Position numbers and translations under genes: made by a program. Shown here one piece after another: positions 1 to 64,000 of a DNA stretch of 64,000 bases (within the stretch, counting starts at the first letter, position 1; each line of letters begins with the position of its first letter). The stretch lies in NCBI RefSeq assembly GCF_002245655.1, contig NZ_NOIH01000003.1:434001-498000 (forward strand). The letters are read 5' to 3'. Below the pieces are notes generated by a model. The model saw only the letters and a list, made by a program, of their open reading frames with translations, was not told the DNA's origin and ran no database searches. The DNA comes from Thauera propionica (GTDB lineage: Bacteria; Pseudomonadota; Gammaproteobacteria; Burkholderiales; Rhodocyclaceae).

Positions 1-51
1 GATCAGCGTCAGCGTCGCGACTTGAGTGTTGCCGGACCCGCCACCAGAATC

Positions 52-66
52 TGATCAGGCAGATCA
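52..66. promoter_or_regulatory. Inverted repeat, candidate autoregulatory operator of the antitoxin gene
   Basis: TGATC-AGGCA-GATCA is a perfect 5-5-5 inverted repeat lying 18 bases upstream of the antitoxin start codon. Phd/YefM-type antitoxins usually repress their own promoter by binding short palindromes there, so an operator role fits. The assignment is inferred from position and symmetry only. Confidence 0.35.
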
Positions 67-84
67 AATGCAGGGGACGGAACG

Positions 85-333
85 ATGGAAGCTTGGCAAA
101 TGCATGGAGCGAAGGCGCGCTTCGCCGAGTTGGTCAAGCGGGCCCAGACCCAGCCCCAGGACATCACTTTGCACGGTAAGTCGGTCGCCGTCGTCATGTC
201 GCGCGAGACCTTCGACCGCCTGTCGCAGGCGCAGGAGTCTCTGGTGGACTTCATGCGACGCTCGCCCTTGCTTGGCGCGGATGACATCACCCTCGAACGC
301 GACCCGAGCGTGACGAACGACGTTCCGCTCTGA
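85..333 (+). CDS. Phd/YefM-family type II antitoxin, apparently without its toxin
   Basis: 82 residues with the typical Phd/YefM layout: an N-terminal DNA-binding half containing AKARFAELVKRAQ and the strand ITLHGKSVAVVMS, then an acidic C-terminal tail that would wrap the toxin. Such proteins neutralise a Doc, RelE/YoeB or VapC-type toxin and repress their own operon. Normally the toxin gene follows within a few bases. Here the next 66 bases carry no toxin start, and the following gene, rhuM, lies on the other strand. The toxin has either been lost or lies elsewhere. A GGGACGGA stretch just upstream of ATG 85 can serve as ribosome binding site. The family call is fairly firm; biological activity is unknown. 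Confidence 0.75.
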   Translation: MEAWQMHGAKARFAELVKRAQTQPQDITLHGKSVAVVMSRETFDRLSQAQESLVDFMRRSPLLGADDITLERDPSVTNDVPL

Positions 334-399
334 TTTGCCCGATCTTCGACACGTGAGGGGCATCAACCTCCACATGACACGGGGGCGACAAATCGGCAT

Positions 400-1449
400 T
401 CAAGCCCCGCCACCACCCTGCTTCCCGCCCGCCTCGAGCTGCTTGATGACGCGATCAAAATCGCTCTCGAACAGTCGATCCTGCACGACGCGGTACTTCT
501 CGAATTCGCTCTCGGCATGGGCCTTGGCCACTTCGGCGCTGACCTTGCCCGCATCCTGCAGGATGTCGTAGTCGGAAAACGCCAGGAATGCATCCAGCCG
601 CTTGGCCCAGTCCTCCATCGTCATCGGGATCTTGCGACGGGCGCGCTCTTCGGCCAGGTCTAGGTAGGCGTTGACGATGCGGCCCAGCGACTCCAGTTCG
701 TCCCTGCTCAGGTAGTTCTTGGCGACCGTCACATCGGTCCTGAGGACCTTGCCGTCGGGCGCCTTCTCCCAATGCGTCAGCCCCATATTGGGCTGGCTCG
801 CATCGGCACGCTGCAGGATCAACTCCGCGGCCGTGTGGCCATGGATAGCGAAATGCAGCTTGTTCTGCACCTTGGCGAAGAAGGCCTTGGTCGTCGGTGC
901 ATCGCGGTTGTAATCCACGGCCGTGGCGTAGATGTCCGTCACCTTCTGGTAAAACTTGCGCTCAGACAGGCGGATCTCCCGGATCTCGGCCAGCAGGCGC
1001 TCGAAATAGTCCTCGCCCAGGAAACTGCCGTTCTCCAGCCGCTGCCTGTCGAGCACAAAGCCCTTGATGGCGAACTCACGCAGCACCCGCGTCGCCCACT
1101 GGCGGAACTGGGTCGCCCGCACCGAATTGACGCGATAGCCGACGGAGATGATGGCGTCGAGGTTGTAGAAATCGACGTTGCGGGCAACCTCCCGACTGCC
1201 CTCGGTTTGAACTGTCCGGAATTTCCGGAGAGTTGCGTCACGCACCAGTTCGCCCGACTCGTAGATGTTCTTCAGATGCTCGCTGACCGTGCGCACATCC
1301 ACAGCAAACAGCTCGGCCATCAGCTTCTGCGTCAGCCAGACGGTTTCATCCTCGTAGCGCGCCTCGATGCTCTGGTCGCCCGCCTGACCGGTGAAGATCA
1401 GGAAGTCGGCGGTGCTGTTACGGATGAGCTTCTTGTCGTGTCCAGTCAT
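400..1449 (-). CDS. rhuM: RhuM-family protein (virulence-associated RhuM type)
   Basis: 349 residues. The N-terminal half reads like RhuM proteins: YEDETVWLTQKLMAELF, a helix-turn-helix-like segment (VDVRTVSEHLKNIYESGEL), then FYNLDAIISVGYRVNS and FRQWATRVLREFAIKGFVLD. The C-terminal half continues with the conserved FFAKVQNKLHFAIHGHTAAE region. RhuM was first named from a Salmonella pathogenicity island, is widespread on islands and near restriction-modification genes, and has no established biochemical activity. I chose ATG 1449 because GAGGA lies just upstream; the reading frame is open further upstream but without a better start. The neighbouring lone antitoxin fits an accessory segment. 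The C-terminus ends in a Gly run. Confidence 0.85.
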   Translation of the reverse strand: MTGHDKKLIRNSTADFLIFTGQAGDQSIEARYEDETVWLTQKLMAELFAVDVRTVSEHLKNIYESGELVRDATLRKFRTVQTEGSREVARNVDFYNLDAIISVGYRVNSVRATQFRQWATRVLREFAIKGFVLDRQRLENGSFLGEDYFERLLAEIREIRLSERKFYQKVTDIYATAVDYNRDAPTTKAFFAKVQNKLHFAIHGHTAAELILQRADASQPNMGLTHWEKAPDGKVLRTDVTVAKNYLSRDELESLGRIVNAYLDLAEERARRKIPMTMEDWAKRLDAFLAFSDYDILQDAGKVSAEVAKAHAESEFEKYRVVQDRLFESDFDRVIKQLEAGGKQGGGGA

Positions 1450-1579
1450 GTGTTCCTCGTTCGTGCAACGTCTCTTCGCGCTCGAGCCCTTGCGCGCCGC
1501 AGCGAGCGTAGACGATATCAGGGACGGTGGAATCATCTATGCAATTCAGATTCACCATCGAATCACCCAAGCAGCCCCG

Positions 1580-1597
1580 ATACGTCAAACAACGTAT
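1580..1597. promoter_or_regulatory. Inverted repeat ATACGT-N6-ACGTAT upstream of amiE
   Basis: A perfect 6-6-6 inverted repeat sits about 75 bases before the amiE start codon, in the 220-base gap between rhuM and amiE. Its symmetry and position suit a dimeric repressor or activator controlling the amidase operon. No regulator gene such as amiC or amiR lies alongside, so the binding protein is unknown. Confidence 0.35.
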
Positions 1598-1669
1598 TTG
1601 TGCAGCGCACCACCCTCCCGACAATGAGGCCACATTCTTTGCAACCCGCCTCACCGGGAGACCCAATCC

Positions 1670-2707
1670 ATGAGACACGGAGATATTTCGAGCAGCGCCG
1701 ATTGCGTGGGCGTTGCGGTGGTCAACTACAAGATGCCGCGCCTGCACACCAAGGCCGAGGTGCTGGACAACGCGCGCAAGATTGCCGACATGGTGGTGGG
1801 CATGAAGCAGGGCCTGCCGGGCATGGACCTGGTGATCTTTCCCGAGTATTCGACCCACGGGATCATGTACGACGCCAAGGAGATGTACGACACCGCCGCC
1901 ACGGTGCCGGGCGAGGAGACCGAGATCTTCGCCGCCGCCTGCCGCAAGGCCAAGGTGTGGGGCGTGTTCTCGCTGACCGGCGAGCGCCATGAGGAGCACC
2001 CGAACAAGGCGCCCTACAACACGCTGATCCTGATGAACGACCAGGGCGAGATCGTGCAGAAGTACCGCAAGATCATGCCCTGGGTGCCGATCGAGGGCTG
2101 GTATCCGGGCGACTGCACCTATGTGTCCGACGGCCCGAAGGGCATGAAGATCAGCCTCATCATCTGCGACGACGGCAACTACCCCGAGATCTGGCGCGAC
2201 TGCGCGATGAAGGGCGCCGAGCTGATCGTGCGCTGCCAGGGCTACATGTACCCGGCCAAGGACCAGCAGGTGATGGTGGCCAAGGCGATGGCGTGGATGA
2301 ACAACTGCTACGTGGCCGTGGCCAATGCCACCGGATTCGACGGCGTGTATTCCTACTTCGGCCACTCGGCCCTCGTCGGCTTCGACGGTCGCACGCTGGG
2401 CGAATGCGGCGAGGAGGAGATGGGCATCCAGTACGCCGAACTCTCCACCAGCCTGATCCGCGATTTCCGCAAGAACGCGCAGTCGCAGAACCACCTCTTC
2501 AAGCTGCTGCACCGCGGCTACACCGGCAAGATCAACTCCGGCGAGGAACCCACCGGCGTCGCCGCCTGCCCCTACAGCTTCTACGGCGAATGGATCAACG
2601 ACCCGGAAGGCACGCGCAAGAAGGTGGAAGCGATCACCCGTTCGACCGTGGGCACGCCGGAATGCCCGATCGAGGGCATCCCCAACCAGCCATCGGCCCA
2701 TCGCTGA
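1670..2707 (+). CDS. amiE: Aliphatic amidase (acylamide amidohydrolase)
   Basis: 345 residues, the same length as the Pseudomonas aeruginosa enzyme and closely similar throughout. It starts MRHGDISSS and contains FPEYS, YRKIMPW and [19 protein letters not shown]. The nitrilase-superfamily triad is in place: Glu59, Lys134 (in YRK) and Cys166 (in IICDD). It hydrolyses short aliphatic amides such as acetamide and propionamide to the acid and ammonia in the cytoplasm, giving carbon and nitrogen. GGGAG upstream of ATG 1670 is a suitable ribosome binding site. A MoxR-type ATPase and a VWA protein follow on the same strand. The usual companions amiC, amiR and amiS are absent from the window. Confidence 0.95.
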
Positions 2708-2768
2708 TTGCCCCTTCGGCCGCCCGATGCCCCGCGGGGCGTCGGGCGCGCCCATCCGGACGAACGCC

Positions 2769-3566
2769 ATGGACCTCACCCCTTACCGCCTCACCGCCGA
2801 GCCCTACTACCACCCCACCGGCCACGAGATCGCCCTCTACGAGCACGCCTACGCCCACCGCCTGCCGCTGGTGCTCAAGGGCCCGACCGGCTGCGGCAAG
2901 ACGCGCTTCGTCGAATACATGGCCTGGCGCCTCGGCAAGCCGCTGATCACCCTCGCCTGCAACGAGGACATGACCGCCGCCGACCTCGTCGGCCGCTACC
3001 TGCTCGACGCCGAGGGCACGCGCTGGCACGACGGCCCGCTCACCACCGCCGTGCGCCACGGCGCCATCTGCTATCTGGACGAAGTGGTCGAGGCGCGCCA
3101 GGACACCACGGTAGTGATCCACCCGCTCACCGACAGCCGCCGCATCCTGCCGCTGGACAAGAAGGGCGAGATCGTCGCCGCGCATCCCGACTTTCAGCTC
3201 GTCGTCTCCTACAACCCCGGCTACCAGAGCCACAGCAAGAGCCTCAAGCAATCGACCCGCCAGCGCTTTGCCGCGCTCGAATTCGACTACCCGGCGGCGG
3301 AGGCCGAGGCGGACATCGTCGCCCACGAGGCCGGCATCGATCGCGCGCTGGCCATGCGGCTGGTCGATATCGCCCACCAGTCGCGCCGCCTGCGTGAGCG
3401 AGGGCTGGACGAGGGCATCTCCACCCGCATGCTGATCTACGCCGGCGTGCTGATCCGCGACGGCCTGCCGCCGGTCGATAGTTGCCGCATGGCAATGACC
3501 GCCCCGATCACCGACGACCCCGACATGCAGCGTGCGCTGGGGGCCATCCTTGAATCGGCCTTCTGA
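2769..3566 (+). CDS. MoxR-type AAA+ ATPase, CbbQ/NirQ/NorQ subfamily
   Basis: 265 residues. Walker A is GPTGCGKT (residues 38-45), Walker B is ICYLDEV (about 100-106), and the substrate-loop region continues with TDSRRILPLDKKGE. The sensor region is VVSYNPGYQS. This architecture is typical of CbbQ/NorQ proteins. Working with a VWA partner, they remodel or activate metalloenzymes such as Rubisco or nitric oxide reductase. I chose ATG 2769 because the protein then begins as CbbQ proteins do; an in-frame ATG at 2727 would add 14 residues. It lies 61 bases after amiE and overlaps the VWA gene, so the three genes form one likely operon. Its client may be the amidase, but this is inference: no Rubisco or NO reductase gene is nearby. 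Confidence 0.88.
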   Translation: MDLTPYRLTAEPYYHPTGHEIALYEHAYAHRLPLVLKGPTGCGKTRFVEYMAWRLGKPLITLACNEDMTAADLVGRYLLDAEGTRWHDGPLTTAVRHGAICYLDEVVEARQDTTVVIHPLTDSRRILPLDKKGEIVAAHPDFQLVVSYNPGYQSHSKSLKQSTRQRFAALEFDYPAAEAEADIVAHEAGIDRALAMRLVDIAHQSRRLRERGLDEGISTRMLIYAGVLIRDGLPPVDSCRMAMTAPITDDPDMQRALGAILESAF

Positions 3567-5250
3567 CCTGCCTGCGGCGTGGTGGCCGGTGGCCGCTATC
3601 GACAGCCTCGCCCCGCGCCTGGCCGCCCTCAGCCACGTGATGCACGCCTTCGGCATCGACGATGGCGATGTGCAGGCGCTGGAACGCCCGCCGCAGGACG
3701 GCCCTGCGCCGCGCCCGGTGCTGCACGGCGCCACCCTGCTGCTGCCCGAGGCGCCGCCCGCGTGGGCGCTACCTGCCGACGAGCTCCACCTCGCCGCCAC
3801 GCTGCACGCCATCGGCCACCTGCGCCATTCGTGGCGCCGCCAGGCGGCAGGCAAGCGCAAGCCGATGAGCCTGGCGCTGGCCGGCGCCATCGAGGATGTG
3901 CGCGTCGACCGCCTGCTGATGCGCCGCCACCCCGGCGTTGGCCGTCTGTTCCGCCGCCTGCTGCGCGGCCAGCCGGAACTGCCGCAGATGGGCTTCGAGG
4001 CAATGGTTGCGCGCCTGCAGCGCGTGCTGCTCGACCCGCAGGCCGATGACCACGACAAGGACGGCGGCGACGCCTGGGTGCGCAAGGGCCGCGCATTGTT
4101 CGAGGCGCAGGCTGGCCGTCTGGACGATGCCGAGGCTTTCCGCGAGGTGGTGTCGGTGCTGGCCAACGATCTCGGCCAGTTGCGCGTGCGCATGAACCTG
4201 CAGACCTACGCCCCGCCCCTGCCCTGGCACGACGACAACAGCCACCTGTGGGCGCACGGCGCCGACGCCGAGCAGGCCGAGACCCCGCTGCGCCGCCCGC
4301 CACCGCAGGGCGAACCCCAGCCCGCACCGCCACAGGCGCCGGAAGAAGCGCCCGAACCGGCGCCCCTGCCCGAACTCGCCCGCCACGACTACCCGGAATG
4401 GCACTACCGCCTGGAGCGTGCCCGCGACAACTGGTGCACCGTGATCGAGCGCGCCGTGCCACCCGCCTCGGCCAGCGCCCCGACCTTGCCCGCTCGTGCG
4501 CCGCTGCGGCTGGCGCGCAGCCGGCGCCTCGACCGCAGCCAGCGCATCCGCCGCCAGTGGGAAGGCGACGAGCTGGATCTGGATGCGGCCACCGAGGTCT
4601 TCATCGACCGCCGGCTGGGGCTGGCGCCGGACCCGCGCCTGTTCCGCCGCAACGGCCGCGCGGTGCCGCGCACCAGCCTGCTGCTGTTGCTCGACCTGTC
4701 CGCCTCCACGGCGGACCTGCAGCCATGCGGGCGCAGCGTGCTGGACCTGGAACGCGAGGCCGCCGCGCTGCTGATGGATGCGCTGCGCGAGCGTGAGGAC
4801 AGGCTGGAAGTCGCCGGCTTCGATTCGGATGGACGGCAGGCGGTGAATTACCTGCGCTTGCTCGATTTCGGCCAGCCCGTGCCGGCGGACCCAGCGACAG
4901 TGCTGGGCGCCGCGCGGCCGGGCCTCTCCACCCGGCTGGGCGCGGCCCTGCGTCACGCCACGGCGCGGCTGGCGAAGGAGACCAGCGCGCAACGCACGCT
5001 GCTGGTGCTGTCCGACGGCACGCCGTCAGACATCGACGTGTTCGACGCCCGGCATCTGGTGGAAGACGCCGCGCGCGCGGTGGTGGAGGCGCGGCGCAAG
5101 GGCGTGCGCTGCTTCTGCCTCAGCCTGGACCGCGCGTCCGAAGCGGATGTGCGCCGCATCTTCGGCCACGCGGGCTACCGCATCGTCGACGATCCAGCAC
5201 GGCTCGCCGCAGCGCTGGCGCGAAGTTATGCCGAACTGGCGGGCGCCTGA
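3532..5250 (+). CDS. VWA-domain protein, CbbO/NorD-like partner of the MoxR ATPase
   Basis: 572 residues. The C-terminal third is a von Willebrand A domain with a complete MIDAS: DLSAS beginning at Asp388 and LVLSDGTPSD around Asp495. The middle holds a Pro/Glu/Ala-rich linker (about residues 245-285). The N-terminal part, with ELHLAATLHAIGHLRHS and IEDVRVDRLLMRRHPG, matches CbbO/NorD proteins. These act as adaptors that bring a MoxR ATPase to its client. The GTG start at 3532 gives a 35-base overlap with the ATPase gene, which points to translational coupling; a TTG at 3550 is an alternative. The family call is firm; the client is not known. Confidence 0.85.
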   Translation: MRWGPSLNRPSDLPAAWWPVAAIDSLAPRLAALSHVMHAFGIDDGDVQALERPPQDGPAPRPVLHGATLLLPEAPPAWALPADELHLAATLHAIGHLRHSWRRQAAGKRKPMSLALAGAIEDVRVDRLLMRRHPGVGRLFRRLLRGQPELPQMGFEAMVARLQRVLLDPQADDHDKDGGDAWVRKGRALFEAQAGRLDDAEAFREVVSVLANDLGQLRVRMNLQTYAPPLPWHDDNSHLWAHGADAEQAETPLRRPPPQGEPQPAPPQAPEEAPEPAPLPELARHDYPEWHYRLERARDNWCTVIERAVPPASASAPTLPARAPLRLARSRRLDRSQRIRRQWEGDELDLDAATEVFIDRRLGLAPDPRLFRRNGRAVPRTSLLLLLDLSASTADLQPCGRSVLDLEREAAALLMDALREREDRLEVAGFDSDGRQAVNYLRLLDFGQPVPADPATVLGAARPGLSTRLGAALRHATARLAKETSAQRTLLVLSDGTPSDIDVFDARHLVEDAARAVVEARRKGVRCFCLSLDRASEADVRRIFGHAGYRIVDDPARLAAALARSYAELAGA

Positions 5251-5287
5251 AGCTGCGCGCGCCTGCAGCGGCAGGCGCCGGCGAGGA

Positions 5288-6085
5288 TCAGTGCAAGGCT
5301 TCGTAGCCCGTCACCACCGCCTCCATCATCTCGAGAATGCGTTCGCTCGTGGTCGCCACGTTGGTGGCGCGGGTTAGCGTGTCCTGCCCCTTTTCGTCGA
5401 GTGCGTTCTGGAAGAAGAACCACTGTTGCGACGCCAGCTTCAGGTCGCTCTTGAGCTTGTCGGTGTTGATCGGCGCGGCTTCAAGCTCGGCCATCGCGGC
5501 GGCGAACTCCTTGCGTGCCGCGGCCAGATCTTCGCGCATGGTGCCTGCCGGCAGGTTCCAGTTGAGCGCCTGGTGCAGCTTGGCCATGCGCTGCGACAAC
5601 ATGCGCTGGCGGCCCGAGATGTTCACCAGACGACCGGCCTGCGTGCCGGACAGCGCTTCGAACTGGCCGGTGAGCTGGTGCGCGAGGCCGAGCACCTCGT
5701 CGGACAGCTTCAGCACCTCGGGCGCACGCTCGCGCGAGGGCGCGGCGCCGACCAGCACATCCTTGTAGGCGATCCAGGCCTTCTCCAGCTTGAGGCTGGT
5801 CTCGCGGGTCTGGGCATTGGGGGCGTAGTTCTTCAGCTCGACGAGCTGGCGGTCGAACAGCGCGATCGAGGCGTCGAGCACACGCTGCGAACGGGCCGTG
5901 TCGATGCCCTGGCCAAGCTGGAAGTAGGCCTTGGCCATGCGCTGCGACAGCATGCGCTCGCGACCGGCCTTGTTGACCGCCGAGTTGATGTCGGTGACCT
6001 GCGCGGTGGCCAGCAGCGGCTGCATGAACAGCACCATCAACAGGGCGACGAACGCGGCCCGCAGGCCAGAGTGCGGCTGGATCAT
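5288..6085 (-). CDS. Secreted protein with two PilJ-type (type IV pilus receptor N-terminal) domains
   Basis: 265 residues. A signal peptide (about residues 1-30, ending LLATAQ) is followed by two helical repeats. Each repeat opens with nearly the same motif, GRERMLSQRMAK and GRQRMLSQRMAK. This is the signature of the PilJ/NarX-type extracytoplasmic four-helix sensor domain. There is no transmembrane signalling or methyl-accepting part, so it is a free periplasmic sensor-like protein; its ligand and partner are unknown. The ATG at 6085 is preferred over an upstream in-frame ATG at 6103, since AAGGAG sits six bases before it. Probably monocistronic. Confidence 0.8.
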   Translation of the reverse strand: MIQPHSGLRAAFVALLMVLFMQPLLATAQVTDINSAVNKAGRERMLSQRMAKAYFQLGQGIDTARSQRVLDASIALFDRQLVELKNYAPNAQTRETSLKLEKAWIAYKDVLVGAAPSRERAPEVLKLSDEVLGLAHQLTGQFEALSGTQAGRLVNISGRQRMLSQRMAKLHQALNWNLPAGTMREDLAAARKEFAAAMAELEAAPINTDKLKSDLKLASQQWFFFQNALDEKGQDTLTRATNVATTSERILEMMEAVVTGYEALH

Positions 6086-6224
6086 GTGAAACTCCTTCGG
6101 CATGTTGCAGAGATCGGACAGGGAGCGGAGTCTAGGCGTCCGTCAAGCCGGGCGTCATGATCGCGCTCAAGTTCCGTGCACATGCACCGGCGCCGCCGTG
6201 GAGGATTTCACGCTCGGCTGCAAG

Positions 6225-7622
6225 TCAGATCATGCGGCCGGGGTTGAGGATGCCCTGCGGGTCCAACGCGGTCTTGAGCGTGCGCATCAGCGCGATTTCC
6301 GCCTCGCTGCGCGAGTAGTGCAGCCAGTCCCTCTTCAGCCGGCCGATGCCGTGCTCGGCCGACACCGAGCCGCCCTGCTTACGCACGACGCTGTACACCG
6401 CGTCCTCGATGCGGTGCAGGCTGTCGGCGTCCCGCGGCACCCGGCACACCACGACGTGCAGGTTGCCGTCGCCGACGTGGCCGAAGAACAGCGCCTTGAG
6501 TTGCGGCCAGTCGCGTTCGAGGTTAGCGCGCACGCGGGCGGCGCAGTCGCCGATGTCGGCCACCGGCACCGAGACGTCGAAGTTGAGCGTCGGCGCGTAG
6601 TCACGCAGCACCTCGGCGATGCCGTCGCGGATGGCCCAGAAGGCCTCGGTGTCCGCCACCGACTGCGCGATCGCCGCATCGAGAATCCAGCCCGCCTCGA
6701 TGGCCTGCTCCAGCATCGCCTCGAAACGCTCGCCGTCGGTTTCGGGCTGACCGCAGTGCATGTCGATCAGCACATACACCGGGTAGTCGCCCGCCAGCGG
6801 CCGGCGCAGGCGGTTGGCCTCGACCGCGGTTTCCAGATAGTCACGCCACATGATCTCGAAGGCGCTGACCTGGCCCGACAGGCTCTGCTGCGCGTGGCGC
6901 AGGAAGCGCAGCGCCGCCGTGTAGTCCTGCAGCGCGACCAGCGCCGTGCTGGTGCCGCGCGGCAGCGGCTGCAGGCGCAGCACCACGCGAGTGACGATGC
7001 CGAGCACGCCTTCGCTGCCGATGAAGAGGTGCTTGAGGTCCATGCCGGCATTGTTCTTGGCCATGCGGTTCATCATCGACAGCACGGTGCCATCGGCCAG
7101 CACGACCTCGAGCCCGAGCACCGACTCGCGCGTGTTGCCATAGCGAATCACGCGGTTGCCACCGGCATTGGTCGCCACGTTGCCGCCGAGCTGGCACGAA
7201 CCGCGCGCGCCGAGATCCACCGCCAGCAGCGCGCCGGCTTCGCGGCAGGCATCCTGCACGGCCTGCAGCACGGCGCCGGCCTGCACCGTTGCCGTGCCCG
7301 AATCGACGTCGATGGATTCGATGCGGTTCATGCGCTCGAGCGACACCACCACCTCGCCCTCGCCCGGCACCGCGCCGCCGACCAGGCCGGTGAGGCCGCC
7401 CTGCGCCACCACCCGCTGGCCGTGCGCGTGGCAGATCGCCACCATGCGCGACAGCTCGTCGGTGCTGCGCGGACGCAGGATGGCCAGCGGCACGCCACCG
7501 GCCACGCCGCTCCAGTCCTTCAGGTGGCGCGGGCTGGCGTCGCCGGCCAGCACCTCGTCGGCACCGAAGGCGGCGACGAGCGCATCGATTACAGGGGATG
7601 CAGCAGCATTGGCGTGGGACAT
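6225..7622 (-). CDS. FAD-linked oxidase (D-lactate/glycolate/2-hydroxyglutarate dehydrogenase family)
   Basis: 465 residues. The N-terminal half is a PCMH-type FAD-binding domain: VVAQGGLTGLVGGAVP, then GSCQLGGNVATNAGGNRVIRYGN and FIGSEGVLGIVTRV. The C-terminal half is the GlcD/D-LDH cap domain with FFGHVGDGNLHV and SAEHGIGRLKRDWL, and ends LDPQGILNPGRMI. Enzymes of this family oxidise a D-2-hydroxy acid and pass electrons to quinone or an electron-transfer flavoprotein. The exact substrate cannot be read from the sequence; closest in style are D-2-hydroxyglutarate and D-lactate dehydrogenases. ATG 7622 was chosen; the frame extends to 7658 with less family-like residues. murB lies 74 bases upstream on the same strand. 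Confidence 0.88.
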   Translation of the reverse strand: MSHANAAASPVIDALVAAFGADEVLAGDASPRHLKDWSGVAGGVPLAILRPRSTDELSRMVAICHAHGQRVVAQGGLTGLVGGAVPGEGEVVVSLERMNRIESIDVDSGTATVQAGAVLQAVQDACREAGALLAVDLGARGSCQLGGNVATNAGGNRVIRYGNTRESVLGLEVVLADGTVLSMMNRMAKNNAGMDLKHLFIGSEGVLGIVTRVVLRLQPLPRGTSTALVALQDYTAALRFLRHAQQSLSGQVSAFEIMWRDYLETAVEANRLRRPLAGDYPVYVLIDMHCGQPETDGERFEAMLEQAIEAGWILDAAIAQSVADTEAFWAIRDGIAEVLRDYAPTLNFDVSVPVADIGDCAARVRANLERDWPQLKALFFGHVGDGNLHVVVCRVPRDADSLHRIEDAVYSVVRKQGGSVSAEHGIGRLKRDWLHYSRSEAEIALMRTLKTALDPQGILNPGRMI

Positions 7623-7696
7623 GGCGGCTCGCGGATCGGATCGGGACAGGGCCGCCATGCTGCCATGCCCGGCGCTTTCGCGCAGCCCGCGACCGG

Positions 7697-8722
7697 TCAG
7701 ACGAAGACCGGCTCGGGCTCCAGACGCACGCCGAAGCGCGCCTCGACATCGGCCATGATGGCCTGCGCGATGCGCGCGACGTCCGCCCCGCAGGCACCGC
7801 CGCGATTGACCAGCACCAGCGCCTGGCGCTCGAAGCTGCCCACCGGGCCGAGGCTGCGCCCCTTCCAGCCGGCCTGCTCGATGAGCCAGCCGGCCGCCAG
7901 CTTCTCGCCGCCGTCGGCCTGCGGGTAGTGCGGCATGGCGGGATGGTCGGCCAGCAACCGCGCGCAGTGTGCAGCGTCGACCACCGGGTTCTTGAAGAAG
8001 CTGCCGGCGTTGCCGATCTCGGCGGGATCGGGCAGCTTGCGGCGGCGGATGGCGATGACCGCGTCGGAAACGTCGAGGGGTGTGGGCGCGGTGACGCCGC
8101 GCGCTTCCATCTCGCGCGCGACGTCGGCGTAGCGCGTCACCGGCTGCCAGGGGTGCGGCAGGCGGAAGCGCACCGCCGTCACCAGCCAGCGCCCCGGCTG
8201 GCGCTTGAACACGCTGTCGCGGTAGCCGAAGCCACAGTCGTCGAGCGCGAAGCTGCGGCAGGCGCCGGTCTCGAGGTCAACCGCGTCGAGCGAATCGAAG
8301 CGGTCGACGACTTCCAGCCCGTAGGCACCGATGTTCTGAATGGGCGCGGCACCGACCGTGCCGGGGATCAGCGACAGGTTCTCCAGCCCGGGCCAGCCCT
8401 GCATTAGCGTCCAGCGCACAAAGTCGTGCCAGTTCTCGCCGGCGCCGGCCTCGACGATCCAGGCGTCGGCCTCCTCGCGCATCAGTCGGCGGCCGGCGAT
8501 CTCGACCTTCAGCACGGTGCCGGCGAAGTCGCCGGTGAGCACCAGGTTGCTGCCGCCGCCCAGCACCAGCCGGGGCGCATCCGCCCAGCCGGGCGCGTGC
8601 ACCGCGGCGACGGCCTCCTCGGCCGAGCGCAGGCGCAGCAGGCGCGCCGCGCGCGCCTTGAGGCCGAAGGTGTTGAAGCCGGACAGGTCGGCGTCGTACT
8701 CGACGTGCGCGGGCTCAGCCAT
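7697..8722 (-). CDS. murB: UDP-N-acetylenolpyruvoylglucosamine reductase
   Basis: 341 residues, the Escherichia coli-type (type I) MurB length. FAD-binding motifs are [11 protein letters not shown] and [18 protein letters not shown]. The catalytic serine is in [10 protein letters not shown], and the C-terminal part has [14 protein letters not shown]. It reduces UDP-GlcNAc-enolpyruvate with NADPH to UDP-MurNAc, the second committed step of peptidoglycan precursor synthesis, in the cytosol. ATG 8722 has GGAG seven bases upstream and overlaps the end of the PACE gene by eight bases, so the two are probably translationally coupled. Being outside a division/cell-wall cluster is common for murB. 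Confidence 0.95.
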
Positions 8723-9203
8723 GCCCGCGCTCCAGGACCGCCGCATCGCCGGTAGCGCGCGCGGCGTCCTGCGGAATCGGGAACAGGCGGTCGTAGCCGA
8801 GGTTGAAGAGCAGCGCATACACCGTGTAGGTGATGGCCAGCAGGATGTCGGCCACGGCGGCCTCGATCCAGCCCATGCCGGTCCACCACACGATGATGGG
8901 CAGCGTCATCGTGAACAGGCCGGCCTCGAAACCGACGGCATGAATGCAACGCAGGCGGAACGGCCGGCGGTCGGCGGTGCGGCCGGTGAGCCGGCCTTCG
9001 ACCCAGTCGAAACTGGTGTTGTAGCAGCCGTTCCAGATCGCGGCCACGAGCGCGAGCAGCGCCAGCAGGCCGATGGACTCGGCGATCGGCACGCCGCTGG
9101 CCCAGGCGAAGGGCGGGGTGATCAGCAACAGGCCGCCGATCTCGAACATCGCGATCTGGCGCAGCCGATCGCCGAAGGAGCGAAGCTTGGGTTTGGATGA
9201 CAC
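8715..9203 (-). CDS. PACE-family (AceI-like) multidrug/biocide efflux protein
   Basis: About 162 residues with four predicted membrane helices in two repeats of the bacterial transmembrane-pair domain. The first repeat has [18 protein letters not shown], including the conserved acidic residue of the family in helix 1. The second, with [17 protein letters not shown], follows the pattern [18 protein letters not shown] proteins export cationic biocides such as chlorhexidine and probably polyamines. A GTG at 9203 with AGGA seven bases upstream is the best start; a TTG at 9218 would add five residues. Its end overlaps murB by eight bases. No divergent LysR regulator, which often accompanies PACE genes, is adjacent. 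Confidence 0.85.
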
Positions 9204-9437
9204 GATGAAGTCCTGCAACGAAAGCGACCCCGGGGCGGGGTTCCATCAGCACGGGTCGTCCCGTGTAAAACCGACGGTCGCTGCGTCGTTGCGCATGGCG
9301 GGCGGGGTCGTCCCCGCGTCGGAACCGGATCGGCCGCATCGGGCCGCCGTCCTTTTTAGCAAATCGGCCGGCTGCCTGGCAAGCCGTGCCCGCTGCTAAC
9401 ATCCGGGCATGTTCAACCCCTCCCCCAGGACGACACC

Positions 9438-9818
9438 ATGAAGACAGCCCAGGACCTCGTTGCCGCAGCCAAGGCCCGCACCCACGAGATCGGCATCGAC
9501 GCCGCCGAAGCCGCCATCCGCGACGCGGATGTCGTGATCGACGTGCGCGAACCCGACGAATTCAGCGCCGGCCACATCCCCGGCGCAGTCAACATTCCGC
9601 GCGGACTGCTGGAATTCAAGCTCGGCAGCATGCCCGAGTACGACTCGCGCGACCTGAAGGTGGTGCTGTACTGCAAGACCAGCGGCCGCGCCGCGCTGTC
9701 GGCCTGCGCGATGCAGGACATGGGCTACGCGCAGGTGAAGTCCATCCTCGGCGGCTTCGACGCCTGGGCCGCGGCGGGCAAGCCGGTGGCCAAACCGAGC
9801 CTGCCGTCCTTCGGTTGA
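9438..9818 (+). CDS. Rhodanese-like domain protein (sulfurtransferase type)
   Basis: 126 residues forming a single rhodanese domain. Motifs are VVIDVREPDEFSAGHIPGA and the active-site loop VVLYCKTSGRAAL with Cys79 as the predicted persulfide-carrying residue, ending GGFDAWAAAGKPV. Single-domain rhodaneses move sulfane sulfur between thiols. The active-site loop CKTSGR has six residues, as in sulfurtransferases. There is no signal peptide, so it is cytosolic. The upstream 234-base gap holds its promoter region. A tandem 10-base repeat just after the stop has no evident function. Confidence 0.9.
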   Translation: MKTAQDLVAAAKARTHEIGIDAAEAAIRDADVVIDVREPDEFSAGHIPGAVNIPRGLLEFKLGSMPEYDSRDLKVVLYCKTSGRAALSACAMQDMGYAQVKSILGGFDAWAAAGKPVAKPSLPSFG

Positions 9819-9867
9819 CGGTTTTCCGCGGGTTTCCGCGGGTGGGCGGGCGGCACGAGGCCGATTA

Positions 9868-9887
9868 AACTATTTGGCCAAATAGTT
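9868..9887. promoter_or_regulatory. Perfect 20-bp palindrome, candidate operator of the MFS gene
   Basis: AACTATTTGGCCAAATAGTT is an exact palindrome without spacer, AT-rich in a GC-rich setting, and lies 61 bases before the MFS start codon. It could bind a dimeric repressor of the MarR, TetR or PadR sort. It lacks the long GC stem and T-run of a terminator. No regulator gene adjoins it. Confidence 0.55.
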
Positions 9888-9948
9888 ATCCGACCGTGAT
9901 CCATGCGCCGCACCCGCCGGGGTGCGGCCGGCTCACAAGGTTTCGCCC

Positions 9949-11283
9949 ATGCTTCCTACCCTGCTGCCGATCGGCGCCCTGCTCGCCGGTATCGCCCTCC
10001 TGCTGCTCGGCTCCGGCCTGCTCAATACCGTCGTTGCCCTGCGCGGCAGCCTGGAAGGCTTCTCCGACACCACGCTGGGCCTGATCGGCTCCACCTACTT
10101 CTTCGGCTTCTTCCTCGGCACCTTCGTGGCGCCGCGCCTGATCCGGCGCATGGGCCACGTGCGCGCCTTCGCCTTCTTCGGCGCGGCGGTTGCGGCCTGC
10201 ATGCTGCTGCACGCGCTGGTGGTGCAGCCGGCGTTCTGGATGCTGCTGCGCGTGATCACCGGCGTCGCGCTGGTCGGCTTCTACGCGGTGATCGAGAGCT
10301 GGCTCAACGAACAGACGGCCGCCGAACGGCGCGGCCAGGTGTTCGCGGTGTACATGGCGGTCAACCTGCTGGCGCTGGCCGGCGCGCAGCAACTGCTGCG
10401 CCTGGACGGCCCCGAGACCTTCACGCTGTTCGCCGTGGCGGCGATCTTCGTCTGCCTGTCGCTGCTGCCGGTGACGATGACCCGCCTGCCCCAACCCCAG
10501 CTCGGCCATACGCCCAGGCTGGACCTGCGCATGGTGTGGCGCGCCGCGCCGGCCGCCTTCGTCGGCGCGCTGTCGTCGGGCGTGGCGATGGGCGCGTTCT
10601 GGAGCCTGGGGCCGATCTACGGCGAGCGCGTCGGGCTGGATGCGGCCGGCGTCGCCACCCTGATGACCAGCGCGATCCTGGGTGGCGCGCTGCTGCAGTG
10701 GCCGATCGGCCGCTTCTCCGACAGCGGCGACCGCCGCCGCGCGCTGGGTCTGGTCGCCGCCGTGGCCGCGGCCAGCGGCGCGGTGATGGTGGCGCTGGGC
10801 AGCTTCGCCTCGGTCGCGCTGGCAGGCTTCTTCGTGTTCGGCGCGGCGGCCTTCGCGGTCTATCCGATCGTGGTCGCGCACCTCATCGACCACCTCCACC
10901 AGCAGGACATCCTCGCCGGCAACACCGGCGTGCTGTTCCTGCATGGCGTGGGCGCGGCGTTGGGGCCGATGCTGGCCGGCGTGCTGCTGGGCTGGGTCGG
11001 CTCGGTCGGCCTGCCGCTGCATTTCGCGCTGGCCTTCGCGCCGCTGGCCGTATTCGCGATGCTGCAGGCCCGGGGCGGGGCCGACGAGATTGTGGATGAG
11101 GCGGCGCAGTTCGCGCCGATGCTGCGCACCTCGCCGACGGTGCTGGAGATGGTCGCGCCCGAGTCGGGCATCGTAACCGCGCAGCAGGCCGACGCGGTTC
11201 AGACCGACGTCGAGCCGCCGCTCACGCCCCCGCCATCGTCTGCGCCCACCACAGGTACAGCGGGATCCCCGCCAGCAGGTTGA
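9949..11283 (+). CDS. MFS transporter, YcaD-like
   Basis: 444 residues with about twelve membrane helices. The loop 2-3 motif region is APRLIRRMGHVRAFAFFGA, and helices 4-5 carry RVITGVALVGFYAVIESWLNEQ, typical of YcaD-like facilitators. The substrate is unknown; these are secondary transporters of the inner membrane. ATG 9949 has AAGG nine bases upstream; a GTG at 9922 is a less likely start. The last part (after about residue 405) is a hydrophilic Pro/Ser/Thr tail. Its final 62 bases run antisense over the end of the SbtA-like gene, so the tail may be a recent extension. A perfect palindrome lies in its promoter region. Confidence 0.85.
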   Translation: MLPTLLPIGALLAGIALLLLGSGLLNTVVALRGSLEGFSDTTLGLIGSTYFFGFFLGTFVAPRLIRRMGHVRAFAFFGAAVAACMLLHALVVQPAFWMLLRVITGVALVGFYAVIESWLNEQTAAERRGQVFAVYMAVNLLALAGAQQLLRLDGPETFTLFAVAAIFVCLSLLPVTMTRLPQPQLGHTPRLDLRMVWRAAPAAFVGALSSGVAMGAFWSLGPIYGERVGLDAAGVATLMTSAILGGALLQWPIGRFSDSGDRRRALGLVAAVAAASGAVMVALGSFASVALAGFFVFGAAAFAVYPIVVAHLIDHLHQQDILAGNTGVLFLHGVGAALGPMLAGVLLGWVGSVGLPLHFALAFAPLAVFAMLQARGGADEIVDEAAQFAPMLRTSPTVLEMVAPESGIVTAQQADAVQTDVEPPLTPPPSSAPTTGTAGSPPAG

Positions 11284-12163
11284 AGGGGAAGGTCACCGCC
11301 AGCGCCGCGGCCACGCCCAGGGCGGGGTTGGCCTCGGGCACCGCGATGCGCATCGCGGTGGGTGCGGCGATGTAGGACGCGCTGCTGGCCAGGGTCATCA
11401 TCAGCACCGTCCCGCCCACGCCCAGGCCCATCACCTGCGCCACGCCCCAGCCGAGCACGGCCAGCACCGGCGGCAGAGCAAGCGCGCAGCCGACCAGGAA
11501 CAGCCCGGCCTTCTTCAGGTCCGGCAGGCGATCAGCGGCGATCAGGCCCATCTCGAGCAGGAACAGGCACAGCGCGCCCTTGAACAGATCGACGAACAGC
11601 GGCGACAGCGGCTCCAGCCCTTGCGGCCCGGCAACCCAGCCGATCAGGATGCCGCCCCCGAGCAGCACCACGCTCTTGTTGGCGAACACCTCGTGCACCA
11701 GCGCGCTCGCGGTGGAGCTGCCATCGGCCGACTTCACCCCACAGCGCGCGATCAGCGTCGCGACGATCAGCGCCGGCGCCTCCATCAGTGCGGCGAGCAG
11801 GGCCAGGTGGCCTTCCACCTCGATGCCACGGCCGGCCAGCACCGCCGCACCCACCGCGAAGGTGACGATGCTCACCGAGCCGTAGTGCGCCGACAGAGAA
11901 GCGGCATCCGGGCGCGAGAAGCGCAGGCGGAAGAGCGGAAACACCAGCAACGGGATGACCGCGCCTAGGCCGATCGCCAGTAGCGCATCCACCCACAGCG
12001 TGGCGCTTTCGGAGCGCGCGATCTCGACCCCGCCCTTCAGGCCGATGGCCAGCAGGAGGTAGATCGACAGGGTTTCGAACACCGCCGCCGGCAGGCGCAG
12101 CCCGCTCTTGACCAGCGAGGCGACGGCACCGAGGGCGAAAAAGAAGGGAACAGCATCGATCAT
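11222..12163 (-). CDS. SbtA-like sodium-dependent bicarbonate permease family protein
   Basis: 313 residues with about ten membrane helices and a central hydrophilic stretch (GVKSADGSSTASALVHE). Family-like segments are ALGAVASLVKSGLRLP near the start, the HYGSVSIVTFAVG segment, and MTLASSASYIAAPTAMR near the end. SbtA proteins import bicarbonate with sodium in cyanobacteria; the many proteobacterial homologues are less well studied, so the substrate is likely but not certain. ATG 12163 was chosen with GGAA upstream. It is transcribed divergently from a CbbR-like LysR gene across an AT-rich gap, the usual sign of control by that regulator. Confidence 0.85.
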   Translation of the reverse strand: MIDAVPFFFALGAVASLVKSGLRLPAAVFETLSIYLLLAIGLKGGVEIARSESATLWVDALLAIGLGAVIPLLVFPLFRLRFSRPDAASLSAHYGSVSIVTFAVGAAVLAGRGIEVEGHLALLAALMEAPALIVATLIARCGVKSADGSSTASALVHEVFANKSVVLLGGGILIGWVAGPQGLEPLSPLFVDLFKGALCLFLLEMGLIAADRLPDLKKAGLFLVGCALALPPVLAVLGWGVAQVMGLGVGGTVLMMTLASSASYIAAPTAMRIAVPEANPALGVAAALAVTFPFNLLAGIPLYLWWAQTMAGA

Positions 12164-12304
12164 GAATTCAATTTCCAGCAAGTGGCATTCATCTGTCTCG
12201 CGCCGAACTTTGATGCGAAACCTTGTGCAGCATTCTGCCGCAGCGCACACATGTAGAAAATTGATTTATTCTTTTGTTTTAAATAGACATAACTCTATAT
12301 AAAG
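12164..12304. promoter_or_regulatory. AT-rich divergent promoter region, SbtA-like gene / LysR gene
   Basis: This 141-base gap is much richer in A and T than its surroundings, especially 12255-12300 (runs such as TTATTCTTTTGTTTTAAATA). It separates two divergent start codons. It must contain both promoters and probably the LysR-type operator, though no clean T-N11-A palindrome stands out. Confidence 0.5.
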
Positions 12305-13234
12305 ATGCGCCTCACCCTCCACCAGCTGCGCCTGCTGCTCGCCGTGACCCGCGAAGGCAGCGTGTCGCGCGCCGCCCAGCGCCTGCATCTGACGCAGCCC
12401 ACGCTGTCGGCGCAGCTGCGCCAGTTGTCGGACCAGGTGGGCTTGCCGCTGTTCGAGCGCATCGGGCGCCGCCTGCACCTGACCCCCGCCGGCGAGGCGG
12501 TGGTCGACAGCGCGACGCGGCTGGAGGAGGAGCTGGAGCGCCTTGACGAGACCCTGGCCGAGCTGCGCGGCGACGTCGGGGGAAAGCTGCGGCTGGCGGT
12601 GGTGAGCACCGCGGAGACCTTCATCCCGCGCCTGCTGGGCGAGTTCCGCCGCGAACGGCCGGCGGTGGAGGTGTCGCTGGTGGTACTGAACCGCGACGCG
12701 GTGCTGCGCCGACTGGCGGACAACCGCGACGACCTCTACATCATGAGCCGTCCGCCCGCCGCGCCGCCGGTGACCGCCACGCCCTTCCTCGCCAACCCGC
12801 TCGTGGTGATCGCTGCCGCCGACCACCCGCTGGCCGGCCGCCGCGCGGTGCCGATCAAGGCGCTGGCGGGCGAGGAGTTCGTGCTGCGCGAGCCCGGCTC
12901 GGGCACGCGTCAGGCGGCGGAAAGCTTCTTCGCCGAGCACGACATCGTGCTGCGGCCGCGGCTGGAGCTGGGCAGCAACGAGGCGGTGCGCCAGGCGGTG
13001 GCGGGTGGACTGGGGCTGTCGCTGCTGTCAGCCCATGCCCTGGCCCATGCGCCGGACGAGGGCATCGCCGTGCTCGCGGTGAAGGACACGCCGGTCGTGA
13101 CCCAGTGGCAGGTCGTGCACCCGACCGGCAAGCGCCTTACTCCGCTGGCGGATGCGTTCCTGCGCTTTCTGCAGGCCCGGGCGCCGGAACTGAACCGGGC
13201 AGCCCAGGCTCGGCTGTCGGCGGCACGGGGATAG
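12305..13234 (+). CDS. LysR-family transcriptional regulator, CbbR-like
   Basis: 309 residues. The N-terminal winged helix-turn-helix reads LHQLRLLLAVTREGSVSRAAQRLHLTQPTLSAQL, followed by the linker helix and a two-lobe periplasmic-binding-like effector domain (about residues 92-300). The motif GSNEAVRQAVAGGLGLSLLS is common in CbbR-like members, which respond to central carbon metabolites. The divergent SbtA-like permease is its most likely target, giving regulation of inorganic carbon uptake; this is inferred from position. The last 98 bases are overlapped in antisense by the end of the large penicillin-binding protein gene. Confidence 0.88.
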   Translation: MRLTLHQLRLLLAVTREGSVSRAAQRLHLTQPTLSAQLRQLSDQVGLPLFERIGRRLHLTPAGEAVVDSATRLEEELERLDETLAELRGDVGGKLRLAVVSTAETFIPRLLGEFRRERPAVEVSLVVLNRDAVLRRLADNRDDLYIMSRPPAAPPVTATPFLANPLVVIAAADHPLAGRRAVPIKALAGEEFVLREPGSGTRQAAESFFAEHDIVLRPRLELGSNEAVRQAVAGGLGLSLLSAHALAHAPDEGIAVLAVKDTPVVTQWQVVHPTGKRLTPLADAFLRFLQARAPELNRAAQARLSAARG

Positions 13235-16200
13235 CCGGGCCGGCGTCGATGCGGCCGGCGCGGGCGCGCGGCGGCGCAGCGTCCGTGCCTTCTTCGGCCG
13301 GGATGTCCGGCACCGGCGAAGCCACCACACCCACATCCGCCGCATCCGGCGCCACGCCGCCTTCGGACAGCGGCGCAGCCGGCAGCACGCCTTCGGTTGC
13401 CGACTGCGCCGGATCCGGCAGGGGCGGCTCGACCATGACCGGGGCCGACTCCACCGGCGGTGACCCGCCCGCATCGCCCGGCAGCACTTCCTCGTCTACC
13501 GGCACAGCCCTCTCGTTCGCCGTCGCAGGGACGGCGAGCGGCAACGGCAGGTCTTCGACCGGGAGGCAGGCGATGTCGGCGCCCGGCGCCAGATGAGGCA
13601 CGAGCACCGGCGCCATCGACTTCAGGATCTGCACCGGCAGCCCGGAGGTGAAGCGATAGGCCGCGGCGTTGGGGCCGATGACGTAGGCGGTGAGTGAGCC
13701 GAAATGGTGCGGGCCGAGGTAGAAGACGAAGGTGGCGGTGCGGTTCAGCGCCATGCCGGGGCGGCCGCCGATGACGATGCGGTTGTCGCCGGTGCCGGTC
13801 TTTCCGCCCAGCGTCAACGCGCTGCCGTCGGCCAGGCGGAAGCTGCCCGCCAGCCGGCGCGCGGTGCCGCTCTCGACGACGTCGGACAGTGCGCCGCGCA
13901 GCGCCGCCGCCACTTCCGGTGCCATCACCCGCTCGCCCACGCCGGGCCGCACCGAAAAGGCGATCTCGTAGGGCGTGTCGGTGGCGAAGCGCACGCGGTC
14001 GATGCGCCGCGTCGACAGGCGTACGCCGTCATTGACGATGATGCCCATCAGTTCGGCCAGCGCTGCCGGGCGGTCGCCCGAGCTGCCGAGCGCGGTGGCG
14101 AGCGAAGGCACGAGATGGCCGAAGGGGTAGCCCAGCCGCGCCCAGCGGCGGTGGATGTCGAGGAAGGCCTCGACCTCGAGCATGGTGAAGATGCGCGAAT
14201 CCTGCGCGCTGCGCGAACGGGTGCGGAACAGCCAGCGGTAGACCGCCTGGCGCTCGTCCGCGCTGGCGGCCACCGTCTCGGACAGGCTGGCCTGCGGGTT
14301 GCGCATGCGGTAGCCCACCAGCCACAGCTCCAGCGGATGCACGCGCGCGACGTAGCCGCGGTCGGGCAGGTCGAAGGCCTCGGGCGCGTGACGGCTGTAG
14401 AGCTGCTCGATGCGCGACTCCGACAGTTGGGCATCGCCCAGGCGGCGGCCGAGGAAGGCGGCGAGCGCTTCGGGCGGCGCCTCGGGTTCGAGGTAGCGGA
14501 ACACCGCGGCCAGGCGCTCGGCGCTCGGGCGCAGGCCGTCGAGCAGCAGGGTGCGCATCTCCTCGGGACTGCGGCCCTGGTACTTGCGCCAGAAGCGGCG
14601 CAGGAAGGTCTGGCCCTCGCGGTCGGCGAAGCGCGCCAGGTACTCGGCGCGCCGCGGGTCCTCGGCGTCTTCCATCAACCGCGCCGTGCTGCCCGGCACC
14701 TGGTACATGGTGTGGCGCACGATCTCGCGCATCAGGCGCACGAAAGGCAGGTTGATCGAGGCCTGCAGCGCCTCGCGCAGCGTGGGCTCGCGCGCGTCGT
14801 CGCTGCGGTTGAAATTACCGAAGGTATGCACCCCGCCGCCGGTGAAGAAATTCTCGGCCGGGCTGGCGGAGAAGCGCCGTTCGAGCGCAGCCTCGAGCAT
14901 TGCCGGCAGGCTGCGGTCGCTGGCGGTGGCGAGATGATCGATCGCCCAGCGCGTGAGGTTGTCCTGGCGCGCAACCTCGACCTGGCGCAGCGCCGGCACG
15001 TCGAGTTCGGCCAGGCGGCCGTGCAGCTCGGCGACGATCTCGAGGTAGGTCGTCAACACGCGCAGCTTGGCGGTGGAGCCGAGTTCGAGCTTGCTGCCCT
15101 CGTTGATGTCGAGCGGCTGGTCGGTGGTGTCGGTCTGCACCCGCACGCGGTTGCCGCCGGGGGTGCGCTCGACCAGCGTGAAGCTGTAGCGCACCGCGCC
15201 GAGCGTGGCCGGATTGAGCATGCGGTCGCCGATCAGGCCCTGGCTGCGGGCGAAGTCGGCATCCGACAGCCGGTTGAGATAAGCGCCGACCGCCTGCTGC
15301 AGGCCGCCGTGCAGCGTGGTGTCGACCTCAGCGTCGAGACGGTCGAGGCTGTACAGCGAGGTGCCGAGCATGCCGGCCAGGCGCGCGCGCACCGCGGTCG
15401 TGCCCTTGCCGGGGTTCGCCGGCAGCACCGCGGGGTTGGCGACCAGGTCGCGGAACAGCAGCGGCTGCGACAACGCGGCGTCGCGCATCGCCGCGCTGAT
15501 GCTGCCGGCCTCGGTCAGCAGGCGCAGGTAGGCGTCGGTGGTGCGCGTCAGCTCCTCGCGGCCGCGCGCCAGGTACCAGGACGGACGGCGGTGGGCGATC
15601 ATCAGCGCCACCACCTGACGCATCGCGAGGCCCTGCGCCTTCAGCGTGTCGCCCTCGTCGTCGGGCGCTGACAGCAGTTCATTGACGCGATCGAAATCCG
15701 CGCCGAACCAAACCCACAGGCCGTCGCCCAGGCCGTTGACCTCGCCATGGCCAGGCGCGGCCGACAGCGGCACGGTGTTCAGATAGTCGAGCACCAGATT
15801 GCGGCGCACCGGCAGGGTCTGCTCGCCCTCGCGGTAGGCGCGCACGCTGGCCGACACCATCTGGCGCAGCTTCTCGCGGGCGTCGTAGGTGATGCCGTCG
15901 GGCGAGTGGCGGTATTTCTCGATCTGCGTTGCCAGCGTGCTGCCGCCGGGGGCGTCGAGATCCTCCTTGACCATGCGCCCGACCTGGGCCGCAGCAGCGC
16001 GCGCGAAGCGCACCCAGTCGACGGCCGGGTTCAGCATCGGCCGGCTCTCGTCGAGCAGGTCGCGGTTCTCGATGAAGAGCAGCGCCTGCGCCACCACCGG
16101 CGGCACCGCGGCGAAGTCGGCGTAGCCGCGGTAGGGATAGCGGAAGTCATAGAGCGGCCCGGCGCGACAGTCGAGCACGTCGAGGCCAGTGCGCGTCTTC

Positions 16201-16601
16201 TCGCGATAGGGCGGAAACAGCCCGCGGTCGACGTAGTCGAGAAGGTCGGGGCTGAAGCGGGTCTGTGCGGTGAGTTCGAAGCCGCGCGCCTCGAGCCGCT
16301 CGATGAAGCGCGGCAGCTCGGTGTAGCCCAGGCGCTGGTCGAAGGGGCCGTGCTGCGGGTAGCGCACCGCGTTGCTGCGGCCAGCGACGCGTTCGTAGTC
16401 GAGTTTGGCGGCGAAGCGCGAGATCTCGCGCGCCTGCAGGCGGGAGGTCTGCAGCTCGTGCGCGAGCAGCAGACCTCCCGCCACCAGCGCGACCAGCACG
16501 AGGATGAGGATCAGCGCGCCGAACAGCCGGAAGGGGCGGATGCGGCGCCGGGGCGCCGCCGCTTGCAGCGCGGGTTGCGGGGTCGGGACGTCGGAACTCA
16601 C
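13137..16601 (-). CDS. Very large class A penicillin-binding protein (GT51 transglycosylase plus transpeptidase)
   Basis: 1154 residues, well above the 750-850 of usual PBP1 proteins. A membrane anchor (about residues 23-48) is followed by a GT51 domain with a candidate catalytic Glu178 in LFIENRDLL, GGSTLATQIEKY and LDYLNTVPLS. The transpeptidase has S509-TAK, S615-IN and K934-TG in GGKTGTG, so all three catalytic motifs are present. Long extra segments lie between SIN and KTG. The end is a low-complexity Pro/Ala/Glu/Val tail of roughly 130 residues, whose last part lies antisense to the LysR gene. It polymerises and crosslinks peptidoglycan in the periplasm. The start is GTG 16601, with only a weak ribosome binding site. 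Confidence 0.88.
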   Translation of the reverse strand: MSSDVPTPQPALQAAAPRRRIRPFRLFGALILILVLVALVAGGLLLAHELQTSRLQAREISRFAAKLDYERVAGRSNAVRYPQHGPFDQRLGYTELPRFIERLEARGFELTAQTRFSPDLLDYVDRGLFPPYREKTRTGLDVLDCRAGPLYDFRYPYRGYADFAAVPPVVAQALLFIENRDLLDESRPMLNPAVDWVRFARAAAAQVGRMVKEDLDAPGGSTLATQIEKYRHSPDGITYDAREKLRQMVSASVRAYREGEQTLPVRRNLVLDYLNTVPLSAAPGHGEVNGLGDGLWVWFGADFDRVNELLSAPDDEGDTLKAQGLAMRQVVALMIAHRRPSWYLARGREELTRTTDAYLRLLTEAGSISAAMRDAALSQPLLFRDLVANPAVLPANPGKGTTAVRARLAGMLGTSLYSLDRLDAEVDTTLHGGLQQAVGAYLNRLSDADFARSQGLIGDRMLNPATLGAVRYSFTLVERTPGGNRVRVQTDTTDQPLDINEGSKLELGSTAKLRVLTTYLEIVAELHGRLAELDVPALRQVEVARQDNLTRWAIDHLATASDRSLPAMLEAALERRFSASPAENFFTGGGVHTFGNFNRSDDAREPTLREALQASINLPFVRLMREIVRHTMYQVPGSTARLMEDAEDPRRAEYLARFADREGQTFLRRFWRKYQGRSPEEMRTLLLDGLRPSAERLAAVFRYLEPEAPPEALAAFLGRRLGDAQLSESRIEQLYSRHAPEAFDLPDRGYVARVHPLELWLVGYRMRNPQASLSETVAASADERQAVYRWLFRTRSRSAQDSRIFTMLEVEAFLDIHRRWARLGYPFGHLVPSLATALGSSGDRPAALAELMGIIVNDGVRLSTRRIDRVRFATDTPYEIAFSVRPGVGERVMAPEVAAALRGALSDVVESGTARRLAGSFRLADGSALTLGGKTGTGDNRIVIGGRPGMALNRTATFVFYLGPHHFGSLTAYVIGPNAAAYRFTSGLPVQILKSMAPVLVPHLAPGADIACLPVEDLPLPLAVPATANERAVPVDEEVLPGDAGGSPPVESAPVMVEPPLPDPAQSATEGVLPAAPLSEGGVAPDAADVGVVASPVPDIPAEEGTDAAPPRARAGRIDAGPAIPVPPTAEPGLPGSVPAPGPAESAGTHPPAE

Positions 16602-16712
16602 GGGCGGGCGAATCGATATTGCATTGCATCAATTATCCGCATTCCAGCGCGGAAAAATGACACTGTTACAGATCCGCCGCCGCGTGCCGGCGCGCTCCCC
16701 GGCGGCCTGCTG

Positions 16713-17459
16713 TCAGCCGCGATGCACTGCCAGGCCTGCAAACGACTGCGCGACCGGCATCAGCTCGATGGTGTTGATGTTGACGTGGGCCGGGCGGGTC
16801 GCGATCCAGTAGATCGAGTCGGCGATGTCCTCGGCCGTCAGCGGCTGCACGTTGGCGTAGACCTGGGCGGCCTTGTCGTCGTCGCCATGGAAGCGCACGT
16901 TGGAGAACTCAGTGCCGCCGCACAGGCCCGGCTCGATGTCGGTGACGCGGATGGCGGTGCCAAGCAGGTCCGCGCGCAGGTTGAGGCTGAACTGGCGCAC
17001 GAAAGCCTTGGTGGCGCCATAGACGTTGCCGCCGGCGTAGGGCCAGCGGCCGGCGATGGAGCCGAGGTTGAAGACGTGGCCGCGGTTGCGCTCGACCATG
17101 CCGGGCAGAAAGGCGCGCGTCACCTGCACGAGGCCGGTGCAGTTGGTGTCGATCATGGTGTGCCAGTCGTCCAGCGAGGCCTTGTGGGCGGGCTCCAGGC
17201 CAAGCGCAAGCCCGGCGTTGTTCACCAGCACATCGATGGCGGCGAAGTCGGCAGGCAGGGACGCGGGCGCGGCGGCGACGGCGTCGGCATCGCGGACATC
17301 GAGCTCGAGCGGCAGCAGTGCGTCGCCGAGTTCGGCCGCGAGCGCGTCCAGCCGGTCCTTGCGGCGCGCGGTGGCGACGACGCGATGGCCTCCCTTGACG
17401 AAGCTGCGGGCGATGGCGGCACCAAAGCCGGCGGAAGCGCCGGTAACGAAGACGATCAT
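16713..17459 (-). CDS. Short-chain dehydrogenase/reductase, YdfG-like (3-hydroxy acid dehydrogenase)
   Basis: 248 residues, classical SDR size. The cofactor motif TGASAGFG begins at residue 6, ATARRKDRLDAL points to NADP preference, the structural motif is VLVNNAGLAL, and the catalytic tetrad is completed by the Ser in LGSIAG and YGATK. The end follows YdfG, with IRVTDIEPGLCGGTEFS and IADSIYWIATRPAHVNINTIELMP. YdfG oxidises L-serine, L-allo-threonine and 3-hydroxypropionate with NADP and reduces malonic semialdehyde. Start ATG 17459 has AGGAAA upstream. Located between the PBP gene and a hydroxyacid dehydrogenase on the same strand, with 133 bases to the latter. Confidence 0.9.
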   Translation of the reverse strand: MIVFVTGASAGFGAAIARSFVKGGHRVVATARRKDRLDALAAELGDALLPLELDVRDADAVAAAPASLPADFAAIDVLVNNAGLALGLEPAHKASLDDWHTMIDTNCTGLVQVTRAFLPGMVERNRGHVFNLGSIAGRWPYAGGNVYGATKAFVRQFSLNLRADLLGTAIRVTDIEPGLCGGTEFSNVRFHGDDDKAAQVYANVQPLTAEDIADSIYWIATRPAHVNINTIELMPVAQSFAGLAVHRG

Positions 17460-17592
17460 GAGCGAGTTTCCTGAATGATGGGTTGAAGCGGGACGCACCA
17501 GCGTCACGAAGGCGCGACACGGCGCACGGCCGGACGATGGTAGCGGAGCCGGGCGCAGGCTCCAATCCGCAATCGCCCCGGCGCCGGGCCTT

Positions 17593-18558
17593 TCAGTACG
17601 CGCTGTCGACGAGGTTGGTCGGCCGGCCGGCGACGAAGTTCTCGATGTTGTCGATCAGCTGGTCGGCCAGCGTCTGCTGCGCCTCGTCCGAGGCCCAGGC
17701 CACGTGCGGAGTCAGGATGACGTTGGGGCGCGCGGCGATGCGCATCATCGGGCTGTCGGCCGCGGGCGGCTCGCCGTCGGCGACGTCGAAACCGGCGCCG
17801 GCGATGAGTCCTTCGTCCAGCGCCTGCACCAGCGCGGCCTCGTCCACCAGGCCGCCGCGGCCGGTGTTGATGATGAGCGGGCGCCGTGCCATGGCGCGGA
17901 ATTCGGGCGTCGCGATCATGCCGCGGCTCTGCGGCGTGAGCGGGCAATGCAGGGTGATGATGTCGCTGGTCGCCAGCATCTCGTCCCAGGGCGTGTAGAG
18001 GCGGCCGGCGCCGGTCTTGCCCTTGCGTGCGGCGAACAGCGGCACCATGCCGAAGGCACGCGCGATGTCGGCCACACGCTGGCCCAGCACGCCTTCGCCG
18101 ATGATGCCCAGGCGGGCGCCGCGCAGGTCGTGGATGGTGTGGTTGAAGAAGCAGAACTGGCCCGAGCGCTGCCATTCGCCGGCCAGCACGTCGTCACGGT
18201 AGGCGACGAGGTTGCGGCGCAGCGCCAGCATCAGCGCGAAGGTGTGTTCGGGCACGGTATTGACGGCGTAGCCGCGGATGTTGGCCACCGCGATGCCGTG
18301 CTGCTGGCAGTACGCCTTGTCGACGCAGTCGGTGCCGGTGGCGGCGACCGCGACCAGACGCAGCGCGGGCAGTTGCGCCAGCACCGCGGCGGACAGCGGC
18401 ACCTTGTTGGTGATGGCGATGCTGGCACCGGCCAGGCGCTCGACGATCTGCTCGGGCGCGGTCCGGTCATGGACGACCAGTTCGTGCGCGAACGCCGGGC
18501 TGCGCAGGCGGATCTGCGGCGCGATGGTCGCGCGGTCGAGGAAAACGATCTTGTGCAT
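17593..18558 (-). CDS. D-2-hydroxyacid dehydrogenase, glycerate dehydrogenase (HprA)-like
   Basis: 321 residues. The Rossmann motif is somewhat altered, LGIIGEGVLGQRVADIA, where G-x-G-x-x-G is kept. Family features are AVAATGTDCVD, YAVNTVPEHTFALMLALRR and NTGRGGLVDEAAL (catalytic Arg region). The catalytic His is in ILTPHVAWAS near residue 288. It reduces a 2-keto acid such as hydroxypyruvate with NAD(P)H. Closest resemblance is to HprA-type glycerate dehydrogenase, but related enzymes use other keto acids. ATG 18558 lacks a strong ribosome binding site. Only 38 bases separate it from the transsulfuration-type gene upstream, so the two are probably cotranscribed. Confidence 0.88.
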   Translation of the reverse strand: MHKIVFLDRATIAPQIRLRSPAFAHELVVHDRTAPEQIVERLAGASIAITNKVPLSAAVLAQLPALRLVAVAATGTDCVDKAYCQQHGIAVANIRGYAVNTVPEHTFALMLALRRNLVAYRDDVLAGEWQRSGQFCFFNHTIHDLRGARLGIIGEGVLGQRVADIARAFGMVPLFAARKGKTGAGRLYTPWDEMLATSDIITLHCPLTPQSRGMIATPEFRAMARRPLIINTGRGGLVDEAALVQALDEGLIAGAGFDVADGEPPAADSPMMRIAARPNVILTPHVAWASDEAQQTLADQLIDNIENFVAGRPTNLVDSAY

Positions 18559-18596
18559 GGACGTTGGGTTTGTCTTGGGGAAGGAAGAACGCGACC

Positions 18597-19727
18597 TCAG
18601 TCGCCCAGCGCCTGCGTCAGGTCGGCGAGCAGGTCGGCCACCGGCTCGATGCCGACCGACAGCCGCAGCAGGTCGGTGGGGCAGCGGCTGCCCGGGCCTT
18701 CGACGCTGGCGCGGTGCTCGATGAGGCTCTCGACCGAGCCAAGCGAGGTGGCACGCTTGAAGACCTGCACGCGCGCCGCCACGTCGCGGGCCCTGGCTTC
18801 GCCGTCCCTGAGCCGGATCGACAGCATGCCGCCGAAGCCGCCGTTCATCTGCGCGACGGCGGTCGCGTGCTGCGGATGCGAGGGCAGGCCCGGATACAGC
18901 ACCTGCGCGATCGCCGGGTGCTGCGCGAGCTCGGTCGCGAGCTGCAGCGCATTCGCGCAGGCGGCGCGCACCCGCAGATGCAGCGTGCGCATGCCGCGGA
19001 GCAGCAGCCAGGCCTCGAAGGGGCCGAGGATGGCGCCGCCGAGGTTACGCATGACGCGGATGCGCTGCCACAGCGGCGAGTCCTCGCGCGTGACCAGGGC
19101 GCCGGCGACGACGTCGGAATGTCCGTTGAGGTACTTGGTGGCCGAATGCAGCGCGATGTCCGCGCCAAGGGCCAGCGGCTGGCACAGCACCGGCGTGGCC
19201 ACGGTGGAATCGACCAACGTCATGGCGCCGTGCTGGCGCGCGAGCGCGGCCGCGGCGCGGATGTCGGTGAGTTCCCAGGTGGGATTGGCGGGCGTCTCCA
19301 CCCACAGCAGGCGCGTAGGTGCGGCAGCGAGCTGGCGCTCGACGTCGGCGATGTCGGCGTTGTCGTAGAAGGCAAGCTGGATGCGGCCATGCTCGGCGAG
19401 GTCCAGCAGCCACTTGCGCAGCGCCCAGTACATCGACTGCGGGGCGAGGACGCGGTCCCCCGGCTCCAGTGCCTGCAGCACGGCCGATGCCGCGGCGTGG
19501 CCGGAGGCGAACAGCAGGGCCTGGGTGCCACCGTCGAGCTGGCGCAGCACCTCTTCCGCCTCGATGTAGGCGGGGCTGGCGTCGCGCGCATAGACCCGCC
19601 CGCCCGGGTAGCTGCCGTCTGCCGCGCGCTCGAAGGTGCTGGCGAGGTGAATGGGCGGGACGATGTCGCGGTAGGGCTCGGCCACGCGGCCAAGGCCATG
19701 CACGGTGAGGGTTTCGAGTGAGCTCAT
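18597..19727 (-). CDS. PLP-dependent transsulfuration enzyme, cystathionine gamma-synthase type
   Basis: 376 residues of the Cys/Met metabolism PLP family. Key motifs: YARDASPAYIEAEEVLRQLDGG, the SGHAAASAVLQAL pocket, WVETPANPTWELTDI, DSTVATPVLCQPLALGADI and HSATKYLNGHSDVVAG, which contains the PLP-binding lysine. Conserved C-terminal SLGSVESLIEHRAS. Members make cystathionine from activated homoserine (MetB) or act as lyases or O-acetylhomoserine sulfhydrylases; the exact reaction is not readable from the sequence. Start ATG 19727 has GGGGAA upstream; an in-frame start 21 codons earlier is less likely. It precedes the hydroxyacid dehydrogenase gene. The window also encodes sulfate uptake and metH. 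Confidence 0.88.
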   Translation of the reverse strand: MSSLETLTVHGLGRVAEPYRDIVPPIHLASTFERAADGSYPGGRVYARDASPAYIEAEEVLRQLDGGTQALLFASGHAAASAVLQALEPGDRVLAPQSMYWALRKWLLDLAEHGRIQLAFYDNADIADVERQLAAAPTRLLWVETPANPTWELTDIRAAAALARQHGAMTLVDSTVATPVLCQPLALGADIALHSATKYLNGHSDVVAGALVTREDSPLWQRIRVMRNLGGAILGPFEAWLLLRGMRTLHLRVRAACANALQLATELAQHPAIAQVLYPGLPSHPQHATAVAQMNGGFGGMLSIRLRDGEARARDVAARVQVFKRATSLGSVESLIEHRASVEGPGSRCPTDLLRLSVGIEPVADLLADLTQALGD

Positions 19728-19866
19728 GCGGTTCCCCAGGGTGGCGGGCGCGTCGGCCTGCCCGGTCGATGGATTCGGAAGGACCGCCATCCTAATCCAG
19801 CGCGCCGCGAGAGGGGGTCCCCTCGGGGATCACCCCTGGGGTCGCACCAAGGGGCTGCACCCCTGC
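19728..19866. other. Gap rich in G/C blocks, possible hairpins
   Basis: Between the transsulfuration-type gene and the end of the pirin gene, positions 19811-19865 hold alternating blocks of GGGG and CCCC (for example GGGGTCCCC, CACCCCTGGGG) that can fold in several ways. They may act as the pirin transcript's terminator, but no T-run follows. No coding signal is seen. Confidence 0.3.
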
Positions 19867-20583
19867 TCAGTAGTGCGGCGTCTCGTTCGACCGCAGGTCG
19901 AACAGCAGCACCTCGGCCTGCTCGCCCCGGGCGAATTCGATCTCGCGCGCGTCGCGCAGCTTGACCGCATCGCCTGCCGCGAGACGCCGGCCGTTGATGT
20001 CGAGGGCGCCGCGCGCCACATGCACGTAGGCGAAGCGCTTGGCCGGCAAGGTGAAGCGCTGGTGTTCCGCACCGTCGAACAGGCCGGCATACACGCGGGC
20101 GTCCTGATGCACGGACAGCGAGCCCTCGGCACCGTCGGGCGAGATGATCAGGCGCAGCCGGCCGCGCTTTTCCCCGGCGTCGAAATGCTGCTGCTGGTAG
20201 CGCGGCGCCACGCCCTTCCGATCGGGCACGATCCAGATTTGCAGGAAGTGCACCTCCTGCTCGCGCGAGGCGTTGTACTCGCTGTGGCGCACGCCGGTGC
20301 CGGCGCTCATCATCTGCACGTCGCCCGGGCGGATCACCGAGCCGGTGCCCATCGAATCCTTGTGCTCCAGCGCGCCATCGAGGACGTAGGAGAAGATCTC
20401 CATGTCGCGGTGACCGTGGGTGTCGAAGCCCCGCCCCGGACGCACCCGGTCCTCGTTGATCACCAGCAGGTCCGAGAATCCCAGGTGTTGCGGGTCGTAG
20501 TAGCTGCCGAAGGAAAAGCTGTGCTGCGAATGCAGCCAGCCGAAGTTTGCGAGGCCGCGCGCGGCGGCGGGTCGGAGTTCCAT
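19867..20583 (-). CDS. Pirin-family protein (YhhW/quercetinase-like bicupin)
   Basis: 238 residues with the pirin opening, FGWLHSQHSFSFGSYYDPQHLGFSDLLVINEDRV, and metal-binding features GFDTHGHRDMEIFSYVLDGALEHKDS. Two of the cupin histidines are in HGHRDME, another in VRHSEYNAS, and the glutamate in EVHFLQIWIVP. Some members cleave quercetin with O2; others are redox or stress regulators. The physiological role is therefore open. AGGA lies four bases before ATG 20583. Downstream of, and same strand as, the YceI/cytochrome b561 cluster, separated by 74 bases. Confidence 0.92.
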   Translation of the reverse strand: MELRPAAARGLANFGWLHSQHSFSFGSYYDPQHLGFSDLLVINEDRVRPGRGFDTHGHRDMEIFSYVLDGALEHKDSMGTGSVIRPGDVQMMSAGTGVRHSEYNASREQEVHFLQIWIVPDRKGVAPRYQQQHFDAGEKRGRLRLIISPDGAEGSLSVHQDARVYAGLFDGAEHQRFTLPAKRFAYVHVARGALDINGRRLAAGDAVKLRDAREIEFARGEQAEVLLFDLRSNETPHY

Positions 20584-20657
20584 GACGTCCTGGTCCTGTC
20601 GTTGGCGCGGGCGCCGGCGGGGCCGCCACCGGACGGCGCCCGCCGCGCATTGCCGCC

Positions 20658-21233
20658 TTATTGCTTGATCGCTTCGAGCGAGACGGTGATCGTCACCTCG
20701 TCACCCACGTTGGGCGCGTACTTGCCGGCGTTGAACTCGCTGCGCTTGATCACGGTGCTGGCGTTGGCGCCGATGGCGTCCTTCTTCAGCATCGGGTGCG
20801 GCATGGTGGTGAAGTGGGTCACCTTCAGCGTCACCGGCTTGGTCACGCCCTTGATCGTCAGCTCGCCGTCGATGCTCGCCGGCTTGTCGCCGTCAAACGT
20901 GACCTTGGTCGACTTGAAGGTGGCGGTCGGGTACTTGGCGGTGTCGAGGAAGTCCTCGCCCTGGATGTGCTCGTTGAAGGTGGCATAGCCGGTGTTGACC
21001 GAGGTCATGTCGATGGTGATGTCGACCGCGCCGGTCCTGGCCGCCTTGTCCAGCGTGACGGTGCCGGTGGTCTTCTCGAACTTCGAGACCTGGGTCGACA
21101 GGCCGAAGTGGCTGTACGAGAAGCTCGGGAAGGTGTGGGTGGGGTCGATGCCGTAGGTCTCGGGCGCGGCGAACGCGGAGTTGGCGGCGGCCGAGATGAT
21201 CAGGGCGGCGGAAAGTTTGGCGATACGGTTCAT
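20658..21233 (-). CDS. YceI-family periplasmic protein (first paralogue)
   Basis: 191 residues. A signal peptide ends near residue 22 (ANSAFA), and the mature part is the YceI lipocalin-like barrel: YGIDPTHTFPSFSYSHFGLSTQVSKF, then the ITIDMTSVNTG strand, DTAKYPTATFKSTKV and LTIKGVTKPVTLKVTHF. YceI proteins bind polyisoprenoids such as ubiquinone-8 in a hydrophobic pocket. GAGGA lies just before ATG 21233. It sits with a second YceI gene and a cytochrome b561 gene on one strand, a common grouping that suggests quinone-linked electron transfer in the envelope. Confidence 0.93.
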   Translation of the reverse strand: MNRIAKLSAALIISAAANSAFAAPETYGIDPTHTFPSFSYSHFGLSTQVSKFEKTTGTVTLDKAARTGAVDITIDMTSVNTGYATFNEHIQGEDFLDTAKYPTATFKSTKVTFDGDKPASIDGELTIKGVTKPVTLKVTHFTTMPHPMLKKDAIGANASTVIKRSEFNAGKYAPNVGDEVTITVSLEAIKQ

Positions 21234-21295
21234 GTTGAGGTCCTCTCAGGGTTGGGGGTCTTGAACAGGGGTGGGGTTGCGAGCGATGCCGCGGC

Positions 21296-21853
21296 TTATT
21301 TCGCCGCGGCGGTGATGCGGAACTTGATCACGACGTCGTTGGCGACGACGTCGAAGGCCTTCCAGGCGCCTTCGCCGACCGAGAAGTCGCCGCGCTTGAT
21401 CGTCAGGCTGCCTTCGAACACGCCGGCCTTGCCCTGCTCGGCGAAGGTGGCGGGGACGACGACGTCCCGGGTCGTGCCCTTGATCGTCAGCTTGCCGGCG
21501 ACCTCGTACTTGTTGCCGCCGAGCGCCTTGACGCCAGTGGATTCGAAGCGCGCGGTGGGGAAGTCCTTGGTGTTGAACCAGGTCTTGCGCGCCGCCTCCT
21601 CGTCGCCCTCGTCGCTGCCGGTGTCGATGCTGGCGAGTTCGACCTCGATGGTGGCCGAGGCCGCCTGCGGGGCGGCCGGGTCGAAGCGAAGCTGGCTCGA
21701 GAACTTCCTGAAGGCGCCGTCCATCGACACGCCCATCTGCTGATAGCCGAAGGCGATGCGGCTCTGGTCGGCCTGGACCTGGCTGTATTCGACGGCGTGG
21801 GCGGACGCGGCGATGGCGAAGGTGGAGAACAGGGCGAGGGCGATGCGTTTCAT
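21296..21853 (-). CDS. YceI-family periplasmic protein (second paralogue)
   Basis: 185 residues with a signal peptide ending about residue 20 (ASAHAVEY). The core shows SRIAFGYQQMGVSMDGAF, an IEVELASIDTGSDEGDEEA strand and loop, FNTKDFPTARFESTGVKAL and LTIKGTTRDVVVPATF. It is clearly related to the neighbouring YceI protein but diverged, especially around the acidic EGDEEA segment that precedes WFNTKDF. ATG 21853 starts a typical signal peptide (MKRIALALFSTF). It follows the cytochrome b561 gene by only 30 bases, so the three are likely one operon. Confidence 0.93.
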   Translation of the reverse strand: MKRIALALFSTFAIAASAHAVEYSQVQADQSRIAFGYQQMGVSMDGAFRKFSSQLRFDPAAPQAASATIEVELASIDTGSDEGDEEAARKTWFNTKDFPTARFESTGVKALGGNKYEVAGKLTIKGTTRDVVVPATFAEQGKAGVFEGSLTIKRGDFSVGEGAWKAFDVVANDVVIKFRITAAAK

Positions 21854-21883
21854 GGTTTCAGTCCTTGGCAATTCGGGAGGGGT

Positions 21884-22432
21884 TCAGTCGGCGCGGCCCG
21901 GCAGCATGCGGGTGAGCACGTCGTCCTTGTCGAAGAAGTGATGCTTGAGCGCGGCGCCGACGTGGCCGAGCAGCACGGCGATCAGCACGAAATTCAGCAC
22001 CACGTGCACCGTCTGCAGCAGGTCGCCGAGCGCCTTGTCCTTGGCGAGCAGGTCTGGGATCGGCAGCACGCCGAACCACACGGTCTGGAAGCCCTTGGCC
22101 GAGCTCATCAGCCAGCCGGTGAGCGGGATGGCGAACATCAGCACGTACAACAGGTGGTGGCCGGCGTGGGCGGCGATGCGTTCGATCGGCGCCATGTGCT
22201 GCGGCAGCGCCGGCGGCCGGTGGGTGATGCGCCAGGCCAGGCGCACGACGACGAGCAGGAACACGGTGACGCCCACCCACTTGTGCCACGAGTAGATCTG
22301 CAGCTTGGTGGGCGAGACATCCAGCCCGGTCATGTAGAAACCCAGGCCCAGCATGCCGAAGATGAGCATGGCGATGAGCCAGTGCAGGGTCTTGGCGGTG
22401 GCGGTGTAATGGGCGTTCATGGGGGTGCTCAT
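21884..22432 (-). CDS. Cytochrome b561 family membrane protein
   Basis: 182 residues with four membrane helices, as in bacterial cytochrome b561 (YodB/YceJ-like). Haem-ligand histidines are seen in TLHWLIAML, YSWHKWVGVTVFLLVVVRL, HHLLYVLMFAIPLTGWLMS and VHVVLNFVLIAVLLGHVGAALKHH. It is expected to carry electrons between quinone and an acceptor in the inner membrane or periplasm. ATG 22432 has AAAGGA about nine bases upstream. The gene leads a likely operon with the two yceI genes and is divergent from a LysR gene, probably its regulator. Confidence 0.92.
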   Translation of the reverse strand: MSTPMNAHYTATAKTLHWLIAMLIFGMLGLGFYMTGLDVSPTKLQIYSWHKWVGVTVFLLVVVRLAWRITHRPPALPQHMAPIERIAAHAGHHLLYVLMFAIPLTGWLMSSAKGFQTVWFGVLPIPDLLAKDKALGDLLQTVHVVLNFVLIAVLLGHVGAALKHHFFDKDDVLTRMLPGRAD

Positions 22433-22508
22433 GATCCGAAGTCCTTTGACGATCGGCCCGGACCGCGGTCCGTGCAATTGCGATGACTGAACTTTAGGCG
22501 CTGGCGGC

Positions 22509-22525
22509 GTCGCGAAATAGGCGAC
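22509..22525. promoter_or_regulatory. Inverted repeat GTCGC-N7-GCGAC, candidate LysR operator
   Basis: A perfect 5-7-5 inverted repeat lies in the 126-base gap between the divergent cytochrome b561 and LysR genes. LysR regulators usually bind an interrupted dyad in such a gap. A second short dyad, TTGCTC-GGA-GAGCAA at 22542-22556, overlaps the LysR gene's ribosome binding site and might form a small RNA hairpin. Confidence 0.4.
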
Positions 22526-22558
22526 AATCGAAAAATCAAAATTGCTCGGAGAGCAACA

Positions 22559-23449
22559 ATGAACCGGCTCGATGCGATGAACCTCTTCGTGCGGGTGGCG
22601 GACCTCGGCAGCTTCGCCGCGGTCGCCAACCAGCTTGGCGTGGCCCGTTCGGTGGTCACGCGCCAGATCGCGGCGCTGGAGGAGCACCTGGGGGTGAAGC
22701 TGATGGTGCGCACCACCCGCCGGCTGACCCTGACCAGCGCGGGAACGAGCTACCTGGACAAGTGCCGCACCATTCTCGACCTGGTGGAGAGCGCCGAGGC
22801 CGACGTGATGGAGGCGCGCCTGACGCCCCGCGGCAACCTGCGCATCAGCCTGCCGCTGAGCTACGGCCTGAAGCGGATCGCGCCGCTGCTGCCCGCGTTC
22901 CTGAAGACCTACCCCGAGATCAGCCTAGCCCTCGACTTCACCGACCGCCACATCAACCTCATCGACGAGGGCGTGGACCTGTCGATCCGCATCGCGCCCC
23001 GTCTCGACCCCGGCGACGTCGCGCGCAAGCTGGGCGAAAGCCGGCTCATCGCCGTCGCCTCGCCCGACTACCTGGCACGGCACGGCCGGCCGACGCATCC
23101 ATCGGAACTGACCGCCCACGGCTGCCTGGGCTACTCGGCCAGGACGCAGAACCGCCCGCTCGCCTTCCTCATCGACGGCAGGATGGAGAACATTCACGTG
23201 CCCTTCCGCCTGCAGGCCAACAACGGCGACGCCCTGATGGAAGCAGCCGCGCAGGGCCTGGGCATCACCGTGCAGCCGGATTTCATCGCCAACGCCTACC
23301 TCGCGAGCGGTGCGGTGGAACCGATCCTGGAAGGCTTCGCGCCGCCGCCGCTCGGTATCCACGCGATGCTGCCGAGCAACCGCTACCTGCCGCACCGCGT
23401 GCGGGTGCTGATCGATTTCCTCGCCAAGGGACTTGCCGCGCCGGCATAG
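22559..23449 (+). CDS. LysR-family transcriptional regulator
   Basis: 296 residues. The helix-turn-helix is MNLFVRVADLGSFAAVANQLGVARSVVTRQIAALEEHLG, followed by LMVRTTRRLTLTSAGTSYL, a pattern typical of the large CrgA/AaeR-like group. The effector domain has ISLALDFTDRHINLIDEGVDLSIRI, also characteristic. It is divergent from cytochrome b561 and the yceI pair, which it most likely regulates. Closest characterised relatives respond to aromatic or oxidative signals, but the ligand here is unknown. GGAG lies seven bases before ATG 22559. Confidence 0.9.
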   Translation: MNRLDAMNLFVRVADLGSFAAVANQLGVARSVVTRQIAALEEHLGVKLMVRTTRRLTLTSAGTSYLDKCRTILDLVESAEADVMEARLTPRGNLRISLPLSYGLKRIAPLLPAFLKTYPEISLALDFTDRHINLIDEGVDLSIRIAPRLDPGDVARKLGESRLIAVASPDYLARHGRPTHPSELTAHGCLGYSARTQNRPLAFLIDGRMENIHVPFRLQANNGDALMEAAAQGLGITVQPDFIANAYLASGAVEPILEGFAPPPLGIHAMLPSNRYLPHRVRVLIDFLAKGLAAPA

Positions 23450-23458
23450 CGCGCATCC

Positions 23459-23478
23459 GAATAAGCAATCCGTTTTTT
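23459..23478 (+). promoter_or_regulatory. Repeated element of the cys locus, copy 1 (upstream of sbp)
   Basis: GAATAAGCAA followed by two to four variable bases and a T-run occurs here, 88 bases before sbp, and again at 24931, 84 bases before cysT. The equal position in front of both sulfate transport units suggests a shared activator site, most likely for the CysB-like protein encoded at the end of the operon. CysB sites are poorly conserved, so the binding protein is inferred. Confidence 0.5.
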
Positions 23479-23546
23479 CTTCGTTCAGGTCATGAAGCCG
23501 GACGGATAGATTTTCTCCATCGCAATCACCCCTGACGGAGAAAATC

Positions 23547-24566
23547 ATGAAGTTCAGCCCCATCCGCCGCAGCCTGCTCGCCCTTGTCCTGGCCCCGGCC
23601 CTGGCAGCCGGTTTCGTTGGCAGCGCACAGGCGCAGACCACGCTGCTCAACGTCTCCTACGATCCGACACGCGAGCTCTATCAGGAATTCAACCCCCAGT
23701 TCGCCAAGCACTGGAAGAGCCAGACCGGCGAAGACGTCACCATCAAGCAATCGCACGGCGGCGCCGGCAAGCAGGCACGTGCGGTAATCGACGGACTCGA
23801 AGCCGATGTCGTCACGCTGGCGCTGGCCTACGACATCGACGCCATCGCCGAGAAGACCGGCAAGATCCCGACCGACTGGCAGAAGCGCCTCGCACACAAC
23901 AGCTCGCCCTACACCTCGACCATCGTGTTCCTGGTGCGCAAGGGCAACCCCAAGGGCATCAAGGACTGGGGCGACCTGGTCAAGCCGGGTGTCGAGGTCA
24001 TCACCCCCAACCCGAAGACCTCGGGCGGCGCACGCTGGAACTACCTCGCCGCCTGGGGCTACGCACTCAAGCAGCCGGGCGGCAACGAACAGACGGCGCA
24101 AGCCTTCGTCACCCAACTGCTCAAGCACGTGCCGGTGCTCGATTCCGGCGCCCGCGGTTCCACCAACACCTTCGTCCAGCGCGGCATCGGCGACGTGCTG
24201 CTGGCCTGGGAAAACGAGGCCTTCCTGTCGATCAACGAGCTCGGCCCGGACAAGTTCGAGATCGTCGTGCCGTCGATCTCGATCCTCGCCGAACCGCCGG
24301 TCACGGTCGTGGACGGCGTGGCGAAGAAGCGCGGCACCGAAAAGGTCGCCCAGGCCTACCTCGAGTACCTGTACTCGCCGGTCGGCCAGAAGCTCGCCGC
24401 CAAGCACTACTACCGCCCGGTCAAGCCCGAGCACGCCGACCCGGCCGATGTCGCGCGCTTTCCGAAGGTGGACCTGATCACCATCGAAGACCTCGGCGGC
24501 TGGCAGGCGGCGCAGAAGGAGCACTTCGCCGACGGTGGCGTGTTCGACCAGATCTACGCCAGGTAA
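23547..24566 (+). CDS. sbp: Sulfate/thiosulfate ABC transporter periplasmic binding protein
   Basis: 339 residues. The signal peptide ends near residue 32 (VGSAQAQT). The mature part is the Sbp/CysP fold: [17 protein letters not shown], then the oxyanion-binding [30 protein letters not shown] and [18 protein letters not shown]. It binds sulfate and delivers it to CysTWA in the inner membrane. CGGAG lies before ATG 23547. A copy of a repeated element precedes the gene and a strong hairpin terminator follows, so sbp is transcribed apart from cysTWA. Whether the name should be sbp or cysP cannot be decided from sequence alone. Confidence 0.93.
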
Positions 24567-24584
24567 GCGGGGTATCGAACCTGA

Positions 24585-24610
24585 CGAACCAGGCCGCCCG
24601 GCCTGGTTCG
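24585..24610. terminator. Bidirectional hairpin terminator after sbp
   Basis: An 11-bp perfect stem (CGAACCAGGCC with GGCCTGGTTCG) and a GCCC loop lie between the convergent ends of sbp and the small membrane protein gene. There is no long T-run on the plus strand, so efficiency is uncertain. Confidence 0.6.
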
Positions 24611-24615
24611 CACGA

Positions 24616-24876
24616 TCAGGATCGACGCCGCCTCCACAGCGCGATCGCCCCCCACAGCGCCACGCCGAAGACCGCTCCCGCAACCAGCCCAGCCCAACTG
24701 CTGACCGGCACCGGGTTGCGCACGACGATGTAGAGCAGGCCCGCCGGCAAGGCGATGCCGAAGGCGATGTTGCCGCCGTCGCCCGTGCGCACGAGCATTG
24801 CGCTGACGGTGTAGAGCACGCGCAGCAGGACGACCAGCAGCAGGGCCAGCAGGAAATTGCCCGCGAAATCCGACAT
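24616..24876 (-). CDS. Small hypothetical membrane protein within the sulfate uptake locus
   Basis: 86 residues with predicted helices at about 5-28, 37-53 and 57-80, and an Arg-rich end (LWRRRRS). No family is recognised. GAGGA stands just before ATG 24876, which supports a real gene. It lies on the minus strand between sbp and cysT, both on the plus strand, and its upstream gap holds the cysT promoter region. The positive C-terminus suggests it faces the cytoplasm. It could be a chance neighbour or an accessory to sulfate transport; nothing in the sequence decides this. Confidence 0.7.
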   Translation of the reverse strand: MSDFAGNFLLALLLVVLLRVLYTVSAMLVRTGDGGNIAFGIALPAGLLYIVVRNPVPVSSWAGLVAGAVFGVALWGAIALWRRRRS

Positions 24877-24930
24877 GTGATCCTCTTCTTGATTGCCGGC
24901 GCCATTCTAGGGGCGGGTTAGCAGCAAATC

Positions 24931-24950
24931 GAATAAGCAACGCTGTTTTT
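24931..24950 (+). promoter_or_regulatory. Repeated element of the cys locus, copy 2 (upstream of cysT)
   Basis: This second copy of GAATAAGCAA plus a T-run lies 84 bases before the cysT start codon, nearly the same distance as copy 1 from sbp. It is AT-rich and continues into ATTATTTTTC. Together the two copies suggest joint control of sbp and the cysTWAB operon by a sulfur-responsive activator. Confidence 0.5.
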
Positions 24951-25014
24951 ATTATTTTTCGGCCATAGCCCTTACGCCTAGACTCGATCGCATCCCCGAG
25001 TACAGGCATTCATC

Positions 25015-25890
25015 ATGGCTACCGCCGCCCCGTCCCTTCCTCTCCGCCCCACCTCTTCTGCCGCCCCACCCTTTCGCGTGCTGCCCGGCTTCAACCTGAC
25101 GCTTGGCTACACCCTCGGCTACCTGTCGCTGATCGTGCTGATTCCGCTGGCAGCGGTGTTCCTGAAGACGGCCGAGCTGACGCTGGCCGAGTTCTGGAAC
25201 GTCGTCACCGCGCCGCGGGTGGTGGCGTCGTACAAGCTGTCCTTCGGCATGTCGCTGCTGGCCGCCGCCATCAATGCGGTGTTCGGGCTGATGCTGGCAT
25301 GGGCGCTGGTGCGTTACTCCTTCCCTGGCAAGAAGCTGATCGACGCTCTGGTCGACCTGCCCTTCGCCCTGCCCACCGCGGTGGCCGGCATCTCGCTGAC
25401 CGCGCTGTACGCCAAGAATGGCTGGCTCGGCCAGTTCCTCGAGCCGCTCGGCATCCAGGTGGCGTTCAAGCCGCTGGGCGTGCTGGTGGCGCTGGTCTTC
25501 ATCGGCCTGCCCTTCGTGGTGCGCACGGTGCAGCCGATCCTGGAAGACCTCGACACCGAGCTGGAAGAGGCCGCCACCAGCCTGGGCGCGCAGCGCTGGC
25601 AGACCTTCCGCCACGTGATCCTGCCCATCGTCTTTCCGGCGCTGCTGACCGGCTTCGCGCTCGCCTTCGCGCGTGCGGTGGGCGAATACGGCTCTGTCAT
25701 CTTCATCGCCGGCAACATCCCGATGGTGTCGGAGATCACGCCGCTGATGATCATCACGAAGCTCGAGCAGTACGACTACACCGGCGCCACGGCGATCGCG
25801 ACCGTGATGCTGATCCTGTCCTTCGCCCTGCTGCTGATCATCAACGGCCTGCAGGCGTGGACGGCGAAACGAACCGGGAGGGACCGCTGA
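25015..25890 (+). CDS. cysT: Sulfate ABC transporter permease CysT (CysU)
   Basis: 291 residues with six membrane helices. The cytoplasmic coupling loop typical of ABC permeases reads [21 protein letters not shown], one of the EAA-type motifs, preceded by [20 protein letters not shown]. It forms the inner-membrane channel with CysW and takes sulfate or thiosulfate from the binding protein. Only one base separates its stop codon from the cysW start, so they are cotranscribed. The N-terminal 20 residues (Ala/Pro/Ser-rich) precede the first helix. Confidence 0.95.
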
Positions 25891-25891
25891 C

Positions 25892-26796
25892 ATGGCCGGC
25901 GCGACCACACTCCGCCTGGGCGCGGCGGCCGACTTCGGCCAGACACGCTTCGAGGCCCGCGCGGCGACGCGCGAAACACCGTTGGTGAAATGGCTGATCC
26001 TCGGCACGGCCCTCACCTTCTTCGCCGTCTTCCTGCTGATGCCGCTGATCGCGGTGTTCGTCGAGGCGCTACGCAAAGGTTGGGAAACCTATGTCACCGC
26101 GCTGGTCGACCCCGACGCGCTGTCGGCGCTGCGCCTGACCCTGATCGCGGCCGCGATCGCGCTGCCGCTGAACCTGGTGTTCGGCGTGTGCGCGGCCTGG
26201 GCGATCGCCAAGTTCGAGTTCCGCGGCAAGCACTTCCTGATCACCCTGATCGACCTGCCGTTCTCGGTGTCGCCGGTGATCGCCGGCCTGATCTACGTGC
26301 TCGTGTTCGGCGCCCAGGGCTGGTTCGGGCCGTGGCTGGCGGAGCACGACATCAGGATCATCTTCGCCGTGCCCGGCATCGTGCTCGCCACGGTGTTCGT
26401 GACCTTCCCCTTCATCGCCCGCGAGCTGATCCCGCTGATGCAGGCGCAGGGCAAGGAAGAAGAGGAAGCCGCGGTGGTGCTCGGCGCCAACGGCCTGCAG
26501 ACCTTCTGGCACGTGACCCTGCCCAACATCAAGTGGGGCCTGCTCTACGGCGTGATCCTGACCAACGCCCGGGCGATGGGGGAGTTCGGCGCAGTGTCGG
26601 TGGTGTCCGGCCACATCCGCGGCCAGACCAACACGCTGCCGCTGCACGTCGAGATTCTCTACAACGAATACCAGTTCGCGGCCGCCTTCGCGGTGGCCTC
26701 GCTGCTGGCCCTGCTGGCGCTGGTGACCCTGGGCATCAAGACCTGGATCGAGCACCGCGCCGCTGCGGCCTATCGCGATTCACAGGACGACGCATC

Positions 26797-26800
<4 letters not shown>
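25892..26800 (+). CDS. cysW: Sulfate ABC transporter permease CysW
   Basis: 302 residues, six membrane helices, coupling motif [22 protein letters not shown]. The segment [23 protein letters not shown] is characteristic of CysW, and a longer N-terminal cytoplasmic part (about 30 residues) precedes helix 1. It pairs with CysT to form the sulfate channel. Its TGA overlaps the ATG of cysA (ATGA), a sign of tight translational coupling. Confidence 0.95.
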
Positions 26801-27890
<1,090 letters not shown>

Positions 27891-27894
<4 letters not shown>

Positions 27895-28820
27895 ATTTCC
27901 AGCAGTTGCGCATCATCCGCGAGACGGTGCGACGGGGTTTCAACCTCACCGAGGTCGCGAACGCGCTGTTCACCTCGCAATCGGGCGTATCGAAGCACAT
28001 CAAGGACCTGGAGGACGAGCTCGGCGTGGAGCTGTTCACCCGCAAGGGCAAGCGCCTGCTCGGCCTCACCGATCCGGGCAAGGAGCTGGTGGTGATGGTC
28101 GAGCGCATGCTGCTCGACGCCGGCAACATCAAGCGCCTGGCCGAGCAGTACAGCAATGTCGACGCTGGCCAGCTCACCGTCGTCACCACCCACACGCAGG
28201 CACGCTATGCGCTGCCCAAGGTCGTGGCGGCTTTCAAGCAGGCCTACCCGCGTGTCGTGCTGCACCTGCACCAGGGCAGCCCGCACGAAATCGTGCAGAT
28301 GCTGCTCGACGGCGAGGCCGACATCGGCGTCGCCACCGAGGCGCTGGCGGACGTGCCGGAGCTGGCCTCCTTCCCCTACTACGGCTGGCAGCACGCGGTC
28401 GTGGTGCCAGCCGGACATCCGCTGGAATCGGTCCAGCCGCTGACGCTCGAGGCGATCGCCGCCCACCCGGTGATCACCTACCACGAAGGCTTCACCGGCC
28501 GCACACGCATCGACCAGGCCTTTGCGCAGGCCGGGCTGAAGCCCGACGTGGTGATGTCGGCGCTGGATGCCGACGTGATCAAGACCTACGTGGAGCTGGG
28601 ACTCGGCGTCGGCATCCTCGCCTCGATGGCCTTCAATCCCACGCGCGACCCCGGGCTGCGACAGCTCGACAGCAGCCACCTCTTCCCCGAGAACATCACC
28701 CGCATCGCGGTACGGCGCGGCCACTACCTGCGCGGCTTCGCCTACCGCTTCATCGAGCTGTGCGCGCCCGAGCTGACCGAGGCCGTGGTGGCCGACGCGG
28801 TCGGCGGCACGACCGGCTGA
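27891..28820 (+). CDS. cysB: CysB-like LysR-family regulator of sulfur assimilation
   Basis: 309 residues with the CysB beginning [41 protein letters not shown]. The inducer-binding domain carries [18 protein letters not shown] and [11 protein letters not shown]. CysB and its close relative Cbl activate sulfate uptake and reduction genes with N-acetylserine or adenylyl sulfate as signal. Cbl and CysB cannot be separated by eye. ATG 27891 overlaps the cysA stop (ATGA). Placing the activator at the end of the transport operon implies positive feedback or autoregulation. The last 79 bases are antisense to the AraC gene. Confidence 0.92.
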
Positions 28821-29809
28821 GCCTGCCGCCGCCAGGCTGCCGGCGGAACGCCGACCAGCCGCTTGAACATGCGCGAGAACGCCGCCTCCGACTCGTAGCC
28901 AACCTCGAGCGCGATCGCCGCCACGGTGTGGCGGGTCTCGCGCAGCAGGCGCGAACCGAGCTGGATGCGCCAGCGGGCAAGGTAGTGCATCGGCGGCTGG
29001 CCGAGGAACTGCACGAAGCGCTCATGCAACGCCGAGCGCGACAGGCCGGCCTGGCGCCCGAGTTCGTCGATGGTCCACGCATGCGCGGGGGTGCCGTGCA
29101 GCAGCGCCAGGGCGCGGCCAACGTGGCGGTCGCGCAATCCCGCCAGCCAGCCACGGGCGTCGGCGGGGAGGTCTTCGAGATAGCGGCGCACGGTATCGAC
29201 GAACATCATCTCCGCCAGACGCTCCAGCACCGCGTCGCCCCCGGCGCGTCGCTCGGCGGACTCGCGTGCCGCCTGGTCGATGACGTTGGCCATCCAGCCG
29301 CCGGCGCGCGCCGCCGGCAGGTGCAGCAGGCGGGGCAAGGTGGTGACGAGCGGGTTGAACGGTCGCAGGTCGCAGCCGAGAAAGCCGCACACCAGCACGG
29401 CATCGGCATCTTCGCTGGGCGCGTCCGGCGTCGGCACGCCGATGCCATCGCGGAAGCTGATCGGCATCGGGCGCGGGGCGTCGCGATTGGCGAACACCCA
29501 TTCCGGCTGCTGGCGCTCGGCCGCCAGACCGGGCGCGCTCGACATCACATGCGCATCGCCGTGAGGCAGCACGACGATGTCGCCGGCGGCCAGGCGCAGC
29601 GGCGCATCGCCGCTGACCGCCGCCCAGGCGCTGCCGCGCGCGACCATGTGGAAGGCCATGACCTGGTCAGCGCCGGGCATCACCGCCGCCGCGATCTCGC
29701 GCGCCGGTGGCGCCTCGGTCGCCCAGTCGCGCCAGCAGCTCACGTAGTAGAACACGGCACCGCGCAGGCGCACGGCGCCAAGCAGGTCGGACAACGTGTC
29801 GCGGCCCAT
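28742..29809 (-). CDS. AraC-family transcriptional regulator with N-terminal cupin domain
   Basis: 355 residues. The N-terminal half is a cupin-type sensor (AAGDIVVLPHGDAHVMSS), and the C-terminal part holds the double AraC helix-turn-helix: WTIDELGRQAGLSRSALHERFVQFLG and HTVAAIALEVGYESEAAFSRMFKRLVG. Proteins with this layout often control neighbouring oxidoreductase or methyltransferase genes. It is divergent from a methyltransferase gene, its likely target. The final 79 bases run antisense through the end of the CysB-like gene, giving a Ser/Thr/Ala-rich C-terminal tail. Confidence 0.9.
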   Translation of the reverse strand: MGRDTLSDLLGAVRLRGAVFYYVSCWRDWATEAPPAREIAAAVMPGADQVMAFHMVARGSAWAAVSGDAPLRLAAGDIVVLPHGDAHVMSSAPGLAAERQQPEWVFANRDAPRPMPISFRDGIGVPTPDAPSEDADAVLVCGFLGCDLRPFNPLVTTLPRLLHLPAARAGGWMANVIDQAARESAERRAGGDAVLERLAEMMFVDTVRRYLEDLPADARGWLAGLRDRHVGRALALLHGTPAHAWTIDELGRQAGLSRSALHERFVQFLGQPPMHYLARWRIQLGSRLLRETRHTVAAIALEVGYESEAAFSRMFKRLVGVPPAAWRRQAQPVVPPTASATTASVSSGAHSSMKR

Positions 29810-29995
29810 GGGGCAGAACCTCCGTCAATCGGGCAGGCCTGCGCGCACCAATGGCGGACGCACGAGCAGATCTGCCGGATTTCCAGTGAAGCACCGAATC
29901 CGCGCCAGCGAAAGAATGAAGGCGTCGGAGGGAGCCCCCTCCGGCACGGACCCGCAGAGGCCCACCCCCAACCCCAAAGGCAAGGAGACCCCAAC

Positions 29996-30835
29996 ATGAA
30001 CGCCCCTACCGAACTGCGCGCGGCCCCCGCCACCCTGGATCTCGCCGCGATCAAGCTGCGTCAGCAGGCCACCTGGGCCAGCGGCGACTATGCGGTGATC
30101 GGCACCACCCTGCAGATCGTCGGCGAGAACCTCGCCGAGGCGGCCGACGTGCGCGCCGGCGAACGCGTGCTCGACGTCGCCGCCGGTAACGGCAATGCCA
30201 CGCTCGCCGCGGCGCGCCGGTTTGCCGAAGTCACGTCCACCGATTACGTGGGGCCGCTGCTCGACAAGGCCGCCGACCGCGCACGCGCCGAAGGCCTGTC
30301 GGTACGGTTCCAGGTCGCCGACGTCGAGGCCCTGCCCTTCGCCGATGGCCATTTTGACGCCGCGCTGTCGACCTTCGGTGCGATGTTCGCGCCCGATCAC
30401 GAGCGCACCGCCAGCGAACTGCTGCGGGTCGTGCGTCCCGGCGGTCGCATCGGCATCGCCGCATGGACGCCGGAGGGCTTCATCGGCCGCTTGTTCCGCG
30501 TCATTTCCGCCCACGTGCCGCCGCCGGCCGGGCTGCGCTCACCGGTGAAATGGGGCGACGAACCCTATCTGGCGGAGCTGTTCGGCGCCCATGCCGAAGA
30601 TATCGAGTGCGCACGACGCACCTTCAACTTCCGCTACCGCTCGCCGGCACACTGGATCGAGGTCTTCCGCAACTACTACGGACCCACGCACAAAGCCTTC
30701 GCCGCGCTCGACGAGGCTGGCCAGGCGCGCCTCCACGCCGACCTCACGGCACTGCTCGAGTCGATGAATGTCGGCGGAGCGGACTCGCTGGTGGTGCCGG
30801 GCGAATACGTGGAAGCCGTCATCACCCGGCACTGA
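29996..30835 (+). CDS. Class I SAM-dependent methyltransferase
   Basis: 279 residues. The SAM-binding motif I is VLDVAAGNGNATLAAARR, the acidic motif II region is TSTDYVGPLLDKA, then VADVEALPFADGHFDAALSTFGAMFAPD and LRVVRPGGRIGIAAWTPEG. This resembles the UbiE/Methyltransf_11 group. The substrate is unknown. The C-terminal half (FNFRYRSPAHWIEVFRNYYG) is shared with many stand-alone members found next to AraC regulators. AAGGAG lies before ATG 29996. The 186-base gap to the divergent AraC gene should hold both promoters. Confidence 0.88.
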   Translation: MNAPTELRAAPATLDLAAIKLRQQATWASGDYAVIGTTLQIVGENLAEAADVRAGERVLDVAAGNGNATLAAARRFAEVTSTDYVGPLLDKAADRARAEGLSVRFQVADVEALPFADGHFDAALSTFGAMFAPDHERTASELLRVVRPGGRIGIAAWTPEGFIGRLFRVISAHVPPPAGLRSPVKWGDEPYLAELFGAHAEDIECARRTFNFRYRSPAHWIEVFRNYYGPTHKAFAALDEAGQARLHADLTALLESMNVGGADSLVVPGEYVEAVITRH

Positions 30836-30840
30836 CGGGA

Positions 30841-30861
30841 CCGGCCGCGGGGCGCGGCCGG
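30841..30861 (+). terminator. GC-rich hairpin after the methyltransferase gene
   Basis: CCGGCCGC-GGGGC-GCGGCCGG is an 8-bp perfect stem beginning five bases after the stop codon. No T-run follows, so it may be a weak or Rho-assisted terminator, or simply protect the transcript end. The trpS gene converges from the other side. Confidence 0.4.
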
Positions 30862-30912
30862 ATACCACACGAGGCCATGCGCACGACCGGATGAATCCGG
30901 CCGTGAGCGGGT

Positions 30913-32220
30913 TCAGGCGGCGAACGCCGCCAAGGCCTCGCGCAGATCGTCTGGGGTGACGTCCTCGGCTAGCGCAGCCACGGCCTGTCCGTCGACCACG
31001 ACTTTGGTGCCCTCCACGGCGAACGCGGCACCCTGCTTGAGCGCGGACACGGCGCTGCCCGCCTCGCGCGGCGAGGCGAAGCCCTCGCCCTGCAGCAGCA
31101 GCCTGCCGTCGGCCGCGACCAGCTTGAAGTGGAAGCGGCCATCCGCCTCGCGGTACTGCTTGAACTGCGGTAGCGCGGCCTTGGCCTTTTCCACCGCGGC
31201 GGGCCTGGCGACCGCGGCCAGGTTGCGCAGGCCGACGGCGTGGCGCAGTTCGGCCAGGAAGGGCGTCGCGATCGCGCGCGCCTTGGCCGCGCCTTCGTGC
31301 AGATGCTTCTCGATGCGCGCCGGCTCGGCGATCAAGGCCTGGTAGTGCTCGCGCATCGGCGCCACGGTGGCCTCGATCTTCTCGAACAGCGCCTGCTTGG
31401 CCTCGCCCCAGGCGATGCCTTCGTCGAAGGCGGTGCGCATGGCACGGGTTTCCTCGGCGGTGGCGAAGGCCTGGTAGAGCTCGAACAGGGCCGAGCCGTC
31501 TGCGTCCTTGGGCTCGCCCGGTGCCTTCGAGTCGGTGACGATGGAGAAGATCAGCTTCTTCAGTTCGGCCGGCGTGGCGAACAGCGGGATGGTGTTGTCG
31601 TAGCTCTTGCTCATCTTGCGGCCGTCCAGCCCGGGCAGGGTGGCGACCGAGGCGTCGATGGCTGCCTCCGGCAGCACGAAATGCTCACCGTAGAGGTGGT
31701 TGAAGCTGCCGGCAATGTCGCGCGCCATCTCGATGTGCTGGATCTGGTCGCGCCCGACCGGCACCGAGTGCGCCTTGAACATCAGGATGTCGGCCGCCAT
31801 CAGCACCGGGTACATGTAAAGGCCCATGTTGACGCCGGCATCCGGATCCACGCCGTCGGCGGTGTTCCTGTCCACAGCCGCCTTGTAGGCGTGGGCGCGG
31901 TTGAGCAGACCCTTACCGGCGACGCAGGTCAGCAGCCAGGTCAGTTCGGGGATCTCGGGAATGTCGGACTGGCGGTAGAACCACACGCGGTCGGTGTCGA
32001 GTCCGGCCGCGAGCCACGTGGCGGCGATCTCCAGCGTCGAGCGCTGCACCCGCAGCGGATCGGTGGTCTTGATCAGCGCGTGGTAGTCGGCCAGGAAGTA
32101 GAAGCTCTCCACACCCGGATGGCGGCTGGCGGCGATGGCCGGGCGGATGGCGCCGGCGTAATTGCCGAGGTGGGGCGTGCCCGAGGTGGTGATCCCGGTG
32201 AGGACGCGCTGGACAGTCAT
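30913..32220 (-). CDS. trpS: Tryptophan--tRNA ligase with a YegP/DUF1508-like C-terminal extension
   Basis: 435 residues, about 100 more than standard bacterial TrpS. Class I synthetase signatures are present: TPHLGNYAG (HIGH equivalent) near residue 15 and KMSKS in the second half. The body ends at about residue 345. Residues 350-435 form a separate module, FKQYREADGRFHFKLVAADG followed by ASPREAGSAVSALKQGAAF. It looks like the YegP/DUF1508 fold. It charges tRNA-Trp in the cytosol; the extension's task is unknown, and such tails occur in some betaproteobacteria. ATG 32220 was chosen since family homology starts there; the frame is open 27 codons further upstream. Confidence 0.93.
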   Translation of the reverse strand: MTVQRVLTGITTSGTPHLGNYAGAIRPAIAASRHPGVESFYFLADYHALIKTTDPLRVQRSTLEIAATWLAAGLDTDRVWFYRQSDIPEIPELTWLLTCVAGKGLLNRAHAYKAAVDRNTADGVDPDAGVNMGLYMYPVLMAADILMFKAHSVPVGRDQIQHIEMARDIAGSFNHLYGEHFVLPEAAIDASVATLPGLDGRKMSKSYDNTIPLFATPAELKKLIFSIVTDSKAPGEPKDADGSALFELYQAFATAEETRAMRTAFDEGIAWGEAKQALFEKIEATVAPMREHYQALIAEPARIEKHLHEGAAKARAIATPFLAELRHAVGLRNLAAVARPAAVEKAKAALPQFKQYREADGRFHFKLVAADGRLLLQGEGFASPREAGSAVSALKQGAAFAVEGTKVVVDGQAVAALAEDVTPDDLREALAAFAA

Positions 32221-32464
32221 GGATCGCTCCGGCGGAAACTGGACAAAGACCGCGAGTTTAACGGCTTCCGCCTGCCCGGATAAGGCGCGTGATGCGCTCA
32301 TCCGACATGCGCCGGTCGCGAACCTGGGCTATGGTCATGTCCGCAGCACGACGCGAAGCGCGGAACAAGCGCGCGCATTCGGTGACGAAGTTCCTTGCCC
32401 CGCGACAAGCGGGTCACGGAACACCCCTCCCGCAACCCCCGACAACGACAAGGACTGCCGCCGC

Positions 32465-33322
32465 ATGCTCGACACCCTCACCAACCTGGACTGGATCGAC
32501 ACCTATGCCCTGCCCTGGGGCATCAACCTGTTGTTCGCGCTCGGCACCTTCATCGTCGGCCGCTGGGTCGCTCTCGGCGTGGTCGCCGTGGCGCGCAAGG
32601 TGCTCACGCACGCCAAGCTCGACCTGATCCTGGTGAACTTCATCCTGTCGATCCTGCAGGGCGTGCTGCTGCTGGTGGTCATCATCGCCGCGCTCGACCG
32701 CCTGGGCGTCGACACCACCTCGCTGGTCGCGCTGATCGGTGCGGCGGGCCTGGCCATCGGTCTGGCGCTGCAGGACTCGCTGAAGAACTTCGCCGCCGGG
32801 GTGATGCTGATCGTGTTCCGCCCGTTCAAGGCCGGCGACTTCGTCGAGGCCGGCGGCACCTCGGGCGTGGTCGAGAAGATCAACATCTTCAGCTCCACCT
32901 TCCGCACCGTCGACAACCGCGAGATCATCGTCCCCAACGGCGCGATCTATTCGGGCGTGATCACCAACTTCTCGGCGCGCGCGACGCGACGCATCGATCT
33001 GTTGTTCGGCATCAGCTACGACGACGATATCCGCAAGGTCAAGGGCATCATCGAGCAGGTGCTGAAGGACGACCCGCGCGTGCTGGCCGACCCCGCGCCC
33101 TTCATCGGTGTCGCCGACCTCGCCGACAGCAGCGTCAACATCCACGTCCGGCCGTGGGTCGCCACTGCGGATTACTTCGATACGATGTGCGACCTCAAGG
33201 AAAAGGTGAAGATCGCCTTCGACGAGAACGGCATCACCATTCCCTATCCGCAGGTGGACATGTACCAGCATGTGATCCAGGTGCCGGCCACGCCGGTGGC
33301 CGAAGCCGGAAACGGCGCCTGA
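32465..33322 (+). CDS. Small-conductance mechanosensitive channel (MscS family)
   Basis: 285 residues, the size of classic MscS. Three membrane helices precede the pore-lining helix and beta domain: LIGAAGLAIGLALQDSLKNFAAGVMLIVFRPFKAGDFVE is the hallmark stretch, then FRTVDNREIIVPNGAIYSGVITNFSA. Such channels open when membrane tension rises on osmotic downshock. Start ATG 32465 has AAGGA upstream. It is divergent from trpS over 244 bases that show no other gene, and is followed by a clear hairpin terminator, so it is probably monocistronic. Confidence 0.93.
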   Translation: MLDTLTNLDWIDTYALPWGINLLFALGTFIVGRWVALGVVAVARKVLTHAKLDLILVNFILSILQGVLLLVVIIAALDRLGVDTTSLVALIGAAGLAIGLALQDSLKNFAAGVMLIVFRPFKAGDFVEAGGTSGVVEKINIFSSTFRTVDNREIIVPNGAIYSGVITNFSARATRRIDLLFGISYDDDIRKVKGIIEQVLKDDPRVLADPAPFIGVADLADSSVNIHVRPWVATADYFDTMCDLKEKVKIAFDENGITIPYPQVDMYQHVIQVPATPVAEAGNGA

Positions 33323-33346
33323 GCGCGACCACCGGCCCTACCCGCC

Positions 33347-33374
33347 ACGCCCGCCCTCGAGGCGGGCGTTTGCG
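33347..33374 (+). terminator. Hairpin terminator after the MscS-type gene
   Basis: ACGCCCGCC-CTCGA-GGCGGGCGT is a 9-bp perfect stem with a five-base loop, followed by TTGCGTT. It lies between the convergent MscS-type and MFS genes, so it may serve both. Confidence 0.65.
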
Positions 33375-33385
33375 TTCATCCACAC

Positions 33386-34588
33386 TCAGTTTTCGCGCGC
33401 CGCACCACGCCGCCACAGCGGCGCCAGCGCGATCAGCCCCAACACCGGCCCGGGCAGCAGCACCCAGGCGACGCGGTCGCCGATCAGCGGCCACAGCCGG
33501 GTGGTGAGTTCGATCGAGCCCATCGTGATGGCAAAGCCGATCGCATTCTGGAAGGCCAGTGCGCTACCCACGCTCTCGGGCGGGCACGCGCGTGCCGACA
33601 GTGCGGAGAAATGCGGCGAATCGGCCACCACGCTCGCGCCCCACACCAGCATGAGCGCCGCCAGCAACAGCGGCGGCCAGCCAGTGGCGAGCGGATAGAC
33701 CGCGCAGCACAGCGCGGACGTCGCCAGCGCCAACGCGGCCACGCGCGCACTGCCGATGCGCCGGCTTAGCCACCCGCCCAGCACGCAGCCCAAGGCGCCG
33801 ATGCCGATCACCGCAAACGCCGGACCCGACGGCGAACCCGCCTCGGTGCCTCGTGCGGCGACGACCAGCAGCGGCACCAGCGTCCAGAAGGCGTACAGCT
33901 CCCACTGATGGCCGAAGTACCCCAACGCCGAAGCGCGAAAGCGGGGCTCGCGCATGGCGTACAGGCCCTCGCCGAGTCGCAGCCGCGGCGCGCCCGGCCG
34001 CCGCGCCAGATGCGGCCCGTCGCCCAGCGCGAAGATCATCACCGCGGCCAGCAGCGCCAGCACCGAGGACACCAGAATGGTCGCCTGCCACCCCCAGCCG
34101 GCATCGAGCATGCGCACCCCGTGCGGCAGCGCGGTACCGAGGGTCAGCATGCCGACCAGCCAGGCCAGGGCCGCCCCAGCCTGCTGCGGCACCCAGCTCA
34201 CCACCAGCTTCATGCCCAGCGGATAGACACCGGCGAGCGACAGCCCGACCGCGAAACGCCACGCCAGTCCGTCCGCCAGCCCCTGCGCCAGCAGCGCGAA
34301 GCCGGCATTGGCGCCCGCGCCGAGCACCGCGCAGACGGCGAAGATGCGGCTGGCGGCAAAGCGGTCGGCCAGGCCACTGAGCGAGAAGCCCAGCGTGCCG
34401 AGGATGAAGCCGAGCTGCACGGCATTGGTCAGCCGGCCGATGTCCGCCGGCTGAAGCGCCCAGGTCCGCATCAGGTCGTCGCCGGCGCTGTTGGCGGAGA
34501 ACCACAGCGAGGTGCCGAAGAGCTGTGCGACGACGATCAGGAACAGGGGCGGCAGACGCACGGGCGACGGTGGGGACGGGATGGTCAT
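33386..34588 (-). CDS. MFS transporter
   Basis: 400 residues with about twelve membrane helices. Helix 1 reads LIVVAQLFGTSLWFSANSAGDDL, loop 2-3 is SGLADRFAASRIFAVCAVLG, and VYPLGMKLVVSWVPQQAGAALAWLVGMLTLGTALPH is characteristic of the CynX/NimT-like facilitator group. The substrate cannot be told. GACGGGA stands before ATG 34588. The 237 bases upstream contain no gene, only short dyads around 34750-34790 such as TTGCGC-CT-GCGCAA, which may be part of the promoters of this gene and the divergent DOMON-like gene. Confidence 0.85.
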   Translation of the reverse strand: MTIPSPPSPVRLPPLFLIVVAQLFGTSLWFSANSAGDDLMRTWALQPADIGRLTNAVQLGFILGTLGFSLSGLADRFAASRIFAVCAVLGAGANAGFALLAQGLADGLAWRFAVGLSLAGVYPLGMKLVVSWVPQQAGAALAWLVGMLTLGTALPHGVRMLDAGWGWQATILVSSVLALLAAVMIFALGDGPHLARRPGAPRLRLGEGLYAMREPRFRASALGYFGHQWELYAFWTLVPLLVVAARGTEAGSPSGPAFAVIGIGALGCVLGGWLSRRIGSARVAALALATSALCCAVYPLATGWPPLLLAALMLVWGASVVADSPHFSALSARACPPESVGSALAFQNAIGFAITMGSIELTTRLWPLIGDRVAWVLLPGPVLGLIALAPLWRRGAAREN

Positions 34589-34825
34589 GGGCAGCCAGTC
34601 TGCAGGCGGCGAACACCCGATTCAAGGGCCATGCATGACGCGCCGCAGCAGCTGGCCGACGCGAAACACGCACCACCAACACTCGCCGCCACGGCACCGT
34701 CACGATGTCGGGACGCCTTCACGCCCCTCTTCCGCGCGATCGGGATACCATTGCGCCTGCGCAAAAGGACGCATGCACAATCGCATGCGCCCTCGCCCTT
34801 TTGATCACTCAGCGTCGATTCCATC

Positions 34826-35470
34826 GTGAGCCTGCCCTCCCCCGAACGCCCCCGCGTGCCGACCATTACCATCGGCCTGCGCCCCCATCACACGACCACC
34901 CCGCTCCAGCCCGCCACCGCCGACGCGCCCGCCGTGACATCGCCTGTCGGCATGCTGCTGGCGACGATGTACGCCGCCCCCGACGGCGCGGCGGTGTTCG
35001 AGTTCAAGCTCGAGGACAGCCGCCTCGAGGCTCTGCGCCTTCCGGCCGCGACCGAGCCCGGTTCGGCGGACGAACTGTGGCGGCAAACCTGCTTCGAAGT
35101 CTTCATGGGCGTGAAGGGCGAACCGGGCTACCGCGAGTTCAACTTCTCGCCGTCCGGGCGGTGGGCCATCTACGATTTCCGCGCCTGCCGCGAACGCAAT
35201 GAGGACTACGCTGCGGACGCGGCGCCCGAGATCCGTTTCGCGCAGGACGGCGACGCCGCCTGGCTCGAGGCACGCGTGCCGTCGGCAGCGCTGCCCGCGG
35301 TGCCGCCGGGCACCGAACTCGAGATCGGCCTCGCCGCGGTGATCGAGCGCAATGGCGGCGAACTGGAGTACTGGGCCGTGCAGCACGTCGCCGACCAGCC
35401 CGATTTCCACGCCCGCGACAGCTTCGTGCTGATGCTGAAGACCTGGGTCGAGCCGGACGACAGGAAGTGA
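34826..35470 (+). CDS. DOMON-like domain protein
   Basis: 214 residues. The core is a carbohydrate- or haem-binding DOMON-type beta sandwich: FEFKLEDSRLEALRLP, then DELWRQTCFEVFMGVKGEPGYREFNFSPSGRWAIYDF, and the ending FHARDSFVLMLKTWV. Proteins of this kind are commonly encoded just before DUF1343 genes, as here. No signal peptide is seen, so it may be cytosolic. The start is GTG 34826, with no strong ribosome binding site. It abuts or overlaps the DUF1343 gene, so the pair is cotranscribed. Confidence 0.8.
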   Translation: MSLPSPERPRVPTITIGLRPHHTTTPLQPATADAPAVTSPVGMLLATMYAAPDGAAVFEFKLEDSRLEALRLPAATEPGSADELWRQTCFEVFMGVKGEPGYREFNFSPSGRWAIYDFRACRERNEDYAADAAPEIRFAQDGDAAWLEARVPSAALPAVPPGTELEIGLAAVIERNGGELEYWAVQHVADQPDFHARDSFVLMLKTWVEPDDRK

Positions 35471-36690
35471 TGCCCTCGATCCGCTTCGGCCTCGACCGCC
35501 TGCTCGCCGACCCCGCGCTGCGCCGCCCGCTGGCGGGCAAGCGCGTCGCCCTGCTCGCCCACCCCGCCTCGGTGACGCGCGCGCTGACACATTCGCTCGA
35601 TGCCCTGGCCGCGCTGCCCGACATCACGCTGTCAGCCGCCTTCGGCCCACAGCACGGCCTGCGCGGCGACAAGCAGGACAACATGGTGGAGTCGCCCGAC
35701 TACACCGATCCGCTACTGGGCATCCCGGTGTTCAGCCTGTACGGCGAGGTGCGTCGCCCTACCGCGGCGATGATGGACAGCTTCGACGTGCTGCTGGTCG
35801 ACCTGCAGGACCTCGGCTGCCGCATCTACACCTTCATCACCACGCTGCGCTACGTGCTGGAAGAAGCGGCGAAGCACGGCAAGTCGGTGTGGGTGCTGGA
35901 CCGCCCCAACCCCGCCGGCCGGCCGGTAGAAGGCACGACCTTGCGCGCCGGCTGGGAGAGCTTCGTCGGCGCCGGCCCCCTGCCGATGCGCCACGGTCTG
36001 ACGATGGGCGAACTGGCGCGCTGGTTCGCCGCCACACTTAAGCTCGACGTCGACTGCCACGTGGTCGAGATGGAAGGCTGGCAGCCCGCGGCTGCGCCCG
36101 GCTACGGTTGGCCGCTGGGTGAGCGCAGCTGGATCAACCCCAGCCCCAACGCACCCAACCTGTCGATGGCACGCGCCTACGCCGGCACCGTGATGCTCGA
36201 AGGCACGACGCTGTCCGAAGGCCGCGGCACCACCCGGCCGCTGGAGCTGTTCGGTGCGCCCGACCTCGACGCACGCGCGATCATCGCCGAGATGCACACG
36301 CTGGCGCCCGACTGGCTGCACGGCTGCATGCTGCGCGACTGCTGGTTCGAACCCACCTTCCACAAGCACGCCGGCCAGCTTTGCAACGGCGTGCAGATCC
36401 ACGTCGAGGACCCGGCCCACTACGACCACGCCGTCTTCCGGCCGTGGCGGGTGCAGGCGCTGGCCTTCAAGGCGATCCGCCGGCTGTGGCCGGACTATCC
36501 GCTGTGGCGCGACTTCGGCTACGAGTACGAATTCGAGCGCCTGGCGATCGACCTCATCAACGGCTCGCCGCTGCTGCGCCAATGGGTGGACGACCCTGAG
36601 GCGGCAGCGGCCGATCTGGATGCGCTCGCCGGCGCCGACGAGATTGCCTGGCGGGAGGCGCGCCGCCCCTTCCTGCTCTATCCGGATTGA
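35470..36690 (+). CDS. DUF1343 (NamZ-like) family protein, putative exo-beta-N-acetylmuramidase
   Basis: 406 residues. Family motifs include AFGPQHGLRGDKQDNM, VLLVDLQDLGCRIYTFITTL, WVLDRPNPAGR, GLTMGELARW, WINPSPNAPNLSMARAYAGTVMLEGT and ISEGRGTTRP-like LSEGRGTTRPLELFGAP. Gram-positive NamZ enzymes release terminal MurNAc from peptidoglycan fragments, so a role in cell-wall recycling is plausible. There is no signal peptide, so it would act on imported fragments or in the cytosol. ATG 35470, with AGGAA four bases upstream, is preferred over GTG 35467. Confidence 0.85.
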   Translation: MPSIRFGLDRLLADPALRRPLAGKRVALLAHPASVTRALTHSLDALAALPDITLSAAFGPQHGLRGDKQDNMVESPDYTDPLLGIPVFSLYGEVRRPTAAMMDSFDVLLVDLQDLGCRIYTFITTLRYVLEEAAKHGKSVWVLDRPNPAGRPVEGTTLRAGWESFVGAGPLPMRHGLTMGELARWFAATLKLDVDCHVVEMEGWQPAAAPGYGWPLGERSWINPSPNAPNLSMARAYAGTVMLEGTTLSEGRGTTRPLELFGAPDLDARAIIAEMHTLAPDWLHGCMLRDCWFEPTFHKHAGQLCNGVQIHVEDPAHYDHAVFRPWRVQALAFKAIRRLWPDYPLWRDFGYEYEFERLAIDLINGSPLLRQWVDDPEAAAADLDALAGADEIAWREARRPFLLYPD

Positions 36691-36703
36691 TCGCCCACGC
36701 CCC

Positions 36704-38305
36704 TCAGCCTGCGGCCTGGCGCGCCTGCTGCAAGGCCGCGTCAAGATCGTCATAGAGGACCGCCGCAGGGAGCTGCGGTGCGCGCAGCCGTAGCAACTGC
36801 GCATGGATCGCCGGCGGCACGACCACGAACACCGCAATCGACTGCACCTTCAGGCGCTCGACCATGTCCTCCAGTGCGAACTGCGCCGAGAGGTCCATGA
36901 AGGGCACGCGGCTGCAATCGAACACCGCAGCACGGGTGCCGATGACCTCGTCGACGCGGTCGAGCAACTGGCTGGTGGAACCGAAGAAGAACGGTCCGCC
37001 GACCTCGACGACGCGCACCCCGCTCTCCAGGTCGGCCTCCGCCTCGCCCGCACCCGCGGCAGACTGCTCGTCACGCGGCAGCGGCCACACGCGCAGGCTC
37101 GCCTGCCGCGTCAGCTGGTGGATGATCAGCATCATCGACAGCATCACCCCGGCGCCGACCGCAACGATCAGGTCCACCAACACGGTGAGGCCGAAGACTG
37201 CCCCCATGACCATCACGTCGGTACGCGGTGCGGTGCGCAGCAGCTTCAGCATGCGGTAGTCGAGGATGTCCACGCCGACCTTCACCAGGATGCCCGCTAG
37301 CACCGCGAGCGGGATCTGGCTTGCCAGCGGCGCGGCCCCCAGCAGCAGCGCAAGCAGGAACAGCGCATGCACCACGCCCGACAGGCGCCCGCGCCCGCCG
37401 GACTTGATGTTGACCACCGTGCGCATCGTCGCGCCCGCACCCGGCAGACCGCCGACGAAGGCGCACAGCATGTTGCCGACGCCCTGGCCGATCAGCTCGC
37501 GATCGGAGTCGTGGCGCGTGCGGGTGATGGAATCCGCCACCAGCGAGGTCAGCAGGCTGTCGATGGCGCCCAGCACACCCAGCGTGACGCCCAGCACCAT
37601 GATCGTGGTCCAGGCCTCGACCGAGAAGGCCGGCAACTGCAGCTCCGGCAGCCCCATCGGGATGTGGCCGATCACGGGCACGTCGAAACCCGCCGTCACC
37701 GACAGCGCGGTCATCGCGATCAGCGCCACCAGCGGGGCCGGCACGAGGCGGCTGACGGCCATCGGCGTACGGAACACCAGCACCAGGGTCAGGAAGGACA
37801 GCAGCAGCGCCTGCGCATCGAGTCCGACGAGCGTCTTCGGCAGCGCGATCACCGCGGCCAGCGGCGAGGCCAGCGGCCCCACGCCAAGCAGCGGCGCGAT
37901 CTGCAACAGGATGATGATGGTGCCGATGCCGCTCATGAAGCCGGACACCACCGGATAGGGAATGAAGCGGACCAGGCCCCCCGCCTTCAGCAGACCAAGC
38001 CCGACCTGCACCAGACCGCCGACCAGCACCGCGCCGAGCGCCATCGCAAGGTCGCCACCGAGCGCGACCAGCGCCGACGCGAACACGACCGTCATCGGCC
38101 CGGTTGGGCCGGAGATCTGCATCCGCGTGCCGCCCAGCAGAGCAGCCGCCAACCCGAGCGCAATCGCCCCATACAGGCCCGCCGCCGCACCGGCACCGGA
38201 TGCCACGCCAAAGGCGAGGGCCAGCGGCAGGGCAACCACGCCGGCCGTCAGGCCACCGAACACGTCCCCCCGCACGCGGGAAAGGGCAAACGCACCACGC
38301 TCCAT
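36704..38305 (-). CDS. SulP-family anion transporter with STAS domain
   Basis: 533 residues. About ten to twelve membrane helices with SulP motifs LAFGVASGAGAAAGLYGAI, ISGPTGPMTVVFASALVAL, and the helix 8-10 region GVLGAIDSLLTSLVADSITRTRHDSDREL. A C-terminal STAS domain (about residues 420-525) has FFFGSTSQLLDRVDEV and FDCSRVPFMDLSAQFALEDM. Members carry sulfate, bicarbonate or dicarboxylates. The window also holds a CysTWA sulfate importer and an SbtA-like permease, so bicarbonate or a dicarboxylate is at least as likely as sulfate. It converges on the DUF1343 gene. Confidence 0.92.
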   Translation of the reverse strand: MERGAFALSRVRGDVFGGLTAGVVALPLALAFGVASGAGAAAGLYGAIALGLAAALLGGTRMQISGPTGPMTVVFASALVALGGDLAMALGAVLVGGLVQVGLGLLKAGGLVRFIPYPVVSGFMSGIGTIIILLQIAPLLGVGPLASPLAAVIALPKTLVGLDAQALLLSFLTLVLVFRTPMAVSRLVPAPLVALIAMTALSVTAGFDVPVIGHIPMGLPELQLPAFSVEAWTTIMVLGVTLGVLGAIDSLLTSLVADSITRTRHDSDRELIGQGVGNMLCAFVGGLPGAGATMRTVVNIKSGGRGRLSGVVHALFLLALLLGAAPLASQIPLAVLAGILVKVGVDILDYRMLKLLRTAPRTDVMVMGAVFGLTVLVDLIVAVGAGVMLSMMLIIHQLTRQASLRVWPLPRDEQSAAGAGEAEADLESGVRVVEVGGPFFFGSTSQLLDRVDEVIGTRAAVFDCSRVPFMDLSAQFALEDMVERLKVQSIAVFVVVPPAIHAQLLRLRAPQLPAAVLYDDLDAALQQARQAAG

Positions 38306-38425
38306 CGAAACTCCGTTTCAATGCATGGCCGTGCGGGACCGGCCGACGATGGGTGGTGCTGTCTCCCCCGCTGTCGTTTTATCGCAAAGATGTGCGAAAA
38401 ATGCTGCGCGGGCAAGTCCCATTCG

Positions 38426-39850
38426 CTAACGGGCGCCGAGATAGGCGAACTTGCGCTCGTAGTCGAGGCTCATGCCGTAGGGGAAGGCCTCGTATCGATG
38501 GCACCGCACGGTGGGAACCGCCGCCGCTGGCTGCTCGCACTGCTCGCCCACCAGCGCAGCCAGCGCCTCGGCCATGGCCTGCGGGTCGACCGCGGCATCG
38601 CGCCGCAACTGCACTTCCCACACTGGTGCAGGCTCGCCCGCGAAGACGCGGAACGCCCCGGAGAGCAGGTCCGCCAGCTCGGGGCGGCGATAAAGCAGCG
38701 ACTTGAAATGGTCGACGTGCCAGCGCGCGTCGATCCAGTCGCGCTTGCGGCCCAGCATGGCGATCATCGGCAGGGGCTGCGCACGCAACCGCACCCTCAC
38801 GTCGGCCGGCACAACGGCGTAATCATCCTCCGTCAGCCAGCGCGCGAGATCACCCGTACAGTAGCGGATCAAGGGAATCGTCGCCTTGGCGTCGAGCACG
38901 GTGATCACCAGCTCGCCCACGCCATCGGCGTCGGGCGCATGGATCTCGACGAAGGTCCGCAGCGGGTCATAGCAGAAGAACACCGGCAACACGGCGCCCG
39001 GATCGCGCCGATGATGCGCCCTTCGCAGGGCAATCGTCTCACGGGTCTCGAAGAACAGGTTCAGGCCGAGTTCGCCCGCCCCCATCGAACTGCCGATCAG
39101 GGGGTCGTCGGCGCCGGCGCCATCGACCTCGGCGTGCAACCTGCCAGCGACGTAGCTGCGGAAATCCTCGGAAAAGGTCTCCTCGCCGAGGATCACATTG
39201 GTCCGGATGCCCGACCAGTCGAAGCCCTGCTGCTGCGCATGGTCGAGCAGGCGCTTGAAGAACAGGGGATCGACGCACAGGATCAGCTGCTCGTACAAGG
39301 GCATCGCCTGGCGCACGATCGCCAGCGCCATGTCCTCGCGCACGCTGACGTTCGCCACCGTGACGGTACGGGAGGTGAACACCACGCCCATCGGCAGGCA
39401 ATTGACGAGCAGGGTACTACGTTCGTCGATGCCGAAGGCGAGCTGCAGCCCGAGGTCGATCGCGCCGGCGCTCGCATCCATCTGCGCCCGCGTGCTCATG
39501 CCGAAACCGAAGGTCTTCCCGCCCTGCCCGGAGCTCGTCAGAACGCCCGCGATGGACGACAGCGGAATGTCCTCCGCGAGGAGCTCCGTGATCGTGAAGC
39601 GGCCAAAGGTATTCGCCTTGTCGAGCAGCGGAGCGCGGGTGACGATGTCCTGGGCCGACAGTGCGGCGGATCCGGCAAGGCCGGCCTCGGCGAGCAGTGT
39701 CCGGTAGGCCGGCGACACGCGCGCCGCGCGCTCAAAGCAGCGCTCGAGGCGTCCGCGCGACAGATCCAGCAGCTTGTCCGGCTTCTGCCTCGACAACTGC
39801 TGCAGCATGAACCTGCGCCCGAAGCGGCGCAGCTGGGAAAGCGGTGACAT
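38426..39850 (-). CDS. PaaK/CapK-like adenylate-forming enzyme linked to the PEP-CTERM acyltransferase
   Basis: 474 residues. It resembles phenylacetate-CoA ligase and the F390 synthetase-like enzymes. The nucleotide loop is TSSGQGGKTFGFG (the TSSGTTG equivalent), followed by ETFSEDFRSYVAGRL and GSSMGAGELGLNLFFE. ICYDPLRTFVEI-like FFCYDPLRTFVEI and YCTGDLARWL (the adenylate-binding Asp) follow. The end, LDYERKFAYL, carries the likely catalytic lysine. It should activate a carboxylic acid with ATP; its acid is unknown. It lies 86 bases downstream of the exosortase-associated acyltransferase gene on the same strand and may make the activated donor for it. ATG 39850 has GAGG just upstream. Confidence 0.8.
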   Translation of the reverse strand: MSPLSQLRRFGRRFMLQQLSRQKPDKLLDLSRGRLERCFERAARVSPAYRTLLAEAGLAGSAALSAQDIVTRAPLLDKANTFGRFTITELLAEDIPLSSIAGVLTSSGQGGKTFGFGMSTRAQMDASAGAIDLGLQLAFGIDERSTLLVNCLPMGVVFTSRTVTVANVSVREDMALAIVRQAMPLYEQLILCVDPLFFKRLLDHAQQQGFDWSGIRTNVILGEETFSEDFRSYVAGRLHAEVDGAGADDPLIGSSMGAGELGLNLFFETRETIALRRAHHRRDPGAVLPVFFCYDPLRTFVEIHAPDADGVGELVITVLDAKATIPLIRYCTGDLARWLTEDDYAVVPADVRVRLRAQPLPMIAMLGRKRDWIDARWHVDHFKSLLYRRPELADLLSGAFRVFAGEPAPVWEVQLRRDAAVDPQAMAEALAALVGEQCEQPAAAVPTVRCHRYEAFPYGMSLDYERKFAYLGAR

Positions 39851-39936
39851 GACCTCGCCCCTCACTCGACACGACGCTCATCGCACACGACGCCGTCGCC
39901 ACCAGGCGCCTCGCGTCGCCGGTCAGGCCGAGGCGC

Positions 39937-40653
39937 TCAGGGCCCGTACTGGAACCAGTCGAGCAACTCGGGCTTGGTCACCTTGAGCCTGTCCTCGATC
40001 TCCTTGAGGTCCGCGAGGTAAGGCGTGACCGGCCCGTAATAGTCGCGCTCGGCACCAATCGGCACGAAGATGAAATCGAACCGGGCCAGCGCGCGCGCGA
40101 GCGGCCGCTCCATCGCCGCATACCAGTAGCGGATGCCCTTCTCGCGACTGTACCGGTACATCTGACGATACAGCCCCAGCACCACGACCGGGGCGTTCGT
40201 CCGGCGCCCCTGACCACTGTCCGCCGCATCGCCATCGGCGGTGTTCACGCCGAACCAGGTGTCGCCGGTCCTGCGGCGATAGTCCTTCTTGACCGCGAGA
40301 CGCGAAACCTCCGCCGTCAGTTCGGGCGCAGGCAACGCAACGTCGTCGAACACCGGGCAATGGCTCACGAAGGGAAACGGCTCGCCCTGTGCGCCCAATA
40401 CCAGCCGTGCTGTGCCGACGACCGCGCCATCGACATTGTGAGCCGCGAAATGCGCCGATCGCGCGTCGAACTCGTCGCTCTCGAGCCCTGCAGGGTACTC
40501 AGCCGGCGGCAGGAATCCGCATTCGAGACAGTAAGTCTGGTAACGCAGGGCGTAGATCTCGACGAGTTCCTGCTCTCGGCAGCCCACTTCATAGGTGTGC
40601 ATGGAAAAATATCTCGTCAATGCATCAAAAATGGCATTTCCAGTGGATTCCAT
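39937..40653 (-). CDS. PEP-CTERM/exosortase system-associated acyltransferase (LuxI/FeeM-like GNAT fold)
   Basis: 238 residues. The pattern is that of N-acyl synthases: LVEIYALRYQTYCLECGFL, LESDEFDARSAHFAAHN, VVGTARLVLG, then PFPFVSHCPVF and AEVSRLAVKKDYRRR, where the Glu-x-Ser-Arg motif is typical of LuxI-like acyltransferases. The C-terminal part has YWYAAMERPLARALARFDFIFVPIGAERDYYGPVTPY. This family occurs only in bacteria with exosortase/PEP-CTERM systems. The reaction is not proven; N-acylation of an amino acid or amine is plausible. Divergent from a PEP-CTERM protein gene and cotranscribed with the PaaK-like gene. No exosortase gene is in the window. ATG 40653 preceded by AAGGCGGGG. Confidence 0.85.
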   Translation of the reverse strand: MESTGNAIFDALTRYFSMHTYEVGCREQELVEIYALRYQTYCLECGFLPPAEYPAGLESDEFDARSAHFAAHNVDGAVVGTARLVLGAQGEPFPFVSHCPVFDDVALPAPELTAEVSRLAVKKDYRRRTGDTWFGVNTADGDAADSGQGRRTNAPVVVLGLYRQMYRYSREKGIRYWYAAMERPLARALARFDFIFVPIGAERDYYGPVTPYLADLKEIEDRLKVTKPELLDWFQYGP

Positions 40654-41015
40654 GGCACACCCCGCCTTCAGTCTCAGTGGACAAGCAGAGGTTAACACGC
40701 GCGGCAACACCCGACACACAGGGAGAGGCGCAAAAAGAATGGAATCCGGTCGACAGGCAAAGGAAATGCGTCACAAATCCGCGTGATTTTAGGTCTTCAG
40801 ACCGAGAATGCATTTGGCCAAGTGTAAGAAGCTGCGTCACTCGCGCCTCTCGGCCATGACGACCGCACTGGTCAGTGTCGGTTTTTTTTACACAGACACC
40901 CAATACGATCTCAAGCATAGACATTAAGCCATTGTTTTTTATCTAAAAACATATGATGGCACGCTCGATGCATGACGATTCGCGGCAGATGCCGGACTTC
41001 CTGACGGAGGGAATC
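40654..41015. promoter_or_regulatory. AT-rich divergent control region of the PEP-CTERM locus
   Basis: This 362-base gap separates the divergent acyltransferase and PEP-CTERM genes and holds no convincing gene. It is less GC-rich than its neighbours. It contains poly-T stretches (40884-40890, 40934-40940) that could bend DNA, for instance by IHF, and near its right end a sigma-54 promoter for the PEP-CTERM gene. A corresponding promoter for the acyltransferase was not found. Confidence 0.6.
40957..40972 (+). promoter_or_regulatory. Sigma-54 (-24/-12) promoter of the PEP-CTERM gene
   Basis: TGGCACGCTCGATGCA has the invariant GG and GC with exactly ten bases between them and a full TGGCACG match of the -24 box. 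The start of transcription would fall near 40983, leaving about 33 bases of leader that includes the GGAGGG ribosome binding site. Sigma-54 with the PrsK/PrsR two-component system is known to drive PEP-CTERM genes in floc-forming betaproteobacteria. Confidence 0.8.
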
Positions 41016-41903
41016 ATGAGAATCGCACTCAAGCCCGCAATCGGCGCGACAATGATTGCACTCGCAGCGATGAGCGGTGCCGCAAACGCAGCACCGCTGA
41101 CGCAACTCCACTTCACCCAAGCGTCGGCCTACGACCCGACCTCGCTTGATTTCGATAATTCGCAGGGGCTAGTGCCGGCATTCAGCGATTCAAACAGGAC
41201 ATTTTCGTGGACTTCTACTCTCAGCGGCACCACAAGCAGCCTGACGATCGAATCGTATAATTCGGGGCAAACCGAAGCGGCAGCGGGTGATGCCAACGGA
41301 GAATGGAATGCTGGTGAGTGGTTCCGGATTGACCAGTTGATCCAGCGCAACCAAGTTCTGTCAGTTCCCGGCGGCGTGCCTGTCCCGAATCCGTTGTGGA
41401 TCGCTGACATCATTGGCACTTTCGCTGTGTATCAGAACGCTGACTTCAGCAACGCGCTGCTACCAGGCGGTAGCGACACGACCACCACAACACTCAAGTA
41501 CTGGGAAACTCTCAACGAGGACAACTTGGACCAGTGTGACGGACCGACTCCGCTGGGCTCACTTTGTGACGATGAGTACACCGTGCTAGCCCTATCGCTT
41601 GCACCGCTGTCGTTCATCCTCGACGACTACATATATGAGATCTCGTTCCGTCTCGAACCGGGCGCTGGCACAACCGTTTGTGTTAAGGATGCCCTCTCGC
41701 CGGAATGCGAGGCAGCGGGCGTGACATTTGATGCCGACGAGTTGATTAAGGTCTATGCAGCCGAGCAAGAGCAAAGCAACCTGTTCGTTGCCGCCGCCTG
41801 GACTGCCACCCAGATTCCCGAACCGGGCGTTCTCGGCCTGCTTGGCATCGGCCTGATGGGCATGGGCCTGAGCGCTCGTCGTCGCAAGGCGACTGCCGCC
41901 TGA
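41016..41903 (+). CDS. PEP-CTERM sorting-domain protein, exported
   Basis: 295 residues. A signal peptide (residues 1-26, ending GAANAAP) leads to an acidic beta-rich body with Ser/Thr/Gly/Asn-rich loops, and the C-terminus is a textbook PEP-CTERM signal: IPEPGVLGLLGIGLMGMGLSARRRK, cut here for length, with the PEP motif, a hydrophobic helix and an Arg cluster. Exosortase recognises this and releases the protein to the surface or extracellular matrix. Four cysteines (CDGPTPLGSLCDDE and CVKDALSPEC) suggest two disulfides. The segment IDQLIQRNQVLSVPGGVPV hints at the THxN-type PEP-CTERM subfamily. GGAGGG lies five bases before ATG 41016. Lower GC than neighbours. Confidence 0.9.
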   Translation: MRIALKPAIGATMIALAAMSGAANAAPLTQLHFTQASAYDPTSLDFDNSQGLVPAFSDSNRTFSWTSTLSGTTSSLTIESYNSGQTEAAAGDANGEWNAGEWFRIDQLIQRNQVLSVPGGVPVPNPLWIADIIGTFAVYQNADFSNALLPGGSDTTTTTLKYWETLNEDNLDQCDGPTPLGSLCDDEYTVLALSLAPLSFILDDYIYEISFRLEPGAGTTVCVKDALSPECEAAGVTFDADELIKVYAAEQEQSNLFVAAAWTATQIPEPGVLGLLGIGLMGMGLSARRRKATAA

Positions 41904-41957
41904 CTCAACCCGGGAAGTGTCGGCCGCAGGCTAGCGCGCGGCGACGGCATCTGAAAC

Positions 41958-41992
41958 GAAACGGCTCCTGGAATCGGGGGCCGTTTCTTTTT
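41958..41992 (+). terminator. Rho-independent terminator after the PEP-CTERM gene
   Basis: GAAACGGC pairs with GCCGTTTC across a 14-base loop containing further C/G pairing, and is followed by CTTTTTC... reading TTTCTTTTTCC. A stem with T-run makes this a convincing intrinsic terminator. Confidence 0.85.
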
Positions 41993-42096
41993 CCGGGGCG
42001 GGTTGCCGCGTGCGCATGAGCAGCGATTTTCCTCTTTCCCTCCACGCCGACAGGGGATAAAAGGAAGATCTCCGCCACCCGCCCAGAGACAGTCCC

Positions 42097-43041
42097 ATGA
42101 TGAAGCACGGCCTCCAGATCTTTGCCTGCAACGCCAGCCGCGAGCTCGCCAGCGAGATCTGCCACCGCCTCGGCATCCGCCTTGGCCAGCTCGACATTTC
42201 GCGTTTCTCCAACGACAACCTGCGGGTACAGATCCAGGAGAACGTGCGCGAACGCGACGTGTATGTCGTGCAGTCCTTCACCGAGCCGGTCAGCGAACAC
42301 ATCATGGAACTGCTGATCACGCTCGATGCGCTGCGCAGCGCATCAGCCCAGCGCATCACGGCAGTGATCCCGTACTACTCCTACGCGCGCTCGGACAAGA
42401 AGGACGCGCCCCGCATCTCGATCACGGGCCGGCTGATCGCCGACATGCTGAAGACCGCCGGCGCCGATCGTGTGCTGACGATGGACCTGCACGCCGACCA
42501 GGTTCACGGCTTCTTCAGCGTACCGGTCGACCACCTCACCGCCATCCCGGCGATCGCCGAGCACTTCCGCCGTCACTACGACCTGTCGAACATGGTCGCG
42601 GTGGCCACCGACGCCGGCGGCGCCAAGCGCGTGGGCCGCTTCTCGGAACGGCTCAGCATCCCGATGGCGATCATCGACAAACGCCGCGTCAGCGACACCG
42701 ACGTCAAGCATGGCGAGGTGGTGGGCGACGTGCGCGGGCGCGACGTGGTGATCTTCGAGGACGAGATCTCGACCGGCGGCACGCTGGTGTCGACCGTGGC
42801 CACATTGAAGGCGGCCGGCGCGCGCAGCATCCACGCGGGTGCAGTGCACGGCGTGCTGTGCGGGCCGGCCATCGAGCGCCTGCGCGAGGCCGAGATCGAC
42901 TCGGTGGTCATCAGCAATACCGTCGCTCTGCCGGTCGAGAAGCGCCTGCCCAAGATCACCACGCTGAGCGTGGCACCGCTGTTTGCAGCGGCGATAGAAC
43001 GCATCCACGGCGGCCAGAGCGTCGGCGCACTGTTCGAGTGA
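42097..43041 (+). CDS. Ribose-phosphate pyrophosphokinase (PRPP synthetase), variant paralogue
   Basis: 314 residues, the usual PRPP synthetase length. Motifs: FACNASRELASEICHRLG, FSNDNLRVQIQENVRERDVYVVQS, YYSYARSDKKDAPRISITGRLIADML, LTMDLHADQVHGFFSVPVDHL and, for ribose-5-phosphate binding, VIFEDEISTGGTLVST. It transfers pyrophosphate from ATP to ribose-5-phosphate. The loop EDEISTGGT differs from the DDMIDTAGT of the main bacterial enzyme and recalls another subfamily, so this is probably a second copy, not the housekeeping prs that usually neighbours ispE and rplY. ATG at 42097 or 42100. Alone between terminators and an intergenic region. Confidence 0.88.
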   Translation: MMKHGLQIFACNASRELASEICHRLGIRLGQLDISRFSNDNLRVQIQENVRERDVYVVQSFTEPVSEHIMELLITLDALRSASAQRITAVIPYYSYARSDKKDAPRISITGRLIADMLKTAGADRVLTMDLHADQVHGFFSVPVDHLTAIPAIAEHFRRHYDLSNMVAVATDAGGAKRVGRFSERLSIPMAIIDKRRVSDTDVKHGEVVGDVRGRDVVIFEDEISTGGTLVSTVATLKAAGARSIHAGAVHGVLCGPAIERLREAEIDSVVISNTVALPVEKRLPKITTLSVAPLFAAAIERIHGGQSVGALFE

Positions 43042-43285
43042 AGGCCCGCCTTACCGGGTGCCCAGCCCATCAGGCGCCCTGCACCTAGTTCAAGCCTTCC
43101 GAGCGGCAGACGACAACACACTGCGCAATTTCGCACAAAGTCTTTGTTTTTCTAATTTTCGACACCCTATATTGTTTATGATTAATTAAATCTTTCGATC
43201 CCCCTTCAGTCTCCGGTGCCTGGCGCCGTTAGTAGCAATGGCACCTGGCTTGCCGGGGCATCCAATCACGTTCGCCGAGGTCATC
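43042..43285. other. Intergenic region upstream of the chemoreceptor gene
   Basis: A 244-base gap with an AT-rich stretch (43140-43195, with runs such as TTTGTTTTTC and TTATGATTAATTAAAT) that is likely the promoter of the following chemoreceptor gene. I see no gene, no clear sigma-28 box and no convincing terminator for the PRPP synthetase gene. Confidence 0.4.
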
Positions 43286-44923
43286 ATGGTCTGGTTCGAC
43301 AATCTCAGGCTGCGCACGAAGCTGCTCTTCAATTTCGTTGCGTCGAGCGGCATCCTGATCGCCGCGATCATCATCTGCTACGTGCAGATCGACCGTATGG
43401 ACGCGCTCTCGCACGAGATGTCGGAGCACACCCTGCCCTCGGTAACACAGGCCGCGAGCCTGAGCGAAGGCCGCATGCGCTATCGCATCCGCAGCCTCGA
43501 ATTCATGCTTGCCGACAGTGCCGCGGAGCGCGAGAAGCTCGAGGCTTCGCTGGTCGACATCGACACCAAGCTCGCCAAGTCGATCGAGGACTACCGCCAG
43601 TTCGCTACGACACCCGAAGCCCGCGAGCTGCTCGACGCCTTCGGCAAGGCTGTTGGCGAGTATCGCAACGCCGTGATGGCCTCGGTGAAGCTCGTCAAGG
43701 ACGGCCGCGAATCCGAGGCCGTGCAGTTGCAGAAGACGGAATGGTTCGCGGCCGGTTCGCGTGTCGCGGCCACCACGAGCGCTCTGCTCAAGCACATCAA
43801 TGAGCAGGGCGACAAGGTTCGCGATGCCAGTGCCCAGGCCGCCGTCCACGCCGAGCGGATTGCAATCGGCGCACTGGTGATCGGCACTCTGGTGGCCGGT
43901 CTGCTCTCGGTTCTCCTGGCACGCCGGATCGGCTCGCGCCTGAATCGTGTCGTCGCGGTGGCGAGCGAGATCGCCGCCGGCCGCCTGGCCTCCCAGGCAG
44001 TCGGCAGCGGAGTGAGGAACACGGACGAGATCGGGGACCTGCAGGGCGCCATCGACGCCATGCGCGAATCGCTGCACGGTACCATCCGCGAAACCCGCGA
44101 CGAGTCCATGCGGCTGTCCGAGTCCGCTACAGGACTGGGCGCGGGCGTAGCCCACCTCGAAGCCAGCGTCGATGCGCAGAGCACGGCCGCCTCCAACATT
44201 GCGGCCCGCGTCGAGGAAGTCACGGTGTCGATCGGCGAGGTTGCCAACCGTACCAACGACGCCAGCGCCGCGGCGCGGGAGTCCGATACCAAGGCGCGCG
44301 ATGGCCGTGAAGTCTTGCGCAAGCTCGAGCACGAGATCGACCGTGTTGCCGACGTGGTGCGAACGGCGTCGGAAGGCATCGGCAACCTCGCCGAAGACTC
44401 CAAGAAGATCTCCGCGATCGTGAACGTCATCAAGGAGATCGCCGACCAGACCAACCTGCTGGCCCTCAACGCGGCGATCGAAGCGGCCCGCGCGGGCGAA
44501 CAGGGCCGCGGCTTCGCGGTGGTGGCTGACGAGGTCCGCAAGCTGGCCGAACGCACGTCGCACTCGACGGGCGAGATCACCGAGATGGTCGGTACCATCC
44601 AGGCTTCGACCGCCCAGGTCGTCACCCGTATCGACGAGGGCGTGTCGGCCGTCGGCCGCAGCGTGGCCCACGCCCGCGACGCCGGCGAGAGCATCGAGTC
44701 GCTGCTCGCCATCGCACGCGAGGTCTCCGAGTTGATCAGCGACATCGACCTTGCGCTCCGGGAGCAGGCCGAAGCCTCGAACGACGTCGCGCGCACCGTC
44801 GAGCAGATCGCCAGCAACGCCGAGGAAATCCATACGGTCACCACCGAGACCAAGCGCTCGGCGGAGGCTCTGCAGGCCATGGCTGGCCGCATGCAAGGCA
44901 ACGTGAGCCGCTTCAGTCTTTGA
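43286..44923 (+). CDS. Methyl-accepting chemotaxis protein
   Basis: 545 residues. A first membrane helix (about residues 10-35) and a second (about 190-212, [18 protein letters not shown]) flank a four-helix-bundle periplasmic sensor domain. A HAMP domain and a long coiled-coil signalling domain follow, with the tip [41 protein letters not shown] intact. It would sense a periplasmic ligand and control CheA; the ligand is unknown. No CheR-binding pentapeptide is seen at the C-terminus (ends NVSRFSL). ATG 43286 was chosen with AGG upstream; the frame is open 16 codons further. A hairpin follows the stop. Confidence 0.93.
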
Positions 44924-44931
44924 GCGCCGCA

Positions 44932-44955
44932 CGTCCCGCCATGGCTGGCGGGGCG
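44932..44955. terminator. Bidirectional hairpin between the chemoreceptor and psiE genes
   Basis: CGTCCCGCC and GGCGGGGCG form a 9-bp stem with one G-T pair and the loop ATGGCT. TTC follows on the plus strand. It lies between convergent genes, so it may terminate both. Confidence 0.5.
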
Positions 44956-44956
44956 T

Positions 44957-45430
44957 TCAGTCGCCCGGCCGTGCCGAAACCAGCCAGTAGGTCACACCGA
45001 GCGCGAGCACGACGACGCCGATAGCGAACAGGTACATCGGCGCCAGCGCGGAGAGATCGAGCACGATCACCTTGCGCGCGATCGCCATCAGCGCGGTGGC
45101 GATCACCAGCTTCACGTGGATGACGTCGTCACGCAGGTAGAGCGTGATGTTGACGAAGATCTCGATCGCGATCAGCACCGCCAGGAAGGCGGCGAAGACG
45201 ACGAAGATGTCATTGAGATCCAGCAGCAGGAAAGGCGGGGCGGACAGCTTCTCGTAGAGCACCAGGACGACGTCGGCCACGGTCCACAGGATCACCGCCA
45301 CCATCAGCACCGCCAGCACCCGGATCGCCTGGCGGATGATCCAGTGCAGTCGGTCGATCAGCGGGTCATCGACGCGTTCGCCGAGGTGGTTGTCGTGGTC
45401 TGAACTGCGTGCGAGCTTCGTGCGTTCCAT
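44957..45430 (-). CDS. PsiE-family (phosphate-starvation-inducible) membrane protein
   Basis: 157 residues with four membrane helices, characteristic of PsiE. Motifs are LLDLNDIFVVFAAFLAVLIAIEIFVNITLYL and VIHVKLVIATALMAIARKVIVLDL, which dominate the family. The role is unknown; in Escherichia coli psiE is induced by phosphate limitation. No Pho box is evident in the 64-base gap upstream. The N-terminal 25 residues are hydrophilic and cytoplasmic. Confidence 0.9.
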   Translation of the reverse strand: MERTKLARSSDHDNHLGERVDDPLIDRLHWIIRQAIRVLAVLMVAVILWTVADVVLVLYEKLSAPPFLLLDLNDIFVVFAAFLAVLIAIEIFVNITLYLRDDVIHVKLVIATALMAIARKVIVLDLSALAPMYLFAIGVVVLALGVTYWLVSARPGD

Positions 45431-45494
45431 GTCGCCCCCCGATGCGTTCGCGGCACGCAGACCCGCATCCGGATGGGCCTGTGTGCCGCCAGCT

Positions 45495-45902
45495 TCAGTT
45501 CAGCGCCCCGCCTTTCGGGTACGCCCCCCACTTCTCCAGCGCGCGGGCGAGGACGTCGACCTCGGCAGAGGTCTCCACGCCGTCGGCGCTGACGATCTCC
45601 TGCATTGTCTGCAGCAGCGCCCGCTGCAGGGCCGGATCGGTAATGTCCTCGAGCAGGAGGTCGAGCACCTCGTCGGCCACCTTCAGCCGCACGCCGTCGA
45701 GGTAGTTTGCGCTCAACAGCAGATCGTCGCAGTACTCGCGCAGGATGCGCTCGAACTCGACCCGGCCGATGCTGAGGCGACGAGCGAGGTCGGCCTGCAT
45801 CATGGCATCGAGCTCGTTGCGGTCCAGGCCGCCGTCGGCGAGCACGGTCAGGGCAAGCAGGCGGGCGGCCGCCGGGGTGCTGTCGGTTTCGTAGTGGCGC
45901 AT
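45495..45902 (-). CDS. TerB-like helical protein
   Basis: 135 residues, mostly helical. The pattern LLALTVLADGGLDRNELDAM and MQEIVSADGVETSAEVDVLARALEKWG, each with a D-G-x-D/E calcium-binding-like loop, is that of TerB/DjlA-type proteins, which occur in tellurite resistance or envelope stress clusters. Nothing else of a ter operon is near, so only a general metal- or stress-linked role can be suggested. GGAGA lies seven bases before ATG 45902. It is divergent from an NhaR-like gene. Confidence 0.75.
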   Translation of the reverse strand: MRHYETDSTPAAARLLALTVLADGGLDRNELDAMMQADLARRLSIGRVEFERILREYCDDLLLSANYLDGVRLKVADEVLDLLLEDITDPALQRALLQTMQEIVSADGVETSAEVDVLARALEKWGAYPKGGALN

Positions 45903-46023
45903 GGTGCTGTCTCCTTTCTTGTGTCGGGATGGCTGCTGCGGCCCGGACAACCGGTTTGGCCCACCGGGGAGCGCTGCAGACAGCTGCAGACTAAAGGAGA
46001 AGCGAACGCCCAAAAAGTCGATC

Positions 46024-46043
46024 TCGATTAGCAATACAATCGA
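46024..46043. promoter_or_regulatory. Inverted repeat TCGATT-N8-AATCGA, candidate LysR operator
   Basis: A perfect 6-8-6 dyad lies 31 bases before the NhaR-like start codon in the 171-base gap to the divergent TerB-like gene. LysR-type regulators bind such interrupted dyads and often repress their own gene. Confidence 0.45.
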
Positions 46044-46073
46044 TTTTTTCGACGGAACAAAGGGTGGTGCGGG

Positions 46074-46967
46074 ATGACTGAACTCAACTACAAGCACCTG
46101 CGCTACTTCTGGACGGTGGCGCGCGTGGGCACGATTGCGGAAGCCGGCCGCCTGCTGAATCTTGCGCCACACTCGATCAGCGCCCAACTCGCCACGTTCG
46201 AGGCAGCTCTCGGTGTCAGCCTGTTCCGCCGTGCCAGGCGCCGGCTGGTCCTCACCGAAGCGGGCGAACGCATCCTGGGTCACGCCGAGAAAATCTTCGC
46301 GCTGGGCGATCAGATCGTCGACGTGGTGCGCGATGACAGCCTGCGCCGCAGCCTGCCGTTTCGCATCGGCATTCCCGATGCGATGCCCAAGTCCGTCATC
46401 TACCACCTGATCGAACCGGCGCTGCACGTCGAGCGCCCCGGCCGGCTGGTGTGCCGCGAAGCCCCGCTGGCGGAACTGCTCGCCGAACTGGCGGTGCATC
46501 GGCTCGACCTGGTGATCGCCGACCGTCCGGTGCCGCCCGAGGTCAGCGTGCGCGGCTACAGCACGCTGCTGAGCGAGAGCACGCTGACCGTGTTCGCCGC
46601 ACCGGCACTGTCAGCGCAATTGGCCGACGGGTTTCCGGCCACGCTGGATGGGGCGCCCTTCCTGATGCCGGGCGAGGACGTCGCCCACCGTGGGGCACTG
46701 CTGCAATGGTTCGAGCGCGAGCGCGTGCAGCCCTCGATCGTGGCTGAATTCGACGACAGCGCGCTGATGAAATCCTTCGCCCAGGGAGGCGCCGGCGCCA
46801 TCGTAGCGCCGACTTCGATTGCCGACTACGTCTGCCGGCAGTATGGACTGGAGGTGATTGGCGAGATCGACTCGGTGGTGAGCCAGGTCTATGCGATCAC
46901 CACCGAACGCCGGCTATCGCATCCCGCCATGCAGGCGATCCGCGAGCAGGCCGGGAAGCTGGGCTGA
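46074..46967 (+). CDS. LysR-family regulator, NhaR-like
   Basis: 297 residues. The opening ELNYKHLRYFWTVARVGTIAEAGRLLNLAPHSISAQLATFEAALG is typical of NhaR, as are RIGIPDAMPKSVIYHLIEPAL and the C-terminal AFVVPTSI-like GAIVAPTSIADYVCRQYGLEVIG. NhaR activates the sodium/proton antiporter nhaA in response to sodium; no antiporter is found here, so the target may be the divergent TerB-like gene or distant genes. A candidate operator is present just upstream. It ends 13 bases before the end of the convergent thioredoxin gene. Confidence 0.88.
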   Translation: MTELNYKHLRYFWTVARVGTIAEAGRLLNLAPHSISAQLATFEAALGVSLFRRARRRLVLTEAGERILGHAEKIFALGDQIVDVVRDDSLRRSLPFRIGIPDAMPKSVIYHLIEPALHVERPGRLVCREAPLAELLAELAVHRLDLVIADRPVPPEVSVRGYSTLLSESTLTVFAAPALSAQLADGFPATLDGAPFLMPGEDVAHRGALLQWFERERVQPSIVAEFDDSALMKSFAQGGAGAIVAPTSIADYVCRQYGLEVIGEIDSVVSQVYAITTERRLSHPAMQAIREQAGKLG

Positions 46968-46979
46968 TGCCGGACCCGC

Positions 46980-47357
46980 TCAGGCCTGTTCCTGGCCTGC
47001 CTGTTGGGCGGCGATCTCGGCCCGCACCTGTTCCATGTCCAGGCCTCGCACGCCTTCGATGACCTGATTCAAGGCGCTGGCGGGCAGGGCGCCGGACTCG
47101 CGGAACACCATGATGCCCTCGCGGATCACCGCAATGGTCGGAATGGAGCGGATCTGGAAGGTCGCGGCCAGTTCCTGCTGGGCCTCGGTGTCGATCTTGC
47201 CGAAGACGATGTCCGGGTTGGCTTCGGAGGCCGCCTCGTAGGTAGGGGCAAAATTGCGGCAGGGGCCGCACCAGGCCGCCCAGAAGTCCAGGAACACGAT
47301 CGGGTTCTTTTCCAGGACGTCGTTGAAGTTTTCGGCGGTGATTTCGAGGCTGGCCAT
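46980..47357 (-). CDS. Thioredoxin-family protein
   Basis: 125 residues. Active site FWAAWCGPCRNFAPTY, cis-proline motif IRSIPTIAVIREGI, and the thioredoxin fold from residue 3 to about 105, with an extra helical tail (MEQVRAEIAAQQAGQEQA). No signal peptide, so it is cytoplasmic and would reduce disulfides. ATG 47357 is preceded by AGGAG. The hybrid kinase gene's end lies downstream of its own promoter region on the same strand. Confidence 0.93.
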   Translation of the reverse strand: MASLEITAENFNDVLEKNPIVFLDFWAAWCGPCRNFAPTYEAASEANPDIVFGKIDTEAQQELAATFQIRSIPTIAVIREGIMVFRESGALPASALNQVIEGVRGLDMEQVRAEIAAQQAGQEQA

Positions 47358-47439
47358 GTCGGGCTCCTGGGGATTGAAGCCCAAGATGCTACCCGAGGCG
47401 GCGACGCACCCCAAGCACGAGCGACGCGGGGCGCGACGT

Positions 47440-49275
47440 TCAGTCGCTGCGGGGAGCGGCCTGCAGCACGACCGCGATGCGGTCGAAAAGCTGCGCGACG
47501 TTGAGCGGCTTGGTCAGGAAGTCGTCCATGCCCGCGGCAAAGCAGATCTGGCGATCCTCTTCGCGCGCGCTGGCCGTCATCGCCACGATCGGCACATGCC
47601 GACGCCCATTCTCGCGCTCGTGCGCGCGGATGCGGCGTGTGGCCTCGAGCCCGTCCATCACCGGCATCTGCAGGTCCATCAGCACCAGATCGAAATCCTG
47701 CTGCGCGCAGCGTTCGACCGCCTTCAGCCCGTTGTCGGCCACGGTCACCGCGTAGCCCTTGCGGCTCAGCAAGGCGACAGCCAGCTTCTGGTTGATCGGG
47801 TTGTCCTCGACCAGCAGGATGGTGCCGGCGCTGCCTGCTTGCGGCAGGTCGCCGGCCTGGCTCACCGGCCCGGTCGAGCTGGCCGGGGTCTCCGCCGGCG
47901 CGACCGGGCGGCGGAAACGGACGCTGAAGAAGAAGTGACTGCCGCGCCCGGGCTGGCTATCGACGCCGAGCGTGCCGCCCATCAGCTCGACCAGGCGGCG
48001 CGAGATGGTCAGCCCGAGGCCGGTGCCGCCATAGCGGCGCGAGGTCGAGCTGTCGGCCTGGGCGAAGGCGTCGAACACCAGCGTCTGCGCATCGGCCTCG
48101 ATGCCGATACCCGTGTCGCGCACCGAAAAACCGATCACCACGTCATCCTCGGTCGCGTCGCTCAGCGAGGCCGACACGACCACTTCGCCGTGTGGCGTGA
48201 ACTTGATCGCGTTGCCGATCAGGTTGGTCAGTACCTGCTTGAGCCGCAGCGCATCACCCACCACGCGGCGCGGCAGGTCGGGCGGAATCTCGAGCCGCAG
48301 GTCCAGCCCCTTGGCCTGCGCCGGCGCAGCCAGCACCTGGGTGGACAGGCGCAGCGTGTCGTGGAGGTCGAAGGACTCGCTCTCGATGTCGATCCGGCCG
48401 GCCTCGATCTTGGAAAAGTCGAGGATGTCGTTCAGGATGCGCAGCAGCGAATCGGCCGACGCCTGGATCATGAGCAGATGCTCGGGCACGTCCGGCGCAC
48501 GCGGGTCCATCAGCGCGAGTTCGGTGAGCCCGATGATGCCGTTCATCGGCGTACGGATCTCGTGGCTCATGTTGGCCAGGAACTGGCTCTTGGTGCGGTT
48601 GGCGATCTCGGCCTGGTCGCGCGAGACCTGGAGTTCGGCAATCATGCGGCTGCGTTCGAGGCTGAGCTGGATCGCCTCGACCAGAATGGCCCGCAGGTTG
48701 TTGGCGCTGTTGATCACCGCGGCGATGAACACCAGCGACAGCACGATCAGGATCAGATCGGGCGGACCGCCATAGTCGAATGCGCAGATCACTCCGATCG
48801 GCAGCACCGACAGCATGACGTAGATCGTCAGCGCGCCGCGTGACGGGGCGAGCGTCGACACTGCACCTGCAATCGTGGCCGAGATCAGACCGGCGGTGAA
48901 AAAGCGGGCGCCATAGCCAGCTTCGATCATGAACAGCGCAGCCCCGACACCCCAGCCAATCCCTGCCAGCACCGCGCCCACCATGTAGCGCCGGAACCAC
49001 AGATCGGTCTGTTCTACGCCCGGGGCGCAGGCGTAGAAGCGGCGCACCAACATCGCCCGACCGGCGCCCAGCAGCACCATGGCACCGGCCCAGACGAGCG
49101 CGGGCAGCAAGGCTGCACCAAACACGATGTTGCCGACCGCCAGCAAGGTCGCGACGGTGACGAGCACGCCCTGCGCAGGCAAGGCGTTGCGATAGAGCAG
49201 GCATACCGACTGGTGCCAGACGGCGGCATCCACTCGGTCGGTCGGTCCGGCAGGCGTCACGTCAGGCGGTTCCAC
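47440..49275 (-). CDS. Hybrid sensor histidine kinase with receiver domain
   Basis: 611 residues. The N-terminal 190 residues have about six membrane helices without an obvious periplasmic sensor. Then come a coiled coil, the HisKA box [16 protein letters not shown] with phospho-accepting His238, and the HATPase domain with [35 protein letters not shown] receiver domain (about 485-605) follows with Asp534 in [13 protein letters not shown]. The input signal is unknown. This BarA-like layout without a phosphotransfer domain needs a separate Hpt protein, not seen nearby. The start is GTG 49275. Confidence 0.9.
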
Positions 49276-49346
49276 GGAGCACGGAAATGATCGAGGCTAG
49301 CATGACCTCATTCTGCGCTCCGTGACCTGGTTCCGTAACGGCGCGA

Positions 49347-53108
<3,762 letters not shown>

Positions 53109-53161
53109 GGGTCTTACCTCGGTCGGTCAACGGTCGCCGGGCAACGCCATGCACAAATGCG

Positions 53162-53201
53162 AACGGCGCCACAAACCGGCTGAAGGTTTGTGAGCGCCGT
53201 T
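53162..53201 (-). promoter_or_regulatory. Hairpin joined to the SAH aptamer, candidate expression platform
   Basis: On the metH transcript strand, AACGGCGC-T-CACAAACC pairs with GGTTTGTGGCGCCGTT across a seven-base loop, giving 16 pairs and one bulged base. The upstream arm reuses AACGGCGC, which is also the 3' end of the SAH aptamer. Formation of the hairpin and of the ligand-bound aptamer should thus exclude each other. No T-run follows. Confidence 0.6.
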
Positions 53202-53260
53202 GATCGGTTGCCGAGCCTGGCCCTCGCAGGTTCAGTCGGGGTCGCAGCGCTCCTCGGCAG
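53190..53260 (-). promoter_or_regulatory. S-adenosylhomocysteine (SAH) riboswitch upstream of metH
   Basis: Read on the transcript strand, the leader holds GCCGAGGAGCGCTGC, then CCAGGCTCGGCA, then AACGGCGCTCA. These are the three conserved blocks of the SAH riboswitch: the P1 strands CCGAG and CTCGG, the GAGGAGCGCUGC core, and the 3' pseudoknot strand that pairs with the core's GCGCU. The class controls metH, ahcY and related genes in beta- and gammaproteobacteria and turns expression on when SAH accumulates. The aptamer ends about 80 bases before the metH start. No structure prediction was run. Confidence 0.85.
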
Positions 53261-53324
53261 GGGGCGAATTGTATCGGCTCACGCCGAGACTTGCCAAGCG
53301 CGAAAGTGGCTTGTCGACAGGGAC

Positions 53325-53915
53325 TTACCAGTAGGGAAAGAAGGGATGCGGCGGGAAGAAGGGATGCCGGTAGTACGGGTGCGGGTAGCCCCACCCGCCC
53401 CAGAACGGCCCTTCGCGCGGATAGACGTAGGTCTGGCTCGTCCGCACCACCTTGCCGTCGATGAAATGCACGTTGAACAGCGTGGCAATGCCCGGGCCGT
53501 AGTTGCGTACGTTCCAGTCCCACACCTCCTCGCCCGACAGGCGGAAGGTCTGCTCCGAACGATGCTCGCCGAGCAGGCGGTCGACCTCCTCGCGCGTCAT
53601 GCCCTTCTGCACCCGCATCAGGTTCTCGTCGTCGAGCGCATCCCACTGCCGCAGCACGATGCCACCCTGGTCGATCTGCACCATCAGGCAGCTGCGCCCA
53701 TAAGGCTGGGTCGCATATTCGAGCGTGGTCGTGCCGTCCTCGTTCTGCCAGCGCCGCGTGGGTTCGCCCTTGGCCGCCAGGGTCTCGGCCTCGGTGGTGA
53801 AGGGACGCGGCGGCGCAAACGTCATGCAGCCGGCCAGCTGCAGCGCGACCGCCACAAACAGCAACATGCCGATCCCGCGCAGCAGGCGCAGTGGCAACAG
53901 GTTGAAGACACTCAT
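53325..53915 (-). CDS. Lipoprotein with BamE/SmpA-like repeats (first of a tandem pair)
   Basis: 196 residues. An export signal with lipobox LQLAGC puts the mature Cys at about residue 30. The body has two similar units, AAKGEPTRRWQNEDGTTTLEY and VQKGMTREEVDRLLGEHRSEQTFRLSGEEVWDWNV, both resembling the BamE/SmpA/OmlA fold, and the C-terminus is rich in Pro, His, Tyr, Phe and Trp (HPYYRHPFFPPHPFFPYW). It is a likely envelope lipoprotein. It is clearly related to the next gene upstream. GAGGAAGA lies just before ATG 53915, 13 bases after that gene's stop, so they form one operon. Function unknown. Confidence 0.78.
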   Translation of the reverse strand: MSVFNLLPLRLLRGIGMLLFVAVALQLAGCMTFAPPRPFTTEAETLAAKGEPTRRWQNEDGTTTLEYATQPYGRSCLMVQIDQGGIVLRQWDALDDENLMRVQKGMTREEVDRLLGEHRSEQTFRLSGEEVWDWNVRNYGPGIATLFNVHFIDGKVVRTSQTYVYPREGPFWGGWGYPHPYYRHPFFPPHPFFPYW

Positions 53916-53928
53916 GGTCTTCCTCCGC

Positions 53929-54420
53929 TCAGCGTCGATATTGCGTGTAACGGCCGGTGCCGACCACACGGCCATCGGTATTGAACGACACGGTGAAGAA
54001 CACCGGCTCGCTGGTCCCGGCAAAGCCATGGCTGATCTTCCACTCCCACACGGTCTCATGCTTGAGCTGGAAGAACTGGCTGCGCGCCGGCTTGCCGAGC
54101 AGACGGCGTACCTCGTCGCCATTCATGCCATTGACCACGCGGGCGAAGTTCTGTTCGTTCAGCACCTGATCGATCTGACGCAGGATGTCGTCCGGCCCGA
54201 TCGTGATCATGAAGCACTCGATCCCCTCGGGCTGGCGCGTGTATTCCCAGGTGACCGAACCGTCCTCGTTCTTCCACTCCATCCTCGGCGGACCGAAGCG
54301 CTCGCGCACCTCCATCGCCGTCGACACGCCGGGCTTCAGCTCGCGCAGGTTGAAGTAGTCGCAGGCCGTTATTCCCACCGCGGACAGCAGCGCACACAGC
54401 CAGGCAAGCAGGCGTTTCAT
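53929..54420 (-). CDS. Lipoprotein with BamE/SmpA-like repeats (second of a tandem pair)
   Basis: 163 residues with a lipoprotein signal, VGITAC, Cys at residue 20. Two BamE-like units follow: LKPGVSTAMEVRERFGPPRMEWKNEDGSVTWEY and VVNGMNGDEVRRLLGKPARSQFFQLKHETVWEWKI. The classic G-x-S/T-x-x-E-V-x-x-x-x-G-x-P pattern is seen twice, so the protein is an internal duplication of the SmpA/OmlA motif. It lacks the aromatic tail of its neighbour. Genuine BamE is a single-unit protein of about 110 residues, so these are not the BAM-complex subunit itself. Function is unknown. Confidence 0.8.
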   Translation of the reverse strand: MKRLLAWLCALLSAVGITACDYFNLRELKPGVSTAMEVRERFGPPRMEWKNEDGSVTWEYTRQPEGIECFMITIGPDDILRQIDQVLNEQNFARVVNGMNGDEVRRLLGKPARSQFFQLKHETVWEWKISHGFAGTSEPVFFTVSFNTDGRVVGTGRYTQYRR

Positions 54421-54540
54421 CCCTTGGTTTCCCCCAATCGCGGGCGCCTGCCGGGCGGCAGGGCACTGGGCTAGAATCCGCCATCACCCTGGGTTTTGCA
54501 ACGCCCTCGCGGTGACTCTTTGCAACGTTCGGAGACATCA

Positions 54541-55653
54541 ATGAAGAAGACCCTGCTTGCACTCGCCCTGGTCAGCGCCGGCTTCGCCGCGCACGCCCAG
54601 ACCGTCGTCAAGATCGGCCACGCCGGCCCGCTGACCGGCCCGATCGCCCATATCGGCAAGGACGGCGAAAACGGTGCCCGCCTGGCGATCGAGGACGCCA
54701 ACGCCAAGGGCCTCACCATCGGCGGCAAGGCCGTCAAGTTCGAGCTGGTCAGCGAGGACGACCAGGCCGACCCGCGCACCGCCACCACCGCTGCGCAGCG
54801 CCTCACCGACGCGGGGGTCGCCGGCGTGATCGGCCACACCACCTCGGGCGCCTCCATCCCCGCCTCTCGCGTGTACGAGCAGGCCGGCGTGCCGGTGATC
54901 ACCCCGTCCTCGACCAGCCCCAAGCTGACCCAGCAGAACTACAAGGTCACCTACCGCGTCATCGCCAACGACCTGCAGCAGGGCGAGGCCATGGCCAAGT
55001 ACGCCATCGAGACACTGAAGGTGAAGAAGTTCGCCATCATCGACGACCGCACCGCCTACGGCCAGGGCCTGGCCGACGCCTTCGCCGAAAACGTCAAGAA
55101 GATGGGCGGCGAAGTGGTGGGTCGCGAGTTCACCAACGACAAGGCCACCGACTTCACCGCCATCCTCACCAAAATCAAGGCCCGCACGCCCGACGCCGTG
55201 TTCTACGGCGGCATGGACGCGCAGGGCGCCCCGATGCTGCGCCAGATGCGCCAGCTCGGCATCGCCGCCACCTTCCTCGGCGGCGACGGCAACTGCACGG
55301 CCGAGATGGTGAAGCTGGCTGGCGACGCGATGAACGACAAGGTCTTCTGCACCCAGGCCGGCATCCCGCTGTCGATGATGCCGGGCGGCAGCGAGTTCCT
55401 GTCGCGCTTCAAGCAGCGCTTCAACGCCGAAGTCCAGCTCTACGCCCCCTACAGCTACGACGCCGCCAGCGCACTGATCGAAGGCATGAAGGCTGCCGAC
55501 TCGACCGATCCGGCCAAGTACCTCGCGGCCATGCAGAAGGTGAGCTTCAAGGGCGTCACCGGCAACATCGCCTTCGACGCCAAGGGCGACATCAAGGAAG
55601 GCGGCGTGAGCCTGTACGGCTACGCGAACGGGAAGTGGGAGCCGCTGAAGTAA
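54541..55653 (+). CDS. Branched-chain amino acid ABC transporter substrate-binding protein (LivJ/LivK type), stand-alone
   Basis: 370 residues. The signal peptide ends near residue 20 (FAAHAQT). The mature part shows IGHAGPLTGPIAHIGKDGENGARLAIEDAN, then VSEDDQADPRTATTAAQRLTDAGVAGVIGHTTSGASIPASRVY, and two cysteines in GDGNCTAEMVKLAGDAMNDKVFC that likely form a disulfide. It binds leucine/isoleucine/valine or a related amino acid in the periplasm and delivers it to LivHMGF. It is a close paralogue of the livK gene 475 bases downstream, ends in two strong hairpins and probably shares the same permease. Two direct repeats TTTGCAACG (54495, 54519) precede ATG 54541. Confidence 0.92.
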   Translation: MKKTLLALALVSAGFAAHAQTVVKIGHAGPLTGPIAHIGKDGENGARLAIEDANAKGLTIGGKAVKFELVSEDDQADPRTATTAAQRLTDAGVAGVIGHTTSGASIPASRVYEQAGVPVITPSSTSPKLTQQNYKVTYRVIANDLQQGEAMAKYAIETLKVKKFAIIDDRTAYGQGLADAFAENVKKMGGEVVGREFTNDKATDFTAILTKIKARTPDAVFYGGMDAQGAPMLRQMRQLGIAATFLGGDGNCTAEMVKLAGDAMNDKVFCTQAGIPLSMMPGGSEFLSRFKQRFNAEVQLYAPYSYDAASALIEGMKAADSTDPAKYLAAMQKVSFKGVTGNIAFDAKGDIKEGGVSLYGYANGKWEPLK

Positions 55654-55667
55654 GCGCGGCACTATGC

Positions 55668-55694
55668 GCGAGGGCACCATGACGGTGCCCTCGC
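55668..55694 (+). terminator. Hairpin terminator 1 after the stand-alone livK-type gene
   Basis: GCGAGGGCACC pairs perfectly with GGTGCCCTCGC (11 bp) around the loop ATGAC, starting 15 bases after the stop codon. No T-run follows. A second hairpin lies 18 bases further on. Confidence 0.65.
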
Positions 55695-55711
55695 ACACGA
55701 TGGGTGCGACG

Positions 55712-55748
55712 GAACGGGGGCGCAGATGGCGCCCCCGTTCTCGTTTAC
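55712..55748 (+). terminator. Hairpin terminator 2 after the stand-alone livK-type gene
   Basis: GAACGGGGGCGC pairs with GCGCCCCCGTTC (12 bp, loop AGATG) and is followed by TCGTTTAC. Very stable. In tandem with the preceding hairpin it should isolate this gene from the following liv operon. Confidence 0.75.
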
Positions 55749-56127
55749 ACGCTCGTTGAACCCAGACAGCGACCGCGATCAGGGTTATCCGCAAGTGGCA
55801 TGAATTGTGCAATGCATCACCCCTGTTCGACGCACTGTCAGGTCCGGACGCGTTGCGTCATGAAGGTTCGACGCACGACTGCTGATGGACAGGGCATTTT
55901 TCGCCGCATTGCAGCAACACAGGACGGCTCAGCGCCATGAGGGTGTGCGTGCCTGCGCCCCGTTTTTGTGCAGAATACGCAAACTTTTGTCACAGATCCG
56001 GCTCCCGCCGGGGTGGCAGGAGGAGAAGGGGGCCGGGAACAACGGCCCCGACGAGGGAGACAAGGCCTCGCAGATGCGTCGGACAACAACCAATCAGCCA
56101 TCACTTGCGTTCGCTGGAGGATCAAGC
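55749..56127. other. Promoter region of the liv operon
   Basis: About 380 bases between the second terminator and the livK start. It shows no convincing gene. It contains a possible -10-like stretch near GCAGAATACGC (55970) and a small hairpin GGCC-GGGAACAAC-GGCC (56032-56048), and close to the start a strong GGAGG ribosome binding site. A translated reading frame runs through it, but its codons do not resemble a protein. Confidence 0.4.
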
Positions 56128-57243
56128 ATGAAGAAGAGCATCGTTGCAATTGCGGTCATGAGCATCGGGCTGGGTGCAGCCCACGCCCAGGAAGTCGTCA
56201 AGCTCGGCAGCGCCGCGCCGCTGACTGGCACCATTTCGCACCTCGGCAAGGACCTGGAGAACGGCAGCCGCATGGCGGTCGACGCGGTCAATGCCCAGGG
56301 CGGCGCCGACATCGGCGGCAAGAAGGTGAAGTTCCAGCTCGTCGGCGAGGATGACCAGGCCGACCCGCGCACCGGCACCACGGTGGCCCAGCGCCTGGTG
56401 GATGCGGGCGTGAAGGGGGTGATCGGCCACCTGAACTCCGGCACCTCGATTCCGGCTTCGCGCATCTACGACCAGGGTGGCGTGCCGCAGATCTCGCCGG
56501 CTTCGACCAACCCGAAGCTGACGCAGCAGAACTTCAAGGGCGTGTTCCGCACCATCGCCAACGACGTACAGCAGGGCGGCGCGCTCGGCACCTTTGCGGT
56601 GAAGACGCTCGGCGCCACCAAGGTGGCGATCATCGACGACCGCACCGCCTACGGCCAAGGCCTGGCGGACGAGACCGACAAGGCAGTCAAGGCCGCCGGT
56701 GCCCAGGTCGTGGCGCGTGAATTCACCACCGACAAGGCCACCGACTTCAACGCCATCCTGACCAAGATCCGCGCCACCAACCCGGACGTGATCTTCTTCG
56801 GCGGCATGGATGCGCAGGCCGGCCCGATGCTGCGCCAGCTCAAGCAGCTCGGCATCAACGCCAAGTTCCTGACCGGCGACGGCGGCTGCAGCCCCGAGAT
56901 GATCAAGCTCGCCGGCGACGCGATCAACTCGACCACCTACTGCTCGATGGCCGGCCTGCCGCTCGACAAGATGCCGGGTGGCGCCAAGTTCCGCGCGGAC
57001 TACAAGGCGCGCTTCAACGGCGAGGTCCAGCTCTACGCGCCCTACGCCTACGACGCCGCGATGGCGATCATCAAGGCCATGGAAAAGGCCGGCTCCGTCG
57101 AGCCCGCCAAGTACCTGCCCGAGCTGAAGAAGATCAGCTTCGACGGCGTCACCGGCAACGTCTCGTTCGACGACAAGGGCGACATCAAGGAAGGTGCGGT
57201 GACCATGTACCAGTTCAAGGACGGTACCTGGGTCGCGCTGTAA
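56128..57243 (+). CDS. livK: Branched-chain amino acid ABC transporter substrate-binding protein (LivK), operon copy
   Basis: 371 residues. Signal peptide ends at about residue 20 (GAAHAQE). The ligand-binding protein fold shows LGSAAPLTGTISHLGKDLENGSRMAVDAVNAQGG, VGEDDQADPRTGTTVAQRLVDAGVKGVIGHLNSGTSIPASRIY, and GDGGCSPEMIKLAGDAINSTTYC with two cysteines at the same spacing as in its paralogue. It heads livKHMGF. GGAGG lies seven bases before ATG 56128. A structured 148-base gap separates it from livH, consistent with a higher level of the binding protein than of the permease. Confidence 0.95.
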   Translation: MKKSIVAIAVMSIGLGAAHAQEVVKLGSAAPLTGTISHLGKDLENGSRMAVDAVNAQGGADIGGKKVKFQLVGEDDQADPRTGTTVAQRLVDAGVKGVIGHLNSGTSIPASRIYDQGGVPQISPASTNPKLTQQNFKGVFRTIANDVQQGGALGTFAVKTLGATKVAIIDDRTAYGQGLADETDKAVKAAGAQVVAREFTTDKATDFNAILTKIRATNPDVIFFGGMDAQAGPMLRQLKQLGINAKFLTGDGGCSPEMIKLAGDAINSTTYCSMAGLPLDKMPGGAKFRADYKARFNGEVQLYAPYAYDAAMAIIKAMEKAGSVEPAKYLPELKKISFDGVTGNVSFDDKGDIKEGAVTMYQFKDGTWVAL

Positions 57244-57255
57244 GCCTGATCCCGA

Positions 57256-57323
57256 CCCTCACGCCCTGGCGTGAGGGGCAAGGCCTGGGGCACGCCCCAC
57301 CGGACGCACCCAGACCTTGCCCC
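57256..57323 (+). promoter_or_regulatory. Tandem hairpins between livK and livH
   Basis: Hairpin A: CCCTCACGC pairs with GCGTGAGGG (9 bp, loop CCTG, 57256-57277). Hairpin B: GGGGCAAGG-C-CTGGG pairs with CCCAG-A-CCTTGCCCC (14 bp, one mismatch, 57275-57323), enclosing a GC-rich loop. They share a few bases, so they may compete. No T-run follows. Such structures can stop a share of transcripts or protect livK mRNA, giving excess binding protein. Confidence 0.65.
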
Positions 57324-57391
57324 TCGAGCCCGCGCGCCTTCACCCGACGCCCGGGCCATTCAAACTTTCCCGAAAGCGCTACAAGCCCCCA

Positions 57392-58324
57392 ATGGAAACC
57401 CTCATCCAGCAACTGATCAACGGCCTGGTGATCGGCAGCGTCTACGCGCTGATCGCTCTGGGCTACACGATGGTCTACGGCATCCTAGGCCTCATCAACT
57501 TCGCGCACGGTGACGTGCTGATGGTCGGCGCGCTGACCGCGCTGCAGACCATGATGTTCCTGATGGGTGTCGCGCCCGGCATGTCGCCGATCGCGATGCT
57601 GACGATCGCGCTGATGGTGGCGATCCCTGTGAGCATGACGATCGGCTTCCTGATGGAACGGCTCGCCTACCGGCGCCTGCGCAACGCGCCGCGCCTGGCG
57701 CCGCTGATCACCGCGATCGGCATGTCCTTCCTGCTGCAGACGCTGGCAATGATCATCTGGGGGCGCAACTACCACACTTTCCCGCAGCTGATCTCGACCA
57801 CGCCGCTGGAGCCGATCGCCGGCGTCTTCATCACCCCGGTGCAGGTCGTCATCATCCTCGCCTCGGCCGCGATCATGATCGGCCTGTCGCTGCTGGTGAC
57901 CCGCACCAAGATCGGCCGCGCGATGCGCGCCACCGCCGAGAACCACCGCGTCGCCAGCCTGATGGGCGTCGACACCAACGCGGTGATCGCCTTCACCTTC
58001 GTCGTCGGCGCCGCGCTGGCCGCCGTGGCGGGCGTGATGTACGCCAGCAACTACGGCATCGCGCATTACGGCATGGGCTTCATGCCCGGCCTCAAGGCCT
58101 TCACCGCTGCCGTACTCGGCGGCATCGGCAACCTGGGCGGCGCCATGCTCGGCGGCATCGTGCTGGGCCTGGTCGAGTCCTTCGGTGCCGGCTACATCGA
58201 ACACATGACCTTCGGCTTCCTGAACTCGTCCTACCAGGACATCTTCGCCTTCATCATCCTGGGCCTGGTGCTGATCTTCAAGCCCACCGGCCTGCTCGGC
58301 GAACGCGTGTCGGACCGGGCCTGA
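57392..58324 (+). CDS. livH: Branched-chain amino acid ABC transporter permease LivH
   Basis: 310 residues, about eight membrane helices. Family motifs are LINGLVIGSVYALIALGYTMVYGILGLINFAHGDVLMVGA near the start, TKIGRAMRATAENHRVASLMGVDTN (coupling loop) and VLGGIGNLGGAMLGGIVLGLVES. With LivM it forms the inner-membrane channel. ATG 57392 begins at the conserved start of the family (METLIQQLINGLVIGS) but has a poor ribosome binding site, perhaps relying on coupling. Followed by livM after 15 bases. Confidence 0.94.
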   Translation: METLIQQLINGLVIGSVYALIALGYTMVYGILGLINFAHGDVLMVGALTALQTMMFLMGVAPGMSPIAMLTIALMVAIPVSMTIGFLMERLAYRRLRNAPRLAPLITAIGMSFLLQTLAMIIWGRNYHTFPQLISTTPLEPIAGVFITPVQVVIILASAAIMIGLSLLVTRTKIGRAMRATAENHRVASLMGVDTNAVIAFTFVVGAALAAVAGVMYASNYGIAHYGMGFMPGLKAFTAAVLGGIGNLGGAMLGGIVLGLVESFGAGYIEHMTFGFLNSSYQDIFAFIILGLVLIFKPTGLLGERVSDRA

Positions 58325-58339
58325 GGAGGCAGTACAACC

Positions 58340-59433
<1,094 letters not shown>

Positions 59434-59437
<4 letters not shown>

Positions 59438-60207
59438 TCACCCTGCTCGAAGCCCGCAACATCGGCAAACGCTTCGGTGGCCTGCAGGCACTGACCGACG
59501 TGTCGCTGACCATCCGCAAGGGCGAAGTCTATGGCCTGATCGGCCCCAACGGCGCTGGCAAGACCACCTTCTTCAACGTGCTGACCGGCGCCTACACGCC
59601 GGACGGCGGCGAGTTCGTGTTCAACGGCAGCGAGCTGCCCGCAGGCAAGCCGCACAAGATCGTCGGCCGCGGCATCGCCCGCACCTTCCAGAACATCCGC
59701 CTGTTCCGCGACCTCACCGCGCTCGAGAACGTCATGGCCGGCCACCACATCCGCACCAAGGCGGGCGTGTGGGGCATCCTGACGCAGAACCGCTTCACCC
59801 GCGAGGAGGAGCGCCTGACCACCCAGCGCGCGTACGAGCTGCTGGACTACGTCGGCATCGGCCGCTTCGCCGACGTGGTGTCGAAGAACCTGTCCTACGG
59901 CGACCAGCGCCGACTCGAGATCGCCCGCGCGCTGGCCACCGAGCCGCAGCTGCTGGCGCTCGACGAACCGGCCGCCGGCATGAACGCCACCGAGACCGGC
60001 CAGCTCAAGCTGCTGATCGAACAGATCCGCCACGACGGCATCACCGTGATGCTGATCGAGCACGACGTGAAGCTGGTGATGGGCCTGTGCGACCGGGTCG
60101 CGGTGTTGGACTTCGGCAAGAAGATCGCCGAAGACGTGCCCGCCGTGGTGCAGAAGAACGAAGCGGTCATCGCCGCCTACCTGGGCGGAGGCAAGCATGC
60201 ACACTAA
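59434..60207 (+). CDS. livG: Branched-chain amino acid ABC transporter ATP-binding protein LivG
   Basis: 257 residues. Walker A GPNGAGKTTFFN, signature LSYGDQRRLEIARAL (the LSYG form usual in LivG), Walker B LLALDEPAAGMN, His switch IEHDVKLVM. It provides energy for uptake together with LivF. GTG 59434 overlaps the livM stop by four bases and has GGAGG upstream. Its last 11 bases overlap the start of livF. Confidence 0.95.
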
Positions 60208-60931
60208 TCCCACCTCTCCGCTGCTGCAGCTGCAGAACCTGCAGATTTCCTACGGCGGCATCCAGGCCGTCAAGGGCATCGACCTCGACCTGTGGGCCGG
60301 CGAACTCGTCTGCCTGATCGGCGCCAACGGCGCCGGCAAGACCACCACGCTGAACGCCATCGCCGGCGTGCTGCCCCTCGCCGGCGGCGACATCCTTTAC
60401 GCCGGCGACCGGATGAACACCGTGCCGGCACACAAGCGCCTGCGCAAGGGCATTGCGCTGGTGCCCGAAGGGCGCGGCATCTTCACCCGCCTGACGGTGG
60501 AAGAGAACCTGCGCATGGGTGCCTACACGCGCAACGACAAGGCGGGCATCGAGGCCGATCTGGAGCGGGTCTACACCATGCTGCCGCGCGTCAAGGAACG
60601 CCTGCACCAGGTCGCCGGCACGCTATCGGGCGGTGAGCAGCAGATGGTGGCCATCGGCCGCGCGCTGCTGTCGCGCCCGAAGCTGCTGCTGCTGGACGAG
60701 CCCTCGATGGGCCTGGCGCCGCTGGTGGTCGAGAAGATCTTCGAGGTCGTTCAGTCGGTGGCCCGCGAAGGCGTGACCATCCTGCTGGTGGAGCAGAACG
60801 CCAACCTGGCGCTGGAGTTCGCCCAGCGCGGCTACGTGATGGAGTCGGGCAAGATCACGCTGACCGGCACCGGCGAGGAATTGCTGGCCGACCCGAAGGT
60901 GCGCGAGGCCTACCTGGGCGAGATTGCCTGA
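60197..60931 (+). CDS. livF: Branched-chain amino acid ABC transporter ATP-binding protein LivF
   Basis: 244 residues. Walker A GANGAGKTTTLN, the LivF-type VPEGRGIFTRLTVEENLRMGAYTR, signature LSGGEQQMVAIGRALLSRPKLLLLDEPSMGLAPLVVEKIFE, and the switch region LLVEQNANLALEFAQRGYVMESG. It pairs with LivG as the second ATPase. ATG 60197 lies inside the end of livG, showing translational coupling. It closes the operon; a gap of 84 bases follows before the rhodanese gene. Confidence 0.95.
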   Translation: MHTNPTSPLLQLQNLQISYGGIQAVKGIDLDLWAGELVCLIGANGAGKTTTLNAIAGVLPLAGGDILYAGDRMNTVPAHKRLRKGIALVPEGRGIFTRLTVEENLRMGAYTRNDKAGIEADLERVYTMLPRVKERLHQVAGTLSGGEQQMVAIGRALLSRPKLLLLDEPSMGLAPLVVEKIFEVVQSVAREGVTILLVEQNANLALEFAQRGYVMESGKITLTGTGEELLADPKVREAYLGEIA

Positions 60932-61015
60932 TCCCGGCCCGGCCCGCAGAACAGCGCGGGCGGGGTCGTCCATTCGTTGTTCTGAATATAATCCTGCGCC
61001 AAAGGAGAACAACGC

Positions 61016-61408
61016 ATGAAGCACATCACCCCCAAGGAGGCCTACGCCTTCCTGCAGGCGAACCCGGAAGCGCTGCTGATCGACGTGCGCAGCGAGATCG
61101 AGTACCTCTTCGTCGGCCATCCGGTCGGCGCGATCCACGTCTCGTGGAACGACGGCCCGGACTGGGACGTTAACCCGCACTTCGTCGGCGAGGTCAAGAA
61201 GCTGGCCGGCAACGGCGGCAAGCGCCCGATCCTGCTGATCTGCCGTTCGGGCAACCGTTCCGAGACGGCGGGCAATGCGCTGCTCGAGGCCGGCTTCGAA
61301 GAGGTCTACAACGTGCAGCACGGCTTCGAAGGCGAGTTGGACGAACGCCACCACCGCAATTCGGTCAGCGGCTGGCGTTTCGACGGCCTGCCCTGGGAGC
61401 AGTGCTGA
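61016..61408 (+). CDS. Rhodanese-like domain protein
   Basis: 130 residues, single rhodanese domain. Motifs LIDVRSEIEYLFVGHPVGAIHVSWND and the active-site loop LLICRSGNRSETAGNAL, Cys predicted to carry the persulfide. The ending QHGFEGELDERHHRNSVSGWRFDGLPWEQ is typical for a betaproteobacterial group of such proteins, which include an extra C-terminal Cys. No signal peptide. AAAGGAG lies before ATG 61016. The -10-like TATAAT (60987) suggests its own promoter after the liv operon. Confidence 0.92.
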   Translation: MKHITPKEAYAFLQANPEALLIDVRSEIEYLFVGHPVGAIHVSWNDGPDWDVNPHFVGEVKKLAGNGGKRPILLICRSGNRSETAGNALLEAGFEEVYNVQHGFEGELDERHHRNSVSGWRFDGLPWEQC

Positions 61409-61436
61409 AGCGCTGAGCGCAAGGCCGCACGCCTTG

Positions 61437-62936
61437 TCAGCGCCCATCCAGGCTGCGGCGGTACTGGATCGCCTCCGCCACATGGGCCGCACCCGGCTGC
61501 GCAGCCCCCGCCATGTCCGCCAGCGTGCGCGCCACCCGCAGAATGCGGTGATAGGCTCGCGCGGACAGATCCAGCCGGCTCATCGCCTGCTGCAACAGCG
61601 CGGCACCCGCAGTGTCCGGCAGGCAGAAGCGCTCCACGCCGCGGCTGTCGAGCCGCGCATTGACGTCTCCCTGGCGTTCCATCTGCTGCGCCCGCGCCTG
61701 CACCACCCGCGCCCGTACTTCCGCTGACGAGGCCGCCGGCGTCGCCGCGGCCAGTTCCTCATGCGCCAGGACCGGAACCTCGACCACCAGGTCGATGCGG
61801 TCCAGCAGCGGTCCGGAGAGTTTGCCGCGATAGCGGGCAACCTGTTCAGGTGTGCACCGGCAGGGCTTGCGCGGGTGTCCCGCATAGCCGCAGGGACACG
61901 GGTTCATCGCCGCGACCAGCTGGAAACGGGCGGGAAACTCCGCGCGCCGGCGCGCGCGCGACACGCTGATATGGCCCGTTTCCAGCGGTTCGCGCAGGGA
62001 CTCGAGCACCCGGCGGTCGAACTCGGGCAGCTCGTCGAGGTAGAGCACGCCGTTGTGAGCCAGCGAGATTTCGCCCGGCCGCGGCGTTGCCCCGCCGCCG
62101 ACCAGCGCCGCGGCCGAGGCGGAATGATGCGGGCTGCGGAAGGGCCGCTGGGCCCAGCGTGACGCATCGAAACTGCCCTCGAGCGAGCACACGGCCGCGG
62201 TCTCGAGCGCCTCACCCTCCAGCATCGGCGGCAGCAGGCCGGGCAGCCGCTGCGCCAGCATGGACTTGCCCGTGCCCGGCGGACCGAACAGCAGCAGGGA
62301 GTGTGCCCCCGCGGCAGCCACCTCAAGGGCGCGGCGCGCCTGAAGCTGCCCGCGCACATCGGCAAGGTCAGGACCACTCGTCGCTGCAGCGGCGGGGTTG
62401 TCGAACGCTGCGGGCTGCAGTGGCGTGTGACCGTTGAGATGGGCCGCCACCGCGCACAGGCTGCCCGCCGGCAGCACGGTCGCCGAACGCGCCAGCGCCG
62501 CTTCGGGGGCGTTGGCCGTCGCCACCACCAGGCCGCGTCGCGCACGTCCGGCGGCCAGCGCGACTGCCAGCACGCCACGCACCGCGCGCAACTCGCCATT
62601 CAGCGACAGCTCGCCACAGAACTCCAGTCCATCGAGCAGCCGGCCGGCGACCTGGCCGGAGGCGACCAGGATGCCGATCGCGATTGCCAGGTCGAATCGC
62701 CCGCCCTCTTTCGGCAGATCGGCCGGCGCCAGATTGACGGTGATGCGCCGCTGCGGGAACTCGAACTGCGAGGTCTGAAGGGCCGCGCGGACCCGGTCGC
62801 GCGCCTCGCGCACCTCGGTGTCGGGCAGGCCGACGAGGCTGAACGCAGGCAGACCGTTGGCCAGATGCACCTCGACCGTGACCTCGGGGGCGTCGAGACC
62901 GTCGAGTGCGCGGCTGCGCACGAGTGCAAGCGACAT
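61437..62936 (-). CDS. comM: ComM/YifB-family Mg-chelatase-like AAA+ ATPase
   Basis: 499 residues. The N-terminal ~170 residues form the ComM-specific Lon-S5-type domain (VEVHLANGLPAFSLVGLPDTEVREARDRVRAAL). Next is the AAA+ core: Walker A LFGPPGTGKSMLA, Walker B GVLYLDELPEFDRRVLE, and a zinc-finger-like cluster NPCPCGYAGHPRKPCRC with four Cys. The C-terminal part ends in DLSARAYHRILRVARTLADM. ComM is a hexameric helicase that helps branch migration in natural transformation; outside competent species the role is less clear. ubiK lies 90 bases upstream on the same strand. Confidence 0.93.
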   Translation of the reverse strand: MSLALVRSRALDGLDAPEVTVEVHLANGLPAFSLVGLPDTEVREARDRVRAALQTSQFEFPQRRITVNLAPADLPKEGGRFDLAIAIGILVASGQVAGRLLDGLEFCGELSLNGELRAVRGVLAVALAAGRARRGLVVATANAPEAALARSATVLPAGSLCAVAAHLNGHTPLQPAAFDNPAAAATSGPDLADVRGQLQARRALEVAAAGAHSLLLFGPPGTGKSMLAQRLPGLLPPMLEGEALETAAVCSLEGSFDASRWAQRPFRSPHHSASAAALVGGGATPRPGEISLAHNGVLYLDELPEFDRRVLESLREPLETGHISVSRARRRAEFPARFQLVAAMNPCPCGYAGHPRKPCRCTPEQVARYRGKLSGPLLDRIDLVVEVPVLAHEELAAATPAASSAEVRARVVQARAQQMERQGDVNARLDSRGVERFCLPDTAGAALLQQAMSRLDLSARAYHRILRVARTLADMAGAAQPGAAHVAEAIQYRRSLDGR

Positions 62937-63026
62937 GCGGTTCTCCAGGCTGGGCGGGGCGCCAGTCTAGCGGAGAATGCATCAATGACAAACAGATAAG
63001 CCGGACAGCATGCCCGGCACCGGCGA

Positions 63027-63284
63027 TCAGGCCGGCTTGTCGCCCTCGCCGGCAAGGCGACGCTCGAGCTCGGCGACGCGGGCTTCAAGATCGGCAACCT
63101 TCTGGCGCGCGTGGGCCAGCACCTCGCGTTGCACTTCGAATTCCTCGCGGGTCACGAGGTCAAGCTTGCCGAAGGCGCTGCCGAGCATCGCCTTGACGTT
63201 CTTCTCGATGTCGCGGGCGGGGCTGTTGGCCGCCAGTTCGGAAAGTTTGGAGCCGATTTCGTCGAGAAAGCGCGGAGTAGCCAT
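63027..63284 (-). CDS. ubiK: UbiK-type accessory factor of ubiquinone biosynthesis (YqiC, BMFP domain)
   Basis: 85 residues. The N-terminal half has FLDEIGSKLSELAANSPARDIEKNVKAMLGSAFGKLDLVTREEF, as in YqiC/UbiK. The C-terminal half is a coiled coil (QREVLAHARQKVADLEARVAELERRLA) that trimerises and binds membranes. It assists aerobic ubiquinone synthesis through the UbiJ-UbiK complex. ATG 63284 has a weak ribosome binding site. Divergent from the TorF-type porin gene over a 279-base gap that contains nitrogen-type control sites. Confidence 0.92.
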   Translation of the reverse strand: MATPRFLDEIGSKLSELAANSPARDIEKNVKAMLGSAFGKLDLVTREEFEVQREVLAHARQKVADLEARVAELERRLAGEGDKPA

Positions 63285-63377
63285 GATCGGTATTGAAATG
63301 CCGGTTGCGAACGGCGCAAGTCTAGCACGCCCACCGAGACCACCCCGCGTCGACTCCGTGCGTGGCACCAGCGACGA

Positions 63378-63394
63378 TGCACCACATCAGTGCA
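63378..63394 (+). promoter_or_regulatory. NtrC-type binding site upstream of the TorF porin gene
   Basis: TGCACCACATCAGTGCA matches the NtrC consensus TGCAC-N7-GTGCA exactly at the outer bases. Its centre lies about 140 bases before the predicted transcription start, a normal distance for an enhancer. A second imperfect dyad, GTGCGC-N9-GCGCAC at 63410-63430, may be another site. Confidence 0.65.
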
Positions 63395-63500
63395 TGACGA
63401 CCCGCTTTCGTGCGCGAATGGATTGCGCACCGCAACACGACGACCCGAAAAATGCCGCCATACAACGTGAAAGCCGCATGAACAGTGGATTTCACGAATC

Positions 63501-63517
63501 TGGCACGGCGTCTGCTA
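63501..63517 (+). promoter_or_regulatory. Sigma-54 (-24/-12) promoter of the TorF porin gene
   Basis: TGGCACGGCGTCTGCTA has GG and GC exactly ten bases apart and a full TGGCACG box. Transcription should begin near 63527, 37 bases before ATG 63564. In related bacteria this porin gene precedes glnK and amtB, which are NtrC-controlled, so the pairing with an NtrC-type site is coherent. Confidence 0.8.
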
Positions 63518-63563
63518 AGGGTTGTGCGTCGAAACCCCTCATCTGTCTCAGGAGAAAACAACC

Positions 63564-64000
63564 ATGCACAAGACCCTTGTCGCCGCCGCTGTCGCCGCAG
63601 CCCTTCCCTTCGCGGGCACCGTCCACGCCGAGGAGAGCCCCTTCTCCGCCAACGTCGGCATCGTGTCGGACTACGCCTATCGCGGCATCAGCCAGACCGA
63701 CGAGCGCCCGGCGCTGCAGGGCGGCTTCGACTATGCGCACTCGAGCGGCTTCTACGTCGGCGTGTGGGGCTCGAACGTGTCCTGGCTCAATGACGTCGAC
63801 ACCACCGATTCGACCGGTAACAGTCTGGAGATCGACCTCTATGCCGGCTACAGCGGCGAGGCCGGCCCCATCGGCTACGACGTCGGCCTGCTGCAGTACT
63901 ACTACCCGGGCAGCTACAGCTCGACCTGGAAGAACGAGACCGGGCTGACCAAGCCGAACACGCTGGAAGGCTACATCGGGCTGTCGTGGGAGTTCCTGTC
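63564..64000 (+). CDS. TorF-family putative porin (cut by the window end)
   Basis: The first 145 residues are in the window. A signal peptide ends at residue 22 (TVHAEES). The mature part shows the family opening FSANVGIVSDYAYRGISQTDERPALQGGFDYAHSSGFYVGVWGSNVSWL, then DLYAGYSGEAGPIGYDVGLLQYYYPG, consistent with amphipathic beta strands of an outer-membrane barrel. GGAGA lies ten bases before ATG 63564. The sigma-54 promoter and NtrC-type site upstream suggest induction under nitrogen limitation, probably with glnK and amtB beyond the window. The name rests on resemblance, and transport of TorF substrates is not proven. Confidence 0.88.
   Translation, partial: MHKTLVAAAVAAALPFAGTVHAEESPFSANVGIVSDYAYRGISQTDERPALQGGFDYAHSSGFYVGVWGSNVSWLNDVDTTDSTGNSLEIDLYAGYSGEAGPIGYDVGLLQYYYPGSYSSTWKNETGLTKPNTLEGYIGLSWEFL

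Follow-up and report, generated by a model that had tools for sequence, protein, structure and literature searches.

Conserved pairing of an exosortase-associated acyltransferase with a PaaK-like enzyme at a PEP-CTERM locus of Thauera propionica

In a 64,000-nt stretch of the Thauera propionica genome (hereafter the window), an exosortase-associated acyltransferase gene lies next to a gene for a PaaK-like enzyme, and comparison with other genomes confirmed that this pairing is real. The two genes share a strand, are 86 bp apart with the PaaK-like gene downstream, and are divergent from a PEP-CTERM gene. Coordinates and profile matches bore out this architecture, as proposed in a preliminary description of the locus, and both acyltransferase motifs reported there, EVSRLAV and YYGPVTPY, were found in the translation. 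The features are as follows:

38426–39850, minus strand: putative adenylate-forming enzyme of PaaK fold, 474 aa, family unnamed (fold, adenylation motifs)
39937–40653, minus strand: exosortase-associated acyltransferase, GNAT/LuxI fold, TIGR03694, 238 aa, ATG start (profile scores, fold)
40957–40972, plus strand: −24/−12 element of the sigma-54 type, TGGCAC-N5-ATGCA, one mismatch, 43 bp 5′ of the PEP-CTERM start codon
41016–41903, plus strand: PEP-CTERM protein of the THxN family, 295 aa, transcribed away from the two enzyme genes (NF038125, TIGR02595)
41811–41885, plus strand: PEP-CTERM sorting motif, protein residues 266–290 (PF07589, 27.3 bits versus 20.7)
41958–41987, plus strand: weak terminator-like hairpin followed by a T-run, 3′ of the PEP-CTERM gene (four such sites in the region versus 2.6 expected from shuffling)

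Families and folds of the two enzymes

The acyltransferase scored well above the cut-off of TIGR03694 (200.9 bits versus 111.95) and above the gathering scores of PF13444 (56.2 bits) and of the FeeM family PF21926 (36.2 bits; gathering score 27), but not above that of PF00765, Autoind_synth (19.6 bits; gathering score 24). Its predicted model (pLDDT 86.0) matched TofI, LasI, BjaI, RpaI and FeeM in Foldseek, with TofI and LasI on top and the FeeM structure 2g0b at rank 15 (E 1.6e-6). The best solved relatives in a sequence-profile search were MesI (6wns, 2.3e-9), RpaI (6wn0, 8e-6), BjaI (5w8a, 3e-5) and LasI (4e-5), while a single-sequence search ranked EsaI first at E 0.095. EsaI, TofI and LasI use acyl carrier protein (ACP). 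MesI, RpaI and BjaI, which precede LasI narrowly in the profile search, are CoA-dependent acyl-homoserine lactone (AHL) synthases, which is consistent with a CoA-ligase partner. The Arg, Asp and Glu positions that are catalytic in the LuxI family align with those of MesI and RpaI. Judging from its family, the acyltransferase would acylate the nitrogen of an amino acid or other amine, giving an N-acyl amide.

The PaaK-like protein had no Pfam match, and no NCBIfam model scored over its cut-off; the PaaK models were far from theirs (TIGR02155, 25.7 bits versus 646.3; NF041878, 34.2 versus 700). Its predicted model (pLDDT 93.7) nevertheless superimposed on PaaK1 (2y27) with a Z score of 31.2 and an rmsd of 3.4 over 392 aligned residues at ∼20% identity, so that the folds previously suggested for both enzymes, AHL synthase or FeeM and PaaK, respectively, are supported by the models. 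Across 75 aligned family sequences S106, S107, G108, E260 and D334 are invariant and R368 and K467 almost so; we take these to be the P-loop SSG, A5 Glu, A7 Asp, A8 Arg and C-terminal Lys of the ANL motifs. The family also has a conserved DYERKF motif at its C-terminus. Fold and motifs together point to a probable adenylate-forming enzyme acting on a carboxylic acid.

Conservation of the pair across genomes

Scanning genome contigs with the single PaaK-like protein found no relative, but a profile built from homologs in further genomes succeeded, yielding 99 relatives, 80 of which were analysed. In these loci, found by the PaaK-like profile alone, the acyltransferase lay within 1 kb of the PaaK-like gene in 69 of 80 genomes, with four relative orientations (50, 8, 7 and 4 of the 69) and a median of 85 bp between matches. 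The pair was also adjacent in all eight further homolog loci that we opened. It spans Alpha-, Beta- and Gammaproteobacteria, with PaaK-like proteins 32–61% identical to that of the window; outside Pseudomonadota it was adjacent in only one of eight genomes. Eleven loci had no acyltransferase at this distance; in four of them (L120, L138, L154 and L156) the contig stops within ∼500 bp of the gene to one side. Genome-wide, an above-cut-off acyltransferase lies elsewhere in L138 and L154, whereas L120 and L156 gave nothing better than weak matches (35 and 41 bits), so contig breaks account for at most some of the missing neighbours. Five of the 80 genomes (L119, L170, L172, L175 and L176) carry the PaaK-like gene without any TIGR03694 match at E 1e-3.

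The pairing was equally evident in a sample of 399 genomes from the window's order, comprising 43 with and 356 without an above-cut-off acyltransferase. Clear PaaK-like homologs were present in 8/43 of the former and 0/356 of the latter (Fisher 1e-8), leaving 35 of the 43 with no clear PaaK-like gene; weak PaaK matches, which fell below 200 bits in 20 of 22 matching genomes of the class sample and 6 of 14 of the order sample, were excluded as members. The distance matrices of the two proteins correlated at 0.66 over 64 pairs (the window together with 63 of the 80 loci, truncated or missing partners being left out), against a maximum of 0.18 in 2000 permutations. In the acyltransferase tree, the linked rows (66 loci plus the window) formed one group containing only four unlinked rows, set apart from 27 other family members with 99/98 support; unlinked rows came only from the window's order and its own genome. 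Conserved pairing, which had been set as a test of the proposed link between the enzymes, was thus strongly upheld.

As controls we used 15 loci (L082–L096) around distant PaaK homologs, drawn from the weak matches of the class and order samples, the best of them ∼30% identical and 500 aa long. None contained an acyltransferase or Lol-, MacB- or outer-membrane-type transport genes, and a single chance match to the PEP-CTERM pattern was seen; the four examined had no common neighbourhood and the three scanned matched no Pfam family. Recurrent neighbours of the pair, absent from all 15 controls, were LolA-like proteins (19/80), LolCE/MacB-like permeases (18/80) and AMIN/DUF1302 outer-membrane proteins (16/80), which suggests envelope transport of a hydrophobic substance. 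Haliea salexigens, Ectothiorhodospira shaposhnikovii, Aquincola tertiaricarbonis and Thiocapsa roseopersicina are organisms suited to testing the PaaK-like partner.

Links to PEP-CTERM genes, sigma-54 and exosortases

The window's PEP-CTERM protein matched NF038125 (96.3 over 85) and TIGR02595 (22.7 over 16), while its score against the PepA model NF033554 (32.2 bits) was below the cut-off of 80. Its start was placed at 41016, which gives a signal-peptide-like N terminus, rather than at 40953, where the longest ORF begins, since the sigma-54-like element occupies 40957–40972. Window-wide, the sigma-54 pattern is not rare (four matches with at most one mismatch versus 2.00 expected), and the promoter of its own ascribed to this gene is no more than suggestive when the window is viewed alone. 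It became convincing by comparison: near-perfect elements precede 24 of the 46 PEP-CTERM genes that accompany related loci, versus 0.19 expected in shuffles that preserve base composition only. An upstream −24/−12 element is a trait that the window's gene shares with the sigma-54 PEP-CTERM regulon of PrsK/PrsR. Sigma-54 control of the acyltransferase genes themselves found no support: their 83 upstream regions showed no excess like that of the PEP-CTERM genes (1 element with at most one mismatch versus 0.28 expected in shuffles of the same kind, 3 versus 2.32 with at most two, and 19 versus 11.18 with at most three).

A PEP-CTERM gene was found within 3 kb in 44 of the 80 loci with a strict pattern; a looser one gave 49 with visible false matches, and the strict count was used. 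By distance from the pair, 34 and 11 PEP-CTERM genes lay in the first and second kb, and each kb bin beyond held one to three. Exosortase matches occurred in all 43 order-sample genomes with an above-cut-off acyltransferase versus 122 of 356 without, and within this sample the earlier statement that the family occurs only with exosortase systems held. Across the 80 genomes with a PaaK-like gene 64 had a match, the other 16 being 14 metagenome-assembled genomes (MAGs) and two isolates, and the PF09721 match was also absent from G052. The window itself was correctly said to hold no exosortase; the sole PF09721 match of its genome (241.4 bits) is on another contig, C27.

Proposed function and relation to known systems

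Most likely, an acid activated by the PaaK-like enzyme is joined to an amine by the acyltransferase. The PaaK-like enzyme would adenylate a carboxylic acid and hand it over, probably in the form of a CoA thioester, and the acyltransferase would place the acyl group on an amino acid or other amine. The resulting N-acyl amide would probably be an envelope lipid or surface-active molecule, and may be used with the sigma-54-controlled neighbouring PEP-CTERM protein during matrix or floc building. That the two genes form a biosynthetic pair belonging to the exosortase/PEP-CTERM system, with acid activation preceding N-acylation, is a reading we favour tentatively and with somewhat less than even confidence. 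Counting against it are the scarcity of adjacent pairs outside Pseudomonadota, the 35 acyltransferase genomes that lack a clear PaaK-like gene, and the ACP users EsaI, TofI and LasI at the head of the single-sequence and Foldseek searches. Here we infer reaction order, CoA as carrier, substrates and product role, around computed results on linkage, fold, catalytic positions, exosortase co-occurrence and sigma-54 elements at the PEP-CTERM gene.

The strongest alternative, possible but doubtful in our view, reverses this order: the acyltransferase would make an N-acyl amino acid from acyl-ACP, in the manner of published relatives, and the PaaK-like enzyme would then adenylate its carboxyl for coupling to a second amine, a hydroxyl or a protein. 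It would accommodate the sister loci, where a ThiF-type adenylating enzyme stands in the PaaK-like position, and ThiF enzymes activate the carboxyls of peptides or amino acids. Such an enzyme is found beside the acyltransferase on contig C19 of the window's genome, in L199 and L200 (together with a PEP-CTERM gene), in L212 and L213, and in G663 and G745, whose acyltransferases fall inside the PaaK-linked tree group yet have ThiF instead of PaaK. The five genomes with a PaaK-like gene and no acyltransferase match point the same way, as does a relative, NmNAT of Neisseria, which according to excerpts of PMC9762135 formed its products in E. coli when expressed by itself, so that members of the wider group do not necessarily need a partner to activate the donor. 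On the other hand, the ThiF proteins of G663 and G745 are just 22–24% identical to that of the window's genome, and the main ThiF subfamily (rows above 280 bits, the next one scoring 98.5) is present in 19/43 acyltransferase genomes versus 17/37 exosortase genomes without an above-cut-off acyltransferase, lying within 10 kb of the acyltransferase by coordinates in 9 of those 19. Given this low identity and similar spread, the equivalence of ThiF and PaaK is not established. Moreover, solved PaaK-fold relatives carry small free acids, to judge by their titles.

A bolder extension, which we think unlikely, is that a dedicated adenylating enzyme, PaaK-like or ThiF-type, completes an N-acyl amide that Lol-like/MMPL exporters carry to the outer membrane to hold or receive the PEP-CTERM protein; it would then be a hitherto undescribed lipid working with the exosortase system. 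It is likewise improbable that the lipid enters the exosortase reaction itself, providing cleaved PEP-CTERM proteins with a nucleophile or a membrane anchor: exosortases accompany the acyltransferase in 43/43 genomes and PEP-CTERM genes crowd within two kb of the pair, but 16 PaaK-like genomes (14 of them MAGs) and G052 lack a PF09721 match, and the 122 exosortase genomes without an above-cut-off acyltransferase indicate that exosortase works without it. We give little credence to a diffusible quorum-type signal made by an AHL-synthase-like acyltransferase fed an unusual acyl-CoA, as RpaI is with 4-coumaroyl-CoA; AHL synthases top the structure list and the catalytic positions coincide with those of MesI and RpaI in the alignment, but PF00765 fails where PF21926 passes, and the neighbours suggest envelope transport. 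That both enzymes merely share a regulon while serving unrelated pathways would fit their occurrence mostly in exosortase genomes with long exopolysaccharide loci, but is very improbable given four orientations kept over three classes, correlated distances, PaaK-like identities of 32–61% and 15 control loci without an acyltransferase.

A conserved adenylating partner limits the possible chemistry to a few reactions that can be tested. The pairing also gives an unnamed PaaK-like family a genomic context, and may explain part of matrix building by floc- and biofilm-forming bacteria. NasP is reportedly a PEP-CTERM/exosortase-associated N-acyl amino acid synthase (Craig, Cherry and Brady, 2011). 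FeeM, an N-acyl tyrosine synthase supplied by an ACP from its own cluster, shares with the window's acyltransferase an above-threshold PF21926 match and the fold of 2g0b; no ACP gene was seen beside the window's pair among the ORFs of at least 80 aa examined. CoA-dependent LuxI-type RpaI, BjaI and MesI share its fold and aligned Arg, Asp and Glu, but the window's enzyme fails the Autoind_synth gathering score. With NasP and NmNAT it has in common the TIGR03694 family or annotation and the PEP-CTERM gene link, which was published in 2011 (as cited in PMC7293339); the physiological function of N-acyl amino acid products was called unclear in 2016 (PMC4897644, in extract). In contrast to the window's acyltransferase, which belongs to a group separate from 27 family members of its order, those systems have no PaaK-like partner described in the consulted sections of PMC9762135, and our literature searches found no report of one.

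The PaaK-like protein shares its fold over almost its whole length and its adenylation motifs with the phenylacetate-CoA ligase PaaK and the natural-product relatives NatL2, AjiA1 and ClxA, but is only ∼20% identical to PaaK, scores far under the PaaK cut-offs and has its own DYERKF motif. A CapK protein occurs in exopolysaccharide loci (portions of PMC3684757 and PMC1569441). PepA of Aquincola is an RpoN-dependent PEP-CTERM protein for floc formation (PMC9850573). The window's protein differs in belonging to the THxN family; among ten neighbouring PEP-CTERM proteins scanned, all below the PepA cut-off, six align with the PepA model over most of their length, and −24/−12 elements are found at such genes.

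Linkage of the acyltransferase and PaaK-like genes

The locus in the window comprises two enzyme genes and a divergent PEP-CTERM gene:

39937-40653, minus strand: exosortase-associated acyltransferase (TIGR03694)
38426-39850, minus strand: PaaK-like, predicted adenylating enzyme, 474 residues, 86 bp after the acyltransferase gene
41016-41903, divergent from the enzyme pair: PEP-CTERM gene, THxN family

The acyltransferase scored 200.9 against the TIGR03694 cut-off of 111.95 and also passed PF13444 and the FeeM model; it failed the autoinducer synthase model. The PaaK-like protein had no match in a Pfam scan and reached PaaK models only distantly (34.2 bits vs a cut-off of 700). Its gene is single-copy in the strain's own genome (3.93 Mb, 57 contigs), where another contig, C19, carries two further acyltransferases of the TIGR03694 kind in tandem (118.9 and 107.9 bits) and where there is also a weak acyltransferase match (25.8 bits). 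The genome's one exosortase lies on another contig, in line with the preliminary description, which had noted none in the window.

Clear PaaK-like homologs (>200 bits) were present in 8 of 399 genomes of the order, including our own, and the class sample added one. In all eight homologous loci opened besides the window, an acyltransferase directly adjoined the PaaK-like gene; three contained two acyltransferases. Of 99 relatives that a scan of public genomes with the PaaK-like profile gave, 80 loci were kept: Pseudomonadota supplied 72 (from the Alpha-, Beta- and Gammaproteobacteria, with two unassigned), and the other eight were spread over seven further phyla. The conserved pairing for which a neighbourhood survey had been proposed was indeed found, with an acyltransferase ≤1 kb from the PaaK-like gene in 69 of the 80 loci: 68 from Pseudomonadota and one of the eight from other phyla (Acidobacteriota). 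Of the remaining 11, four (L120, L138, L154, L156) end ∼500 bp or less from the gene on one side, two from Omnitrophota (L171, L174) have an acyltransferase ∼4.5 kb away, and for five (L119, L170, L172, L175, L176) a whole-genome search matched no member of the acyltransferase family. The nearest acyltransferase was upstream and co-directional in 50 loci, and the other three arrangements occurred 8, 7 and 4 times; since all four exist, the linkage outlasts rearrangement. At least two acyltransferases lay within 3 kb in 17 of the 80 loci, and none was present in 15 control loci around distant PaaK homologs. Thirteen of these controls (L082-L094) represent a sister family of ∼500-aa PaaK-fold-related proteins in the window's class; three of its proteins matched no named family in a Pfam scan, and four of its loci did not share a neighbourhood.

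Within the order, the PaaK-like gene occurred in 8/43 genomes with an above-cut-off acyltransferase vs 0/356 without (Fisher 1e-8), an exosortase in 43/43 vs 122/356 of the same two sets (8e-19), and an exosortase in 8/8 genomes with the PaaK-like gene vs 157/391 others (8e-4), all p-values being too small by some factor because genomes of one order are related. The earlier statement that the acyltransferase family occurs only with exosortase systems was thus upheld in this sample. Among the genomes of the 80 loci, 64 had an exosortase match (39/50 and 25/30); one class-sample genome, G052, had none. Seven Chromatiaceae loci (L124, L126, L132, L142, L150, L157, L160) have the two genes in convergent orientation, and the strict pattern showed no PEP-CTERM gene near the pair; the exosortase match is strong only in L142 and weak or absent in the other six genomes, and the neighbours in L150 include a sensor kinase, a DegP-like protease and a GGDEF-EAL protein.

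The pairwise distances of the two proteins correlated at 0.66 over 64 pairs (maximum in 2000 permutations, 0.18); since shared descent contributes to this value, it speaks for joint inheritance rather than for contact. When 100 acyltransferases were placed in a tree, the 67 PaaK-linked ones grouped together with only four unlinked ones, derived from two genomes (G663, G745), and apart from 27 other family members (support 99/98). The strain's own C19 pair was sister to this group.

Predicted structures and the order of reactions

The predicted model of the PaaK-like protein (mean pLDDT 93.7, pTM 0.92) had PaaK1 (2y27) as its top match in both Foldseek (E 4.5e-20) and VIA-align (Z 31.2, rmsd 3.4, 392 aligned, 21% identity), followed by BT_0428, 2-hydroxyisobutyryl-CoA ligase, NatL2, AjiA1, ClxA and GH3 amido synthetases. 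Across 75 aligned sequences, S106, S107, G108, E260, R329 and D334 were invariant and R368, E465, R466 and K467 nearly so, as would be expected of a working adenylating enzyme. The acyltransferase model (pLDDT 86.0; a single stretch <50, residues 129-152) best matched the solved structures of TofI, LasI, BjaI and RpaI; FeeM ranked 15th. Both models agree with the predicted fold assignments made at the outset, LuxI/FeeM-like and PaaK-like. R37, E58, D63, R83, E115 and R118 were invariant in 72 acyltransferases, and MesI has identical letters at these positions in the alignment.

An N-acyl amide would be formed, with one adenylation step involved, whichever order the enzymes act in. We tentatively prefer activation of the acyl donor by the PaaK-like enzyme, for three reasons: the PaaK-fold enzymes with solved structures carry small free acids, the acyltransferases with a PaaK-like partner group by themselves, and in the profile search CoA-dependent AHL synthases came nearest among solved sequences. 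The reverse order, in which the PaaK-like enzyme would activate the carboxyl group of the acyltransferase product, appears somewhat less likely to us. It is favoured by the five genomes with a PaaK-like gene and no acyltransferase match, by a relative that made its products in E. coli when expressed alone (PMC9762135), and by loci where a ThiF-type adenylating enzyme takes the place of PaaK beside other acyltransferases. These include the strain's own C19 module, G663/G745, L199 and L200 (PEP-CTERM, ThiF and acyltransferase), and L212 and L213, whose gene sets, ThiF included, resemble the C19 module. ThiF was found in 4 of 20 loci of other family members (within the stretch opened) and in 1 of 80 PaaK-like loci, at the far end of L098 beside a second acyltransferase pair. 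We treat ThiF as a hint, since its subfamily is equally frequent in exosortase genomes without (17/37) and with (19/43) an acyltransferase.

The C19 module (L049:2177-11433), outside the window, encodes an MMPL exporter, a DUF1302 outer-membrane protein, a LolA-like protein, a ThiF-family enzyme, a PEP-CTERM protein, the two tandem acyltransferases and a methyltransferase. ThiF proteins of exosortase genomes (L209:6174-8153, L210:6856-8835, L211:1903-3939) have about 660-680 aa, of which ∼290 aa match ThiF; in L214 a separate 357-aa gene comes after ThiF.

Transport genes, PEP-CTERM neighbours and known systems

In the 80 PaaK-like loci we found a LolA-like protein in 19, LolCE/MacB-like permeases in 18, an AMIN/DUF1302 outer-membrane protein in 16 and an ATP-grasp protein in 4; all were absent from the 15 control loci, and the majority of PaaK-like loci show no such transport genes within their flanks. 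In 20 loci with acyltransferases but no PaaK, the counts were nine (permeases), six (LolA-like) and six (outer-membrane protein). This recurrence of Lol-type and outer-membrane genes beside acyltransferases suggests a hydrophobic product that moves to the outer membrane.

A strict PEP-CTERM pattern lay within 3 kb in 44 of 80 loci, with 34 genes in the first kilobase of flank, 11 in the second and 1 to 3 per kilobase bin beyond. Of the 46 PEP-CTERM genes within 3 kb, 24 had a -24/-12 element with ≤1 mismatch (shuffled sequence, 0.19) and 34 with ≤2 mismatches (1.51); regions upstream of acyltransferases showed no comparable excess. In L175 (8789-9826), from an Opitutaceae genome without an acyltransferase match, the PaaK-like gene lies directly behind a PEP-CTERM gene, so its tie to PEP-CTERM may be independent of the acyltransferase.

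No description of the PaaK-like partner was found in the literature searched, and the window's protein stays under every Pfam and NCBIfam cut-off. A link between N-acyl amino acid synthases and PEP-CTERM dates from 2011, as relayed in citing papers (PMC7293339, PMC4897644, PMC11631085), and the sigma-54 motif ahead of PEP-CTERM genes has been known since 2006 (PMC1569441). Among ten neighbouring PEP-CTERM proteins scanned, two belonged to the THxN family, two were unassigned and six could be aligned to the PepA model along most of the protein, yet below its cut-off; PepA of Aquincola depends on RpoN and takes part in floc formation (PMC9850573).
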